NCBI GenBank assembly: GCA_903854725.1
Contig: CAINWZ010000010.1
Coordinates: 1-55,126, forward strand
DNA: 55,126 nt
DNA from: an uncultured Bacteroidota bacterium
GTDB lineage: Bacteria > Bacteroidota > Bacteroidia > Chitinophagales > Chitinophagaceae
Direction: 5' to 3'
In this document: piece after piece, positions 1 to 55,126 of the stretch
Position numbering within the stretch: position 1 is the stretch's first letter
How the letters are laid out: each line of letters opens with the position of its first letter
Position numbers and translations under genes: made by a program
Notes under the pieces: model-generated
Told to the model about the DNA's origin: nothing
The model's database searches: none
The model's input: only the letters and a program-made list of their open reading frames with translations

Positions 1-131
1 AGTACTATCCAGCTAAGCGAATAATTGGTTTGTGTTTTTCCTGCTATTCGCCGACAAGTAATAAAACAATAAGCATGTAGAAGACCAATGGTAACATTGT
101 TTGGACAGGGGTTCGACTCCCCTCGACTCCA
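1..131 (+). ncRNA. ssrA: tmRNA (ssrA), 3' part, cut by the window edge
   Basis: This is the tRNA-like 3' end of transfer-messenger RNA, which rescues ribosomes stalled on broken mRNA. Seen: a T-arm with a GGGG/CCCC stem around TTCGACT (about 109-123), the AAGCATGTAGAA block at 71-82 that is typical just upstream of the tRNA-like domain, and a 3' acceptor strand CGACTCC followed by A at 131. The bases after A131 are CAA, so the terminal CCA is not fully encoded and must be added. The 5' acceptor strand, the tag-peptide reading frame and most pseudoknots lie left of the window. A terminator follows at once. Confidence is high because the T-arm and the block before it match the family in order and spacing. 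Confidence 0.88.
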
Positions 132-136
132 CAAAA

Positions 137-168
137 AAATCCCTCCCGAAATTCAGGAGGGATTTTTA
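137..168. terminator. Bidirectional terminator between ssrA and the aminopeptidase gene
   Basis: Stem ATCCCTCC (139-146) pairs with GGAGGGAT (156-163) around a 9-base loop. A-tract on the left and T-tract on the right extend the stem and serve both strands, so it can end tmRNA transcription (+) and the aminopeptidase transcript (-). Confidence 0.8.
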
Positions 169-193
169 TTTCAATAAAGCTATTAAACCGTAT

Positions 194-1594
194 TTATTTT
201 TTAAATATACTTTTCTCTTTTGCCATTTTTTCAATAGCACTAACTGTGCGGGGTGAACCTGCAGACAAATTTTTATTACCTGTTTCAGTAATTAAAATAT
301 CATCTTCAATTCTTACTCCAATACTCCACCATTTTTTATCGCAATTACTTCCAGGAGGAATATAAATACCTGGTTCCACCGTTAATACAACACCAGGTAA
401 TAATGTGCGAGGCCCCATATCATGTACATCTAATCCTAAATGATGAGAAGTGCTGTGCGGAAAATATTTCCTTGCTTCAGTATCATTAGCAGCAATACCT
501 AATTGAATTAGCCCTTCGTTCACTACTTTTCTTGCAGCAGCATCAGCAGCTCCAAATGGTGCGCCAGGAATACATGCTGCAATACCTGCATCTTGCGCTT
601 TTAATACTAACTCATAAATAATTTTTTGTGCATCCGTAAACTTTCCATTAGCAGGAACAGTTCTTGTAACGTCTGCGCTATAGCCATGATATTCTGCTGC
701 GCAATCACTTAATAACATATCGCCATCGTTCATCAATTTTGTATTGGTTTCATAATGTAATACACAGGCATTTTCTGCAGCACCATTAATGCTAGGGTAA
801 CCTGGATACTCAGAACCATTATATTTAAAATGATACTCCAATATGGCTTGTGCTTGGTATTCAGTCATACCAGGCTTAATGGCTCTCATAACGTCGTTAT
901 GTCCTTCAGCGCTTATAGCTGCTGCTTTAGTAATCAAGGTAATCTCTTCTGGTTGCTTGATACCTCTTAAGCTACTTAGTATCATTTGAGTACTTCTGCT
1001 AGCGATGGGTTTGTTTTGTGCAACAATAACACTGTCAACTATATTTGCCATATGCGTAAGCGGATCTTCTGCACGCTTGTATTTAGAAAAAATACCTTCG
1101 CCACGATAAGCGCTATAAATGGAATCTATAGTTGAAAAGTCAAAGGTTCCTGGTGTAAACTGATCGTTGGTAAATACGTTCTCCATTTTGTAACGTTCTT
1201 TCACCCCTTCAACACCTAATATTTTTCCAGTCCACAATTCTTTTTGAGGGTCTCTGTTTTTTACAAAAATAAATTCAGTACCGGTTTTATTTAAAATAGT
1301 TACCGGTTGTTTGAACAATAATAAAAGGGCATCAGATTCTTCAAGGCCTGTAAAGTAATAGAAGTTTTTGCTCTGTGCATATAAATAATCTACGTCGTTA
1401 TTTCTAACACGAACTTGAGAAGCAAAGAAAATACCTACACCATTTTGGGATAATTTTTCTTTGAAGGCTGCTCTGCGTCCTGCATGAAATTCGGGGGTTA
1501 AGTAATCATTGGGATACAAGGTTGTTTGTTGCGCCAATGAAAGTAAAGGGGCTACTATTATTAGTAACCATGAAATCAGTTTTTTTGTATTCAT
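194..1594 (-). CDS. Secreted Xaa-Pro aminopeptidase, M24B family
   Basis: Metallo-aminopeptidase that removes an N-terminal residue in front of proline. A hydrophobic signal peptide (residues 1-21, ending SLAQ) places it outside the cytoplasm, unlike the cytoplasmic PepP of E. coli. The N-terminal aminopeptidase-P domain covers about residues 30-190, the creatinase/methionine aminopeptidase fold about 215-450. All five expected metal ligands are readable: D297 and D308 (SDCAAEYHGYSADVTRT), H384 (in HSTSHHLGLDVHD), E407 (VEPGIY) and E430 (RIEDD). The length of 466 residues is normal for the family. It is a single gene, ended by the terminator shared with tmRNA. The role is probably breakdown of proline-rich peptides taken from the surroundings; that part is inference. 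Confidence 0.9.
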   Translation of the reverse strand: MNTKKLISWLLIIVAPLLSLAQQTTLYPNDYLTPEFHAGRRAAFKEKLSQNGVGIFFASQVRVRNNDVDYLYAQSKNFYYFTGLEESDALLLLFKQPVTILNKTGTEFIFVKNRDPQKELWTGKILGVEGVKERYKMENVFTNDQFTPGTFDFSTIDSIYSAYRGEGIFSKYKRAEDPLTHMANIVDSVIVAQNKPIASRSTQMILSSLRGIKQPEEITLITKAAAISAEGHNDVMRAIKPGMTEYQAQAILEYHFKYNGSEYPGYPSINGAAENACVLHYETNTKLMNDGDMLLSDCAAEYHGYSADVTRTVPANGKFTDAQKIIYELVLKAQDAGIAACIPGAPFGAADAAARKVVNEGLIQLGIAANDTEARKYFPHSTSHHLGLDVHDMGPRTLLPGVVLTVEPGIYIPPGSNCDKKWWSIGVRIEDDILITETGNKNLSAGSPRTVSAIEKMAKEKSIFKK

Positions 1595-1750
1595 TTCAAT
1601 TATTTTTTTTGCATCTTAAAGCTAATCTGTTTTTTTGATAATATGAAAAGAAAAGCATTAGCCACTTATCAAAATATTGACAAAAAGAGAGGTTTCTAAT
1701 CTATATTTTCTTACATTTAAATCTCATTTTTACACTTAATTTAATTCTAA

Positions 1751-2698
1751 ATGAAAAAGTATTGCTTATCCCTATTAATAATTGCTTCTATGGCTATTAT
1801 TTCGAATCAAAAATTATTTGCTGCGGCAGAAATCAAATTGGAGCCTATTGAAGGTAGATGGGACCTAACAGTGAATATGGGGGGGCGTATGGGAGCTTCT
1901 TGGTTGGAAGTAAGACATTCAGGTATCAAAACATTAACAGGTCATTTCGTATGGGAATCTGGCAGCGCACGACCTATCTCAGAAGTTTTTTTCAAAGAAG
2001 GCAAAGTGAATTTTCATATACCCACTCAATTTGACGTGAGTGATAAAGAAATGTATTTTGAAGCAACTCTTAAAGATGATAAGTTGGAAGGAACCATCAT
2101 TAGCCCATTAGGCAAAACTTTCACTTTTACAGGAGTTCGAGCCCCTCGTTTAATTTCCACTAAAAAACCAATATGGGGAACTCCAATCCACTTATTCAAT
2201 GGTAAAAATTTAGAGGGATGGGAAGCATTGGGTAAAACCAATCAATGGATGGTGGAGAATGGCGTATTGAAAAGTCCTCGTTCTGGTTCCAATATCAGAA
2301 CTACAAAAACATTTAATGATTTCAAATTGCATATTGAATTTCGTTATCCTAAAGAAAGCAATAGTGGTGTTTATTTAAGAGGCAGGTATGAAGTGCAAGT
2401 GGAAGATAGCAAAGGTAAAGAGCCCCTTAATATTTATTTAGGAGGCATTTATGGATTTATAGATCCTTTATTTAACATGGCGAAAGATGCGGGAGAATGG
2501 CAATCATATGACATTACATTAGTGGGAAGACTGGTTACGGTAGTATTAAATGGTACGACAGTAATTTATAATCAACAAATACCAGGTGTTACAGGAGGTG
2601 CGATGGATAGTAACGAAGGAGAGCCAGGTCCAATTATGATGCAAGGAGATCATGGCCCTATTGAATATAGAAACATTATTATTACTCCAGCAAAATAA
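1751..2698 (+). CDS. Secreted DUF1080 (3-keto-disaccharide hydrolase family) protein
   Basis: A 315-residue exported protein. A signal peptide covers about residues 1-25. Residues about 30-130 form a separate beta-rich segment unlike the DUF1080 core (starts IEGRWDLTVNMGG). Residues about 142-315 carry the DUF1080 fold: the LFNGKNLEGW opening, WMVENGVL, then NSGVYLRGRYEVQVEDS and a final EYRNI strand. In the family these lectin-like beta-sandwich proteins cleave 3-keto-glycosides made by a partner oxidoreductase, or bind sugars. No such partner is next to this gene; a second DUF1080 gene with a Gfo/Idh partner lies at 31194-34012. The gene stands alone, followed by a strong terminator. Domain call is firm, enzymatic function is inferred. 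Confidence 0.8.
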   Translation: MKKYCLSLLIIASMAIISNQKLFAAAEIKLEPIEGRWDLTVNMGGRMGASWLEVRHSGIKTLTGHFVWESGSARPISEVFFKEGKVNFHIPTQFDVSDKEMYFEATLKDDKLEGTIISPLGKTFTFTGVRAPRLISTKKPIWGTPIHLFNGKNLEGWEALGKTNQWMVENGVLKSPRSGSNIRTTKTFNDFKLHIEFRYPKESNSGVYLRGRYEVQVEDSKGKEPLNIYLGGIYGFIDPLFNMAKDAGEWQSYDITLVGRLVTVVLNGTTVIYNQQIPGVTGGAMDSNEGEPGPIMMQGDHGPIEYRNIIITPAK

Positions 2699-2744
2699 CT
2701 TCTGGTAGTTTTCTGCTTCGAATGCTATTCAACATAAAATTAGT

Positions 2745-2774
2745 AAGACCGCTTTTATAGCGGTCTTTTTATTT
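2745..2774 (+). terminator. Intrinsic terminator after the DUF1080 gene
   Basis: Perfect 9-bp stem AAGACCGCT (2745-2753) and AGCGGTCTT (2759-2767) with loop TTTAT, followed by a T-rich run. Confidence 0.9.
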
Positions 2775-2878
2775 ATAAAAAAGTAAACCTATTCAAAATC
2801 AATTGAGCTGTTGATATATATCATGTTTTTTGCTTTAGTAAGGCCTTTATTTTACAATCGATAAATCGCATCAACTAC

Positions 2879-4162
2879 ATGATACATCCTTATAATTATA
2901 CAACAGCGCAAGCGGCTTTGGGATTAATAAAAAGTGGACAGCGTGTATTTGTGCATGGAAGTGCTTGCACACCTTTATTTTTATTAAGAGAATTGACCAA
3001 GCATAAAAATAGATTAGAAGGAGTAGAGTTAATTTCAATTACTTTACAAGGAGATGTAGAAATTGCAAAAAAAGGATATGAAAAATCTTTTCATATTAAT
3101 TCGCTATTTGTTTCTGAACCAGTAAGGGAAGCGGTTAAAGAGGGACGTGCCGATTTTATTCCTGCATTTTTAAGTGATATTCCTGACATGATGAGATCGG
3201 TTTTGCCAGTAGATGTGGCCTTGGTGCAAGTATCACCTCCAGATATTCATGGGTATTGCACTTTAGGAACTTCTGTCGATGTTGCACGTACTGCAGTTAA
3301 TTGTGCTCCCATCATTATTGCACAAGTAAATCCTAAAATGCCTAGAACACATGGGGATGGAATGATACATACAGATCGTTTTGCTGCAATGGTTTTTCAT
3401 GATGAAGCATTACCAGAAGTTAATTATGGCGCTATGATTACTCCTGAAGAATTAAAAATAGGGGAGCATGTAGCTTCTTTAATTGATGATGGCAGTACCT
3501 TGCAAGTGGGCATTGGGGCAATCCCTGATGCAGTGTTGAAATCTTTATTTAGCCACCAAAATTTAGGAATGCACACTGAAATGTTTAGTGATGGTGTAAT
3601 TGATTTGTTTGAAAAAGACATTATAAATAATTCAAAGAAAAAAATTCACCCTAATAAATTAGTTACCTCTTTTGCATTAGGCACAAAAAAATTATACGAT
3701 TACATTGACGATAATCCAGCTTTTGCTTTTTTAGATATTGATTATGTGAATGATCCTCATGTGATAAGACGTAATCCAAAAGTAATTGCTATAAATAGTG
3801 CAGTTGAAGTAGATTTAACTGGACAAATTTGCGCAGACAGTATTGGTATGTATCAATACAGTGGCATTGGAGGACAAATGGATTTTATGCGCGGCGCGGC
3901 GTTGAGTGAAGGAGGTAAGCCCATTATTGCTTTAAACAGTAGAACTCAAAAAGGGAAATCTAAAATAGTTCCTTATTTACAACAAGGAGCAGGGGTAGTG
4001 ACTACAAGAGGTCATGTGCATTATGTGGTTACTGAATACGGCGTTGCTTATTTATATGGCAAAAACCTTCGCCAAAGAGCGAAGCTCTTGATTGATATTG
4101 CCCACCCCGACGATCGTGAAAAGTTGACCAAAGAAAGTTTCGAACGGTTCAAAGTATTTTAG
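2879..4162 (+). CDS. Acetyl-CoA hydrolase/transferase family CoA-transferase
   Basis: Family I-type CoA-transferase of the acetyl-CoA hydrolase / 4-hydroxybutyrate CoA-transferase group; it moves CoA between acyl-CoA and a free acid such as acetate, succinate or butyrate through a glutamyl-CoA thioester. The catalytic glutamate is E234 in HTEMFSDG, and the CoA-binding loop SGIGGQMDF lies at 328-336. Two Rossmann-like halves are visible (about 1-190 and 195-427), and 427 residues is the usual length. No other fermentation or CoA-transfer gene is nearby, so the substrate cannot be named; acetate:succinyl-CoA transfer is a reasonable guess in an aerobic Bacteroidota cell. The first ATG, at 2879, was used; the protein starts directly at the conserved N-terminus. 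Confidence 0.85.
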   Translation: MIHPYNYTTAQAALGLIKSGQRVFVHGSACTPLFLLRELTKHKNRLEGVELISITLQGDVEIAKKGYEKSFHINSLFVSEPVREAVKEGRADFIPAFLSDIPDMMRSVLPVDVALVQVSPPDIHGYCTLGTSVDVARTAVNCAPIIIAQVNPKMPRTHGDGMIHTDRFAAMVFHDEALPEVNYGAMITPEELKIGEHVASLIDDGSTLQVGIGAIPDAVLKSLFSHQNLGMHTEMFSDGVIDLFEKDIINNSKKKIHPNKLVTSFALGTKKLYDYIDDNPAFAFLDIDYVNDPHVIRRNPKVIAINSAVEVDLTGQICADSIGMYQYSGIGGQMDFMRGAALSEGGKPIIALNSRTQKGKSKIVPYLQQGAGVVTTRGHVHYVVTEYGVAYLYGKNLRQRAKLLIDIAHPDDREKLTKESFERFKVF

Positions 4163-4177
4163 CTTTTAGTATTGTCA

Positions 4178-4197
4178 TTTTTTATAAAATATAAAAA
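4178..4197. repeat. AT-only inverted repeat, copy 1
   Basis: A 20-base hairpin-forming sequence of six T, ATAAAATAT and five A lies between two convergent genes (ends 4162 and 4224). The same 20 bases recur at 18555-18574, also just after a stop codon. It may act as a weak terminator on both strands. Confidence 0.5.
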
Positions 4198-4223
4198 CTA
4201 CAATCCTTTCACTCTATAATTTT

Positions 4224-4946
4224 TTAACGCTCAAATACGACTTCTTCATAGGGCACTCTAAAGCGAGGACCCCATATGCCTTGTTCGGTTCCTTTTCCAA
4301 CGCCAATAATCATATTAATTTCTGCACCTGCAGGTAGTTGCAATACTTTCTTAACCCTAATTTGATCAAATCCTTCCATCGGGCAGGATTCAAAACCTTC
4401 TGCAGCAATGGACAACATGAAAGTTTGTGCCGCTAATGCACAAGATTTATGAACTGTAATTCTTTGATCCGCTTTTCCGCCGAAACGCATAAATGGTTTT
4501 GAAATTCCCATAAAAAAACTAATGCATCTTCTTATAAAGGCAAAAACGCCAAAAATATCAGATCGGTAGGCTAAGGGCATAAGCTTACCATAGTAATCCA
4601 AGCCTCTTTTTTCTAATTTAGAAGGTTCTCCATTGATGCCCGCTTTTAATCTGTCATAATTCCATTTAGCGCGTTTTTGCCATAAATCTTTTCTAGTAAC
4701 AAAAACCACAATTTGTTTAGCTGTTTTAGCGGCCGATTGTCCAAGGCATAAAGCTTCATATTTTTTCTTTTCTTCGTCTGATTTAATCCAATAAAATTCC
4801 CAAAGTTGCATATTACTGCTATTAGGAGATAGGATAGCGCGCTCTATACTCTTTTTAATGACATCGTCAGGCACTTCCACTAGGGGGTCAAATTTTCTAT
4901 TAGATCTTCTTCTGTTAATTATTTCTTGAAATTGGCTTGAATACAT
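4224..4946 (-). CDS. Nitroreductase family protein
   Basis: FMN-dependent NAD(P)H oxidoreductase of the nitroreductase superfamily. The phosphate/FMN-contact motif RRRSNRKFD is at residues 12-20, followed by the substrate/flavin segment SPNSSNMQLWEFYW (about 41-54) and the C-terminal IIGVGKGTE block (about 212-220). The middle (about 110-160) is longer than in the smallest family members and contains a hydrophobic stretch (DIFGVFAFIRRCISFFMG) that may cap the active site or touch the membrane. At 240 residues it is slightly larger than NfsB-type enzymes. The physiological substrate is unknown. It is a single gene, convergent with the CoA-transferase. Confidence 0.85.
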   Translation of the reverse strand: MYSSQFQEIINRRRSNRKFDPLVEVPDDVIKKSIERAILSPNSSNMQLWEFYWIKSDEEKKKYEALCLGQSAAKTAKQIVVFVTRKDLWQKRAKWNYDRLKAGINGEPSKLEKRGLDYYGKLMPLAYRSDIFGVFAFIRRCISFFMGISKPFMRFGGKADQRITVHKSCALAAQTFMLSIAAEGFESCPMEGFDQIRVKKVLQLPAGAEINMIIGVGKGTEQGIWGPRFRVPYEEVVFER

Positions 4947-5056
4947 ATTATCTTAATTAATTTATTTAAATTAGTACTGCGAATGTGTTTATTGAATAAC
5001 AAATTATTTTGAATTCAGTTGAAACAGATTGCAAATAAACCAAACTTTTTCATCAT

Positions 5057-6205
5057 ATGCTAAAAAAAATAATCATTGGCCTTGTCTTAATCGTAATTGT
5101 ATTAGGCGGCCTATCATTTACGCCACAATTGTCACATTTAAGAAATTTTGCATTGTGGGGTAAGCATACTATTTATGATTATAAAACCCACCCAACTCGT
5201 TTAGTGGCAAGTGGAGGGTCACCTCAATATTGGCCTTTAGATTCCAATTATAATAAAGGGGTTATTCCTGATTCTTTAATGACCATTATAGACTCTAATA
5301 ATACGCACGCGTTTTTAGTGATTCAAAATGGAAAATTAATTTATGAAAAATATTGGGATGGCTATGATGCAAAAACTATTAGTGGATCCTTTTCTGCTGC
5401 TAAAAGTATTATATCTTTATTAATTGGGATTGCACTTGATGAAGGGAAAATAAAATCACTGGATGAACCAGTAGGCAATTATGTGCCACACTTTAAAACA
5501 AGCGGCTTAGAAAAAGTACGCATTAAAGATTTGCTTACCATGAGTTCCGGCACTAATTACAAAGAATTTGATGCTGGCTATTTTAGTTTAAATGCAACTG
5601 CCTATTATGGAGATGATGAACAGTTATTAATTGATAAATTAAAATACCAAGAGCCTTCAGGAACTACTTGGCAATATCGCAGTGCAGATACACAGGTGTT
5701 AGGATTTGTGGTAGAAAAAGCATTTGGAGATAATATTTCCCATTTAGTAAGTGAGCGTTTCCTAAAACCAATGGGTGCAGAAGCAGATGCACTATGGCTT
5801 TTAGATGGGGATAAAAAACATGAAAAAGCATTTTGTTGTTTTAATGGTGTTGCCAGAGACTATGCAAGGTTTGGGCAACTGGTATTGAATAATGGGAAGT
5901 GGGGCAATAAACAAATTGTTTCTGAAAATTATGTGCAAGCAGCAACTACGCCTGCTACCTACTTAAAAGACACTTATGAAAATAATAACCCTGTAGATTT
6001 TTATGGCTATCAATATTGGATTTTTAATCATAAAGGATTTAAAGTAGCTGCGCAAAACGGTTTGTTCGGGCAATATGTATATGTAATTAAAGATAAAAAT
6101 GCAGTAGTGGTTCGCTTAGGGGAATCAAAAGTGATTAAGCCTATACATCATTCACAGCCAGAAAATTTTAGCTATGTAGATGCTGCCTTATCTGTGTTGA
6201 AGTAA
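5057..6205 (+). CDS. Membrane-anchored serine hydrolase, beta-lactamase/class C fold
   Basis: Penicillin-binding-protein-like serine hydrolase. An N-terminal hydrophobic segment (residues about 4-20) without a clear cleavage site suggests a signal anchor, with the enzyme in the periplasm. The nucleophile motif SxxK is S113-A-A-K116 in SGSFSAAKS; the second motif is Y207-R-S209 in WQYRSADTQ. The sequence around LLTMSSGTNYKE (about 159-170) and the late FYGYQYWI and QNGLFGQYVYV blocks resemble 6-aminohexanoate-dimer hydrolase and esterase members (family EstB) more than true AmpC beta-lactamases. The third motif is not KTG but probably the N-G-L-F-G stretch near 335. Substrate unknown; beta-lactam resistance is unlikely from these features. 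Confidence 0.83.
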   Translation: MLKKIIIGLVLIVIVLGGLSFTPQLSHLRNFALWGKHTIYDYKTHPTRLVASGGSPQYWPLDSNYNKGVIPDSLMTIIDSNNTHAFLVIQNGKLIYEKYWDGYDAKTISGSFSAAKSIISLLIGIALDEGKIKSLDEPVGNYVPHFKTSGLEKVRIKDLLTMSSGTNYKEFDAGYFSLNATAYYGDDEQLLIDKLKYQEPSGTTWQYRSADTQVLGFVVEKAFGDNISHLVSERFLKPMGAEADALWLLDGDKKHEKAFCCFNGVARDYARFGQLVLNNGKWGNKQIVSENYVQAATTPATYLKDTYENNNPVDFYGYQYWIFNHKGFKVAAQNGLFGQYVYVIKDKNAVVVRLGESKVIKPIHHSQPENFSYVDAALSVLK

Positions 6206-6240
6206 ACGTTAGCTAAGAAGTAATTTTCAAATTACTGCAT

Positions 6241-6280
6241 AAAAAAGCCCCATTCTAAAGTAGAACAGGGCTTTTTTTAT
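6241..6280. terminator. Bidirectional terminator between serine hydrolase and mini-protein genes
   Basis: AAAAAAGCCC (6241-6250) pairs with GGGCTTTTTT (6268-6277); four more base pairs close the loop after a two-base mismatch. It lies between the convergent genes ending at 6205 (+) and 6300 (-). Confidence 0.82.
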
Positions 6281-6299
6281 AGGGAAGTTTTTTATCAAT

Positions 6300-6452
6300 T
6301 TATAGTAAATCCATTCCTTTTGCAAAGTATGTCAATGTGCCAGGAAGTGCTAGCCAGAAAAATTCTCTATGCAACGCAAATAGCGTAATTAAAATAACAG
6401 TCCAAGTAAAACAAAGTGCCCAGTATTTTTTTGTGTTTTTTTGCGCTTCCAT
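6300..6452 (-). CDS. Small hydrophobic membrane protein (50 residues), hypothetical
   Basis: A short open frame fills a gap that would otherwise be over 300 bases without a gene. It starts with ATG at 6452 and ends with TAA at 6300. The product begins MEAQKNTKKYWALCFTW, has one convincing membrane span (about residues 11-27, WALCFTWTVILITLFAL), then a second more weakly hydrophobic stretch (about 31-43) and ends KGMDLL. The start of the protein is charged (three lysines), as expected for an inner-membrane mini-protein with its N-terminus inside. A terminator lies directly downstream. I do not recognise the family. Support is the composition, the position between a terminator and the next gene, and the absence of a competing frame; homologs would settle it. 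Confidence 0.55.
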   Translation of the reverse strand: MEAQKNTKKYWALCFTWTVILITLFALHREFFWLALPGTLTYFAKGMDLL

Positions 6453-6510
6453 TGTATAATTTATAATTTTAAGGTGTGCCTTTCGGTAGGCAAATATACT
6501 ATTTTATCTT

Positions 6511-6933
6511 TTATTTTTCTTTTTGGGGATAAGAATATTGAAGATCTACTTTCCAGCCCTTTGGGGTTGCTATCACACTCATTTTCATTGGAATTTTGTC
6601 AAAAGAGTTTTGATAGTCTATTATACTATGGGTCGCGTCAATACTGCTTACTTCGTTAATTTGGATAGAAGCTTGTCTTAATTGCTGTCTTCCTTCTTTG
6701 TCTAATAAATAATAATGTGCCGATAGGGTATCAAAAATGGCTTCATTTTGGGGGCTTTCTACTAAATAATTTTTAGCTTTTTTAAAATCGCCTTGCATGC
6801 AGTTCTCTATAAAATATCTTCCTCCATCTAGGGCATTGTCTGCCAAGTCAACATTGGGCTGACTGTTACAAGCGGCTAATAAACCCATACAGACTAGCGC
6901 AATGAAAAAGGGGGCTTTTATTGTTTTAATCAT
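6511..6933 (-). CDS. Lipoprotein with DUF4878-like (cystatin/NTF2-like) domain
   Basis: A 140-residue exported lipoprotein. The signal peptide MIKTIKAPFFIALVCMGLL ends at a lipobox LLAAC, so the mature protein starts with a lipidated Cys (residue 22). Residues about 35-140 read like the DUF4878 fold: GRYFIENCMQGDFKKAKNYL, then IINEVSS-type strands and a final PKGWKVDLQYSYP strand. The frame is open to an ATG at 6966, but that start would put 11 extra residues in front of a perfect lipobox signal and would overlap the pyrF promoter region, so the ATG at 6933 is preferred. Function unknown; DUF4878 proteins are usually envelope lipoproteins of Bacteroidota and Firmicutes. Divergent from pyrF. 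Confidence 0.75.
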   Translation of the reverse strand: MIKTIKAPFFIALVCMGLLAACNSQPNVDLADNALDGGRYFIENCMQGDFKKAKNYLVESPQNEAIFDTLSAHYYLLDKEGRQQLRQASIQINEVSSIDATHSIIDYQNSFDKIPMKMSVIATPKGWKVDLQYSYPQKEK

Positions 6934-6952
6934 ACCCAAAGTTAATCCATAA

Positions 6953-6983
6953 TTGGCATCTTGCATGCTTTTGGCTAAATTTG
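6953..6983 (+). promoter_or_regulatory. Bacteroidota-type promoter of pyrF
   Basis: TTG at 6953-6955, a 20-base spacer and a perfect TAAATTTG (TAnnTTTG) at 6976-6983. The start of transcription would be near 6988, giving a leader of about 15 bases before the pyrF ATG at 7004, with no Shine-Dalgarno sequence. Confidence 0.65.
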
Positions 6984-7003
6984 CAATAGCTTAATAATAC
7001 AGC

Positions 7004-7810
7004 ATGACAAAAACGAATCTGGTGGGTGAAATTGTAAAGAAACAATCTTATTTATGTGTAGGATTAGATTCAGATTGCGATAAATTACCCAAGGGGTTTT
7101 CAAAGGATGCTAAAGGGGTAATCGATTTTAACAAAGCCATTATTGATGCGACTGCTGCACATTGTGTAAGTTATAAAATCAACACTGCTTTTTATGAGTC
7201 TATGGGTGTGAAAGGCTGGCAAGCTTTAGAAGAAACTTTAGCGCATATTCCTAGCAGTCATTTCACCATTGCTGATGCGAAAAGAGGGGATATAGGAAAT
7301 ACATCTGCACATTATGCTAAAACATTTTTTGAAATTTTACCCTTTGATGCAATTACGGTAGCGCCTTATATGGGAAAAGATAGTATCGATCCATTTTTAG
7401 CCTATACTAATAAGTGTACTATTGTTCTTGGTTTAACTTCCAATGAAGGGAGTCAAAACTTTGAGCAACAAAAATTAGCCTCCGGACAATATTTATATGA
7501 ATCCGTTTTAGAGCAAGTTGCTACTTGGGGATCGGCAGATCAAGTGATGTTTGTAGTAGGCGCCACTAAGGCAAAAGAATTTGAAAGTATCCGAAAAATA
7601 ATTCCTGCACATTTTATTTTGGTACCTGGCGTAGGTGCACAAGGTGGTAGTTTGGAAGAAGTGACTAAGTATGGGAAGAATAAAGAAGTGGGCTTATTAG
7701 TAAATGCAAGCAGAGCTATCATTTTCGCAAGTAGTGAAAATGATTTTGCTGAAAAAGCGGCCATCGCTGCTCAGCAGTATGCCGCTGAAATGAAAAGCTT
7801 ACTTAAATAA
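7004..7810 (+). CDS. pyrF: Orotidine 5'-phosphate decarboxylase
   Basis: Catalyses OMP to UMP, the last step of de novo pyrimidine synthesis, in the cytoplasm. The active-site motif DAKRGDI is at residues 91-97, with K93 as the proton-donating lysine and D91/D96 beside it. The 268-residue length and the sequence LCVGLDSDCDKLP near the start place it in the longer PyrF subfamily (type 2) rather than the short E. coli type of about 240 residues. The phosphate-binding end is in VPGVGAQGGSLEE (about 208-220) and LLVNASRAIIFA (about 229-240). No other pyr gene is near. A good promoter directly upstream suggests it is transcribed on its own. Confidence 0.93.
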   Translation: MTKTNLVGEIVKKQSYLCVGLDSDCDKLPKGFSKDAKGVIDFNKAIIDATAAHCVSYKINTAFYESMGVKGWQALEETLAHIPSSHFTIADAKRGDIGNTSAHYAKTFFEILPFDAITVAPYMGKDSIDPFLAYTNKCTIVLGLTSNEGSQNFEQQKLASGQYLYESVLEQVATWGSADQVMFVVGATKAKEFESIRKIIPAHFILVPGVGAQGGSLEEVTKYGKNKEVGLLVNASRAIIFASSENDFAEKAAIAAQQYAAEMKSLLK

Positions 7811-7839
7811 TTTTACAACAATTTTACTACCGTTTGAGT

Positions 7840-7847
7840 TATCTTTG
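7840..7847 (+). promoter_or_regulatory. Promoter -7 element before the glutaryl-CoA dehydrogenase gene
   Basis: Perfect TATCTTTG (TAnnTTTG) 32 bases before the ATG at 7880. No good TTG is found at the expected -33 distance, so confidence is moderate. Confidence 0.42.
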
Positions 7848-7879
7848 AGGCGGTTTGTTTTTTCACTAAAATTAAATTT

Positions 7880-9064
7880 ATGGCAGTTAGAACCGATTTA
7901 TTTGAGTCTCCCGATTATTATCAATTAGATGAATTGTTGAGTGAAGAACACTTAATGGTAAGAACGGCAGTAAGAGATTATGTAAAAAAAGAAATTTCTC
8001 CTATTATTGAAGACTATGCGCAGCGTTCCGAATTCCCTGTACAAATTGTTAAGCAATTAGGAGATATGGGTTGCTTTGGCCCAACAGTTCCTGTTGAATA
8101 TGGTGGAGGCGGATTGGATTATATAAGTTATGGCATCATGATGCAAGAGTTAGAGAGAGGAGATAGTGGTGTAAGAAGTACTGCGAGTGTGCAAGGTTCT
8201 TTGGTCATGTTTCCCATTTATGCTTATGGAAATGAAGCACAAAAGAAAAAATATTTACCCAAATTAGCTTCCGGAGAATGGCTGGGTTGCTTCGGTTTAA
8301 CAGAGCCCGATCATGGATCAGATCCATCTAGTATGCTTACCAATATTAAAGATGCCGGTGATCATTTTATTTTAAATGGAGCCAAAATGTGGATCAGCAA
8401 TGCACCTTTTGCGCAAGTAGCAGTGGTATGGGCAAAAAATGAAGCAGGAGAAATTACGGGTGTCATCGTGGAAAGAGGTATGGAAGGATTTACGACTCCC
8501 ACCACCCATGGAAAATGGAGTTTAAGAGCGAGTGCCACTGGCGAACTTGTTTTTGATAATGTGAAAGTGCCCAAAGAAAATATATTACCAAATGTGAAAG
8601 GATTAAAAGGGCCATTAGGTTGCTTGAGTAAAGCTAGGTATGGTATTGCTTGGGGTGCATTAGGTGCAGCGATGGATTGTTATGACACAGCATTGCGTTA
8701 TAGTAAAGAGCGAATGCAATTTGGAAAACCAATTGGCGCATTTCAATTGCAGCAAAAAAAATTAGCCGAAATGGTTACTGAGATTACCAAGGGCCAATTA
8801 ATGGTTTGGCGTTTAGGAGTATTAATGAACGAAGGTCGTGCTACGCCTCAGCAAGTAAGTATGGCAAAAAGGAATAGTTGCGAAATCGCTACACAAATTG
8901 CAAGAGATGCTAGACAAATGTTAGGCGGTATGGGTATTACAGGTGAGTATTCAGTAATGAGACATATGATGAATTTAGAAAGCGTAATAACATACGAAGG
9001 TACGCATGATATACATTTATTAATTACTGGAATGGATATAACAGGCTTCAATGCATTTAAATAG
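7880..9064 (+). CDS. gcdH: Glutaryl-CoA dehydrogenase-type acyl-CoA dehydrogenase
   Basis: FAD enzyme that oxidises and decarboxylates glutaryl-CoA to crotonyl-CoA in lysine and tryptophan breakdown. It follows glutaryl-CoA dehydrogenases almost block by block: SVQGSLVMFPIYAYG, GCFGLTEPDHGSDPSSM (about 135-151), RYGIAWGALGAAMDCYDTA, RMQFGKPIGAFQLQQKKLA, and the catalytic glutamate E373 in ITYEGTHDIH. Length 394 is normal. Other lysine-breakdown genes are not nearby. The next gene, aroK, starts 44 bases on, so the two may be read together although the pathways are unrelated. The substrate call rests on similarity to the GcdH subgroup; a related acyl-CoA substrate is the main alternative. Confidence 0.86.
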   Translation: MAVRTDLFESPDYYQLDELLSEEHLMVRTAVRDYVKKEISPIIEDYAQRSEFPVQIVKQLGDMGCFGPTVPVEYGGGGLDYISYGIMMQELERGDSGVRSTASVQGSLVMFPIYAYGNEAQKKKYLPKLASGEWLGCFGLTEPDHGSDPSSMLTNIKDAGDHFILNGAKMWISNAPFAQVAVVWAKNEAGEITGVIVERGMEGFTTPTTHGKWSLRASATGELVFDNVKVPKENILPNVKGLKGPLGCLSKARYGIAWGALGAAMDCYDTALRYSKERMQFGKPIGAFQLQQKKLAEMVTEITKGQLMVWRLGVLMNEGRATPQQVSMAKRNSCEIATQIARDARQMLGGMGITGEYSVMRHMMNLESVITYEGTHDIHLLITGMDITGFNAFK

Positions 9065-9108
9065 TTGATAACAATTAATGAGTATAGAAAACGAGAAAAA
9101 AGAGGAAC

Positions 9109-9627
9109 ATGGCTGCTGATAAAATATTTTTGATTGGAATGATGGGGGCGGGGAAAACCTATTGGACGCAAAAAATGGCTAAATGGAATAAATGTGTTGG
9201 ATACGACTTGGATCAGCTCATTGAAATGAACGAAGAAAAATCGATTGCAGAAATTTTTAATGAGGATGGGGAAGAGTATTTTAGAAAAATAGAAGCTAAA
9301 ATTTTGCGATGGTTTAAAGAGAAGAAAAAATTTGTAATTGCTACAGGAGGCGGTACGCCTTGTTTTCAAGAGAATATGCAATGGATGAAAAAAGAAGGCG
9401 TTGTCATTTGGCTGGACGAGTCGGTAGAGGTTTTGGTAAAAAGATTAGCTCCTGAAAAAGAGCAACGCCCTTTGATTGCTTCTTTAAACGATAATCAAAT
9501 TGCCAGTTTTATTCAAGATAAATTAGTCGAAAGACATGCGTTTTATCAACAAGCGCATTACAGACTTACAAGTGATCAAATCACAGAAGCAGGTTTGAAA
9601 AAATTAATGCAAAAGCATGCATCGTAA
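9109..9627 (+). CDS. aroK: Shikimate kinase
   Basis: Phosphorylates shikimate with ATP in aromatic amino acid synthesis. All landmarks are present: Walker A GMMGAGKT (10-17), the shikimate-binding D33/D35 in YDLDQLIE, R59 in FRKIE, the GGG at 80-82 (ATGGGTPC) and the LID arginine R120 in EQRPLI. 172 residues is the usual size. The stop codon lies inside the next gene (11-base overlap with the DUF423 gene), so translation is probably coupled. An upstream ATG at 9078 opens only a 13-codon frame and is not a usable start. Confidence 0.93.
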   Translation: MAADKIFLIGMMGAGKTYWTQKMAKWNKCVGYDLDQLIEMNEEKSIAEIFNEDGEEYFRKIEAKILRWFKEKKKFVIATGGGTPCFQENMQWMKKEGVVIWLDESVEVLVKRLAPEKEQRPLIASLNDNQIASFIQDKLVERHAFYQQAHYRLTSDQITEAGLKKLMQKHAS

Positions 9628-10027
9628 AATAATCATTTGGGGATTGTCATTTGCCGCATTTTCTGTAATGCTAGGCGCATTTGGTGCACACGCTTTAAAA
9701 TCAATGGTGAGTAGTGAAAAACTACAAATATTTGAAACAGGAGTTAGGTATCAATTTATGCATGCATTGGCTTTAATTGCTTTATCGCTTTATGGTAGTC
9801 AGCATAAAATAAATGTAGCATCTCAAAAAGGGATAGGATGGGCTGCTCGTTTTTTTATGGTAGGTACTTTATTTTTTAGCGGTTCTTTGTACATACTAAC
9901 TTTGCTATCTCCTGCAGATCATCCATTGATTCGTTATATAGGCCCCCTAACACCCCTAGGTGGTTTGTGTTTTATACTAGGTTGGTTGAATTGGGCTAGG
10001 GTGGTTTACCAAAGTAAAGACTCATAA
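9617..10027 (+). CDS. DUF423 family inner-membrane protein
   Basis: A 136-residue membrane protein with four hydrophobic segments (about 6-26, 48-61, 75-97 and 107-129). The start MHRKIIIWGLSFAAFSVMLGAFGAHAL with its GAFGAHAL motif and the PLGGLCFILGW block near the end identify the DUF423 (YgdD/YwdK) family. Its molecular function is not known in any organism I can recall. It overlaps aroK by 11 bases and is presumably co-transcribed with it. Confidence 0.85.
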   Translation: MHRKIIIWGLSFAAFSVMLGAFGAHALKSMVSSEKLQIFETGVRYQFMHALALIALSLYGSQHKINVASQKGIGWAARFFMVGTLFFSGSLYILTLLSPADHPLIRYIGPLTPLGGLCFILGWLNWARVVYQSKDS

Positions 10028-10114
10028 AAGTCTCCATAAAGTGGATAAGTAGGCACCGTTTTTTTCAATTTTACACATTCGTTAAAATTCCTTTTTCTTC
10101 CTATTGGGATAACT

Positions 10115-10122
10115 TATATTTG
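10115..10122 (+). promoter_or_regulatory. Promoter -7 element before ftsK, very close to the start codon
   Basis: Perfect TATATTTG ending only 5 bases before the ftsK ATG (10128). Transcription would start at or next to the A of ATG, giving a leaderless or almost leaderless mRNA. No clear -33 TTG. Confidence 0.45.
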
Positions 10123-10127
10123 TTACC

Positions 10128-12665
10128 ATGGCAAATACCCTGAAAAGTAAAAAAGAACCTAAAATTAGCGAGGAGAATTTAAATCCTGATAAAGAAGCAG
10201 CTGTATCGGTTACCGATGTAGTGAAAGACGAGAGAACTTCAAAAATTCTGGGGGTGGCGAGTTTATTGATTACTTTATTTCTGTTTGTAGCATTTACCTC
10301 TTATTTATTTACCTGGCAGGACGATCAAGATATGGTGCAATTATGGCGTACTCATTTATTTTCAATAAATGATTTAAAGGCTAATAATTTAATGGGGTAT
10401 ATAGGTGCTTTCGTAGCCTATCAAATTATGTTTAATGGATTTGGTGTAGCTGCTTATTTATTTTGCACTTTCTTTTTTGTATTAGGGGTTAATTTGTTTT
10501 TCACTAAACCCATTTTTAGTTTATGGCGAAATATTAGATATGTAATTCTAGGCTTACTGGTGATAAGTACTTGTTTTGCTTTTGTAGCATCTGGTGCCAG
10601 TTTTTCTTGGGGAGGAGCCTTAGGAGAATATAGTAGTAGTTGGTTAATAAAGTGGGTAGGTAGTTTTGGAACAGGGGCTTTATTATTAGTAGCAGGCTTT
10701 AGCTATTTTATTTGGAGGTTTAATCCATCATTCAATGTGCCAAGTTTTAATTTTTTAATTCCTAAAAAGAAGCATGCAGATTTTGATAGTGGGGATGCAG
10801 ATATTCTAGGAGATGAGCTTGCAGTAAAACAAGAGTGGGATTTAAATGCAGAAAATGCGCCACTCATGGGCGGAAATAAATTAAATTCAAGTAATGAAGA
10901 TAAAAATAGTACAGAAATTGATGCTGTTGATTCTTTTGATGAATTGAGTTTAGAGAATGAAAAAATATTGGAACAAGAAAGGGAAGCTTTAGTACCAACG
11001 CTACTTGATATGAACGAACCTTTGCCTGTTGAGGAAATTGTAAAGCCGGCAAATGTTGAAATGAATATTGAAGATTTTAATGGAGAATTGTTAGAAGATC
11101 TTGATTTAGAAATTAAGCCTGTTACCAAAGAAGTAATTGTGCCAGTAGGAAGTATTGGGACTGCGTATGATGCAACACTTGATTTAAAAAATTACAAGTA
11201 CCCATCGCTTAATTTATTAGAGACACATGGCAGTGAAAAAATTGTACAGGATCCAGAAGAACTAGAGACGCATAAAAATCAAATTATTGCGACACTTAAA
11301 AATTACGATATTGCTATTCAGCGCATTGCTGCTACAGTGGGGCCAACAGTAACTTTATATGAAATTGTACCAGCGCCTGGCGTGCGTATTAGTAGGATTA
11401 AGAACTTGGAGGATGATATTGCTTTAAGCTTGGCTGCATTGGGTATACGTATTATAGCGCCAATCCCAGGGAAGGGGACCATTGGTATTGAAGTGCCAAA
11501 TATTAGGAAGTCTGTGGTGAGTATGAAAACTTTATTAGCTAGTGAAAAGTTTCAGACCAGTAAATTTTCATTACCCATTGCTATTGGTAAAAAAATTGAC
11601 AACGAAAATTTCATTGTTGACCTTGCAAGTATGCCGCACTTATTAATGGCAGGGGCTACAGGTCAAGGAAAGTCAGTAGGATTAAATGCAATCTTGGTTT
11701 CCTTATTATATAAGAAACATCCATCTCAATTAAAATTTGTATTGGTGGATCCTAAAAAAGTGGAATTGAGTTTATACCGTGTTATTGAAAAGCATTTCTT
11801 AGCAAAATTACCTGGAGAACAAGATGCGATTATAACAGATACAAAAAAAGTAATCAATACCTTAAATGCATTGTGTATTGAAATGGATAATAGGTATGAT
11901 TTATTAAAAGAGGCAGGGTGTAGAAATATTAAAGAGTACAATGAGAAATTTACGGCACGCCGTTTGAATCCAGAAAAGGGGCACCAATTTTTACCCTTTA
12001 TTGTTTTAGTAGTAGATGAATTTGCCGATTTAATTATGACAGCAGGCAAGGAAGTAGAAATGCCCATTGCACGTTTAGCGCAATTGGCTAGAGCGGTGGG
12101 AATACATTTAATCATTGCTACACAAAGACCGAGTGTGAATATTATTACAGGAACTATTAAAGCAAATTTCCCTGCACGTATTGCCTTTAAAGTTTCTAGC
12201 AAAATTGATAGCAGAACTATTTTAGATGCAGGTGGTGCGGAACAATTAATAGGAAAAGGAGACATGTTGGTGAGTTACAATGGAGAGATTACTCGTTTGC
12301 AATGTGCTTTTGTGGATACTCCAGAAGTAGATCGTGTGTGTTCTTTTATAGCAGAACAAAAAGGGTACCCTCAGGCATTTTTATTACCAGAGTATGTAGA
12401 TGAAAAAGAAATGGATGCAGGCAATTTTGATTCAGGAGCCAGAGATGTGTTGTTTGAAGAAGCAGCCAGACTTATTGTAAGTGCTCAAATGGGTTCTACC
12501 TCCTTAATACAACGTCGAATGAAATTGGGCTATAATAGAGCCGGCAGGGTAATGGATCAGTTAGAATCGGCTGGTTTAGTAGGTCCAAGTCAGGGAAGCA
12601 AGCCAAGGGAGGTTTTATACAAGACAGAAGCCGATTTAAATACCTTTTTAAAAAACCTAGACTAA
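10128..12665 (+). CDS. ftsK: DNA translocase FtsK/SpoIIIE
   Basis: Septal ATP-driven DNA pump that clears chromosomes from the closing septum and assists dimer resolution. The N-terminal part (about residues 40-205) has several membrane segments. An acidic, low-complexity linker follows (about 215-330). The motor domain (about 355-760) has Walker A GATGQGKSVG near 509-518 and Walker B VLVVDEFADLI near 625-635, with the ATQRPSVNIITGTIKANFP block. The C-terminal gamma winged helix (about 780-845, starting STSLIQRRMKLGYNRAGRVM) should read KOPS-type sites. At 845 residues with a short linker it is typical of Bacteroidota. The lolA-like gene follows after 85 bases with its own promoter. Confidence 0.95.
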   Translation: MANTLKSKKEPKISEENLNPDKEAAVSVTDVVKDERTSKILGVASLLITLFLFVAFTSYLFTWQDDQDMVQLWRTHLFSINDLKANNLMGYIGAFVAYQIMFNGFGVAAYLFCTFFFVLGVNLFFTKPIFSLWRNIRYVILGLLVISTCFAFVASGASFSWGGALGEYSSSWLIKWVGSFGTGALLLVAGFSYFIWRFNPSFNVPSFNFLIPKKKHADFDSGDADILGDELAVKQEWDLNAENAPLMGGNKLNSSNEDKNSTEIDAVDSFDELSLENEKILEQEREALVPTLLDMNEPLPVEEIVKPANVEMNIEDFNGELLEDLDLEIKPVTKEVIVPVGSIGTAYDATLDLKNYKYPSLNLLETHGSEKIVQDPEELETHKNQIIATLKNYDIAIQRIAATVGPTVTLYEIVPAPGVRISRIKNLEDDIALSLAALGIRIIAPIPGKGTIGIEVPNIRKSVVSMKTLLASEKFQTSKFSLPIAIGKKIDNENFIVDLASMPHLLMAGATGQGKSVGLNAILVSLLYKKHPSQLKFVLVDPKKVELSLYRVIEKHFLAKLPGEQDAIITDTKKVINTLNALCIEMDNRYDLLKEAGCRNIKEYNEKFTARRLNPEKGHQFLPFIVLVVDEFADLIMTAGKEVEMPIARLAQLARAVGIHLIIATQRPSVNIITGTIKANFPARIAFKVSSKIDSRTILDAGGAEQLIGKGDMLVSYNGEITRLQCAFVDTPEVDRVCSFIAEQKGYPQAFLLPEYVDEKEMDAGNFDSGARDVLFEEAARLIVSAQMGSTSLIQRRMKLGYNRAGRVMDQLESAGLVGPSQGSKPREVLYKTEADLNTFLKNLD

Positions 12666-12689
12666 TATTTATTTAGCATAAATTTAATA

Positions 12690-12718
12690 TTGGTTTAAAC
12701 ATCGATCCTTTAAATTTG
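12690..12718 (+). promoter_or_regulatory. Promoter of the lolA-like gene
   Basis: TTG at 12690-12692, an 18-base spacer and perfect TAAATTTG at 12711-12718, with the ATG 33 bases further on. It separates the lolA-like gene from ftsK. Confidence 0.52.
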
Positions 12719-12750
12719 TCAAACACCTTAGTGTACATAATTACTATAAT

Positions 12751-13374
12751 ATGAGATCCCCCATAGCTTTTATATTGCTTTTGACCAGTTTAGCTGTTTC
12801 GGCCCAAAAGGAGAATGCCGCAAAAGCTATTTTAGACCAAATTGGGTCAAAAGTGAAAGATTCTAAGGGGATGATGGTTACCATACAAATGGTTTCTAAA
12901 AATAATAAGGGTAAAGCATTGGGAACCAAGCAGATAAGTTTGAAGATGAAAGGGGATAAATATTACTTAAAGCAAGGGGTCATGGAAATTCTTTGTGATG
13001 GCAAAACCATCTACAATTTTGACGGGGTAAATACCATTTCTAAGTCAAGTGTTGCAGAGTCCGATCAAACCTTAAGTCCTCAAAAATTATTAGCAGGTAA
13101 CTACGATAAAGACTTCAATTACAGTCTGTTAAGTCAAACAAATTCTAATGCGACCATTGAGTTAATACCCATTGATAAACGCAAGAGTTTTCAAAAAGTG
13201 ACCCTAATTATTGATAAACTAAAATCGGCTCTTTCTAACGCCTCCATATTAGATAAAAGCAATAATAGCACCGAAGTAAAAGTGGTGTCTATCAACTTCA
13301 ATGCCATTTTATCTGACAATCTATTCCTATTTAACAGGGCCAAGTACCCAAAAAACGTGGAAATTTTTGATTGA
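12751..13374 (+). CDS. LolA-like outer-membrane lipoprotein carrier protein
   Basis: Periplasmic chaperone of the LolA family, which ferries lipoproteins from the inner to the outer membrane. A signal peptide covers residues 1-18 (ends AVSAQ). The mature part begins with the helix NAAKAILDQIGSKVKDSKGM typical of LolA, then alternating strands: ISLKMKGDKYYLKQG, MEILCDGKTIYNFD, and the middle DQTLSPQKLLAG. Length 207 fits. The family sits next to ftsK in many Bacteroidota, which supports the call. There is no LolB gene here, as expected for this phylum. Confidence 0.8.
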   Translation: MRSPIAFILLLTSLAVSAQKENAAKAILDQIGSKVKDSKGMMVTIQMVSKNNKGKALGTKQISLKMKGDKYYLKQGVMEILCDGKTIYNFDGVNTISKSSVAESDQTLSPQKLLAGNYDKDFNYSLLSQTNSNATIELIPIDKRKSFQKVTLIIDKLKSALSNASILDKSNNSTEVKVVSINFNAILSDNLFLFNRAKYPKNVEIFD

Positions 13375-13399
13375 TTTACGCCTTTTCCACGTATCTTCG
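13371..13399 (+). promoter_or_regulatory. Putative promoter of rpsO
   Basis: TTG (13371-13373), 18-base spacer, TATCTTCG (13392-13399), one base off TAnnTTTG. It overlaps the stop codon of the upstream gene. Confidence 0.4.
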
Positions 13400-13459
13400 C
13401 AGCCGAAATAAAAAATAAAACCGTAGTTAAAAGTTAACTACAAAAAAAGAAGTTCTACA

Positions 13460-13732
13460 ATGGCTATATTAACATCAGAAAAGAAAGCAAACATTTTTGC
13501 TGAATTTGGCGGAAAAGCAACTAACACAGGTTCAATTGAAGGACAAGTTGCGTTATTAACCGAGCGTATTGCGCATATTTCAGGTCATCTGAAAGCGAAC
13601 CACAAAGACCATTCAACCCAAAGAGGTTTGATGCAATTAGTGGGTCAGCGTAAGCGTTTATTGGTTTATTTACAAAAACATAACCTAACGGGTTACCGCG
13701 CTCTAATTGAAAAATTAGGCTTAAGAAAATAA
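13460..13732 (+). CDS. rpsO: 30S ribosomal protein S15
   Basis: Primary 16S rRNA-binding protein of the small-subunit platform. The 90-residue protein shows the S15 signature HLKANHKDHSTQRGLMQLVGQRKRLLVYL in sequence (about residues 43-71), the TGSIEGQVALLTERI helix before it, and the YRALIEKLGLRK end. The length is standard. pnp follows after 102 bases, the same order as in many bacteria. A hairpin lies between the two. Confidence 0.97.
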   Translation: MAILTSEKKANIFAEFGGKATNTGSIEGQVALLTERIAHISGHLKANHKDHSTQRGLMQLVGQRKRLLVYLQKHNLTGYRALIEKLGLRK

Positions 13733-13755
13733 TCAACAAAAACTAATTATAGGCT

Positions 13756-13782
13756 GTCCCAACTGTACAACACGGTTGGGAT
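13756..13782 (+). promoter_or_regulatory. Hairpin in the rpsO-pnp intergenic RNA
   Basis: CCCAAC (13758-13763) pairs with GTTGGG (13775-13780), and T-A and G-T pairs extend the stem outward, around a 9-10 base loop. No T-run follows, so it is not a typical terminator. In E. coli the pnp leader in the same place carries an RNase III-processed stem that mediates autoregulation; a similar role here is inference. Confidence 0.5.
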
Positions 13783-13834
13783 TAGTCGTTTATATACTAT
13801 CGATTCTTTAAAGAAAAGATTTAAAAAAATTAAC

Positions 13835-15991
13835 ATGTTAGCACAACCAAAATCAGTAAAATTCGAAATAAATCCTGGTCAGGAAGTATTCATCGAAACT
13901 GGAAAATTAGCACGTCAAGCAGATGGCGCTGTCACTGTAAGACAAGGAAATTGTATTTTATTAGCAACTGTTGTTGCCAATAAAGATCCAAAAGAGGGTC
14001 AAGACTTTTTTCCTTTAAGTGTAGATTATCAAGAAAAATTTGCATCAGCGGGTCGTATCCCAGGCTCTTTCTTTAAAAGAGAAGCGCGCTTAAATGATTA
14101 TGAAATTTTAACGAGTCGTTTAATTGATCGTGCGTTACGTCCTTTATTCCCTGAAGATTATTTATGTGATGTACAAGTATTAATATCATTGATATCAAGT
14201 GATGTGAATGTAATGCCAGATTCATTGGCTTGTTTAGCTGCTTCAGCTGCATTGGCTGTTTCTAATATTCCTATTAAAGAAATTATTTCAGAAGTTCGTA
14301 TAGGACGTATCAAGGGTGAATTTATTATCAATCCTTCTAAAGAGCAATTAGCTATATCAGATTTTGAATTTTTAATTGCAGCAACTGATAAGAACTTAAT
14401 GATGGTGGAAGGAGAAGCCAAAGAATGTTCTGAAGAAGAATTGGTTCAGTGTTTAGAAATTGCACACGAAGCTATACGCAAGCAAATTAAAGCACAAGCG
14501 GAATTAAGAAAAGTGGTAGGTATTACTGAAGTGCGTGATTATAAGAAACCAGAGCAAGACGAAGAAATTAAAAATAAAGTATACGCTTTTGCAAAAGCAA
14601 AAGTAAATGCTATTGCTGAAATGGGTTCTGCTAAGCATGAAAGAAGCGATGCATTTACTGCATTGAAAAAAGAAATCATTGAACATTTAGGAACGGAGAT
14701 TACAGACTTGCAAAAGAAATTAGCTGGTAAGTATTACGAAGATCTTAAGTGGGAAGTAGTAAGAGATATGATGGTAGACAAGCGTATTCGTTTAGATGGC
14801 CGTCAGTTAGATCAAGTTCGTCCATTAGCGATGGAAGTTGATCCTCTTCCAACTCCGCATGGTTCTTCTTTATTTACAAGAGGAGAAACTCAATCATTAA
14901 CTACAGTAACCTTAGGAACTAAGTTAGACGAGTTAATGCAAGAGACTGCTGCAAGTGCCGAATACACTAAATTTTTCTTACACTATAATTTTCCTCCCTT
15001 CTCAACAGGAGAGGTGAAGATGATGCGTGGAGTGGGTCGTCGTGAAGTAGGGCATGGTAATTTAGCGATGCGTTCTTTAAAACAAATGTTACCTGATACA
15101 ACAACCTTCCCTTACACTTTGAGAGTCGTTTCAGATGTTTTGGAAAGTAATGGTTCATCTTCTATGGCAACTGTTTGCGCTGGTTCATTAGCCTTAATGG
15201 ATGCAGGTGTACCAATGCCTAAGCACGTGAGTGGTGTGGCAATGGGATTAATTTCAAGAGAAGATGGTAAGTATGCCATCTTAACAGATATCTTAGGCGA
15301 TGAAGATCATTTAGGAGATATGGATTTTAAAGTTACTGGAACACGTGATGGTATTTGTGGTGTTCAAATGGATATTAAAGTAGACGGATTAAGTATGGAC
15401 ATTATGCGTGAAGCTTTGTCTCAAGCTAAGAAAGGTCGTTTACATATTTTGGATGCGATGTATGCTTGTATGCCAGCTGCTCGTGCAGATGTGAAACCAC
15501 ATGCACCAAGAATGGTTAAGTTAATTATTGATAAAGAATATATCGGAGCGGTAATCGGACCAGGTGGAAAGATTATTCAAGAAATGCAAAGAACAACTGG
15601 TGCTACTATTAATATTGAAGAAGTAGGGAACCATGGTGAAGTAAGTATCTTCTCTGCAAATAAAGATAGTTTGGATGCTGCTGTTAAATGGATTAACGGT
15701 ATCGTAGCTGTTCCAGAAATTGGAGATGAGTACGAAGGGGTAGTGAAGGGTGTGAAAGAGTTTGGAGCCTTCGTAGAATTCATGCCAGGCAAACAAGGTT
15801 TATTACACATTAGTGAAATAAGCTGGAAGCGCTTGGAAACTATGGAAGGTATCTTCAACGAAGGTGATGTGGTAAAAGTGAAATTGGTTGGTTTGGATCC
15901 TAAAACAGGTAAGTTCAAACTAAGCCATAAAGCTTTGTTGCCTCGTCCAGAGCAAGCGCCTCGTGAAGACCGCGGTCCACAACAAGGTTAA
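13835..15991 (+). CDS. pnp: Polyribonucleotide nucleotidyltransferase (PNPase)
   Basis: 3'-5' phosphorolytic exoribonuclease of RNA turnover. Two RNase PH-like domains are visible (about residues 10-225 and 320-545) separated by the all-helical linker. The second has FPPFSTGEVKMMRGVGRREVGHG and the D-rich LGDEDHLGDMDFKVTGT that binds metal. A KH domain (about 560-620, IGAVIGPGGKIIQEMQ) and an S1 domain (about 628-700, GDEYEGVVKGVKEFGAFVEF) complete the usual order. 718 residues is full length. The C-terminus lacks the long tail that docks RNase E in some Proteobacteria. A strong terminator follows. Confidence 0.97.
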   Translation: MLAQPKSVKFEINPGQEVFIETGKLARQADGAVTVRQGNCILLATVVANKDPKEGQDFFPLSVDYQEKFASAGRIPGSFFKREARLNDYEILTSRLIDRALRPLFPEDYLCDVQVLISLISSDVNVMPDSLACLAASAALAVSNIPIKEIISEVRIGRIKGEFIINPSKEQLAISDFEFLIAATDKNLMMVEGEAKECSEEELVQCLEIAHEAIRKQIKAQAELRKVVGITEVRDYKKPEQDEEIKNKVYAFAKAKVNAIAEMGSAKHERSDAFTALKKEIIEHLGTEITDLQKKLAGKYYEDLKWEVVRDMMVDKRIRLDGRQLDQVRPLAMEVDPLPTPHGSSLFTRGETQSLTTVTLGTKLDELMQETAASAEYTKFFLHYNFPPFSTGEVKMMRGVGRREVGHGNLAMRSLKQMLPDTTTFPYTLRVVSDVLESNGSSSMATVCAGSLALMDAGVPMPKHVSGVAMGLISREDGKYAILTDILGDEDHLGDMDFKVTGTRDGICGVQMDIKVDGLSMDIMREALSQAKKGRLHILDAMYACMPAARADVKPHAPRMVKLIIDKEYIGAVIGPGGKIIQEMQRTTGATINIEEVGNHGEVSIFSANKDSLDAAVKWINGIVAVPEIGDEYEGVVKGVKEFGAFVEFMPGKQGLLHISEISWKRLETMEGIFNEGDVVKVKLVGLDPKTGKFKLSHKALLPRPEQAPREDRGPQQG

Positions 15992-16030
15992 TTTTTCTGC
16001 GATTTTTAAAGCTTAGAATTTAAATTATAT

Positions 16031-16063
16031 AAATGCCTTCCCAGAATATGGGAGGGCATTTTA
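16031..16063 (+). terminator. Intrinsic terminator after pnp
   Basis: Twelve-base stem AAATGCCTTCCC (16031-16042) with GGGAGGGCATTT (16050-16061), one G-T pair, loop AGAATAT, short T-run after. Confidence 0.85.
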
Positions 16064-16171
16064 GTACTCCAAAATGTTATGCTGAATAAATACCTAATCC
16101 TCGCCTCAGATTAATATTTAATCATCTTAGAATTATATCTTTACCACTATAAGACTCCCTATAACAACCCC

Positions 16172-17065
16172 ATGTCTAAACAATACATTCAAATAGCCTT
16201 TCATTTTACTTCCCAAGACCAATTTGACATCCTTGTTGCGCAATTAGCGGACCTAGGATTCGACGGTTTTAATGAGGAGGAGGCGAGCCAAGGCATTAAT
16301 GATGGAGTGGAAATGTCTAATGGACTAGGTGCAGGGGCTGGTTTTTGTAAAACTTATATTTTATTGACAGATTTTGAGGGGCAGGAGATAGAAAAAGAAT
16401 TAGAAATAATATTTAATCAACATCATTTAACTTATTCTAAATCAGTTATTAAAGAAGAAAATTGGAATGCAGTATGGGAATCTAATTTTGAGCCAGTAAG
16501 GGTAGCTAATTTTGTAGGAATACGTGCCCATTTTCATCCTTCTTTTGAGCCAGCAGTCCAATATGAGATCAAAATAACACCTAAAATGAGCTTTGGTACT
16601 GGGCATCATGCGACTACTTTCTCCGTGATTGAACTTATGGAAGAAATCAACTTTAAAGAGAAGTCGGTTTATGACTTTGGAACGGGTACAGGTATACTCG
16701 CTATCCTAGCCGAAAAGTTGGGTGCATCATCTGTCTTGGCTGTAGATAACGACGATTGGTGTATCGAAAATGCCATGGAAAACATTCAAAACAATGATTG
16801 TCAATTAATTACCATCAATAAAGTGGAATCAGCCTTCCAAAACAAGCAATTTGAAATTATTTTAGCCAATGTAAATAGACATATCATAGAGGCTAATATG
16901 TCCGAATTAACCCAATTAGCAAGTCCAGTTTCGATTTTGGTATTAAGTGGCTTACTTATTGAAGATCAAGTAGATATGATACAATTGGCTACCGAAAATG
17001 GATGGCATTTTCAAAAAGCAAGGCCCCTCAATGGGTGGGTGAGTTTATTGTTTAACTTTTCTTAA
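16172..17065 (+). CDS. prmA: Ribosomal protein L11 methyltransferase
   Basis: SAM-dependent enzyme that methylates ribosomal protein L11. The SAM-binding motif I is VYDFGTGTGILAILAEKLGA (about 166-185), preceded by the PrmA-typical MSFGTGHHATTF (about 144-155), and motif II is VLAVDNDDWCIENA. The catalytic-side loop reads LANVNRHI where many orthologs have NIL. The N-terminal region (1-110) is the L11-recognition domain. 297 residues is normal. A TATCTTTA about 29 bases before the ATG is one base off the promoter consensus. Confidence 0.92.
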   Translation: MSKQYIQIAFHFTSQDQFDILVAQLADLGFDGFNEEEASQGINDGVEMSNGLGAGAGFCKTYILLTDFEGQEIEKELEIIFNQHHLTYSKSVIKEENWNAVWESNFEPVRVANFVGIRAHFHPSFEPAVQYEIKITPKMSFGTGHHATTFSVIELMEEINFKEKSVYDFGTGTGILAILAEKLGASSVLAVDNDDWCIENAMENIQNNDCQLITINKVESAFQNKQFEIILANVNRHIIEANMSELTQLASPVSILVLSGLLIEDQVDMIQLATENGWHFQKARPLNGWVSLLFNFS

Positions 17066-17112
17066 TCTTGTCTAATATAGCCCTGTTAACAAATCATTAA
17101 TTTTTTTCGTCG

Positions 17113-17120
17113 TATATTTG
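17113..17120 (+). promoter_or_regulatory. Promoter -7 element before plsY
   Basis: Perfect TATATTTG 20 bases before the plsY ATG (17141). No clear TTG at -33. Confidence 0.45.
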
Positions 17121-17140
17121 CCTCCCAAGAAAATCGCACT

Positions 17141-17776
17141 ATGACGGAAATTATTCTAATTATTCTAGCTTATATCATCGGATCTATTCCTACAGCAGTG
17201 TGGGTGAGTAAATCTGTCTTTGGTATAGACATCAGAGATTATGGTAGTGGTAATGCTGGAGCAACTAATACTTTTAGGGTATTAGGTTCAAAATGGGGCA
17301 GCTTCGTTATGTTGGTCGATGTGACCAAAGGCGTTGTAGCTACTTCATTATACATTCTTATCCCTTATTATTTAACTAACGAATTGGCTAGGACCAACTT
17401 CATGATTGCGCTAGGAATGGTGGCAGTCCTGGGGCATATATTTCCCATTTTTGCCAACTTTAGAGGTGGTAAAGGGGTGGCTACTATTTTAGGAATGGCA
17501 TTGGCTATTCAACCAGTGGTTGCTTTGATTTGTTTAGTCGTATTTCTAATTACACTAATATCTACTCGATTTGTATCATTAAGCTCCATGTTAGCTGGAG
17601 TGGCTTTTATGGTACTTATCCTTTTTATTTTCAATGAAAAGGAGACTATGTATCGCCTTTTCGCAATTATAGTTGCTATGATGGTGGTTGTCACACATCA
17701 AAAAAACATCACAAGGCTTTTAAAGGGTACCGAAAATAAGGTGCCTATTTTCAAAAACAGGTATAAGAAACCTTAA
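17141..17776 (+). CDS. plsY: Acyl-phosphate:glycerol-3-phosphate acyltransferase
   Basis: Inner-membrane enzyme that makes 1-acyl-glycerol-3-phosphate from acyl-phosphate, the first step of phospholipid synthesis. The three conserved cytoplasmic loops can be read: loop 1 IGSIPTAVWVSK plus GIDIRDYGSGNAGATNTFRV (about residues 13-45), loop 2 HIFPIFANFRGGKGVAT (about 98-115), and loop 3 THQKNITRLLKGTENKV near the end. About five membrane segments are spread over 211 residues, the usual size. Its partner plsX is not in the window. Confidence 0.94.
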   Translation: MTEIILIILAYIIGSIPTAVWVSKSVFGIDIRDYGSGNAGATNTFRVLGSKWGSFVMLVDVTKGVVATSLYILIPYYLTNELARTNFMIALGMVAVLGHIFPIFANFRGGKGVATILGMALAIQPVVALICLVVFLITLISTRFVSLSSMLAGVAFMVLILFIFNEKETMYRLFAIIVAMMVVVTHQKNITRLLKGTENKVPIFKNRYKKP

Positions 17777-17874
17777 ATAGGGTTTGCCCAGCAAATTCTT
17801 CTAAGATTTCATTGGTATTGTATTTTATAAGAAATTAGAATTTCGTAACTTCGTCGTCCTTAAAATTTAAAGCT

Positions 17875-18543
17875 ATGTCAGGTAATCAGAATATTTTAGA
17901 GAAATTGCAATTGAAGGAAGAGAAAAATTTACTGGTTCAGGGCTTGCCTTCTTCTGTGGAGAAGCAGTTCGCAAAGCTTTCTTATAATAAGAATTTGACC
18001 CCTTTGTTAAAGACTCGAAAAATTGATTTTGCGCTTATTTTTGCTATCAATCAATTACAACTCAACAATATTCTAAAAGAGGTATTCTCTGCTTTACATC
18101 CTGAAAGTAAATTATGGATCGCTTACCCTAAGACTACTTCTAAAATAGTATCGGATTTGAATAGAGATGCTAGTTGGGAGATCTTGTCAAAGAATGAATA
18201 TGAGGCTGTAAGACAAGTAACACTAGACCATGTTTGGACTGCAATGCGTTTTAAGAAATTAGACCAAATACCTAACAGAAACAGAACTTTTGTTGAATTT
18301 AAAGCAGCAGATATTAAAGTAGACGACTTTGAAAAAAGATTAATTGCACTTCCTATAGAATTGGATAAATTATTTGCAGCACATGAAGAGGCTAGAGAAT
18401 TCTTTACATCTTTGTCTATATTGAATCAAAAAGAATATTTAAGTTGGATTCAAGGCGCTAAGAAAGAAGAGACAAAATTAAAGCGTTTAGAAGCTACTTT
18501 GGAAAAATTATTGGCCGGGAAAAATAGCCCGTCTGAGAAGTAG
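17875..18543 (+). CDS. Protein with DUF3052-like N-terminus and YdeI/OmpD-associated C-terminus
   Basis: A 222-residue cytoplasmic protein with two parts. Residues about 1-125 look like the DUF3052 group (starts ILEKLQLKEEKNLLVQGLPSSV), with an alternating helix-strand pattern that resembles a degenerate Rossmann-like fold. Residues about 140-222 carry a bacteriocin-protection/YdeI-type segment: VEFKAADIKVDDF, then FTSLSILNQKEYLSWI and AKKEETKLKRLEATLEKL. YdeI-type domains have been linked to stress and peptide resistance, but biochemical function is unknown. There is no signal peptide. It ends in a long AT-rich hairpin and a bidirectional terminator. Domain names are from memory of the families, so moderate confidence. 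Confidence 0.62.
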   Translation: MSGNQNILEKLQLKEEKNLLVQGLPSSVEKQFAKLSYNKNLTPLLKTRKIDFALIFAINQLQLNNILKEVFSALHPESKLWIAYPKTTSKIVSDLNRDASWEILSKNEYEAVRQVTLDHVWTAMRFKKLDQIPNRNRTFVEFKAADIKVDDFEKRLIALPIELDKLFAAHEEAREFFTSLSILNQKEYLSWIQGAKKEETKLKRLEATLEKLLAGKNSPSEK

Positions 18544-18586
18544 TAATTTATTATTTTTTTATAAAATATAAAAAATAATAAATTTA
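18543..18586. repeat. Long AT-rich inverted repeat, copy 2 of the 20-base element
   Basis: GTAATTTATTATTTTTTTAT on the left pairs with ATAAAAAATAATAAATTTAC on the right (about 18543-18586), with one bulged base on each side. Its core at 18555-18574 is identical over 20 bases to 4178-4197. It starts at the stop codon of the YdeI-like gene, ahead of the GC-rich terminator. Confidence 0.5.
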
Positions 18587-18597
18587 CGCTCTTATGA

Positions 18598-18627
18598 TAA
18601 AAAGGCTCCAATTTTGGAGCCTTTTTA
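18598..18627. terminator. Bidirectional terminator between YdeI-like gene and dnaG
   Basis: Perfect 10-bp stem AAAGGCTCCA (18601-18610) and TGGAGCCTTT (18615-18624), loop ATTT, A-run on the left and T-run on the right, so it can serve both converging genes. Confidence 0.9.
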
Positions 18628-18634
18628 TTGAAAT

Positions 18635-20563
18635 TTATTTTAAGATTACAGTTCCTATACCTTGCGTCAACTCACGCTCTACATCTTTTAAATGCTTATG
18701 TATTTGTAGTAATTGTATTTGTTCTTTTTCAGGGGCTGCTTCAAGGTCTATTTGATTTTGACTAATCATCTTTTTAACCTTTCTTAATTTAAAGTACATT
18801 AAACCAATTTCAATTTCATTGATAATGTCTTTTTCTTCAACACGTTCGGGCTTGCCTAATTTCTCATTCCATCTTTGACTTAATTCGTGGTCCGGCTCAA
18901 ATAAACTAACCACCCATTTTTGAACCCTTTCATCTTCGTGGTATTGTAAGGTTTTGGCATTCGGTAACTTTCCTGCATAAAACCATTTTTTATAAGCTTC
19001 TATCAAATAAACCATGTCCTCATTTTCCAGAGGGAAGGATTCTATTTCGTCGAATATCCATTGTGCTACTAATTTATTTTCCTTAGTAAGCTCATTGCCG
19101 TAGTCAATTATTAATTTTACTAAGTTCTTCTCGTGTGCTAAATCTTTATCAGTAAATAAGTCTGTATCTTCTTGTTGTTCTTGTTGGTTGGGGAAGCTAG
19201 GCATTAAGATGGCCGCTTCGTCATATGACATTTTCTTTTCTTCCTTCACCATTTTATCGCGCTTAAACTTATTGACTAACTGAGTTAATCCTGTTTCGTC
19301 AATACGCAATAGGGAAGAGCATTTCCTAACATATTCTTGAAGCTTGGTAAAATCTTCAGGTTTATTAATTTTGCTAAGTGTTTCAGCAATTTGATTCACT
19401 AAAGCATTCTTTTTATTTAAATCTCCACCTACTTCTTTTAATTGAACCTCTAATTGAAATAATACAAAATCCTTTTTGGCAGATTGCACAAATTCTCTAA
19501 AGGCATCTGGCCCCACTTTGTTTACATAACTATCTGGATCTTCTTTGTCTGGAATCAATACCAATTGCACGTTCAGTCCTTCCTCCAAAGCCATGTCTAG
19601 TCCACGTAAAGCAGCTTTCACACCAGCTGCATCACCATCGTAAATAATAGTGAGGTTTTGGGTGTACTTTTTAATTAGTCTTAACTGATCAATGGTTAAT
19701 GAAGTACCACCACTTGCCACCACATTTTCAATACCAGCTTGGTGCAAGCTTACGACATCGGTATAACCTTCCACCAATAAACATTCATTTAATTTATCAA
19801 TAGCAGTTCTTGCGAAATAGGAACCGTATAATATTTTACTTTTTACATAAATATCATTCTCCGGAGAGTTAATATATTTTGGAGACTTATCGTTTTTAGC
19901 AATTTGTCTGGCGCCAAATCCAATAATTTTTCCAGTGGTATTATGAATCGGGAAAATAATTCTATCTCTGTAATTGTCCTGCCATTCACCATTGCGTTCT
20001 ACTACCAAACCGGTTTTGGCAAAAAGTTCAGGGTTGAATTGATTTTGCAATAAAGCTTTCGCTAAACTATCTCTATCGGAAGGATTGTAGCCAATTTTAA
20101 ATTTCTCAACAATAGGTTTTAAAAAACCTCTATGTTGCATATAACTTTGCGCTATACTTTCGCCTGCTTCTGTTTCCCAGTATTGCTTTGAAAAGAAATC
20201 CATTGCAAAATGATTAATCGCATATAAACTATCGGCTACTTGTTGTGCTAATTTTTGTGCAGGACTTGTCTCTGTTTCTTCAATTTCAATATTATATCTT
20301 GCAGCCAACCATCTCAAAGATTCTACATAACTATACTTTTCATGCTCCATTAAAAAAGTAATAGTGTTTCCGCTTTTGCCACAACCAAAACATTTATAAA
20401 TTTCTTTAGCAGGGGAAACAGTAAAGGAGGGAGATTTTTCGTTATGGAAAGGACAATTGCCAATAAAGTTGGTTCCTCTCTTTTTTAATTTCACAAATTC
20501 ACCCACAACATCAATGATGTCGATGCGATTGGTAATTTGTTGTATCGTTTGAGAGGTTATCAT
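18635..20563 (-). CDS. dnaG: DNA primase
   Basis: Makes RNA primers at the replication fork. The N-terminal zinc ribbon has C37, H40, C58 and C61 (CPFH and CFGCG). The catalytic core with the TOPRIM fold follows: LLVEGYTDVVSLHQAG (about 263-278) and the metal-binding DGDAAGVKA (about 309-317). The C-terminal DnaB-interaction region (about 450-642) is divergent, as usual. 642 residues is full length. It is 36 bases downstream of a STAS-like gene on the same strand and probably shares its transcript. This primase is apart from the common rpsU-dnaG-rpoD arrangement. Confidence 0.95.
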   Translation of the reverse strand: MITSQTIQQITNRIDIIDVVGEFVKLKKRGTNFIGNCPFHNEKSPSFTVSPAKEIYKCFGCGKSGNTITFLMEHEKYSYVESLRWLAARYNIEIEETETSPAQKLAQQVADSLYAINHFAMDFFSKQYWETEAGESIAQSYMQHRGFLKPIVEKFKIGYNPSDRDSLAKALLQNQFNPELFAKTGLVVERNGEWQDNYRDRIIFPIHNTTGKIIGFGARQIAKNDKSPKYINSPENDIYVKSKILYGSYFARTAIDKLNECLLVEGYTDVVSLHQAGIENVVASGGTSLTIDQLRLIKKYTQNLTIIYDGDAAGVKAALRGLDMALEEGLNVQLVLIPDKEDPDSYVNKVGPDAFREFVQSAKKDFVLFQLEVQLKEVGGDLNKKNALVNQIAETLSKINKPEDFTKLQEYVRKCSSLLRIDETGLTQLVNKFKRDKMVKEEKKMSYDEAAILMPSFPNQQEQQEDTDLFTDKDLAHEKNLVKLIIDYGNELTKENKLVAQWIFDEIESFPLENEDMVYLIEAYKKWFYAGKLPNAKTLQYHEDERVQKWVVSLFEPDHELSQRWNEKLGKPERVEEKDIINEIEIGLMYFKLRKVKKMISQNQIDLEAAPEKEQIQLLQIHKHLKDVERELTQGIGTVILK

Positions 20564-20599
20564 GAAGGCGAAAATAACTAAACTTAAGAGAAAATAAGG

Positions 20600-20998
20600 C
20601 TATTCTTGGGTCGAAAACTCCATGTCATCACTATCTAATAATTCTCGCTCAATTTCTTCCATTTGAACGATATCCCAAGCCTCAGATTCAGTAGGGGTAA
20701 TATTCATGATTTCGGCATATTCGGTCAAATCTAGTGTGTCCTGAAGGCTATCTGACAGGCAGCAGATGACAAATGAGGTATTATTCTCATAAAAGGTCCC
20801 CTGATCTTCTGCTAATTGGGCAATAACCGGTAGTTCCCAGCGAGCCACTTGGCCAAGGTTCAAGACCAGGTTTTTAGGGGCTTGGGCGCCAATTTTTGCT
20901 ATAATTTGTGCTAATTCTGGCACGAGATTTGAACTAAGACTATTTTCAAGAAGCGTAACGACGGTAAATTTCTCTTTGAGTTCGGTTTTGTATTGCAT
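20600..20998 (-). CDS. STAS-domain-like protein lacking an obvious phosphoacceptor serine
   Basis: A 132-residue soluble protein whose strand-helix order resembles anti-sigma-factor antagonists: FTVVTLLENSLSSNLVPELAQII, then NLVLNLGQVARWELPVIAQLAEDQ, NTSFVICCLSDSLQDTLDL, and the acidic tail. In SpoIIAA-type proteins the second block reads DLS...DSSG with a serine that is phosphorylated; here it is NLGQVARWELP, so no phosphoacceptor can be seen. The last 25 residues are very acidic (EEIERELLDSDDMEF). It is transcribed ahead of dnaG and divergently from clpC. Possible role in a partner switch or as a structural protein; not known. Confidence 0.6.
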   Translation of the reverse strand: MQYKTELKEKFTVVTLLENSLSSNLVPELAQIIAKIGAQAPKNLVLNLGQVARWELPVIAQLAEDQGTFYENNTSFVICCLSDSLQDTLDLTEYAEIMNITPTESEAWDIVQMEEIERELLDSDDMEFSTQE

Positions 20999-21064
20999 AT
21001 TGGCTTAATAATAAAAGGTTAATAACAAGTAATACTTAACATACTTTAGGTCAAAAATATTCGT

Positions 21065-21072
21065 TATTCTTG
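21065..21072 (+). promoter_or_regulatory. Putative promoter -7 element before clpC
   Basis: TATTCTTG, one base off TAnnTTTG, 20 bases before the clpC ATG (21093). No sound -33 element and no CtsR-like operator seen. Confidence 0.33.
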
Positions 21073-21092
21073 TAACAGCTCGAAATAAATAT

Positions 21093-23681
21093 ATGGATAA
21101 TAATTTTTCAACACAAGTTAAGGAAATCATCTCTTATAGTCGTGAAGAGGCTTTGAGATTAGGTAACGATTTTATAGGGGCGGAGCATTTAATGCTTGGT
21201 CTTATAAGAGACCAGGAAAATACTGCTATAAAGGTACTAAAGCAGTTAAATGTAAATCTAGGGGAACTTAGAAAAGAGATTGAATTAGCGGTAAAAGATA
21301 AGTCTGGAAAAAACGTTGCTAATATTAATAGCTTGCCTTTAACCAAGCAAGCCGAAAAAGTAATAAGAGTAACTGTATTAGAAGCAAAGGCATTAAAAAG
21401 CCCGATGGTAGAAACAGAGCATCTTCTTTTAAGCATCTTAAAAAATAAAGAAAACATAGCGACTCAAATTTTAAATCAATTTGACATTGACTATGATTTA
21501 TTCAGAACTGAATTGGGAATGGTGGGATCTAATCCATCAGAGCCCCTTAATCCTCCTAGTGCAGAATTTCCTGAAGAAGGGGATGATGAATTTGAAGAGG
21601 AGAAAAGAGGTGGGGGCGCTGGGGCTTATGGTGCAGCATCAAAAGCAAAACCGGCAACGCCTAATAAATCAAAGACACCCGTACTAGATAATTTCGGACG
21701 CGATATTACCAAATTAGCCGAAATGGATTCTTTGGATCCTATTGTAGGTCGCGATGCAGAAATTGAAAGAGTAAGTCAAATTTTAAGTAGACGTAAAAAG
21801 AATAACCCCATTTTAATAGGAGAGCCTGGTGTGGGTAAAACTGCCATCGTAGAGGGTTTGGCTTTGCGTATTGTACAAAGAAAAGTAAGTCGTGTATTGT
21901 TTGACAAGCGTGTTATTTCATTAGACTTAGCAGCATTGGTAGCAGGCACTAAATACAGAGGACAGTTTGAAGAGCGTATGAAAGCCATTATGAATGAGCT
22001 TGAAAAAAATAGAGATGTCATTTTATTTATAGATGAAATTCATACCATCGTAGGTGCAGGTGGAGCAAGCGGTTCATTAGACGCATCTAATATATTTAAA
22101 CCAGCATTAGCGCGTGGTGAATTACAATGTATTGGTGCTTCTACATTAGATGAGTACCGTATGCATATTGAAAAAGATGGTGCCTTAGATAGAAGATTCC
22201 AAAAAGTAATTATCGAGCCACCAAGTGTTGCAGATACCATTACTATTTTGAATAATATCAAATCTAAATACGAGGATTACCATAGTGTTGTATACGATCA
22301 AGAAGCTATTGAAGCTTGTGTAAAATTAAGTGACCGTTATATGACAGATCGTTTACTTCCTGATAAAGCGATTGATGTATTAGATGAAGTAGGCGCAAGA
22401 GTGCATTTGAAAAATATAAACGTTCCTTTAGATATTGTTGATTTAGAAAAACAAATAGAAGAAGTCAAGAACGAAAAAAATAGAGTGGTGAAAAGTCAAC
22501 GCTTCGAAGAAGCGGCAAGCTTAAGAGATACAGAAAAGAAATTGGGAGAAGCCTTAGAGAAAGCTAAAACCAATTGGGAAGAAGAAAGCAAGAATAAACG
22601 TTTCCCGATTAATGAAGAAAATATTGCTGAAGTAGTGAGTATGATGACAGGTATACCTGTGAAGAGAATGGTAGAAGCTGAAACGACTAAGTTGAAAAAG
22701 ATGACCGAGGAAATGAAATGTGAGGTTATTGGACAAGACGAAGCATTAGGCAAAGTGGTGAAAGCTATTCAAAGAAATAGAGTAGGTTTAAAAGATCCTA
22801 AAAAACCCATTGGTACTTTTATTTTCTTAGGTCCAACAGGTGTCGGTAAAACAGAGTTGGCTAGAGCGCTTGCAAGAAATTTATTTGACTCAGAAGATTC
22901 TTTAATTAGAATTGATATGAGTGAGTATATGGAAAAGTTTTCGGTAAGTCGATTAATTGGAGCACCTCCAGGCTATGTAGGGTATGAAGAGGGAGGTCAG
23001 TTAACAGAGAAAGTACGCCGTAAGCCTTACTGCGTCATACTTTTAGACGAAATCGAAAAAGCGCATCCAGATATTTATAATATTTTATTACAAGTTTTAG
23101 ATGACGGTATTTTAACAGATGGCTTGGGTCGTAAAGTAGATTTTAAAAATACTTTAATCATCATGACTTCTAATATTGGTGCACGTCAGTTAAAAGAGTT
23201 TGGAGATGGTGTAGGATTTGCAACAGCCACTCGTGTGCTACAAACAGATGAGAATAATAGATCTGTTATTGAAAAAGCATTGAAAAGAACCTTTTCTCCT
23301 GAATTTTTAAATAGAGTTGACGATGTGGTGGTGTTTAATTCATTGACGAAAGAAAATATTTTCTTAATCATTGATATCATCATGAAAAACGTATTAAGTC
23401 GCTTGGTGAATTTAGGATTGAATTTAGTGTTATCAGAAGAGGCCAAAGGATTTATTGCTGATAAGGGATATGATGTTCAATTTGGGGCAAGGCCTTTACA
23501 CAGAGCCATCCAAAAATATATTGAAGATCCTTTAGCAGAAGAAATTTTAAATCACAGCATTAAAGAAGGAGATACTTTAATGGGTGAATTAGATAAGGAA
23601 AACAATAAGCTTACTTTTACTTTGCAAAAAAAGGAAAAAGAGAAAGCGCCTAAAGCACCTAAAGAACAAAAAGAAGAGTAA
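21093..23681 (+). CDS. clpC: ATP-dependent Clp protease ATP-binding subunit ClpC
   Basis: AAA+ unfoldase that feeds proteins to ClpP. Order of domains: Clp N repeat domain (about residues 1-145), a linker of about 60 residues with a glycine-rich patch ([10 protein letters not shown]), first AAA+ module with Walker A GEPGVGKT (about 244-251), a UVR/coiled-coil segment (about 440-480), second AAA+ module with Walker A GPTGVGKT (about 580-587) and [11 protein letters not shown], and a small C-terminal domain with [20 protein letters not shown]. The very end is Lys/Glu-rich. 862 residues is normal. It is ended by a strong terminator. clpP and mcsB are not in the window. Confidence 0.95.
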
Positions 23682-23696
23682 GTCTTTACAAATACT

Positions 23697-23731
23697 AAAA
23701 AAGGCCCTGAATATTTTGAGGGCCTTTTTTT
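23697..23731. terminator. Bidirectional terminator between clpC and ubiX
   Basis: Perfect 12-bp stem AAAAAAGGCCCT (23697-23708) and AGGGCCTTTTTT (23719-23730) around a 10-base loop, between converging genes. Confidence 0.92.
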
Positions 23732-23753
23732 ATGTGCTAAACAATTCAATAAT

Positions 23754-24317
23754 TTATTTACTATTTCCCCAACGATAACCAGCAGATTGTAGTCCTGCCA
23801 AATCCAATATACGGTGAACCACTGTATAAGCTACTTCTTCAATGGTTTTTGGATTACTATAAAAGCTAGGGGTAGCAGGGCAAATAATGCCTCCTGCTAA
23901 AGTCACTGTTTCCATATTTTTAATATGAATTAAGTTATAGGGCGTTTCACGAGCCACTAAAATTAATTTTCTTCTTTCTTTTAAAATGACATCTGCAGCT
24001 CTGGTTACTAAATCGTCGCTCACCCCGCTAGCAATTCGGCCCAAAGTACCCATACTACAAGGAACAATAATCATACAATTATATTGCGCTGATCCGGAAG
24101 CAAAAGGGGCGTTAAAATCGTTCTTTTGGTAAAAAGTAAATGGGTATTTCTCGTAGTCCTTATTACCTAATTCTGTCTCCCAAACAATCTTCGCATTGTC
24201 ACTCATAACAATACCCACTGCCGCATATTGATTGGGCATTTGGACTAAGCTATCCAATAAGCATTTAGCGTAAATGGCACCACTGGCGCCTGTAATGGCT
24301 ACTACAATTTTATTCAT
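23754..24317 (-). CDS. ubiX: UbiX family flavin prenyltransferase
   Basis: Makes prenylated FMN, the cofactor of UbiD-type decarboxylases. The flavin-binding start is VVAITGASGAIYAKCLL (residues about 4-20); VPCSMGTLGRIASGVSDDLVTRAADVILKERR and LVARETPYNLIHIKNM follow, with PATPSFYSNP near the C-terminus; all are family landmarks. The length of 187 residues is normal. No ubiD gene is in the window, so the target decarboxylase lies elsewhere; in Bacteroidota the usual use is quinone synthesis. A TATTTTTG (24335-24328, - strand) sits just upstream as a possible -7 element. Confidence 0.92.
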   Translation of the reverse strand: MNKIVVAITGASGAIYAKCLLDSLVQMPNQYAAVGIVMSDNAKIVWETELGNKDYEKYPFTFYQKNDFNAPFASGSAQYNCMIIVPCSMGTLGRIASGVSDDLVTRAADVILKERRKLILVARETPYNLIHIKNMETVTLAGGIICPATPSFYSNPKTIEEVAYTVVHRILDLAGLQSAGYRWGNSK

Positions 24318-24384
24318 ATACTATTAACAAAAATAGGCACTAATTGTTGAATTTTTAGTAGGGTGTTTAATTAGGGCCTAAATC

Positions 24385-24416
24385 TTGCATAAGATGGAAT
24401 TTTATAATTAATTTAC
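24385..24416 (+). promoter_or_regulatory. Possible promoter of the hexuronate cluster
   Basis: TTG at 24385-24387, a 21-base spacer and TAATTTAC at 24409-24416, two bases off TAnnTTTG. The predicted transcription start lies just before the palindrome at 24429, which fits repressor control. Weak by sequence alone. Confidence 0.3.
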
Positions 24417-24428
24417 AGCAACAAAAAA

Positions 24429-24438
24429 GGTTTAAACC
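24429..24438. promoter_or_regulatory. Candidate operator palindrome before the hexuronate cluster
   Basis: GGTTTAAACC is a perfect 10-base palindrome 22 bases before the first ATG of the cluster and just downstream of the putative promoter. Hexuronate genes are usually repressed by a LacI- or GntR-family protein; no regulator gene is in the window. Confidence 0.38.
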
Positions 24439-24459
24439 AATCAATTAGAAACATCAGCT

Positions 24460-25287
24460 ATGCGTAGTCAAGATCAAGATTTATTTACATTGAGAAACAA
24501 AGTGATTGTTGTTACAGGTGCCACTGGGGTATTAGGAGGAAGTTTTGTGGAAGCTATTTCAAAACAAGGGGCAACAGTGGTATTAATTGGACAAAATGAA
24601 GCAGTTGGCCAAGAACGCGCTGCTCAAATAATAAAGGAAGGTGGAGCAGCCATTTTTTTAAAAGCTAACGTACTAGTGGAAGCAGAATTAGAAGCTGCAA
24701 AAGATAAGGCAGTAGAAACCTATGGGACTATTCATGGTTTAGTAAATGGTGCAGGAGGTAATTTACCAGAAGGGGTATTATCGCCAAATGAAGATGTTTT
24801 TACAATGAATATGGAAGGGATGAAAAAAACAATGGAGTTAAATGTATGGGGTACCTTATTGCCGGTACAAGTTTTTGGTCCAGCTATTGCTAAATCAGGT
24901 GCAGGTAGTATTGTAAATATTTCTTCAGTAAATGCTAAAAGAACGGTAACAAGAGGATTGGGTTATAGTATGGGAAAAGCGGCTATAGATTTATATACAA
25001 AGTGGTTTGCTGTGGAAATGGCTAATCGATATGGAGATGCAGTAAGAATAAATTCCATCATGCCTGGTTTTTTTCTTACCCAACAAAATAAAAATTTATT
25101 AACGAAGGAAGATGGAAGCTTAACGGATAGAGGAAATTTAATTATTAAAAACACTCCTTTTAAAAGATTTGGAAGCCCTGAGGAATTAGTAGGCGCATTA
25201 ATATGGCTACTAAGCGATGCCTCTAAGTTTGTAACAGGCATGGATATTGGAGTGGATGGGGGCTTTACTATTAATACAGGCGTCTAA
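24460..25287 (+). CDS. SDR-family fructuronate reductase (D-mannonate oxidoreductase)
   Basis: Reduces D-fructuronate to D-mannonate with NAD(P)H. Short-chain dehydrogenase features: the cofactor motif [12 protein letters not shown] (TGxxxGxG, about 19-30), [10 protein letters not shown] (NAG motif variant), the catalytic serine in [10 protein letters not shown] (about 154) and Y169xxxK173 in YSMGKAA. The fructuronate assignment comes from context: it is first in a run ending one base into mannonate dehydratase, with glucuronate isomerase, KDG kinase and KDPG aldolase after it, and no long-chain UxuB is present to do this step. SDR-type fructuronate reductases exist in several Bacteroidota. 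275 residues. Confidence 0.85.
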
Positions 25288-26495
25288 TGAGTATGCATAC
25301 TTTTCCTTCTTATGCCAATGTGCAATACACTATGGAACAAACTATGCGTTGGTTTGGTCCGTCAGATCCGGTATCATTATCAGCTATTAAACAGGCAGGT
25401 TGTACTGGTGTGGTAACAGCGCTGCATCATATACCCAATGGAGAAGTGTGGTCGGAGGAAGAAATTAATACTAGAAAAAGTGTAATAGAGGCTATGGGGC
25501 TAAAGTGGTCAGTGGTGGAAAGTGTACCTGTTCATGAATCCATTAAAACGCAAACAGGTAATTTTGAAAAGCATATTGAAAATTATAAATTAAGTCTTCG
25601 AAATTTAAGTGCTTGCGGTATTAAAGTAATCACTTATAATTTTATGCCGGTGGTGGATTGGACTAGAACAAATTTAGCATTCCCTATGAAAGATGGCTCT
25701 TTGGCATTAAGATTTGAGAAATCAGCACTTATTGCTTTTGATATATTTATTTTACAAAGAGCAGGTGCTGAAAAAGACTATACTGTTAAGGAAATAGAGG
25801 CAGCTAAATTAAAATTTAGCCAAATGACAGCTACTGAAAAAGAAACAATTCAAGCCAATATTATAAAGGGCCTTCCAGGAAGTGAAGAAAGTTTTTCATT
25901 GGCGCAATTTGCTGCTGCTTTAAAGACCTATGAAGGCATTGGTATATCGGAACTAAGGAAACATTTAATTTATTTTTTACAACAAATAGTTCCTGTGGCG
26001 GATGAATGTGGTTTACAATTAGCCATTCATCCAGATGATCCACCTTATTCTATTTTAGGATTGCCCAGAGTGGTCAGCACTGCTGCAGATATTCAAGCAT
26101 TAATAGAGGCAGTACCTTCTGTAAATAATGGATTGTGTTTTTGTACGGGTTCTTTTGGTGTGAGACCTGATAATGATTTGCCAACTATGATACAACAATT
26201 TGGAAATAGAATACATTTTTTGCATTTAAGAAATACTAGACGAAATGAAGCAGGCGATTTTTATGAAGAAAATCATTTAGAAGGTGATGTAGATATGTAT
26301 GCTGTCATCAAACAGATTGTTTTGATGATGCAACAAAGAAAACAAAGTATACCTATGCGACCCGATCATGGGCATCAAATGTTAGATGATCTTACAAAGA
26401 AAACCAATCCTGGTTATTCAGCCATAGGTCGATTACGTGGATTGGCTGAATTAAGAGGAGTGGAGTTAGGAGTAGCTAGAAGTTTGAATGGGTAA
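25287..26495 (+). CDS. uxuA: Mannonate dehydratase
   Basis: Removes water from D-mannonate to give 2-keto-3-deoxy-gluconate (KDG). The block [16 protein letters not shown], then [18 protein letters not shown], identify UxuA; IHPDDPP (about 249-255) and RPDHGHQM (about 352-359) supply metal-binding residues. The annotated start makes a TAATG overlap with the SDR gene. In most orthologs the protein begins at MEQTMRW, which is residue 16 here (ATG at 25332), so 15 residues may be extra; both starts are compatible with coupling. 402 residues, family normal about 390-400. Cytoplasmic. Confidence 0.94.
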
Positions 26496-26531
26496 AAGAA
26501 ATAAAAGTTAAAAAGAAATAAAAGATAGAAA

Positions 26532-27950
26532 ATGAATAAAGGAGCTAGTTCAACCATATTTAATGATACTTTTTTATTGGAAACTAAATTGGCCAATACA
26601 TTATATCATTCCTATGCGGCTTCCTTACCTATTATCGATTATCATAATCATTTATCTCCCAAAGCGATTGCAAAAAATACTTCTTATGATACCCTTACAG
26701 ATATTTGGTTAACAGGCGATCATTACAAATATAGAGCCATGCGCGCTTGTGGAGTACCTGAAAAATATATTTCAGGATCGGCCACAAAAGAGCAGAAGTT
26801 TTTGGCTTGGGCGGAATGTTTGCCACAAACCTTAAGAAATCCACTTTTTCACTGGTCGCATATGGAATTGAAAAATTCCTTTGGCATTAATGAATATTTA
26901 CATAAATCAAATGCCTTAGCTATTTATAAAAAAGCCAATAAGCTATTGCAAAAAAAATCGCTTAGTACAAGGGGTATACTTTCAAGTTATAAAGTTGAAT
27001 TAGTGGGCACCACCGATGATCCATGTGATAACTTACAATTTCATCGTCAATTGTCTAAGGAATCTTATGTTACTAAAGTACTGCCTACTTTTAGACCTGA
27101 TAAAGTTTTTCAAATAAACGATAAGGTTTCTTTTATACAGTATCTTACTGCTTTAGAAACAGCAGCCAATTGTAAAATTAAAACAATAGCTGATCTATTA
27201 AATGCATTAGAACAAAGAGTACATTATTTTCATGAGCAGGGTTGTCGCATTGCAGATCATGGTTTAACGCAAATGCCCTCCAGTATTTTCTTGACAACCG
27301 AATTAGAAATGGAGTTCACTCAGTTTTTACAAAATAAAAAAGCAACATTTTTTACAGCGCCTGATCAATTTACAGGAGTTGTTTTATTGGCTTTGTCGAA
27401 AATGTATTTCAAGAAAGGCTGGGTCCAACAATTTCATTTAGGGCCCATTAGAAACAACAATACGAATCTTCAAAAAAAATTAGGACTAGATGCGGGTGCC
27501 GATTCTATTGGGGACTATCCGCAGGCAAAAAGCTTAGCGCAATTTTTAAATACATTAGATAGTACAGGGCAATTAGCTAAAACTATATTGTATAATTCAA
27601 ATCCTGCAGACAATGAAGTTTTTGCAACAATGTGTGGCAATTTTAATGAAGGAGGCATAAGAGGGAAGGTTCAATTTGGTTCGGCCTGGTGGTTTTTAGA
27701 CCAGAAAGATGGAATAGAAAAACAGTTGAACGCGATTGCTACTATGGGGTTGGTTTCTACTTTTGTGGGTATGACCACCGATAGCCGAAGCATTTTATCT
27801 TATGCTAGGCATGAATATTTTAGAAGAGTGATATGTAATTTATTTGCAAAGGATATGATGGCAGGACTTTTACCTAATGATGAAAAATGGGTAGGAGAGA
27901 TTGTGAAAAATATTAGTTATTTTAATGCGAAAGAATATTTCAATGTATGA
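26532..27950 (+). CDS. uxaC: Glucuronate (uronate) isomerase
   Basis: Converts D-glucuronate to D-fructuronate and D-galacturonate to D-tagaturonate. A member of the amidohydrolase-like UxaC family: DYHNHLSPKAIA near residue 37, the GTTDDPCDNL block (about 158-167), FHLGPIRNNN and YSAIGD-type DSIGDYPQA (about 318-326), and VGMTTDSRSILSYARHEYFRR near the C-terminus. 472 residues is typical. Its stop overlaps the kdgK start by four bases (ATGA). Only the glucuronate branch can be completed here, since no tagaturonate reductase (UxaB) or altronate dehydratase (UxaA) gene is present. Confidence 0.95.
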   Translation: MNKGASSTIFNDTFLLETKLANTLYHSYAASLPIIDYHNHLSPKAIAKNTSYDTLTDIWLTGDHYKYRAMRACGVPEKYISGSATKEQKFLAWAECLPQTLRNPLFHWSHMELKNSFGINEYLHKSNALAIYKKANKLLQKKSLSTRGILSSYKVELVGTTDDPCDNLQFHRQLSKESYVTKVLPTFRPDKVFQINDKVSFIQYLTALETAANCKIKTIADLLNALEQRVHYFHEQGCRIADHGLTQMPSSIFLTTELEMEFTQFLQNKKATFFTAPDQFTGVVLLALSKMYFKKGWVQQFHLGPIRNNNTNLQKKLGLDAGADSIGDYPQAKSLAQFLNTLDSTGQLAKTILYNSNPADNEVFATMCGNFNEGGIRGKVQFGSAWWFLDQKDGIEKQLNAIATMGLVSTFVGMTTDSRSILSYARHEYFRRVICNLFAKDMMAGLLPNDEKWVGEIVKNISYFNAKEYFNV

Positions 27951-28942
27951 GTAAAGTATTAAGTTTTGGTGAAATTATACTGCATTATGCACCCCCTGTG
28001 GCTACTCATTATATTGACAGTCATCAGATGCCTTTTTATTTAGGAGGTGCTGAATTAAATGTGGCAAGCGCTTTAGCTAAATGGGAGGTTCCTGTAAAAT
28101 ATGTAACTGCTATGCCTTCCAATTTTTTATCAGATACGATTATTTCTCATTTGTCGAAAAAAAATATTGATACGACTGCCATTCAATTTTCAGGCAATCG
28201 TATAGGGTGCTTTTACTTAGCAACTGGATTGGATATGAAAAGTGCTGGTGTAGTGTATGATAGAGCTCACTCTTCATTTGCAGACATTCAAAAAGGAACT
28301 ATTCCATGGGCCGAGGTGCTAAAAGGGGTAGATTGGTTTCATTTTAGTGCGATATCAGCTTCTCTTACACAAAATGCTACCGATGTTTGTGAAGAAGCAT
28401 TAGTCGCTGCAAAAGCATTAGGAATTCCTATATCAGTAGACCTTAATTACAGGGCTAAATTATGGCAATATGGTAAAACACCCATTGAAGTAATGTCTCA
28501 TTTGGTTAAATACTGTACTGTATTAATGGGAAATCTTTGGGCCGTAGAAGAAATGTTAGGAATAAGTTCAAGTATTGCGACAAGTGAAGGTTCTTCGCCA
28601 GCAGCTTTAGAACTAGCTGCCCATACAAGTATGTCGCAGTTAAAAGTAAAGTTTCCTTTATTAAATACTATAGCCTATACTTTTAGATTAGCAGATACTT
28701 ATTTTGGAGTGTTGTGTAATAAAAATAATTTTTATACATCTTCAACTTATAAACTTAAAGAGGTAAAAAATATCGTAGGAACAGGAGATTGTTTTATGGC
28801 GGGATTGATTTATGGTTTGCGAAATAAATATTCAGCAGAGGAAGTAATCAATTTTGCTGCCGCAGCTGCAGTTGGAAAATTATTTGAATTAGGAGATGCT
28901 ACCGATCAAACGGTGGAACAAATTAAAAAAAGAATGATATGA
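27947..28942 (+). CDS. kdgK: 2-keto-3-deoxygluconate kinase (PfkB family)
   Basis: Phosphorylates KDG to KDPG. It is a PfkB-family sugar kinase: the N-terminal FYLGGAELNVASALAKW (GG motif, about 27-43), the ISVDLNYRAKLW block (about 164-175), and the C-terminal anion hole and catalytic base in GTGDCFMAGL (278-287, D281). Compared with the usual DTTGAGD, the motif starts NIVGTGD, so two of the first residues are altered but the key G-x-G-D is intact. It overlaps both uxaC and eda by four bases, so the three are translationally coupled. 331 residues. The KDG role follows from position. Confidence 0.88.
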   Translation: MSKVLSFGEIILHYAPPVATHYIDSHQMPFYLGGAELNVASALAKWEVPVKYVTAMPSNFLSDTIISHLSKKNIDTTAIQFSGNRIGCFYLATGLDMKSAGVVYDRAHSSFADIQKGTIPWAEVLKGVDWFHFSAISASLTQNATDVCEEALVAAKALGIPISVDLNYRAKLWQYGKTPIEVMSHLVKYCTVLMGNLWAVEEMLGISSSIATSEGSSPAALELAAHTSMSQLKVKFPLLNTIAYTFRLADTYFGVLCNKNNFYTSSTYKLKEVKNIVGTGDCFMAGLIYGLRNKYSAEEVINFAAAAAVGKLFELGDATDQTVEQIKKRMI

Positions 28943-29598
28943 TGACACAAGATCAAATGAAAGCTTTTGTAAAACAGGTAAAACTGTTGCCCTTATTTTA
29001 CCATGACGATGTAACCGTATGTAAGGAAATAGTGAAAGCTTTATATGCAGCAGGCATTAGATGTATTGAATTCACTAATAGAGGACCAGCTGCTTTTGAA
29101 AACTTCAAAATTTTACTTGATTTCAGAAATAAACATTATTCCGATTTAGTATTAGCCATAGGAACCATTCAAAATCAAAACGAAGCACAAGCCTATATAG
29201 AAGCAGGGGCCGATTTTCTAATAAGTCCTTTCTTTGATCAATCTATTGCGGATGCTGCTTATTTGCATAAAAAATTATGGATACCAGGTTGCATGACATC
29301 CACCGAAATACATACTGCTGAAGTAGCGGGGTATAATTTGATTAAATTATTTCCTGGTAATGTATTAGGGCCAGGATTTATAAGTGCCGTAAAACCTTTA
29401 TTTCCAAGTGTAAGTTTTTTAGTGACAGGAGGTGTTGATACTAGTAAAGAAAATTTAACTGCTTGGTTTAAAGCAGGAGTAGTAGGTGTGGGTATGGGTA
29501 GTAAGTTAATAAGTGATGAAGTGTTGGCTACTAAAAATTACGATCTTATACAAACACAGACAACTAAATCATTGGCAATTATAGCCACTTTAAATTAA
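28939..29598 (+). CDS. eda: 2-dehydro-3-deoxy-phosphogluconate (KDPG) aldolase
   Basis: Splits KDPG into pyruvate and glyceraldehyde-3-phosphate, ending the hexuronate route. Class I aldolase with the Schiff-base lysine K136 in NLIKLFPGN, the general base E44 in CIEFTNRG, R48, and the phosphate loop VTGGVD with GVGMGSKLI near the end. The PG-x-x-T-x-x-E segment reads PGCMTSTEI. 219 residues is normal. Two ATG codons in tandem (28939 and 28942) can start it; the first makes an ATGA overlap with kdgK. Confidence 0.94.
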   Translation: MMTQDQMKAFVKQVKLLPLFYHDDVTVCKEIVKALYAAGIRCIEFTNRGPAAFENFKILLDFRNKHYSDLVLAIGTIQNQNEAQAYIEAGADFLISPFFDQSIADAAYLHKKLWIPGCMTSTEIHTAEVAGYNLIKLFPGNVLGPGFISAVKPLFPSVSFLVTGGVDTSKENLTAWFKAGVVGVGMGSKLISDEVLATKNYDLIQTQTTKSLAIIATLN

Positions 29599-29603
29599 TC
29601 ATC

Positions 29604-31187
29604 ATGAAAGCCGCAGCCATTGGAAAATATCGTTGGACTATTTGCGCGCTTTTATTTTTTGCAACTACAGTTAATTATTTAGATCGACAGGTTTTAAGTA
29701 TTTTAAAGCCCGTATTAGAAAAAGAGTTTGATTGGAGCAATAGCGATTATGCGAATATTGCTTCTTTGTTTCAATTTGTATATGCGATAAGCATGTTATT
29801 TGCTGGTAGTATCGTTGATAAATTGGGCACTAAATGGGGTTATGCATGGGCCATCATCATATGGTCTTTTGGTGCAATTGTTCACGCTTTTGCCATTCCT
29901 GTTGGAACAAGCATTGCCAACATACTAGGTTGGATAGGTATAGCAGCTGTGCCTGTGTCTATTGTAGGTTTTATGTTTTCAAGAGCCATATTAGGATTTG
30001 GGGAAGCAGGTAATTTTCCGGCAGCCATAAAAGCTACCGCAGAGTATTTTCCTAAAAAAGAAAGATCATTTGCTACTGGGATATTTAACTCAGGAACCAA
30101 TGTGGGAGCTATTTTAGCACCTTTAACAGTTCCCTGGATAGCAAGTCATTGGGGATGGCAAGCGGCATTCATTATTATTGGAGCCATAGGATTTTTATGG
30201 CTAATTGCCTGGTTTATGTTTTATGAAACGCCTGCAAAACAAACAAGACTTACTATAGCCGAAAGAGAATATATAAATAGTGATAAGGAAGTGGAAGCAA
30301 AATTTGAAAATGGTATTCAAACCAATAAAATTTCATGGCTTACTTTATTAGGGTATCAACAAACTTGGGCTTTTGCCATTGGCAAGTTTTTAACAGATGG
30401 TGTTTGGTGGTTCTTTTTATTTTGGTTACCAGGGTACCTGAAGGATCAATATAGTATGCAAGGAACTTCCATTATTTTACCCTTGTCTGTATTATATAGT
30501 ATGACCATGGTGGGTAGTATTGGTGGTGGTTGGCTGCCTACCCATTTTATCAATAAAGGGTACTTGCCATATGAGGGTCGAATGAAAGCCATGTTACGCA
30601 TTGCATTTGTGCCATTAGTTGTTTTAGCTGTGCAGCCTTTGGGGTATATAAGTTTTTGGGTGCCAGTCATTTTTATTGGGATAGGGGCGTCGGCGCATCA
30701 AGCTTGGTCTGCAAATATTTATACTACAGTGTCGGATATGTTTCCTAAGCGTTCTATTGCTACAGTCATTGGAATGGGGGGAATGGCAGGAGGGATGGGA
30801 GGCGTAATTGTTTCAAAAATTGGGGGATGGTTATTTGATGCGTATAAGTTAAAGGGGATACAGCAAACGATCGATGCTGTTAAATCGAAGGAGCTTGATG
30901 CCTATCTATTTAAAATAAAAAGCATTTCCATGGTGGATGCGAAGGGAGATTTAATTTATCTTGTAAACAAGGATTGGAACAATTTATCAACGGCTGCATT
31001 GCAGCAATTGCAATCAATGGATCCTGTCCAGTTTGAAAATTATAGCAATATGCAAAAAATATACATTCATGAAAGTATGACTTTGGCCTATGGCTATATG
31101 TTTGCCTTTTGTGCTGTAGCTTATTTGATAGCTTGGCGTATTATGAAATGGTTAGTGCCCAAAGAAAAATTAATAAATATCGTTTAA
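29604..31187 (+). CDS. MFS hexuronate transporter (ExuT-like, anion:cation symporter family)
   Basis: Inner-membrane uptake protein, most likely proton-linked import of glucuronate and related hexuronates. The first span plus loop NYLDRQVLSILKPVLEKEF is the ExuT/ACS signature, then GSIVDKLGTKWGY (loop 2-3 motif), GFGEAGNFPAAIKATAEYFP, and the GTNVGAILAPL segment. Twelve membrane spans can be traced. Odd feature: between the last two spans, about residues 410-490 form a long hydrophilic insertion (LKGIQQTIDAVKSKELDAYL ... NMQKIYIHESM) that E. coli ExuT lacks. This makes the protein 527 residues against about 430. The gene starts 5 bases after eda. Confidence 0.88.
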   Translation: MKAAAIGKYRWTICALLFFATTVNYLDRQVLSILKPVLEKEFDWSNSDYANIASLFQFVYAISMLFAGSIVDKLGTKWGYAWAIIIWSFGAIVHAFAIPVGTSIANILGWIGIAAVPVSIVGFMFSRAILGFGEAGNFPAAIKATAEYFPKKERSFATGIFNSGTNVGAILAPLTVPWIASHWGWQAAFIIIGAIGFLWLIAWFMFYETPAKQTRLTIAEREYINSDKEVEAKFENGIQTNKISWLTLLGYQQTWAFAIGKFLTDGVWWFFLFWLPGYLKDQYSMQGTSIILPLSVLYSMTMVGSIGGGWLPTHFINKGYLPYEGRMKAMLRIAFVPLVVLAVQPLGYISFWVPVIFIGIGASAHQAWSANIYTTVSDMFPKRSIATVIGMGGMAGGMGGVIVSKIGGWLFDAYKLKGIQQTIDAVKSKELDAYLFKIKSISMVDAKGDLIYLVNKDWNNLSTAALQQLQSMDPVQFENYSNMQKIYIHESMTLAYGYMFAFCAVAYLIAWRIMKWLVPKEKLINIV

Positions 31188-31193
31188 AATAAA

Positions 31194-32591
31194 ATGTTGA
31201 CTATGAAAATTTCTAAAATAGTATTTGTTCTTTTATGGGTTTCAAATAGTTCATTACTGATAGCGCAAGCTAAAGTAGAAAACCTTTGCAACGGGAAAGA
31301 TTTAAAAGGCTGGGTTCAGTACAATGGGAAAGCTAAGTATACTGTTGAAAACGGAGAAATCGTAGGACGGACTGTTTCCAATGAGCCCAATAGTTTTTTA
31401 TCCACTGAAAAACAATATGGAGATTTTATTTTAGAATTAGATCTTAAAGTAAATGAGCAAATGAATTCTGGGATTCAATTTAGAAGTGAATTAAACGATG
31501 CGAATGATAAGTGTAATGTTACAGATAAGCATACACCGCTTCGTGTACATGGCTATCAGATGGAAATTGATCCATCGGCAAGGGCTTGGAGTGGCGGCAT
31601 TTACGATGAGGCTAGAAGAGGTTGGCTCTACCCATTAGAATACAATACAGCAGCAAAAATGGCCTTTAAAAATAATGCTTGGAATCATTATAAAATTGAA
31701 GCCATTGGCAATAGTATTAGAACCTGGATCAATGGGATAGAGTGTGCGCATATTATCGACAACATGACTTTAAAAGGCTTTATTTCTTTGCAAGTGCATG
31801 AAATTGGAGATGCAAAAGATGCGGGGCAGGAAGTGCGTTGGAAAAATATAAAAATTCAAACAACTAATTTAAAGCCTGCACCTCCCACCAATTTATTTGT
31901 AGTGAATTTAATTCCTAATACTATTTCTGAGGATGAAAAAAGAAATGGTGTTCGACTTTTATGGGATGGAGTTACTACCAAGGGATGGAGAAGTGCTTAT
32001 AAAACAAGTTTCCCTGATAACACTTGGTATGTAAAAGAAGGTACTTTAAATGTGAAAGGAAGTAATGGCGGCGAAGCTGCCAATGGCGGTGACATTGTTA
32101 CATTGGAAGAATTTCATGCTTTCGATTTGCAATTTGAATTTCAAATTTCGGCATCAGCTAATAGTGGTGTAAAATATTTTGTAACTGAAAAAGAAAATAA
32201 TGGTGGATCTGCCATTGGTTTAGAGTATCAAATTTTAGATGATGATAAACACCCCGATGCTTTGTTAGGCTCTATTGGGAATAGAACCAATGCTTCTTTG
32301 TATGATATGATTCCTGCTTTAAGAATTGGAACAGGTAGAAGAGAAAAATTACCAGTTGGGGATTGGAATAGAGGGCGTATTATAGTTTATCCAGATGGCA
32401 AAATTGAACATTGGATTAATGGATGGAAAGTAGTTGAATACCAAAGAGGCACCCAATACTTTTATGCATTGGTAGCAAAAAGTAAATACGTAGTGTGGCC
32501 AAATTTTGGAATGGCCGAAAAAGGTCATATCTTATTGCAAGAACATGGCTCGCAAGTTGCCTTTAGAAGTATTAAAATAAAAGAATTATAG
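31194..32591 (+). CDS. Secreted protein with two DUF1080 domains (3-keto-disaccharide hydrolase family)
   Basis: Exported protein with a signal peptide (MKISKIVFVLLWVSNSSLLIAQ; the ATG at 31203, residue 4, is the more likely start). Two DUF1080 beta-sandwich domains in tandem: about residues 27-225 (CNGKDLKGWVQYNGKAKYTV, MNSGIQFRSE, HGYQMEIDPSA) and about 245-465 (LLWDGVTTKGWRSAYK, NTWYVKEGTLNVKG, NSGVKYFVTEK, GLEYQILDDD). Family members hydrolyse or eliminate 3-keto-glycosides, mostly in the periplasm. It is 6 bases after the transporter and 62 bases before a Tat-exported Gfo/Idh oxidoreductase, the expected partner that would make the 3-keto substrate. Enzymatic action is inferred from family and neighbours. 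Confidence 0.83.
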   Translation: MLTMKISKIVFVLLWVSNSSLLIAQAKVENLCNGKDLKGWVQYNGKAKYTVENGEIVGRTVSNEPNSFLSTEKQYGDFILELDLKVNEQMNSGIQFRSELNDANDKCNVTDKHTPLRVHGYQMEIDPSARAWSGGIYDEARRGWLYPLEYNTAAKMAFKNNAWNHYKIEAIGNSIRTWINGIECAHIIDNMTLKGFISLQVHEIGDAKDAGQEVRWKNIKIQTTNLKPAPPTNLFVVNLIPNTISEDEKRNGVRLLWDGVTTKGWRSAYKTSFPDNTWYVKEGTLNVKGSNGGEAANGGDIVTLEEFHAFDLQFEFQISASANSGVKYFVTEKENNGGSAIGLEYQILDDDKHPDALLGSIGNRTNASLYDMIPALRIGTGRREKLPVGDWNRGRIIVYPDGKIEHWINGWKVVEYQRGTQYFYALVAKSKYVVWPNFGMAEKGHILLQEHGSQVAFRSIKIKEL

Positions 32592-32653
32592 AGATCGAAA
32601 TGGTAAAATGCTACATTTTCGACTTATTATAGTAAGTAATTAAAAACAAGGTT

Positions 32654-34012
32654 ATGAAAAATTCAAGAAGAAGTTTTATTAAACAAACAGCGAAGGCTAC
32701 CGCAGCTACTTATGCAGCCACTATTGGGTTTAGTGCAAAAAGTTATGCTAATATCATAGGGGCCAATGACAGAGTAAGATTAGGTGTAGTGGGTTATTCC
32801 GATAGGTTTAGGCAAACGCATTTGCCTTGTTTTTTAAATCATTATAAAGAATTAAATTTTGACATTGTAGCTGTTTCTGATATTTGGAAAATAAGAAGGG
32901 AAGAAGGGAAAGATTTTTTAGAAAAAACATTAGGCCATACCATTAGGGCTGCAAGAAATAATGAAGAATTGTATGCAGGAAAAGATATAGATGGCGTTTT
33001 TATAAGTACGGCCGATTTTCAACATGCAATTCATGCCACAGAGGCGGTGAATGCAGGGATGGATGTGTATTGTGAAAAACCATTTGCAGAAACAATGGAA
33101 GACAATAGAATGGCATTAAAAACAATTAAAGCATCTAAAAGTATTGTTCAAATTGGTTCTCAAAGAAGAAGTGGACCTAACTATCAAGCAGCCGCCGATT
33201 TTATTCAAGCAGGAAAATTTGGACCTATAACCATGGTGGAATTAACTTGGAATGTAAATCAACCAGGTAGATGGAGAAGACCTGATTTAGTTGCCAAGTG
33301 TAAAGAAGAAGATTTGGATTGGAATCGTTTTTTATTAAATCGTCCGTATGAAAATTTTGATCCAAGAAAATATTTAGAATATCGTTTGTTCTGGCCTTAT
33401 TCTTCAGGCATGCCTGGACAATGGATGAGCCACCAAATTGATACAGTGAATTGGTTTAGTCAATTACCACATCCAAGAAGCGTAACTGCTAATGGAGGAA
33501 TTTATGCATGGAAAGATGGTCGTAAAAATTGGGATACCACTACTGCTGTATTTGATTACGGGCCTTTAGATGATATGTCTAAAGGTTTTCAAGTAGTGTT
33601 TATGTCTCGAATGCACAATGGAGAAGAGAATCCTTCTGAAATATATTATGCTAACGGTGGAGAGTTAAACTTGGTAACCAATATGGTTTCTTCTACTGGT
33701 GGTTTACAAGCTACGCCAGCATCAGCGATGAAAATGAAACCTAACTTATTAGAAAAGTTTGATTTATCAGCAAATGCGAGTAAAGTGGTTGCTTCCGCTA
33801 ATACGGGAGGAGATGTATTAACTTCTGCGCATGTGCGTAATTGGATGGAATGTATAAGAACTAGAAAACAACCCAATGCTCCTGTTGAAGCAGGCTATCA
33901 ACATTCTATTGCAAATATCATGACCAATGCGGCATGTCGAACAGGCGCAAAAGTAACTTTTGATGAAAAGACACAAGAAGTAATGGCGAACGGGAAAGTA
34001 TTTAAGTATTAA
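32654..34012 (+). CDS. Tat-exported Gfo/Idh/MocA family oxidoreductase
   Basis: NAD(P)-dependent sugar oxidoreductase sent through the Tat pathway with its cofactor: the start MKNSRRSFIKQTAKATAATY has the twin-arginine motif RRSFIK and a hydrophobic core to about residue 33. The Rossmann domain follows (VRLGVVGYSDRFRQTHL, about 41-57), then the family EKP motif CEKPFAET (about 140-147) and the C-terminal sheet domain with GMPGQWMSHQIDTVNWF, which places a His (in SHQID) at the active site. The N-terminal nucleotide loop GVVGYSDR is looser than the usual GxGxxG. A role in C3 oxidation of sugars for the adjacent DUF1080 protein is likely. It ends the cluster; its stop overlaps the converging phosphorylase-like gene by four bases. 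Confidence 0.85.
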   Translation: MKNSRRSFIKQTAKATAATYAATIGFSAKSYANIIGANDRVRLGVVGYSDRFRQTHLPCFLNHYKELNFDIVAVSDIWKIRREEGKDFLEKTLGHTIRAARNNEELYAGKDIDGVFISTADFQHAIHATEAVNAGMDVYCEKPFAETMEDNRMALKTIKASKSIVQIGSQRRSGPNYQAAADFIQAGKFGPITMVELTWNVNQPGRWRRPDLVAKCKEEDLDWNRFLLNRPYENFDPRKYLEYRLFWPYSSGMPGQWMSHQIDTVNWFSQLPHPRSVTANGGIYAWKDGRKNWDTTTAVFDYGPLDDMSKGFQVVFMSRMHNGEENPSEIYYANGGELNLVTNMVSSTGGLQATPASAMKMKPNLLEKFDLSANASKVVASANTGGDVLTSAHVRNWMECIRTRKQPNAPVEAGYQHSIANIMTNAACRTGAKVTFDEKTQEVMANGKVFKY

Positions 34013-35667
34013 TCTACCTTATACATTTTCTCATAATACTCTTCGGCCATTCTATTGCTATCAAATTGGAAGCGAACATCTTTCATTCCATTTTGTGTAA
34101 TTTGACGCCAGGTATCTTTATTGTCATAATACATTGGAATAATTTGTTGCTCTAGAATTTTATATAATTCATCCAAATCGTAATCGTCTTGTTGTTGAGT
34201 GCTCATATTGGCGTAGTCGGCCTTCGGAATTACAAATCCATTATTGCCATGATTGATAAATTCTGGAATCCATCCATCATCGGTAGAAAAATTAACAGCG
34301 CCATTCATAGCAGCAGTCATGCCACTAGTTCCAGAAGCTTCTCTAGGCACTCTTGGGTTATTCAACCATACATCTGAAGCTTGTTTCATTCTTTTGCTTA
34401 ATCCCAATTCATAGCCAATTAATACTGCCACATTATTATAGTTCTTGCTTAAGTGAACTAAATTATTGAATTGAGAAATGGCAGGATGATCCACAGGGTA
34501 GGGTTTGCCGGCAAAAATAATTTGAACTGGATATTTTGCATTTGCAAGTAATTTCTCAAAACGAGTTAAATCCCAAGAAAGGAAATCGGCTCTTTTGTAT
34601 CCTGCAAAACGTCTTGCCCAAACAATGGTTAATACGTTGGGGTCAAATAATTTTCCTGTTTGATCTGCTACTATTTCGAATGCACGTTTCTTTAAATACA
34701 TTTTACGGTCATCAAATCCTGTTTCATCCTGATTCTCGGCAAAACGGTATAATTGCTTATCGGCCCAGTAGCGCCAGTTTTGCGCATTCGTGATATGTGT
34801 AATGGGGCAGATGCCTTCATATTTCCCCCATAATTCTCTACTTACATGTCCATGTAATTCAGAAACGCCATTGGCTTTTCTAGCAAATCGCAATGCTGCT
34901 AAAGAATGGTTGAATTGATCGTCTTGGATGCCAGTTAATTTTCTTACTTCGTCCATGCTTAAACCGCAGAAATAACCCATTTTATGACATAAGTAAATAT
35001 CGTGTTTTTCATTACCAGCTTCTTCAGGTGTATGCGTTGTAAATACCAAACGTTTTTTTACTTCGTCTAATGATTTATATTTATTCAATAAGTAAAAAGC
35101 AGCAGAAAAACCATGTGCTTCATTTAAGTGATATACTTCTGGATTAAAATTTAGCTCGTCAATTAATTTGGCGCCAGCCACGCCTAATAAAATAAATTGC
35201 GCCACTTTGGTAGCCACGTTCGCATCATATAAACGATGTGTAATGGTTTGTGAAACGTAATCGTTTTCAGGTAGATCGGTACTTAATAAAAATAGGGGGG
35301 CACTACAAAATGTATTGGGGGCTAAATAAAATGCTTTCACCCATACTGGATGATCGTGAATTAATACTTGATATTTAATGCCAGTATCTTCTAGGAAAGA
35401 ATATATTTTTTCCATAAAAGTTACCTGCAAAGTTTGGTCTTGATTGCGGGCTTGATCATAATAACCATACTTCCACAATATACCTACACCAATTAAATTT
35501 TGATTCAGCTCAAAAGCACTTCTTAAATGAGACCCTGCTAAAAAACCAAGTCCACCACTATAAATTTTTAAGGGTTGGTGGATGGCAAATTCCATAGAAA
35601 AATAAGCTGCCTTTTTTTTGAATTGATCATTAATAGCATAAGGCACTTGATAATTTCTAAAACTCAT
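34009..35667 (-). CDS. Short alpha-glucan phosphorylase-like protein (GT35) with the PLP lysine replaced
   Basis: Belongs by sequence to the bacterial alpha-glucan phosphorylase group (TIGR02094 type) but is only 552 residues, lacking the N-terminal domain of 600-850 residue relatives. Family blocks seen: AYFSMEFAIHQPLKIYSGGLG (about 21-41), HLNEAHGFSAAFYLL, VFTTHTPEEAGNEKHD, ARRFAGYKRADF (351-362), NNPRVPREASGTSGMTAAMNG (436-456). In active phosphorylases the last motif carries a lysine after GM or NM (Lys680 in muscle enzyme) that holds pyridoxal phosphate; here it is T451 (codon ACT read on the - strand). The phosphate-binding R-R-F-A-G-Y-K-R is kept. It could be an inactive paralog, a glycosyltransferase without PLP, or a glucan-binding protein. 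No glg gene is nearby. Confidence 0.82.
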   Translation of the reverse strand: MSFRNYQVPYAINDQFKKKAAYFSMEFAIHQPLKIYSGGLGFLAGSHLRSAFELNQNLIGVGILWKYGYYDQARNQDQTLQVTFMEKIYSFLEDTGIKYQVLIHDHPVWVKAFYLAPNTFCSAPLFLLSTDLPENDYVSQTITHRLYDANVATKVAQFILLGVAGAKLIDELNFNPEVYHLNEAHGFSAAFYLLNKYKSLDEVKKRLVFTTHTPEEAGNEKHDIYLCHKMGYFCGLSMDEVRKLTGIQDDQFNHSLAALRFARKANGVSELHGHVSRELWGKYEGICPITHITNAQNWRYWADKQLYRFAENQDETGFDDRKMYLKKRAFEIVADQTGKLFDPNVLTIVWARRFAGYKRADFLSWDLTRFEKLLANAKYPVQIIFAGKPYPVDHPAISQFNNLVHLSKNYNNVAVLIGYELGLSKRMKQASDVWLNNPRVPREASGTSGMTAAMNGAVNFSTDDGWIPEFINHGNNGFVIPKADYANMSTQQQDDYDLDELYKILEQQIIPMYYDNKDTWRQITQNGMKDVRFQFDSNRMAEEYYEKMYKVD

Positions 35668-35773
35668 ACGAACAGATTTGTTGATTTGGCTGCAATATAA
35701 TGGTATTTAAAGAAAATGTAATTAATACACATTAATCTGTGGATAAGAACCTATTCTAGCGCCTAATTGTGGA

Positions 35774-36721
35774 TTATTTCTTCTTTTTTGGCTTTCTTTT
35801 TTTGTCATAACTATCATTAAAATAACAAGTCATATTGCGATGATTGCCGCAATTGCCGTCTTCTTTAATGTTTATAACATTGCCTTTTATGGAAAAATGA
35901 ATGATACAAGGATCTCCTTTTTCTGAATAGGTTGCTTGATTTTTCGTAAAAGTTAATAAACCTTTTAATTCACCAGTGCAAGTGCCATCTTGCTTTTCAA
36001 AATGCAAGAAAAATTGATATTTATTTTGAATAGAGTAATCTCTTATAGAAATAAAATTTTTAGCATCTCTTGCATAATCGCCACTAAAAGTATTATTCAT
36101 TGACATGGTGTCTAATGGGTTCAATATTTTTTTACTTTCTGGCTTTTTGTTGCTATCAAAATAGATTAATCTAAAAGTACTATCTGTATAAGCCCAACCT
36201 TTCTTTTCATAGGTTAAGGAATTATCAGCAGCTAATTTATTTTCTTCTACTAAAAAAGAGGGCTCTCTATTAATGTTTAAATTTTTTCCATACATTTTAG
36301 AACTCACATTTTCCTCATTAAATTCTGTAATAACTTTATAATCTAAATACTTATTTTTTTTACTAAAAACAACTACTGCTATTTCTTGTTTTTTGGGATG
36401 CGACACATTTAAAAGTAAATAATACTCTTCTTCTTTTTCAATTCGTACGATGGGGTGTAAAAATGCTTTTTTATCTTTGATGCCAATTATATTCTCTACA
36501 ATAGAGTCTGGTACAAATTGAGCTAATGCCTTTCTTCCAATGATTAAGGTATCAGTGAAACGACGTAAGTTAGAATCTGATATAGTTACAGGTAAATTAG
36601 CAACTTTAAAAACTTTGTTAAAATCGTTGATGGTAATTGGAGTGTTCCCTGTTAAATCAGGTACTTTTTCGGAGCAAGCCATTAAAAAGCAAGACAGTAA
36701 TATAAAGTACCCTTTACGCAT
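35774..36721 (-). CDS. Hypothetical lipoprotein
   Basis: A 315-residue exported lipoprotein with the signal MRKGYFILLSCFLMAC and a lipobox FLMAC (Cys16). The mature protein is rich in lysine, asparagine and short strands; the C-terminal part has four cysteines near GTCTGELKG, DPCIIHF, DGNCGNH and MTCYF that could form two disulfides, and the end is a lysine-rich tail (KKRKPKKKK). I do not recognise the family and find no catalytic motif. It stands alone on the - strand between the phosphorylase-like gene and the divergent Nramp gene. Probable location: inner or outer membrane surface. Confidence 0.65.
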   Translation of the reverse strand: MRKGYFILLSCFLMACSEKVPDLTGNTPITINDFNKVFKVANLPVTISDSNLRRFTDTLIIGRKALAQFVPDSIVENIIGIKDKKAFLHPIVRIEKEEEYYLLLNVSHPKKQEIAVVVFSKKNKYLDYKVITEFNEENVSSKMYGKNLNINREPSFLVEENKLAADNSLTYEKKGWAYTDSTFRLIYFDSNKKPESKKILNPLDTMSMNNTFSGDYARDAKNFISIRDYSIQNKYQFFLHFEKQDGTCTGELKGLLTFTKNQATYSEKGDPCIIHFSIKGNVINIKEDGNCGNHRNMTCYFNDSYDKKRKPKKKK

Positions 36722-36810
36722 CTAGTAGTTTTTTGCTAAAATAGACTAACAAACTGAGTTTCACAAAAGCTTTTATCATTAAATTTACATATAAACTAAG
36801 AAGACCTATT

Positions 36811-38679
36811 ATGGCCGACAAGTCATTAGATAATTTACATGAATCTGTTCCCATTCAAAACAAAAAGGGATGGCGCAAACTATTGGCTTTTATTGGCCCC
36901 GCTTACTTAGTAAGTGTAGGGTATATGGATCCAGGTAATTGGGCCACTGATTTACAAGGAGGCGCTAAATTTGGGTATCAATTAATATGGGTCTTATTAT
37001 TAAGTAATTTAATGGCTATTTTATTGCAAAGCTTAAGTGCAAGGCTCGGTATTGTGCGCCGATTAGATTTAGCCCAAGCCAATAGAGAAACCTATCCTCC
37101 CTTTATCAATTTTATATTATACCTATTAGCAGAATTGGCTATTGCTGCAACAGATTTGGCAGAAGTATTGGGAATGGCTATTGGTATTAAATTATTAACA
37201 GGAATGCCATTGATGTATGGCACCATGATTACCGTTTTTGATACCTTTTTATTTTTGTTTTTGCAAAGGTATGGGATACGTAAAATGGAAGCTTTTATTT
37301 TAGTATTAGTAGCCACCATTGGGTTTAGTTTTTTAATGCAAATGTTTATTGCGAAACCAGATTTGTCTTATGCTATTAAAGGTTTTATTCCCACTCAATT
37401 ATCACCGGAGGCTTTATATATTGCGGTTGGAATAATTGGAGCCACGGTGATGCCGCATAATTTATATTTACATTCTGCCTTGGTGCAAACCAGAAAAATT
37501 GAAAGAAGTAGTAAAGGCATTCGAAAATCTATATTCTATAATTTTATTGATAGTGCAGTGGCTTTAAATGCTGCCTTTTTTGTAAATGCTTCTATATTAA
37601 TTTTAGCAGCGACTGCTTTTTTTACAACTGGAAATACACAGGTAGCTAGAATTGAAGAAGCACATTCCATGTTAGCCCCATTGCTAGGGTCAAAATTAGC
37701 GCCCATTTTATTTGCCATTGCATTAATTGCTGCAGGTCAAAGTTCAACAGTGACGGGCACTTTGGCTGGTCAGATAGTCATGGAAGGTTATTTAAAGTTA
37801 AGATTAAACCCTTGGATTAGAAGATTGTTGACTAGGTTAATCGCAATCATACCAGCAATATTAGTTATTGGTATTATGGGAGAAGAGCATGTTGATGAGC
37901 TGTTGGTATTGAGTCAGGTTATTTTAAGTTTACAATTAGGATTTGCAGTCATCCCGCTCATACATTTTGTAAGTGATAAAACTACCATGGGTGAATTTGT
38001 GATTGGATGGAAAGTTAAATTAATGTCTTGGGTGGTAGCAAGTATTTTAGTTTTTCTAAATGGTAATCTCGTAATTGGATTTGTAACTAGCTTTTACAAT
38101 GGAACAGGAAACAGTTTTTTAAAATTTTTACTAATTATATTGGTTCTTTTGTTTTTAGCATTATTAGTATACATCATTGTTTTTCCTATTTTCTTAAAAA
38201 GACATCATGCAATAGTAGAGGAGGGATTTCATGGTGAAATGATTGAATTAGATTGGACACAGGATGCACCAGTCAATAAAATTGCGATTGCTGTAGATTT
38301 CTCAGTAGCTGATGCAAGACTAATAAAGACAGCTATACAACATGCACACCAGGCCACTGAATTTATTTTTATACATGTAGTTGAAAGTGCCACTGCTAAA
38401 TATTTGCGAGAATCGAGTGATGATATTGAAACAAGAAAAGACCAGGCAAGGCTAGATACGTATGCGCATGCTTTGCAATTAAAAGGGTATAAGGTTGCGA
38501 CTTATTTAGGGTATGAGAATAGAGTGAAGGAAATTGTTAAAATGGTTGAAACCTATGACGCTAAATTGCTAGTGATGGGCGGTCATCGCCACCAAGGCTG
38601 GAAAGATTATATTTTTGGTGAGACCATCGAATCTGTTAGGCATAAAGTAAAAATTCCTGTCTTGATTGTGAATACCTAA
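36811..38679 (+). CDS. Nramp divalent metal transporter fused to a UspA domain
   Basis: Inner-membrane H+-coupled Mn2+/Fe2+ importer of the Nramp/MntH family with an unusual C-terminal extension. Membrane part about residues 25-470: the metal-site motif DPGN (D40, N43) in GYMDPGNWATDLQGG and the second metal-site motif ATVMPHNLYLHSAL (about 211-224, M214, H216). The C-terminal part (about 488-622) is a universal-stress-protein domain: NKIAIAVDFSVADARLIKTA, VKEIVKMVETYDAKLLVMGGHRHQG and a final KIPVLIVNT, the usual order. Bacterial MntH is about 410-440 residues, so the fusion accounts for the 622. The Usp domain may sense ATP or stress and gate the transporter; inference. A TAAATTTA upstream (36780-36787) may be part of its promoter. 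Confidence 0.9.
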   Translation: MADKSLDNLHESVPIQNKKGWRKLLAFIGPAYLVSVGYMDPGNWATDLQGGAKFGYQLIWVLLLSNLMAILLQSLSARLGIVRRLDLAQANRETYPPFINFILYLLAELAIAATDLAEVLGMAIGIKLLTGMPLMYGTMITVFDTFLFLFLQRYGIRKMEAFILVLVATIGFSFLMQMFIAKPDLSYAIKGFIPTQLSPEALYIAVGIIGATVMPHNLYLHSALVQTRKIERSSKGIRKSIFYNFIDSAVALNAAFFVNASILILAATAFFTTGNTQVARIEEAHSMLAPLLGSKLAPILFAIALIAAGQSSTVTGTLAGQIVMEGYLKLRLNPWIRRLLTRLIAIIPAILVIGIMGEEHVDELLVLSQVILSLQLGFAVIPLIHFVSDKTTMGEFVIGWKVKLMSWVVASILVFLNGNLVIGFVTSFYNGTGNSFLKFLLIILVLLFLALLVYIIVFPIFLKRHHAIVEEGFHGEMIELDWTQDAPVNKIAIAVDFSVADARLIKTAIQHAHQATEFIFIHVVESATAKYLRESSDDIETRKDQARLDTYAHALQLKGYKVATYLGYENRVKEIVKMVETYDAKLLVMGGHRHQGWKDYIFGETIESVRHKVKIPVLIVNT

Positions 38680-38736
38680 AAGGCAGCAAATTGGCCATTT
38701 TACTATCTAATAGCAGCTTTTTTATGCTATATTTTG

Positions 38737-38744
38737 TACATTTG
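38737..38744 (+). promoter_or_regulatory. Promoter -7 element before icd
   Basis: Perfect TACATTTG. Transcription would start near 38749, which makes the ATG at 38765 (16-base leader) a better start than the ATG at 38753 (almost leaderless). Confidence 0.42.
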
Positions 38745-38764
38745 TATACAAAATGTTAAACACT

Positions 38765-39997
38765 ATGGGACAAAAAATTAAAGTAGCCAATCCAGTAGTT
38801 GAATTGGATGGAGATGAGATGACTAGAATTATTTGGAAATTTATCAAAGACAAATTAATTCTTCCTTATTTAGATATTGATATTAAGTATTACGATTTAG
38901 GAATGGAATATCGTGATGAGACTAATGACCAAGTAACTGTTGACGCAGCCAATGCCATTAAACAATATGGAGTGGGTATCAAATGTGCTACCATTACTCC
39001 CGATGAGCAAAGAGTAGAAGAATTCAAATTAAAACAAATGTGGAAGAGCCCTAACGGGACTATTCGTAATATATTAGATGGCACTGTTTTTAGAGAGCCA
39101 ATTGTTTGTAACAATGTACCTCGTTTAGTACCTAATTGGACGGCACCTATTTGTATTGGTCGTCATGCATTTGGAGATCAATATCGTGCAACCGATTTTG
39201 TAACCAAAGGGAAAGGGAAATTAACTATCAAGTTTGAAGGAGAAGATGGAACCAAACAAGAATTTGAAGTATTTAATTTTAAAGGAGATGGCGTTGCTAT
39301 GGCGATGTACAATACAGATGAAAGTATTTATGGTTTTGCACGCGCTTGTTTTAACCAAGCTTTAGCAAAAAAATGGCCTTTATACTTATCTACAAAGAAT
39401 ACGATTTTGAAAAAATATGATGGTCGTTTCAAAGATATTTTTGAAGATGTATATCAAAATGAATTTAAAGCGAAATATGCAGCTGCTGGTATTACTTATG
39501 AGCACCGCTTAATTGATGACATGGTGGCAAGTGCTTTAAAGTGGAACGGTAATTTTGTGTGGGCTTGTAAAAATTATGATGGGGATGTGCAGTCAGATAC
39601 CGTAGCACAAGGTTTTGGCTCATTGGGTTTAATGACTTCAACATTAATTACCCCCGATGGTAAAGTAATGGAAGCCGAAGCAGCACACGGCACTGTAACG
39701 CGTCATTATCGCGAGCATCAAAAAGGGAATAGAACTTCTACCAATCCTATAGCATCCATTTTTGCATGGACAAGAGGATTAGAATTCCGCGGTCAATTAG
39801 ATAATAACCAAGAACTAATACACTTTAGCAAAGCATTGGAAGAAGTGTGTGTGGAGACTGTGGAGTCTGGTATAATGACAAAAGATTTAGCAGTTTGTGT
39901 ACATGGCAATAAAGTAAAACATGGCGATCATTATGTGTATACTGAAGAGTTCTTAGATGCATTGGATGCAAATTTGCAAAAAAAGCTTGCTAAATAA
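38765..39997 (+). CDS. icd: NADP-dependent isocitrate dehydrogenase
   Basis: Tricarboxylic-acid-cycle enzyme: isocitrate to 2-oxoglutarate with NADPH. The sequence is of the eukaryote-like homodimeric type: [21 protein letters not shown] at the start, the clasp and active-site blocks [52 protein letters not shown], and the C-terminal [15 protein letters not shown] site. An ATG at 38753 adds MLNT in front; the start was placed at 38765 because related proteins begin MxxKIKV and because of the promoter position. 410 residues from there, usual for the type. A bidirectional terminator follows. Confidence 0.95.
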
Positions 39998-40023
39998 AAC
40001 TTATAAGAGAAGAATTATAACAT

Positions 40024-40064
40024 AATAAAAAAGCCATCTCGAAATATCGGGATGGCTTTTTTAA
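40024..40064. terminator. Bidirectional terminator between icd and the Cys/His-rich gene
   Basis: Sixteen-base stem AAAAAAGCCATCTCGA (40027-40042) with TCGGGATGGCTTTTTT (40047-40062), one G-T pair, loop AATA. Between converging genes. Confidence 0.92.
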
Positions 40065-40078
40065 TGCGGAACTAGAAG

Positions 40079-40324
40079 TTACTTTTTACATTCAGCTGTG
40101 CATTTATGTCCTTTTTCGCCATGACTAGGAACATGCCCTGCGCCATTTTTATGGCAAGCTGCATTACATTTGTGTGGAGCAGCTTCCATTTTTTTACAAT
40201 CTTTGCATTCTGTTTTTCCTTCACATTTGTCTTTGCATTTACAGTCTTTCCCGCAATTTGCTGATGCAGTAGTTACTGAAAAAGCAAAACCAATAGCCAA
40301 TAATAGAATTGAAATTTTCTTCAT
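40079..40324 (-). CDS. Small secreted Cys/His-rich protein, metal-binding candidate
   Basis: An 81-residue exported protein: signal peptide MKKISILLLAIGFAFSVTTASA, then about 59 mature residues with 10 cysteines and 5 histidines. The first cluster reads CGKDCKCKDKCEGKTECKDC (24-43), followed by HKCNAACHK and HKCTAECKK near the end. This spacing resembles metallothionein-like or Cys-rich chaperone peptides; in the oxidising periplasm the cysteines could instead be paired. The gene starts 16 bases behind the stop of pafA on the same strand and shares its terminator, so it is probably co-transcribed with that zinc phosphatase. Function not known; metal buffering or delivery is a guess. Confidence 0.72.
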   Translation of the reverse strand: MKKISILLLAIGFAFSVTTASANCGKDCKCKDKCEGKTECKDCKKMEAAPHKCNAACHKNGAGHVPSHGEKGHKCTAECKK

Positions 40325-40340
40325 GATTTTTATTTTTAGT

Positions 40341-41999
40341 TTATTGTAAGATTTCTGTTATAGGTTTTCCAATAGACCCGCTTGGCATTTGAATACCTAA
40401 TAATGTGCTTATGGTAGGGGCGATATCGGTCATGTAAGTTTCTCTATTGACACTTCCTTTTTTAATACCATTGCCAAAGAATAATAAAGGGATGTGCGCA
40501 TCGTAATTATAAATAGCACCATGGCTGGTTCCTGTTGAGAAGCCATCTACATAACCAGACTTATTAATAATTACTAAATCACCACTTCTTTGCGGATTAT
40601 AACCATTCACAATTCTTTCTCTTAGTGAAGCAGGCAAAGCAGCGCTGGCTGCATGTCTTGCATCTACTACTTGAAGTACGTCTGCTTTTTTTTCTAAATA
40701 GGAAGTAACTACCTCCACTAATTTTTCTTGCGTAAGCTGCAAGCTGTCCATTAATGGATGATTGAAATGAATATTATATTCGCCAATGAATGAAATTAAG
40801 TTGGCATCTAATCCTTTAGTAGTTAACATAGTTCCAATTTCTTTTTTAAGCGCATCTTCATTTGTTGAACCTCCAGGCAATTGATGTTTTTTGCTAAAGG
40901 CAGGGATATTAGCCACCGCATGATCTGCTGTAAGAAAAACAGTATAGTTATCTTTTCCTACTTGCTTGTCTAAGAAAGTAAAGAAGTCGGCTAATAGTTC
41001 ATCCAATTTTATATAGCCATCCAAAGTCTCCCAAGAGTCAGGCCCAAAGCTATGTCCTATATAATCTGGTGAAGAAAAACTTACAGCAAGAAGATCAGTG
41101 ATATTATCAGCGCCTAATGATTCATTTACTAAAGCTTGCTTCGCCATTTCTGCTACTAAATTATTTCCATAGGGTGTTGAGGCAATCTTTCCATAGTCTT
41201 TTCCTATATAGCCTTTTAAGGAATAAGGAAAGTGTTTAGCGTCTTTGCCAAACGGGGTAGATTCATAACTATTTTCATCTTGATCACAATTGGCTTCGTA
41301 AATAGCATTGGGTAAACTTAAATTCCAATCTAAATTATATAAGCTGTCGGGGCGGTGTAAATTATTATAATTACTTACCCAAGTTGGAAGTGTTTTTCCA
41401 TAATAGGTAGAGCTAATAAAAGCACCATTTTTGCTATCATACCAAAAAGCCCCATTGGCACTATGTCCAGCAGGTATAATCGCACCTCTGTCTTTGATAG
41501 AAATACCAAAAACTTTACTTTTAAAATTGCTTGCCAATTTAATTTCATCCCCAATGGTAGTTGTCCAAACGTTAATAGGGCTCATTTGACCTGCACTATT
41601 ATTGTTGCTACCTAAGGTTTGTACCGTAGCATCTTCTACACAATACACCGATTTTTGTTTTACATTATCATACCACATATTCCCAGCAATCCCATGAATA
41701 GCAGGTACAGAGCCCGTATATACACAAGTATGTCCACAGGCAGTAACAGTAGGAACATAAGGAATTAAAGTATTATCCACCGTAGCGCCTTCATTTACAA
41801 ATCTTAAGAAACCTGCAGGGGACTTAAAAAAAGGCTTGAATCTATTTACATAATCCCAACGCATTTGATCCACCACAATACCCACTATTAGTTTGGGTTT
41901 GCTTTTTGCAATGGGAGGTATGGATTTGGGTTTTTGAGCATTTGTTGGAACTGCTAAAAAGCAAAAACACAGGAAAGCTAAATATTTCATTGGTTTCAA
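40341..41999 (-). CDS. pafA: Alkaline phosphatase PafA
   Basis: Secreted zinc-dependent phosphate monoesterase of the Flavobacterium/Elizabethkingia PafA group, which is not repressed by phosphate. Signal peptide residues 1-21 (ends TNAQ). Metal and active-site residues can be aligned: D44 in IVVDQMR, nucleophile T86 in PTVTACGHTCVYTG, K169 and R171 in SIKDRGAIIPAGH (the pair that makes PafA a monoesterase), DYIGHSFGP with D and H ligands (about 316-324) and LTADHAV (about 358-364). 552 residues is the family length. Followed on the same strand by the Cys/His-rich mini-gene. Role: release of phosphate from organic phosphate in the environment. Confidence 0.92.
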   Translation of the reverse strand: MKPMKYLAFLCFCFLAVPTNAQKPKSIPPIAKSKPKLIVGIVVDQMRWDYVNRFKPFFKSPAGFLRFVNEGATVDNTLIPYVPTVTACGHTCVYTGSVPAIHGIAGNMWYDNVKQKSVYCVEDATVQTLGSNNNSAGQMSPINVWTTTIGDEIKLASNFKSKVFGISIKDRGAIIPAGHSANGAFWYDSKNGAFISSTYYGKTLPTWVSNYNNLHRPDSLYNLDWNLSLPNAIYEANCDQDENSYESTPFGKDAKHFPYSLKGYIGKDYGKIASTPYGNNLVAEMAKQALVNESLGADNITDLLAVSFSSPDYIGHSFGPDSWETLDGYIKLDELLADFFTFLDKQVGKDNYTVFLTADHAVANIPAFSKKHQLPGGSTNEDALKKEIGTMLTTKGLDANLISFIGEYNIHFNHPLMDSLQLTQEKLVEVVTSYLEKKADVLQVVDARHAASAALPASLRERIVNGYNPQRSGDLVIINKSGYVDGFSTGTSHGAIYNYDAHIPLLFFGNGIKKGSVNRETYMTDIAPTISTLLGIQMPSGSIGKPITEILQ

Positions 42000-42089
42000 T
42001 TTTTATTACAATTAGAAGCATTTTTTAAAAAAGCCTTTGCAAATGCAATTTACACCTATTTATTAAGCTTATAAAGTGAAAAAAATCGT

Positions 42090-42097
42090 TAAATTTG
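42090..42097 (+). promoter_or_regulatory. Promoter -7 element before the oxoamine synthase gene
   Basis: Perfect TAAATTTG 19 bases before the ATG at 42117. No clear -33 TTG. Confidence 0.45.
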
Positions 42098-42116
42098 CGT
42101 TACATAAAAAGCTAAT

Positions 42117-43373
42117 ATGGCAGATATATTTGAAAGGTTAATCAAGAACTACGGTCCCATAGGCCAACATCGTGAAAGAGCTCACGGATACTTTGCTTTT
42201 CCTAAATTAGAAGGGGAAATAGGCACTAAAATGAAATTTAGAGGCCAGGAAATGATTGTATGGAGCTTGAATAACTATTTAGGCTTAGCCAATCATCCAG
42301 CTGTAAGAAAAGCCGACGCGGATGCTAGTGCAAAATATGGATTGGCCCTGCCAATGGGTGCTAGAATGATGAGTGGAAATAGTGATTTACATGAACAACT
42401 TGAGGCGGAATTAGCCAGTTTTGAACTTAAAGAAGATGCTATTTTAATGAACTATGGCTACCAAGGTATTATGAGTGCCATTGATGCGATTTGTGGTAGA
42501 CATGATGTGGTGGTTTATGATGCAGAGTGTCACGCTTGTATTATTGATGGATTAAGAATGTTACCTGGACACCGTTTTGTATACAAGCACAATGATATAG
42601 AAGATTGCGAGAAGCAATTACACCGTGCTCAAGCATTAATTGACAAACAACAATCGGGAGGTGTTTTAGTGATTACAGAAGGTGTATTTGGTATGGCGGG
42701 AGATCAAGGAAAATTAAAAGAAATAGTGGCATTAAAAAAGAAAGTGGCATTTAGAATGCTAGTTGATGACGCACATGGCTTTGGCACTTTAGGTAAAACG
42801 GGAGCTGGTGCAGGTGAAGAACAAGGATGTCAGGATGGGATTGATTTATACTTTTCAACTTTTGCAAAGAGTATGGCTTCGATTGGTGCTTTTATGGCAG
42901 GACCTAAAACCATTATAGATTATATAAGATATAATATTAGGTCTCAGATTTTTGCTAAAAGTTTACCGATGCCTTTTGTAGTTGGTAATTTAAAGCGATT
43001 AGAATTATTACGCACGCAACCTATTTTAAAAGACAATTTGTGGAAAAATGCGTTGGCTTTACAAAAAGGTTTAAGAGAGCGCGGATTTGATATCGGTAAA
43101 ACAGATTCAGTAGTAACGCCTGTCTATATGAAAGGTGGAGTAGAAGAAGCTACGCTCATGGTAATGGATTTAAGAGAAAACTATAAAATATTTTGTTCGA
43201 TTGTAGTGTATCCTGTTATTCCCAAAGGGCATATCATTTATAGATTAATTCCTACGGCAGAACATACACAAGAGGAAATAGATTTAACCCTAAAGGCATT
43301 TAGTGAAACAAAAGCTAAGTTAGATGCTGGGGCTTATAAGTCGGAGGAGATACCAGATATGGCTAATAAATAA
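42117..43373 (+). CDS. Alpha-oxoamine synthase: serine palmitoyltransferase or cysteate acyltransferase (SulA type)
   Basis: PLP enzyme that condenses an amino acid with an acyl thioester and releases CO2. The internal-aldimine lysine is K251 in STFAKSMASIGAF; D217 and H220 in LVDDAHGFGTLG and H139 in DAECHACIIDG stack on the PLP ring; RMMSGNSDLHEQLEAELA is the family signature. 418 residues, no bacterial-KBL partner (tdh) nearby, so 2-amino-3-ketobutyrate ligase is unlikely. Bacteroidota use such enzymes for 3-keto-sphinganine (Spt) and, in sulfonolipid makers such as many Chitinophagaceae, for 3-keto-capnine from cysteate (SulA). Sequence alone does not separate the two here. Confidence 0.84.
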   Translation: MADIFERLIKNYGPIGQHRERAHGYFAFPKLEGEIGTKMKFRGQEMIVWSLNNYLGLANHPAVRKADADASAKYGLALPMGARMMSGNSDLHEQLEAELASFELKEDAILMNYGYQGIMSAIDAICGRHDVVVYDAECHACIIDGLRMLPGHRFVYKHNDIEDCEKQLHRAQALIDKQQSGGVLVITEGVFGMAGDQGKLKEIVALKKKVAFRMLVDDAHGFGTLGKTGAGAGEEQGCQDGIDLYFSTFAKSMASIGAFMAGPKTIIDYIRYNIRSQIFAKSLPMPFVVGNLKRLELLRTQPILKDNLWKNALALQKGLRERGFDIGKTDSVVTPVYMKGGVEEATLMVMDLRENYKIFCSIVVYPVIPKGHIIYRLIPTAEHTQEEIDLTLKAFSETKAKLDAGAYKSEEIPDMANK

Positions 43374-43375
43374 AA

Positions 43376-44320
43376 TTAGAGTAAGTCTAATTGATTTTGC
43401 TCTTTTTTTAATACCTCAATACTTACATTTAATTCAAAGCCGATTAATAAAATAAGCGCATTTAAGTATACCAAGGTCATTACAACTAATACGGTTCCAA
43501 TAGAGCCGTAAATTTTACTATAACTACTAAAGTTGTTCACCCAGTAGGAAAAGCCAAGGGTAGTTAGTAACATTAATAAGGTAGACAACAAAGCGCCAGG
43601 TGAAGCCAGTGGCCATTTTTCTTTAATAAGTGGTGCGTACTTATAGATAAAGGCATTTCCGAAAAATAATAAAAGAATAATAACAAACCATCTTACCGAG
43701 TTCCAATAGGGTACAATGGTTTTACGTTTAATATCAAAAACTTCTCTTAATAAAGTGGTCAATTGGTCTTGCCCAATTAATACAAGTAAGCTCGCAAATA
43801 CCAATAAAATTAAAATAATGGTTAGGCGTATGGCCCTCATTCTTTGGTGCAAGAAAAAAGGTTTGTTTTGCATGATGGATTTATCAAAGCTCCTGATAAT
43901 TCCTGTCATGGCATTAGAAGCATAAAACAACAATAATAAAAATCCAAAAGAAAAAATACCTACGTGCTGACTTAATAAATCGTTGATGATATCAATAATA
44001 AATTTGTAAGTACTAGAATTAGGGGCAATATCTTTAAAAACGGAAAGGATCTGCTTTTTTACCTTAAAGGTTTTAGGAAAGTAGGGGATGATGGAAAATA
44101 AAAAAAGAAAACCAGCGGGCAACGCCATGATTAAGTTAAAGGAAATGGCAGAGGCTCGATCATAAAGACCTAATGTATTTAATTGTCTAAATACAAATCT
44201 TATTACCTGATATAAATTTACATGCTGGAAACCAGGAATATAAATTGCCTTTGCTTTTTGTTTCAAAAACAAATATAATGGGTTCAATAATTTTACGCCT
44301 ATGTTTAAAATTTTATTCAA
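43376..44320 (-). CDS. YihY/virulence factor BrkB family membrane protein
   Basis: Integral inner-membrane protein with about six spans. The N-terminal amphipathic region is followed by YDRASAISFNLIMALPAGFLFLFSIIPYFP (about 58-87) and later YAPLIKEKWPLASPGALLSTLLMLLTTLGFSYWV plus YGSIGTVLVVMTLVYLNALILLIGFELN, the fixed landmarks of the YihY/BrkB family. Earlier claims that the family is RNase BN have been dropped; function unknown. It lies 12 bases after mltG, so the two form an operon, which hints at a link to envelope building. Its stop is 2 bases from the stop of the converging oxoamine synthase gene. Confidence 0.88.
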   Translation of the reverse strand: MNKILNIGVKLLNPLYLFLKQKAKAIYIPGFQHVNLYQVIRFVFRQLNTLGLYDRASAISFNLIMALPAGFLFLFSIIPYFPKTFKVKKQILSVFKDIAPNSSTYKFIIDIINDLLSQHVGIFSFGFLLLLFYASNAMTGIIRSFDKSIMQNKPFFLHQRMRAIRLTIILILLVFASLLVLIGQDQLTTLLREVFDIKRKTIVPYWNSVRWFVIILLLFFGNAFIYKYAPLIKEKWPLASPGALLSTLLMLLTTLGFSYWVNNFSSYSKIYGSIGTVLVVMTLVYLNALILLIGFELNVSIEVLKKEQNQLDLL

Positions 44321-44332
44321 ATTATAAAATTA

Positions 44333-45352
44333 TTATTTTTCTTTTAGTTTATTAGCCTGGTATTCATCTAGTTTATGTTGATACTCCTTTGCAAATTTAC
44401 TATGTTCTTCATAAGTAGCACTAAAATGATGGTAGCCGCTAAAGTCGGCTTTGGCTACAAAGTAAATGTAATTAGTATTAGGTGCATTTAATACTAGATC
44501 AATTGTCTTAGGTGCCGGGGTACAAATGGGGCCTGGCGGAAGTCCTGCTTTCTTATAAGTGTTATAAGGAGAAGGATTGGTTAAATACTTCTCATATATT
44601 CTAGTGAGTGTAAAGTCCTGCATGGCATATTTAATAGTAGGGCAGGCTTGTAGGGGCATTTTTTTCTTAAGTCTATTTTGGTACACGCTTGCAATAATAC
44701 TTTTATCGGTATCGAAGTTGGTTTCTTCCTCAACGATAGAAGCTAAGGTATATACTTCGTTCTTGGTAAGTCCAATGGCGGCTGCTTTTTCAATTCTATT
44801 ATTTTTGCTCCAAAAAAGATTTTCCTCGCTTTTCATTTTTTGTAACAACTTATTCATGGGTGTTGACCAATAAAATTCGTAGGTATTGGGAAGGAATAAG
44901 GTAAATACTTGTGTGGTATCTGTATCGAAAGGTCTAAGGGAATCGTTGCTGGTTAAATATCGCATAGATTCAGTACTGTCTATAGCGAATGTATTTGCTA
45001 TTAATTTTGCTAAATCAGCCTTTGTTCTAACTTTATTTAAAATAAACTTAACGGTGGCTTGCTTATTGTTTCTAAGCATTCTAATGAGATTCAATAAACT
45101 AGTATTTTTTTGAATTAAAAATTTACCTGGTTTAATTTTTTCTTCCACATTAAATAATTTTGCTAAAAGCAAAAAACTAGGTTTATCCCTAATTATTTTT
45201 TTGGCACTCAAGGTATCCGCTAAAGCCGAAAGTCCTTCTTTAGTATACTCAAAGCTTGCTTTCTCTGTAGTAAAATGGGTGGCTTTAATAAACACAGTAT
45301 AGGAAGTGTAAATGACGCCAACTAGTAAAGCCAACAAGATCCATTTTTTCAT
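44333..45352 (-). CDS. mltG: Endolytic murein transglycosylase MltG
   Basis: Inner-membrane lytic transglycosylase that cuts nascent peptidoglycan strands. One N-terminal membrane span (about residues 4-22), a LysM-like region (about 30-100), and the YceG catalytic domain with ASIVEEETNFDTDKSIIASVYQNRL, in which E208 is the likely catalytic glutamate, followed by LQACPTIKYAM and YNTYKKAGLPPGPICTP. 339 residues is normal. Starts about 50 bases downstream of the secG terminator, so it has its own promoter, and leads into the yihY gene. Confidence 0.93.
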   Translation of the reverse strand: MKKWILLALLVGVIYTSYTVFIKATHFTTEKASFEYTKEGLSALADTLSAKKIIRDKPSFLLLAKLFNVEEKIKPGKFLIQKNTSLLNLIRMLRNNKQATVKFILNKVRTKADLAKLIANTFAIDSTESMRYLTSNDSLRPFDTDTTQVFTLFLPNTYEFYWSTPMNKLLQKMKSEENLFWSKNNRIEKAAAIGLTKNEVYTLASIVEEETNFDTDKSIIASVYQNRLKKKMPLQACPTIKYAMQDFTLTRIYEKYLTNPSPYNTYKKAGLPPGPICTPAPKTIDLVLNAPNTNYIYFVAKADFSGYHHFSATYEEHSKFAKEYQHKLDEYQANKLKEK

Positions 45353-45402
45353 GACAAAGGTTTACTTTTTACAATTTATGCAGAATCAATAATACAATAA
45401 AA

Positions 45403-45428
45403 ATCCCTCTCGATTGCGCGAGAGGGAT
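45403..45428 (-). terminator. Intrinsic terminator of the miaB-secG operon
   Basis: Perfect 10-bp stem ATCCCTCTCG (45403-45412) and CGAGAGGGAT (45419-45428), loop ATTGCG; on the - strand it runs into GGATTTTTATTG. Confidence 0.85.
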
Positions 45429-45488
45429 AAAATATTTTATAGTTAATTCGTTATCGTTAATGTGTACATTAACTTTAACAATTTGTTC

Positions 45489-45848
45489 TTATTTTTTTGC
45501 GTCTGCAGGAGCAGTTGCGGGTGCAGTTGCAGGTGCAGCTTGTTGCGCTGGAGCAGTGGTTGCAGGAGCCGTAATAGAGGTGTTTACTTTATTTAATAAA
45601 CCTTTATCACTTGAAGATCCACCAGACTTTAAGAATATAGTAGATGTCATCGCTAAAAGCGCAATTACACCAGCGAATATCCAAGTGCCTTTTTCAAGCA
45701 CATCTGTAGTTTGCTTAACGCCCATGAAATTATTAGAAAGGCCGCCTACATTCGCATTTAAACCACCACCCTTAGGATTTTGGATTAAAACCATAAAACC
45801 TAGGCCTAAACAAGCCACGATAATCAATATTAAGTAAAGTGTAATCAT
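45489..45848 (-). CDS. secG: Preprotein translocase subunit SecG
   Basis: Small subunit of the SecYEG channel. Two membrane spans (about residues 3-20 and 56-75) around the loop LIQNPKGGGLNANVGGLSNNFMGVKQTTDVLEKGTW with the family QxxKGGG-type motif. After residue 76 comes a low-complexity Ala/Pro/Thr tail (about 92-119) that E. coli SecG lacks but is common in Bacteroidota. Last gene of a five-gene operon; its start overlaps the previous stop by four bases. The reverse strand here also stays open, but only because of the repetitive tail. Confidence 0.92.
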   Translation of the reverse strand: MITLYLILIIVACLGLGFMVLIQNPKGGGLNANVGGLSNNFMGVKQTTDVLEKGTWIFAGVIALLAMTSTIFLKSGGSSSDKGLLNKVNTSITAPATTAPAQQAAPATAPATAPADAKK

Positions 45849-46564
45849 TTCTTTTGTTTTAATTGTTCTATTCTAGACGCAAAATAAACGGATTTTTCAG
45901 GAAAAATAAAACTTAATTTAGAATAGACGTCGATGGCTTTACGCTTATTGCCCTGTTTTAGCCATATTTCGGCCATGGCTTCAGTGATAACATCGGCCGT
46001 GGTATTGGCTTTTTCAGCTATAGCGGCTATTTCCTTCTCATTTTCCTCAGCCATTTCCTCAATGATGGGTAGGCCATCTTTTTGCTTCAAAACCTTTAAC
46101 CAAGCTGTAAAACTTCTTAATTGTTGGGTGAATTTGTCCTGAGGCACTTTAGAAAGGTCAAGTTGGATGCCCTGGGCGGCAAAATAGTCGGTTTGTAAAG
46201 GAGTGGTCATTTCTGCCTCAAAAGCTAATTCTTGCTTTTCAATAGGCTCTTTAAATTGAGCCAATTGTTCAGAAATTAGGTTGGTCACTTTAAGATCAAG
46301 GGGAGAGGCAATAATATCTTCTTCTTCATTTTGCATAATTTGATGCAGCTGTAAAGCAGAAGGAAAATAAGAAGTACTCCTCTGTAATTGCTCTTGTAAT
46401 AAAGGAGAGCCTACTAATTCATATTTTTTAGCTAATAAAAATTGTAAGCTAGCACTATAAGGATGTGCTTTCACCCAATTTTCTAAAGCAACTGTTTCAA
46501 TAGCTTCTAATGTGCTATGCCCAGTCCATTGAGACAATATTTTATTATGAAGTGTTGAAGTCAT
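45845..46564 (-). CDS. Hypothetical protein in the miaB-secG operon, TPR-like C-terminus
   Basis: A 239-residue soluble, acidic, mostly helical protein with no signal peptide. The N-terminal half (THSTLEAIETVALENWVKAHPYSASLQFLLAKKY-like) and the C-terminal ITEAMAEIWLKQGNKRKAIDVYSKLSFIFPEKS (about 193-228) each look like a tetratricopeptide hairpin, so protein binding is likely. It sits between lptE (2 bases away) and secG (4-base overlap), which suggests a role in envelope protein or LPS handling. I recall no named family. Confidence 0.68.
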   Translation of the reverse strand: MTSTLHNKILSQWTGHSTLEAIETVALENWVKAHPYSASLQFLLAKKYELVGSPLLQEQLQRSTSYFPSALQLHQIMQNEEEDIIASPLDLKVTNLISEQLAQFKEPIEKQELAFEAEMTTPLQTDYFAAQGIQLDLSKVPQDKFTQQLRSFTAWLKVLKQKDGLPIIEEMAEENEKEIAAIAEKANTTADVITEAMAEIWLKQGNKRKAIDVYSKLSFIFPEKSVYFASRIEQLKQKK

Positions 46565-46566
46565 TC

Positions 46567-47145
46567 TTACCAGTTTGAAAAAATTTGGTTAAATATATCG
46601 TCTGTAATATTTCGAACAATATCGTCCATTAATTGTCCTTCGGCTTGGTTTAAAGTTAGGGTAGCAGAAAAATCAAAATTACGTGAAACATCAAATTCTT
46701 GTTCTTTATTTTCTAATGTCTTTTTTAATACAACATGCACGGTAACAGTTAGTCGATTGGTGCTTGCTTGTTGCGCACTTACACCTACTGTTTGAGAAGG
46801 ATCATAGTTGGTGATAGTGGCAAATATTTGATAGTGAGCATCATCGTTATTGGTTCTAGTGAGTTTGGTTTGCCCAATAATTTTTTGTTGTAATTTATCT
46901 GTTAATAAGGGAGCTAGTTGCGGATTCACATACCTAGCTTTATTTTCAATGAAACCAATTTTAACTGTTTTGATATTATCTGGAATAACAGCATCTCTAA
47001 AACTATAGATACCACAGCCGCTTAATAGCGTAGTGGAGAGTATAAGAACTAAAACAGCATTTAAAAATGACTGTTTACATAATGCTATAAAATATTTATT
47101 CTTCAATGTTGTATTCTTTAATTTTTCGATATAAGGTTCTCTCAC
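46567..47145 (-). CDS. lptE: LptE-family LPS-assembly lipoprotein
   Basis: Outer-membrane lipoprotein that partners LptD in placing lipopolysaccharide on the cell surface. Signal peptide with lipobox LLSGC (Cys44 in the longest frame), then IYSFRDAVIPDNIKTVKIGFIENKA, and late strands TNRLTVTVHVVLKKT and RNFDFSATLTLNQAEGQLMDDIVRNITDDIFN, as in Bacteroidota LptE. The frame is open to an ATG at 47145, inside the upstream activator gene; a TTG at 47106 gives a better-sized signal peptide (KNKYFIALCKQSFLNAVLVL) and only an 11-base overlap, so the true start may be there. lptD is not in the window. Confidence 0.8.
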   Translation of the reverse strand: MREPYIEKLKNTTLKNKYFIALCKQSFLNAVLVLILSTTLLSGCGIYSFRDAVIPDNIKTVKIGFIENKARYVNPQLAPLLTDKLQQKIIGQTKLTRTNNDDAHYQIFATITNYDPSQTVGVSAQQASTNRLTVTVHVVLKKTLENKEQEFDVSRNFDFSATLTLNQAEGQLMDDIVRNITDDIFNQIFSNW

Positions 47146-48352
47146 TAATGCCTAAGTCGGTAGAAGCGTCTTTTCGGCGGCCCCTATGTTTCTTAAGCGC
47201 CTTTAAAATTAGTTCTTTTTCTTTATCCATGATATTCAATGATTCATCCACTTCATAATGGCTATTGGTATCATTGTCTATAATAATAGGTTGAGTATGG
47301 TTTAAATGAACTGTCGGTTGAATTGATGGGCTAGAAGAATGAGAAGTGGGAGAAGGCATGATATCTTCTTTCAATTCATTGATCAAAGACTCTTTATTAA
47401 AATTGGCAGTTTGCCCTGCAATAGAAGGATTTTGTAATATTTCAAGAAACATTTTCTTTAATTCATTCACGTCCTTTTTCATATCAAAGAAAAGCTTGTA
47501 TAAAATTTCTCTTTCATTCGCAAATTCACCAACAGGTGTATTGCCTGTGACCATGGGCATATTGTGAATATTATGCTGAGGTAAAAATCCGGCTAAAGTA
47601 TCTCCGTTAATATTATCCGACTTACGTAATACCGAAATTTGTTCTGCAATATTTTTTAATTCTCTCACATTTCCTGGCCAACTATATTTAGTAAGTAGTT
47701 CTCTTGCTTCTTCATCTAAGAAAATAGGCTTTGTTTTATATTTCTCTGCAAAGTCTACCACAAATTTTCTAAACAATAAAGGAATATCTTCTTTGCGATC
47801 TCTTAAAGAAGGCACTCTAATGGGAACGGTGTTTAATCTATAATATAAATCTTCTCTAAATTTTCCTTTTTGGGTATATTCTAAAAGTTCTCTATTCGTT
47901 GCAGCAATCACTCTTACATCAGACTTCTGCACTTTTGAAGAACCTACTCTTATAAACTCACCTGTTTCTAATACGCGTAATAAACGAGCTTGCGTGCCCA
48001 AGGGTAGTTCTCCAATCTCATCTAAGAAAATGGTACCACCACTTACTGTTTCGAAATAACCTTTTCTACTATCTACAGCACCAGTGAAAGATCCTTTTTC
48101 ATGTCCGAATAATTCAGAGTCAATAGTGCCTTCGGGAATCGCACCGCAGTTCACTGCAATAAAGGGGTTGTGTTTGCGCGCCGATAAACTATGAATAATT
48201 TGAGAGAATACTTCTTTACCCACGCCACTTTCACCTACAATTAAAACAGTTAAATCGGTGGCAGCTACTTGTTCTGCCGTATTTAAAGCATGATTGAGTG
48301 CGGGTGTATTACCTATAATACTAAATCTATTTTTTAAAGCTTGTAAGTCCAT
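47096..48352 (-). CDS. Sigma-54-dependent transcriptional activator without receiver domain
   Basis: Bacterial enhancer-binding protein: AAA+ domain from about residue 8 to 245 with Walker A GESGVGKE (40-47), the sigma-54 contact loop GSFTGA (87-92; consensus GAFTGA), and Walker B FLDEIGE (109-115). Then a poorly conserved linker of about 110 residues with a Ser/Pro/Thr/His-rich patch, and a Fis-type helix-turn-helix DASTDLGISERTLYRKIKEY at the C-terminus (about 395-415). There is no receiver, GAF or PAS domain in front, so control must be by partner protein or by level. It lies in an operon with miaB and lptE. rpoN is not in the window. Confidence 0.9.
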   Translation of the reverse strand: MDLQALKNRFSIIGNTPALNHALNTAEQVAATDLTVLIVGESGVGKEVFSQIIHSLSARKHNPFIAVNCGAIPEGTIDSELFGHEKGSFTGAVDSRKGYFETVSGGTIFLDEIGELPLGTQARLLRVLETGEFIRVGSSKVQKSDVRVIAATNRELLEYTQKGKFREDLYYRLNTVPIRVPSLRDRKEDIPLLFRKFVVDFAEKYKTKPIFLDEEARELLTKYSWPGNVRELKNIAEQISVLRKSDNINGDTLAGFLPQHNIHNMPMVTGNTPVGEFANEREILYKLFFDMKKDVNELKKMFLEILQNPSIAGQTANFNKESLINELKEDIMPSPTSHSSSPSIQPTVHLNHTQPIIIDNDTNSHYEVDESLNIMDKEKELILKALKKHRGRRKDASTDLGISERTLYRKIKEYNIEE

Positions 48353-48357
48353 GATCT

Positions 48358-49788
48358 TTATTTTATAGCACCTATTAAAGTGCCTTTTGTATAATTTGTA
48401 ATAACAATATTTACATAATCTCCTTTTTGTAAATTATTTGTTTGTCCTGCAGTAGCTTTTGGAAACACCACTACTTTGTTTTGACTGGTTCTGCCCATCC
48501 ATTCTTGATTGCTTTTTTTACTATCACCTTCGATAAGTACTTCGTAGCTTTTTCCTACTTCTTTTTTATTGCTCTCGTTGGAAAGATGCCATTGAACATC
48601 CACAATTTCTTGTAACCTTCTTTTCTTTACTTCTAAAGGTACATCGTCCTCGTATCTTTTTTCAGCAAGTGTGCCTGGACGCTCCGAATAAAAATACATA
48701 TAGCAGTAATCGTATTGTGCCAATTGCATTATACTCATGGTATCCTGATGATCTTCTTCGGTTTCAGTGCAAAAACCTGCAATGATATCTGCAGAGATAC
48801 TACATTCAGGCATGAGTTCTTTAATACGCGCCACTTTTGAAAGATACCATTCACGTGTATATGTTCTATTCATTAATTGTAAAACACGTGTGCTGCCGCT
48901 TTGTACAGGTAAGTGAATGTATTTGCAAATGTTTGCATATTTAGCCATCGTATATAAAACCTCGTCAGTAATATCTTTAGGATGAGAAGTGCTAAAACGA
49001 ACTCTTAGAGATGGATGTATTAATGCAACGCTTTCTAAAAGTTGTGCAAAAGTAACTTGTGCATTTGTTTCTGGGTTATTCCAATAATAACTATCTACAT
49101 TTTGGCCCAGTAAAGTTACTTCCTTGTACCCTTTTTCAAATAGGTCTTTACATTCAGCTACTATTGAAAATGCATCTCTACTTCTCTCACGTCCTCTTGT
49201 AAAAGGTACTACACAAAAGCTGCACATATTATTACAGCCACGCATAATAGACACAAAACCACTAATGCCGTTGCTATCTAATCTAACGGGCGAAATATCC
49301 GCATAGGTCTCGTCACGACTTAATAATACATTCACTGCTTTCTGTCCAGTACCCGCTTCTAAAATTAAATCGGGTAGGGTTCTATAAGCATCCGGACCAA
49401 CAACAAGATCAACTAGTTTTTCTTCTTCTAATAATTTTGATTTTAATCTTTCGGCCATACATCCTAAAATACCCACCAGCATGCCTGGTTTTTGTTGTTT
49501 ATATTTTCTAAATTCAGTTAATCTTTTACGAACAGTTAGTTCCGCTTTTTCTCTAATGGAACAAGTATTGATTAATATTAAATCGGCTATTTCTACATTT
49601 CGGGTACTTCCATATCCATTTTTTTCTAAAATAGAAGCAACTACTTCACTGTCGGCAAAGTTCATAGCACATCCATAGCTTTCTATGAGGAAAAATTTTG
49701 AAAAGGGTTCTTTCTTATTAGTAGATACATAGGCTTCCCCTTGTCTCAATTCATCATGTTCTTTGGGCGCCGTTGTAAATAATTCCAT
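48358..49788 (-). CDS. miaB: tRNA-2-methylthio-N6-dimethylallyladenosine synthase
   Basis: Radical-SAM methylthiotransferase that modifies A37 of tRNAs reading UNN codons. N-terminal UPF0004 domain holds the auxiliary cluster at C40, C76 and C110; the radical-SAM cluster is CNNMCSFC (C185, C189, C192), with [12 protein letters not shown] after it; the C-terminal TRAM domain covers about 410-476 ([15 protein letters not shown], then [16 protein letters not shown]). 476 residues is full length. First gene of a tight operon that runs to secG, five bases ahead of the sigma-54 activator. The promoter sits at 49807-49837. Confidence 0.96.
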
Positions 49789-49806
49789 TCATTTAGGTTT
49801 GAAACG

Positions 49807-49837
49807 CAAATTTAGTTAAAAAAGTAGAATGTGTCAA
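49807..49837 (-). promoter_or_regulatory. Bacteroidota-type promoter of the miaB-secG operon
   Basis: On the - strand: TTG (49837-49835), a 20-base spacer, perfect TAAATTTG (49814-49807), then about 18 bases to the miaB ATG at 49788. Both elements and spacing match the phylum consensus. Confidence 0.65.
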
Positions 49838-49950
49838 GTTGTCAGCCATAAGTTCTAATTATTTGATAATGAAACCCTTACTTAGCTTAGAGGCAATATG
49901 TGTTAATAATTTATATATAATTAGAAATCAATGATTTATCAAAGGCTTCC

Positions 49951-49958
49951 TATATTTG
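49951..49958 (+). promoter_or_regulatory. Promoter -7 element before the DUF3078 gene
   Basis: Perfect TATATTTG. It falls inside the longest open frame, which argues for the ATG at 49976 as the real start (leader of about 13 bases). No clear -33 TTG. Confidence 0.45.
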
Positions 49959-49975
49959 AAAAAATATTGTGCTTC

Positions 49976-50941
49976 ATGCGAAAAAGTCTGTTTATTATAT
50001 TACTCGTTTTCGTGGGGGATACTGCTTTTGCTCAAAATATTGCGGTGACTAAATTACGCTCTGAGACTTCGAGAAGTATAAGAAAGGATCTAGATACAAG
50101 TTATTTTAATTGGAAGCAGGGAGGCTTGTACAATTTTAATTTATCCCAAAGTTCATTGAGTAACTGGGCGGCAGGGGGTGATAATTTTAATATGGCTATA
50201 AATAGTTATTTTAATTATTATGCTTATTTCCAAAAACCGCGTCAAAGCTGGGATAATAATTTAGATGTCAATTTAGGGTTTGTACAATCAACAAGTTTAG
50301 GAGGCAGAAAAAATGATGATAGAATTGATGTATTGAGCAAATATGGTTATCGAATAGATACTACAGGTATGTGGTATTTGTCTGGATTATTTAATTTCCG
50401 TTCTCAGTTATTTGATGGATTTAGTTTTAGTGGAACTACTTCTAACTTTACTTCTTCATTCTTGTCACCAGCCTATATTATTTTATCAGCGGGATTGGAT
50501 TACAAACCAAACAATATTTTTTCTGTTTTCTTTTCACCCTTAACTTCTAGAACAACCTTGTTGCTAAATACAAAGCTTTCTAATAAAGGTAGTTATGGTG
50601 TTCCAGTAGGCACTAAAATTTATAGGGAAACGGGTTTGTTTGTAACCGTAAATTATAACAATACAATTGCGCCTAATATAACTTATAAGGGACGTGCCGA
50701 TTTCTTCTCCAACTATTATGAAAAACCGGAAAATATTAATTTGTACATGACCAACATGTTTTCTTTTAAAATTAATAAATTCTTTTCTGCTACGTATAGT
50801 TTGGATTTGATTTATGATGACAAAATCAAAATATTTGGTCCATTGAAAAAATCTCCAGGACTACAATTGAAGAGTATTATAGGAATAGGGTACTTTAAAA
50901 ATTTACAAGTAAAAAAGACCATTCTAAAGCCTAAAATATAA
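49976..50941 (+). CDS. DUF3078 protein, probable outer-membrane beta-barrel
   Basis: Exported protein with a signal peptide MRKSLFIILLVFVGDTAFAQ. The mature part begins with the DUF3078 signature WKQGGLYNFNLSQSSLSNWAAGGDN (about 48-72 from the long frame start) and continues as many amphipathic strands rich in Tyr, Phe, Asn and Ser, as expected for an outer-membrane barrel (about 12-14 strands). The frame is open upstream to an ATG at 49931, but the signal peptide and the promoter element at 49951 show that 49976 is the start; this gives 321 residues. Function of the family is unknown. It is convergent with purK, only 11 bases apart. Confidence 0.78.
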   Translation: MRKSLFIILLVFVGDTAFAQNIAVTKLRSETSRSIRKDLDTSYFNWKQGGLYNFNLSQSSLSNWAAGGDNFNMAINSYFNYYAYFQKPRQSWDNNLDVNLGFVQSTSLGGRKNDDRIDVLSKYGYRIDTTGMWYLSGLFNFRSQLFDGFSFSGTTSNFTSSFLSPAYIILSAGLDYKPNNIFSVFFSPLTSRTTLLLNTKLSNKGSYGVPVGTKIYRETGLFVTVNYNNTIAPNITYKGRADFFSNYYEKPENINLYMTNMFSFKINKFFSATYSLDLIYDDKIKIFGPLKKSPGLQLKSIIGIGYFKNLQVKKTILKPKI

Positions 50942-50952
50942 ACTCCTAAAGT

Positions 50953-52074
50953 TTATTTTGTAATGGCTTTAAGCGTATGCTTAATTTTATTGGCTTTATG
51001 CGTAAGATCCTGATAGTCTTTGCTAATAATAGTTACATGACCCATTTTGCGACCAGGCTTGGTTTGTTTCTTGCCATAAATATGTACAAATACATTGTCC
51101 ATTTTTAATACCTCTGTTAATCCTTCATAATATACTTCTCCTGAGCATCCTTCACTGCCAATAATATTTACAATAGCAGAAGGTAAGATAGCATCGGGGT
51201 TGCCTAAAGGGTAATCCAATAAAATTCTTAACAACATATCATATTGGCTACTATAATTTGCTTCAATAGTATGGTGCCCGCTATTATGTACTCTTGGAGC
51301 AGTTTCGTTTACCCAAACATCTCCAGTAGTATCTATAAATAATTCAATAGCAAATAGCCCAGGGCTTCGCAAGCCTTGTACTACTTTTCTAGCAATAGCT
51401 TGGGCTTTCCATAAAACTTTTTCTTCCAATTTCGCAGGACTTAATTGGTAGTCAAGTAAATTATAAATCGGATCAAAAATCATTTCAGCAGGAGGGTAAA
51501 TAATTGTTTCACCCTTGGCGTTCATTCCTACAATGAGTGCAATTTCGGTTGCAATTTTTATTTTTTGTTCTAAAACGGATGGGACATTAAATCCTAATTC
51601 AATATCTTTTTCCGTATTTAATATTTGTACGCCTTTACCATCGTAACCACCTTCGGCCATTTTATGAACAGCAGGGAACAATGATAGGTGGCTTAATAAA
51701 TCTGATTGATGTTGAGTGATTACAAAAGAGGAACTAGGAATTTCATTGTCTTTATAAAACTGCTTTTGTAAAATTTTATTTTTGATAGTACGAATGGCGC
51801 TTGGTGTTGGATACACTTTTACGCCCTCACTTTCTAATTTTTCTAGCGCATCTACATTTACCGCTTCAATTTCAATGGTAATAGCGTCTAGTCCTTTTCC
51901 AAAATTATAAACAGCGTCAAAATCTTGAATATTGCCTAAAGTAAAATGGTGGCATAAATGGGCGGCAGGACATTGTGCATCATTTTCTAGCACATAAGTA
52001 GTTGCATCATAGTTTGCTGCAGCTTGCAGTAGCATGCGTCCTAATTGACCACCTCCTAAAATGCCTAATTTCAT
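50953..52074 (-). CDS. purK: N5-carboxyaminoimidazole ribonucleotide synthase
   Basis: ATP-grasp enzyme of purine synthesis that makes N5-CAIR from AIR, bicarbonate and ATP. N-terminal LGILGGGQLGRMLLQAAANYD (residues about 2-22); the ATP-grasp loop HKMAEGGYDGKGVQIL (about 137-152); VLEQKIKIATEIALIVGMNAKGE; and the metal-binding FAIELFIDTTGDVWVNETAPRVHNSGHHTIEA (about 242-273). 373 residues is normal. The partner mutase purE, often next to purK, is not in the window. A TATCTTTG element on the - strand (52096-52089) may belong to its promoter. Confidence 0.94.
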   Translation of the reverse strand: MKLGILGGGQLGRMLLQAAANYDATTYVLENDAQCPAAHLCHHFTLGNIQDFDAVYNFGKGLDAITIEIEAVNVDALEKLESEGVKVYPTPSAIRTIKNKILQKQFYKDNEIPSSSFVITQHQSDLLSHLSLFPAVHKMAEGGYDGKGVQILNTEKDIELGFNVPSVLEQKIKIATEIALIVGMNAKGETIIYPPAEMIFDPIYNLLDYQLSPAKLEEKVLWKAQAIARKVVQGLRSPGLFAIELFIDTTGDVWVNETAPRVHNSGHHTIEANYSSQYDMLLRILLDYPLGNPDAILPSAIVNIIGSEGCSGEVYYEGLTEVLKMDNVFVHIYGKKQTKPGRKMGHVTIISKDYQDLTHKANKIKHTLKAITK

Positions 52075-52088
52075 TTAATTATTTTTGA

Positions 52089-52096
52089 CAAAGATA
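52089..52096 (-). promoter_or_regulatory. Promoter -7 element before purK
   Basis: On the - strand a perfect TATCTTTG 15 bases before the purK ATG (52074). No TTG at the normal -33 distance and no purine riboswitch seen. Confidence 0.42.
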
Positions 52097-52118
52097 AGGT
52101 TCTTAGACAAGTTTTCAT

Positions 52119-52149
52119 TTTGCATAGCGCCTAAAAGAAGGTAAATTTG
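52119..52149 (+). promoter_or_regulatory. Consensus Bacteroidota promoter before the ABC ATPase gene
   Basis: TTTG (52119-52122), exactly 19 bases, TAAATTTG (52142-52149): the full published consensus for the primary sigma factor of this phylum. The ATG follows at 52171. Confidence 0.72.
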
Positions 52150-52170
52150 TGAACCTTAAACAAAGGAATT

Positions 52171-52935
52171 ATGTCAATATTGCCCATCATAACGGTGAAA
52201 GACCTCGAAAAGTCCTATGGAGATTTTAAAGCAGTAAAGGGAATTAGTTTCGAAGTAATGGAAGGGGAAATTTTTGGATTACTAGGGCCAAATGGTGCAG
52301 GGAAATCTACCACCCTTGAAATTATTGAAACCTTAAGAGAAAAAACAAGTGGAACGGTTATGGTGAATGGATTTGACTTAGATAAGTCGCCAGAGTCCAT
52401 TAAAAAAATGATAGGCGTGCAATTACAAACTGCAGGCTTTTATCCCAATTTAAACTTAACAGAGCTAATTCATTTATTTGTAGGCTTATATCAAAACGAG
52501 ATGGATGCTACGGCTCTTTTACAAAAAGTGAATTTAGTAGATAAGGCAAAATCGAAATTTAAAGAATTAAGTGGTGGACAAAAGCAACGCTTTTCTATTG
52601 CTACTACTTTAATTAACAAGCCTAAAATTATTTTCTTAGATGAGCCTACTACTGGTTTGGATCCACAAGCAAGAAGAAATTTATGGGATTTAATTAAAGA
52701 AATAAGAGCGAATGGCACTACAGTTATTATTACAACCCACTATATGGATGAAGCAGAGGTTTTATGTGATAGAGTGGCCATCATTGATAGTGGTAAAATT
52801 ATTGCCATCAATACCCCCAATCATTTGATAGATGAATTAGTGGAAACAGGGTTTGAAAAAGTGAAAGAGGTTAAAAAAGCTAATTTAGAAGACGTCTTTA
52901 TTCATTTAACAGGTAAGGCACTAAGAGAAGAGTAA
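52171..52935 (+). CDS. ABC transporter ATP-binding protein, no permease nearby
   Basis: ATPase subunit of an ABC exporter-type system. Walker A GPNGAGKST (39-47), signature LSGGQ (133-137) with KQRFS, Walker B IIFLDEP (153-159), D-loop TGLDPQ and the switch His190 in ITTHYMDEAE. The YMDEAE ending and GLDPQARRNLWDLIKE are typical of ABC-2 (NatA/DrrA-like) export systems for drugs, polysaccharides or ions. The usual ABC-2 permease gene is not downstream; the next gene is a DinB-fold protein. 254 residues, soluble. Confidence 0.9.
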   Translation: MSILPIITVKDLEKSYGDFKAVKGISFEVMEGEIFGLLGPNGAGKSTTLEIIETLREKTSGTVMVNGFDLDKSPESIKKMIGVQLQTAGFYPNLNLTELIHLFVGLYQNEMDATALLQKVNLVDKAKSKFKELSGGQKQRFSIATTLINKPKIIFLDEPTTGLDPQARRNLWDLIKEIRANGTTVIITTHYMDEAEVLCDRVAIIDSGKIIAINTPNHLIDELVETGFEKVKEVKKANLEDVFIHLTGKALREE

Positions 52936-53027
52936 TAAAATATGCATAAGGACAACATAAAAATGTCTTTGACAAAAGTAGAAGTTGAAAATATATTTAT
53001 AAATTACAAATAATAAAAAATAACAAA

Positions 53028-53552
53028 ATGGAAGATGTACGTTATCCTATTGGCAAAGTGGAATATTTGCCCTTTACAGAAGCCAATAAAAAATTATGGA
53101 TTAATGAAATTAAAATAGCGCCCGCTAATTTAGAGCTTGCTGTTCAACATTTAGATAAAGCACAATTAGAAACACCTTATAGAGAAGAGGGTTGGACTAT
53201 ACAGCAAGTCATGCACCATATGGCCGATAGTCATATGAATGCATTTATTCGTTTTAAAATGGCTTTAACAGAAGAAGTGCCGGCTATAAAAGCTTACGAT
53301 GAAAAAGCATTCGCCAATACAGCAGATTCTTTACTTACACCCATTAATTATTCAACTACTATTTTGCATGCTCTACATGCTCGTTGGGTAATGTTATTGG
53401 AGTCAATGACAGATGAGCAATTTCAAAGAAAATTATTTCATCCGGTTCGCAATGCAGAGGTTTCTTTGTGGGAAATGCTTGCTATTTATTCTTGGCATGG
53501 TAAACATCATTTAGGGCATATTACTAATTTATGCAAGCAAAAAGGTTGGTAG
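53028..53552 (+). CDS. YfiT/DinB-fold putative metal-dependent hydrolase or thiol transferase
   Basis: A 174-residue four-helix-bundle protein of the DinB superfamily, YfiT branch. The start YPIGKVEYLPFTEANKKLWI matches YfiT-type proteins. Expected metal ligands are in VMHHMADSH (H63-H69, probably H64) and SWHGKHHLGHI (H160 and H164). In Bacillus the related proteins transfer bacillithiol or hydrolyse small substrates. Bacillithiol has also been reported from Bacteroidota, so a bacillithiol-S-transferase role is possible but unproven. It starts 92 bases after the ABC ATPase. Confidence 0.8.
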   Translation: MEDVRYPIGKVEYLPFTEANKKLWINEIKIAPANLELAVQHLDKAQLETPYREEGWTIQQVMHHMADSHMNAFIRFKMALTEEVPAIKAYDEKAFANTADSLLTPINYSTTILHALHARWVMLLESMTDEQFQRKLFHPVRNAEVSLWEMLAIYSWHGKHHLGHITNLCKQKGW

Positions 53553-53626
53553 TGCGTTACTAAGTAATGTTGGATAAGTAATGTTGAAGTTGTACTACTA
53601 TTATTATATTAGTACAGTTATTGACC

Positions 53627-54958
53627 TTAGTTTTTAAACAAACTTCTGTCTACTTCAGCTACTAAATATACACTTCCAATGACCAGAATTAAATCATTCT
53701 TTGCTGATGCATCGCAGGCAGCTTGAATGGCTTGGTTTACATCTGCATATATTTCACCTTTTAATCCTAGTGCATTTCCTTTTTCTGCAAGTGTAGTAGC
53801 AGAAAGTGCTCTTGGCAAATGGGACTGCGTATAATAGTAAATTGCTTTTTTAGGTAGTAAGACCAGCACTGCATCTACATCTTTATCTTTAACCATTCCT
53901 GTTACAATATGCAATTGATTATATTTGGTAGTAGCAATTTGATCTAATAATGCCTTTATGCCATGTTCATTATGCGCAACATCCAAAACGATACGGGGAG
54001 CAGTTTGAATACATTCCCAACGCCCCATGAAACCAGTAGAAGCTTTAATGGATAAGAGGGCTTCTTGAATGTTCTTATCAGTAAGCTTCCAACCCATATT
54101 AGCCAATAGTTGTGCCGCTACTAAAACTCCTTTTAAATTTTTTGCTTGATATTTACCAGGCAGGTCGCAAGTAATACTAAAGTTGGGATTGAATAAAGGG
54201 GCATTGACTAAGTGAACCAATGGTTGATTAAATGCAAAGCTTGCCGTATCCCAATTATTGTCGAATGCAGTTAGCGTGATAAAATCTTCGCTAAAATAGA
54301 TGGGTGCATTTTCCAAAGCCGATTTGTTTAAAAATACCTGTTTGGTAGCAGGTATGCTTTCACTTATAACAATGGGGGTATCTTTTTTAATTATGCCCGC
54401 TTTTTCTGTTGCAATTTCTTCCAGGGTGTTTCCTAGTAAGGCCATATGATCCCAACCAATATTGGTAATTATACTTAAGATAGGATGTATAACATTGGTA
54501 CTATCTAATCTTCCGCCTAATCCTGTTTCAATAATGGCAATATCGCAATTTTCAGAAGCAAAATAATCAAAGGCCATTCCCACCGTAATTTCAAAAAAAG
54601 AGGGTTCAATTTTTTCAATGAGGGGTTTCACTTTATCGGTGAAGGAAGTAACGAAATCTTTAGTGCACATTTCGCCATTTATTTTTATGCGCTCTCTAAA
54701 ATCATATAAATGTGGGGAAGTATATAATCCAGTTTTATAGCCAGCTTTTTGAAAGATAGCTGCAAGCATATGACTAGTAGAACCTTTTCCATTGGTGCCA
54801 GCAACATGAATCGTTTTTATTTTTTTTTCAGGGTTGCCTAAAAATTCGCAAATTAATTGCGTATTGTGTAAATCATTTTTAATGGCAGCTGCTCCAATGC
54901 GACTAAACATGGGAAGACGACTATATAAATAGTCAATAGTATTTTGATAAGCATTCAA
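53627..54958 (-). CDS. folC: Bifunctional folylpolyglutamate synthase / dihydrofolate synthase
   Basis: Adds glutamate to dihydropteroate and to tetrahydrofolates. Mur-ligase family: P-loop GTNGKGSTSHML (residues about 53-64), the omega-loop TSPHLYDFRERIKING (about 79-94), the EITVGMAFDYF and IIETGLGGRLDSTNV blocks (about 122-155), and GNTLEEIATEKAGIIK; C-terminal domain with LDVAHNEHGIKALL (about 323-336). 443 residues, normal. It begins 14 bases after the end of an unknown gene on the same strand, so the two may be co-transcribed. Confidence 0.94.
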   Translation of the reverse strand: MNAYQNTIDYLYSRLPMFSRIGAAAIKNDLHNTQLICEFLGNPEKKIKTIHVAGTNGKGSTSHMLAAIFQKAGYKTGLYTSPHLYDFRERIKINGEMCTKDFVTSFTDKVKPLIEKIEPSFFEITVGMAFDYFASENCDIAIIETGLGGRLDSTNVIHPILSIITNIGWDHMALLGNTLEEIATEKAGIIKKDTPIVISESIPATKQVFLNKSALENAPIYFSEDFITLTAFDNNWDTASFAFNQPLVHLVNAPLFNPNFSITCDLPGKYQAKNLKGVLVAAQLLANMGWKLTDKNIQEALLSIKASTGFMGRWECIQTAPRIVLDVAHNEHGIKALLDQIATTKYNQLHIVTGMVKDKDVDAVLVLLPKKAIYYYTQSHLPRALSATTLAEKGNALGLKGEIYADVNQAIQAACDASAKNDLILVIGSVYLVAEVDRSLFKN

Positions 54959-54972
54959 AGCAGTGGAATTAA

Positions 54973-55126
54973 TTATTGATTTTCGAACTTAAACTTTACG
55001 GTAACATTTGAAACATGATCTGCGCTATTGAAACTAATCTTAGTTAAGTATTCTACAATGGCTCTTTTGTACTTACTATCATTTGAGCTTGATCCTTTTA
55101 CAATTTGAACAAAGCGACCTACACCA
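54973..55126 (-). CDS. C-terminus of an unrecognised protein, cut by the window edge
   Basis: The last 50 residues of a gene entering from the right on the - strand, ending with TAA at 54973. It reads GVGRFVQIVKGSSSNDSKYK, then RAIVEYLTKISFNSADHVSN and VTVKFKFENQ, with alternating strand and helix. A TonB-like or other periplasmic strand-swapping C-terminus is conceivable from the final VTVKFKFE strand, but the piece is too short to assign. It lies 14 bases upstream of folC. Confidence 0.6.
   Translation of the reverse strand, partial: GVGRFVQIVKGSSSNDSKYKRAIVEYLTKISFNSADHVSNVTVKFKFENQ

What the first reader, a model, noticed from the sequence alone, without database searches (positions are those of the whole stretch)
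24460..34012. Complete glucuronate catabolic operon joined to an exported 3-keto-glycoside module
Seen: uxuB-like SDR, uxuA, uxaC, kdgK, eda and an ExuT-type transporter are packed with overlaps or gaps under 40 bases, then run straight into a signal-peptide protein with two DUF1080 domains (6-base gap) and a Tat-exported Gfo/Idh oxidoreductase (62-base gap). Known: in Bacteroidota, Gfo/Idh enzymes oxidise C3 of a glycoside and DUF1080 proteins then cleave the 3-keto sugar. There is no glycoside hydrolase, polysaccharide lyase or SusC/SusD pair in the cluster. Inference: glucuronides or aldobiouronic acids may be opened by oxidation-elimination outside the cytoplasm, and the released uronate imported and degraded. 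This would be a hydrolase-independent feeding route into the hexuronate pathway.
Basis: partly seen in the sequence, partly recalled or inferred. Interest (0 to 1): 0.7.

Follow-up and report, generated by a model that had tools for sequence, protein, structure and literature searches.

The report
Glucuronate operon with exported glycoside-oxidising pair
A Bacteroidota genome joins its glucuronate-eating genes to two exported enzymes of a kind that cuts sugars by oxidising them, and the same partnership recurs in many gene arrangements in related bacteria, which suggests, but does not prove, that sugar acids are freed this way rather than by ordinary hydrolases.

Summary
Eight co-directional genes (24460-34012) encode UxuB-, UxuA-, UxaC-, KdgK-, Eda- and MFS transporter-like proteins, a secreted two-domain DUF1080 protein, and a Gfo/Idh protein with a twin-arginine leader. 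The link recurs: uxuA, uxaC or uxuB lies within 10 kb of the DUF1080 gene in 28 of 150 related loci, all on the same strand, in 20 arrangements; single-domain DUF1080 controls give 0 of 20 (one-sided p 0.02). On the gene tree the label needs at least 16 changes. The DUF1080 protein is related end to end to B. thetaiotaomicron BT3469 (4JQT); its C-terminal domain matches 3-keto-glycoside eliminase/hydratases. The Gfo belongs to no characterised subfamily but is strongly conserved. In the 93%-complete genome GH67, GH115 and GH2 were not found and GH88 only under its cut-off; one GH30 exists. Best reading: a periplasmic oxidise-eliminate-hydrate module that frees uronate for the adjoining pathway. 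The substrate is inferred, and 122 of 150 loci lack the link. A glucuronide-3-dehydrogenase (8TDI) and NAD-dependent sulfoquinovosidases are known, so the chemistry is not new; I found no report of the link in the papers searched.

The parts
24460..25287 (+). uxuB-like SDR, D-mannonate oxidoreductase
   Evidence: NF006132 304 bits vs cut-off 281
25287..26495 (+). uxuA, mannonate dehydratase
   Evidence: PF03786 E 1.4e-129; NF003027 563 vs 191
26532..27950 (+). uxaC, glucuronate isomerase
   Evidence: PF02614 E 2.8e-185; NF002794 546 vs 387
27947..28942 (+). kdgK-like PfkB sugar kinase
   Evidence: PF00294 E 6.9e-26; best NCBIfam 265.7 bits, below cut-off 700
28939..29598 (+). eda-like KDPG/KHG aldolase
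   Evidence: PF01081 E 1.1e-30; PRK07114 232.6 bits, below cut-off 275
29604..31187 (+). MFS transporter, hexuronate (ExuT-like) by context
   Evidence: PF07690 E 3.1e-53; 2A0114 206.7 bits, below cut-off 395
31194..32591 (+). secreted two-domain DUF1080 (PF06439) protein, BT3469/4JQT-like; predicted 3-keto-glycoside eliminase/hydratase
31266..31871 (+). N-terminal DUF1080 domain (residues 25-226), divergent; keeps its own LQxH histidine (H202)
   Evidence: among solved chains only 4jqt below E 0.01; H202 invariant in 32 of 32
31872..32588 (+). C-terminal DUF1080 domain (residues 227-465), BT2157-type
   Evidence: 8rr2/8tda/3osd E about 1e-35 with the stretch EYQ-LD-D-HPDA-LG--NR--SLYDMIPA shared; H451 invariant in 32 of 32
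32654..34012 (+). Gfo/Idh oxidoreductase with twin-arginine leader; predicted glycoside (uronide) 3-dehydrogenase
   Evidence: PF01408 E 5.3e-14; RR, K142-P143 and H260 invariant in 29 of 29; model matches Gfo/Idh folds incl. 8tdi, 8tdf
32592..32653 (+). 62-base gap between DUF1080 and Gfo genes, with a modest hairpin
   Evidence: folded 32570-32660: -12.3 kcal/mol, z -2.2, 8 of 200 shuffles as good; not a clear terminator

Best explanation
The eight genes form one operon in which a periplasmic two-protein module feeds the cytoplasmic glucuronate pathway. The Tat-exported Gfo/Idh protein, with a tightly held NAD(P), oxidises C3 of a uronic-acid-containing glycoside; the two-domain DUF1080 protein eliminates the aglycone and hydrates the resulting 2-hydroxy-3-keto-glycal. 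My preferred variant is redox-neutral: the 3-keto-uronate so formed re-oxidises the Gfo's cofactor when it is itself reduced back to glucuronate, so no cofactor turnover in the periplasm is needed. If the uronate is instead the leaving group it is freed directly. Glucuronate then enters through the MFS transporter and runs through UxaC, UxuB, UxuA, KdgK and Eda to pyruvate and glyceraldehyde-3-phosphate. Shown: gene identities, leader sequences, domain homology, conserved residues, recurrent linkage. Inferred: operon transcription, periplasmic location, C3 oxidation, bound cofactor, uronate substrate, redox-neutral cycle, transport specificity.
For: Linkage: uxuA/uxaC/uxuB within 10 kb of DUF1080x2 in 11 of 74 family loci and 17 of 76 other loci, all 28 same strand (26 of 150 if the two that rest on a uxuB-like SDR alone, L039 and L178, are dropped); 0 of 20 single-domain DUF1080 controls (Fisher one-sided p 0.02). 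Co-directional runs with gaps of 300 bases or less holding any of the six pathway genes in 23 of those 150, plus L114 and L115 of 20 Gfo-centred loci. At least 16 label changes on the DUF1080x2 tree. In four runs without the usual Gfo another Gfo/Idh protein stands beside DUF1080x2 and the uxu genes (L045, L096, L167, L187), which argues for a functional trio. Of the 18 best non-window UxaC hits in the family, 6 lie within 1.3 kb of, and on the same strand as, DUF1080x2 or Gfo (coordinates read by eye). C-terminal domain homology to 3-keto-glycoside eliminase/hydratases; H451 aligns with H275, whose H275N variant of the B. theta lyase is deficient in hydration (PMC13273386, passage; residue numbering derived by me). 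BT2158 is a periplasmic glycoside 3-dehydrogenase (PMC11300592, passage). A glucuronide-3-dehydrogenase of the same fold exists (8tdi). Own genome: no GH67, GH115 or GH2 match, GH88 only below cut-off.
Against: No substrate data. 122 of 150 DUF1080x2 loci show no uxuA/uxaC/uxuB within 10 kb; 47 of the 150 have under 5 kb of sequence on one side, so some links may be missed, but 103 have 5 kb or more on both sides. None of 18 UxuA-centred loci picked from the top has DUF1080x2 or Gfo in the fetched stretch (two already known linked rows, G179 and G261, were not among the 18). The pair also sits beside alpha-galactosidase-like, GH30 or SusD-like genes or DUF6807. The Gfo is as close in fold to 1,5-anhydrofructose reductase, levoglucosan dehydrogenase and others as to 8tdi and fails every NCBIfam cut-off shown. 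One GH30 in the genome could be a beta-glucuronidase. No separate reductase for a 3-keto-uronate is in the operon.
Confidence: 0.45

Rival explanations
1. The pair is a broad-range 3-keto-glycoside module whose substrate is not the uronide itself. It cleaves neutral glycosyl residues from plant or algal oligosaccharides that also contain uronates, and is merely co-regulated with uronate catabolism.
For: 122 of 150 loci lack uxuA/uxaC/uxuB within 10 kb; the pair or its Gfo is also found beside alpha-galactosidase-like (PF16499), GH30, GH5 or SusD-like genes; a DUF1080 protein of Caulobacter is needed for lactose use and proposed to act also on 3-ketosalicin (PMC9007349, passages).
Against: Linkage to uronate genes recurs in 20 arrangements and on one strand; in L116, L117 and L119 other neighbours are also uronate enzymes by cluster representative (GH88-type, chondroitinase-B-like, in two of them GH28); no other sugar pathway is in this operon.
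Confidence: 0.3
2. The Gfo protein alone is an NAD-dependent glycosidase of the GH109/GH188 kind, doing oxidation, elimination, water addition and reduction in one active site, here a uronidase at the gateway of the uronate pathway; DUF1080x2 is an accessory binding protein.
Against: Gfo and DUF1080x2 occur together in 15 of the 25 runs; the C-terminal DUF1080 domain keeps the eliminase/hydratase signature; in the sequence search the GH109 chain 6t2b matches only at E 2e-4 and I saw no GH188-titled chain among the 60 of 91 rows shown.
Confidence: 0.1
3. The module handles modified or unusual uronates (for example keto-uronates made by other cells), turning them into glucuronate rather than cutting glycosides.
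For: A Gfo/Idh enzyme plus a hydratase-like protein could interconvert keto-uronates; the Gfo fold is close to reductases such as 2glx and 4koa.
Against: DUF1080 relatives with known activity act on 3-keto-glycosides or their glycals (PDB titles); a keto-uronate substrate would not need the eliminase.
Confidence: 0.08
4. Chance or drift: carbohydrate genes gather loosely, and the junction has no functional meaning.
For: The link is absent from most loci and changes often on the tree; the control set is small and its contrast modest (one-sided p 0.02).
Against: 28 of 28 on the same strand; my estimate of chance is about 1% per locus; identical eight-gene operon in L155 and L156; repeated joining in new arrangements.
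Confidence: 0.07

Closest known systems
BT2157-BT2158-type 3-keto-glycoside pathway of Bacteroides/Alistipes (PDB 8TDA, 8TDF, 8TDH, 8V31, 8RR2, 9FBE; Nature 2024 631:199, seen only as a citation; its tie to these PDB entries is recalled)
   Same: Exported Gfo/Idh dehydrogenase plus DUF1080 eliminase/hydratase; C-terminal domain 36-37% identical in the structural alignment, with the active-site stretch kept
   Different: Here DUF1080 is two-domain, the Gfo is outside BT_2158_fam (86 bits vs cut-off 750), and the pair is joined to a hexuronate operon
P2B11 glucuronide-3-dehydrogenase (PDB 8TDI)
   Different: 19% identity; profile match only E 1.2e-4 over about 120 residues; not specific, many Gfo enzymes score alike
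BT3469 (PDB 4JQT), two-domain DUF1080 protein of B. thetaiotaomicron
   Different: No function known to me; no uronate link examined in Bacteroides
GH188 NAD-dependent sulfoquinovosidases
   Same: Gfo fold; gateway glycosidase encoded with the catabolic pathway of a C6-anionic sugar, in clusters lacking classical hydrolases (PMC10755693)
   Different: A single enzyme does the whole reaction; here a second protein of another fold is present
Caulobacter LacABC plus DUF1080 lactose route
   Same: Periplasmic C3 oxidation followed by proposed DUF1080 cleavage, then a catabolic pathway (PMC9007349)
   Different: Membrane-bound three-part dehydrogenase (GMC type, recalled) rather than Gfo/Idh; neutral sugar
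Classical uxu/uxa/kdg hexuronate pathway (E. coli type, recalled)
   Same: UxaC, mannonate oxidoreductase, UxuA, KdgK, Eda, transporter
   Different: SDR-type UxuB and an added exported oxidation-elimination pair

Membership tests
Hexuronate (glucuronate branch) catabolic operon | UxaC, mannonate oxidoreductase, UxuA present and above curated cut-offs | tested here: met
   546 vs 387, 304 vs 281, 563 vs 191 bits
Hexuronate (glucuronate branch) catabolic operon | KdgK, Eda and hexuronate transporter above curated cut-offs | tested here: inconclusive
   Pfam domains pass; the NCBIfam families shown are all below cut-off
3-keto-glycoside eliminase/hydratase (DUF1080, PF06439) | PF06439 domain above gathering score | tested here: met
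   266 bits vs 26.8, two stretches
3-keto-glycoside eliminase/hydratase (DUF1080, PF06439) | Histidine required for hydration (H275 of the B. theta lyase) | tested here: met
   Aligns with H451, invariant in 32 of 32; the numbering is my derivation and assumes that lyase is the protein of 8rr2
3-keto-glycoside eliminase/hydratase (DUF1080, PF06439) | Activity on 3-keto-glycosides | not testable with these tools
   needs purified protein
BT_2158 glycoside 3-dehydrogenase family (NF058561) | Score above the curated cut-off of 750 | tested here: not met
   86.1 bits
Glucuronide-3-dehydrogenase (8TDI-like) | Close, full-length sequence relation to P2B11 | tested here: not met
   profile E 1.2e-4 over about 120 residues; 19% identity in the structural alignment
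Tat-exported Gfo/Idh oxidoreductase | Twin-arginine motif in an N-terminal leader, conserved | tested here: met
   R5 and R6 in 29 of 29 orthologues; export itself not shown
Gfo/Idh/MocA fold | PF01408 domain and the Lys of the EKP motif (motif role recalled) | tested here: met
   K142 and P143 in 29 of 29
GH109/GH188 NAD-dependent glycosidase | Membership by sequence | tested here: inconclusive

The most novel reading that the evidence does not exclude
Across Bacteroidota a Tat-exported Gfo plus a two-domain DUF1080 protein is a dedicated, redox-neutral and anomer-indifferent periplasmic 'uronidase' that stands in for GH67/GH115/GH2 glucuronidases as the gateway to hexuronate catabolism, with the N-terminal domain (invariant R97, R130, R141, H202) and the C-terminal domain sharing elimination and hydration.
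Probability: 0.25. Interest if true: 0.65.

Novelty: new variant of a known kind. Interest (0 to 1): 0.45.

Why it matters
Glucuronic acid caps xylan, plant gums, algal and bacterial polysaccharides and drug glucuronides, and its release is credited to a handful of glycosidase families. If the recurrent loci found here do what the context suggests, genome-based predictions that rely on those families miss a uronate-release route in environmental Bacteroidota, and an uncharacterised, highly conserved Gfo subfamily and the BT3469-type two-domain DUF1080 family get a testable substrate.

Tried and rejected
Chance junction: held unlikely on strand consistency and recurrence, although the control set is small (20 loci; 20 more were planned) and its contrast modest (one-sided p 0.02). 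Assigning the Gfo to BT_2158_fam, BT_2159_fam or inositol dehydrogenases: rejected on cut-offs. Reading the 8tdi fold match as proof of glucuronide specificity: rejected, since many Gfo enzymes with other substrates tie with it. Claiming that the genome has no glucuronidase: rejected because of a GH30; the GH79 search is uninformative because no control rang; GH1 and GH4 were not searched. Terminator between DUF1080 and Gfo: only a weak hairpin; the consensus scan of 24200-34200 finds 10 terminator-like sites against 6.2 (sd 2.8) expected. A special 'pair-type' UxaC: considered and not kept. The best-scoring UxaC hits of the family are often beside the pair, but linked loci also carry UxaC at 48-53% identity (L085, L181, L186, L187, L192, L205, L221, L232). 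UxuA and UxaC presence alone says little: found in 184 and 192 of 294 family genomes. Literature: searches of the open PMC library for DUF1080 with uronate or glucuron, 3-keto with glucuronide, glucuronide-3-dehydrogenase, 3-ketoglycoside variants and neighbours of these listed no report of this gene linkage; most subscription papers are outside that library, so absence in print is not established. Papers: PMC9007349, PMC10628242, PMC5673643, PMC9765024, PMC11300592 and PMC10755693 seen as passages (the last including its abstract); PMC13273386 seen as abstract, a passage and its reference list; Nature 2024 631:199 and Angew 2024 e202410681 seen only as citations there. That exported Gfo enzymes hold NAD(P) tightly, the role of the EKP lysine and the chemistry of 1,2-elimination next to a C3 ketone are from general knowledge.
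Full report
WHAT IS THERE. UxaC, UxuA and the SDR-type mannonate oxidoreductase pass curated NCBIfam cut-offs; KdgK, Eda and the MFS transporter are recognised by Pfam but score under the NCBIfam cut-offs shown. No altronate-branch enzyme is among the eight genes, so the operon is of the glucuronate type. The seventh gene encodes a leader peptide and two PF06439 domains; the eighth a Gfo/Idh protein with an SRRSFIK leader. The next gene is convergent and overlaps by 4 bases (alpha-glucan phosphorylase).

IS THE LINK MORE THAN LOCAL. In 294 genomes of the same family, the Gfo orthologue (E <= 1e-120) is in 110, the two-domain DUF1080 protein (E <= 1e-100) in 149, UxuA (E <= 1e-60) in 184 and UxaC (E <= 1e-60) in 192. 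I fetched 74 DUF1080x2-centred loci: the two-domain copies listed in 34 genomes, then 40 more from the top. That second pick is nearly by rank: G106 was passed over and G215, unlinked, was added because its Gfo is adjacent; a split copy, L073, is not counted. To these come 80 named loci from a scan of GTDB genomes in which 589 stretches encoded relatives and the best 80 were kept; three duplicates and one without an anchor over threshold (L179) drop out, leaving 76. Mapping the window proteins onto them gives uxuA, uxaC or uxuB within 10 kb in 11 of 74 and 17 of 76. All 28 are on the same strand as DUF1080x2. Two of the 28 rest on a uxuB-like SDR alone (L039, at 44% identity, and L178). Twenty loci centred on single-domain DUF1080 genes of genomes gave 0 of 20 (one of them, L236, does hold a Gfo orthologue); the contrast alone is modest, Fisher one-sided p 0.02. 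With roughly one uxuA and one uxaC per 4-5 Mb genome, chance predicts about 1% of loci (my estimate). Unbroken co-directional runs with gaps of 300 bases or less hold a pathway gene in 23 of 150 (one, L085, only eda and the transporter), and in L114 and L115 among 20 Gfo-centred loci. Because loci were chosen by likeness to the window's protein, the rates are for its relatives, not for all Bacteroidota.

ARRANGEMENTS. Two MAGs (L155, L156) have the identical eight-gene operon. Over the 28 linked loci there are 20 different same-strand arrangements of the recognised genes, for example uxuA-DUF-Gfo (L042, L074), uxuB-uxaC-DUF-Gfo (L075, L162), uxuA-uxuB-DUF-Gfo (L080, L101), DUF-uxuA-uxaC (L086), DUF-Gfo-TIM barrel-unnamed-uxuA (L088), another Gfo-DUF-uxuB-uxuA-uxaC (Flavihumibacter MAG, L167), uxuA-Gfo-DUF (Adhaeribacter aquaticus, L182), DUF-Gfo-transporter-uxuA (Saprospiraceae MAG, L217), DUF-Gfo-DUF6807-uxuB-uxaC-transporter (L181); apart from these 28, uxuB-uxaC-Gfo without DUF1080x2 (L114, L115). 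Pontibacter diazotrophicus (L192) has DUF-Gfo, a LacI-type gene and uxuB-uxuA-uxaC within 10 kb. Some arrangements may look incomplete because contigs end: 47 of 150 loci have under 5 kb on one side. On a 151-row DUF1080x2 tree (quick method, SH-aLRT only) the linked label needs 18 changes, 16 forced by well-supported branches, with 0 of 500 shuffles as low. So the label is clustered but has been gained or lost many times: the partnership is labile and repeatedly rebuilt.

RESULTS AGAINST A STRICT URONATE MODULE. 122 of 150 DUF1080x2 loci show no uxuA/uxaC/uxuB within 10 kb. None of 18 UxuA-centred loci fetched from the top holds DUF1080x2 or Gfo. Two linked rows of that list, G179 and G261, had already been fetched and are not among the 18. 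Unlinked pairs stand alone, beside DUF6807 (16 loci), or near alpha-galactosidase-like, GH30 or SusD-like genes; in L126 the Gfo is near a GH5 gene. In three related genomes the Gfo is in loci with GH88-type and chondroitinase-B-like genes, two of them also with GH28 (L116, L117, L119; by cluster representatives): again uronate chemistry, but not glucuronate catabolism.

OWN GENOME. 93% complete, 2.29 Mb. No GH67, GH115 or GH2 match; GH88 only 24.8 bits against a cut-off of 26.6; each of these four searches rang in control genomes. One GH30 (148 bits) is beside a GMC oxidoreductase frame. GH79 rang nowhere, so it is untested. Eleven PF06439 matches lie in nine reading frames.

MECHANISM. Most likely the exported pair oxidises a uronide at C3, eliminates the aglycone and hydrates the glycal. 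With no NAD turnover expected in the periplasm, a Gfo that keeps its cofactor bound could reduce the 3-keto-uronate while oxidising the next glycoside, giving net hydrolysis. This is inference; it predicts turnover without added NAD and with 3-keto-uronate as acceptor. The alternative, in which uronate is the leaving group, needs no re-reduction. GH188 sulfoquinovosidases are the nearest known analogue: C3-oxidising Gfo-fold gateway enzymes for a C6-anionic sugar.

VERDICT. The chemistry is a plausible extension of known systems with an unproven substrate, so I rate it a new variant of a known kind of moderate interest.

Noticed in passing
window 1751-2698: A second DUF1080 protein in the window: one PF06439 domain at its C-terminal half (residues 146-311) behind about 145 residues without a Pfam hit, next to an acetyl-CoA hydrolase/transferase gene.
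   Followed up: no
G000 (window's genome): Eleven PF06439 matches in nine reading frames in a 2.3-Mb genome.
   Followed up: no
L255 (G000:C59:9874-10869): A GH30 enzyme lies directly beside a GMC oxidoreductase frame, the family to which LacA-type glycoside 3-dehydrogenases belong (recalled).
   Followed up: partly
window 32592-32653: Modest hairpin in the gap between the DUF1080 and Gfo genes, possibly an attenuator or processing site.
   Followed up: partly
L080, L101, L114, L115 (partly L162): A recurring larger cassette: ThuA, PF16490 oxidoreductase (sometimes a second Gfo), a small protein with a TonB-receptor plug domain only, uxu genes, DUF1080x2 and/or Gfo, and an EamA transporter. 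The plug-only protein (scanned in L080) is unexplained.
   Followed up: partly
16 loci, e.g. L133:10662-11702, L120, L129, L131: A DUF6807 (PF14100) protein forms the largest neighbour cluster of the Gfo after DUF1080x2; function unknown.
   Followed up: partly
L116, L117, L119: The Gfo (with DUF1080x2 in L116 and L117) is embedded in loci with GH88-type, chondroitinase-B-like and, in L117 and L119, GH28 genes.
   Followed up: partly
family UxaC hits: Of the 18 best non-window UxaC hits (569 bits or more), 6 are within 1.3 kb of DUF1080x2 or Gfo on the same strand and 2 (G139, G250) lie 9-13 kb away on the opposite strand; among lower listed rows I saw by eye only G141 (10.5 kb from Gfo). But L085 has a linked UxaC at 48% identity, so this is a hint only.
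   Followed up: partly
L045, L096, L167: A LacI-family regulator gene sits immediately upstream of the second-type Gfo in these linked runs, a candidate regulator; none is among the window's eight genes.
   Followed up: no
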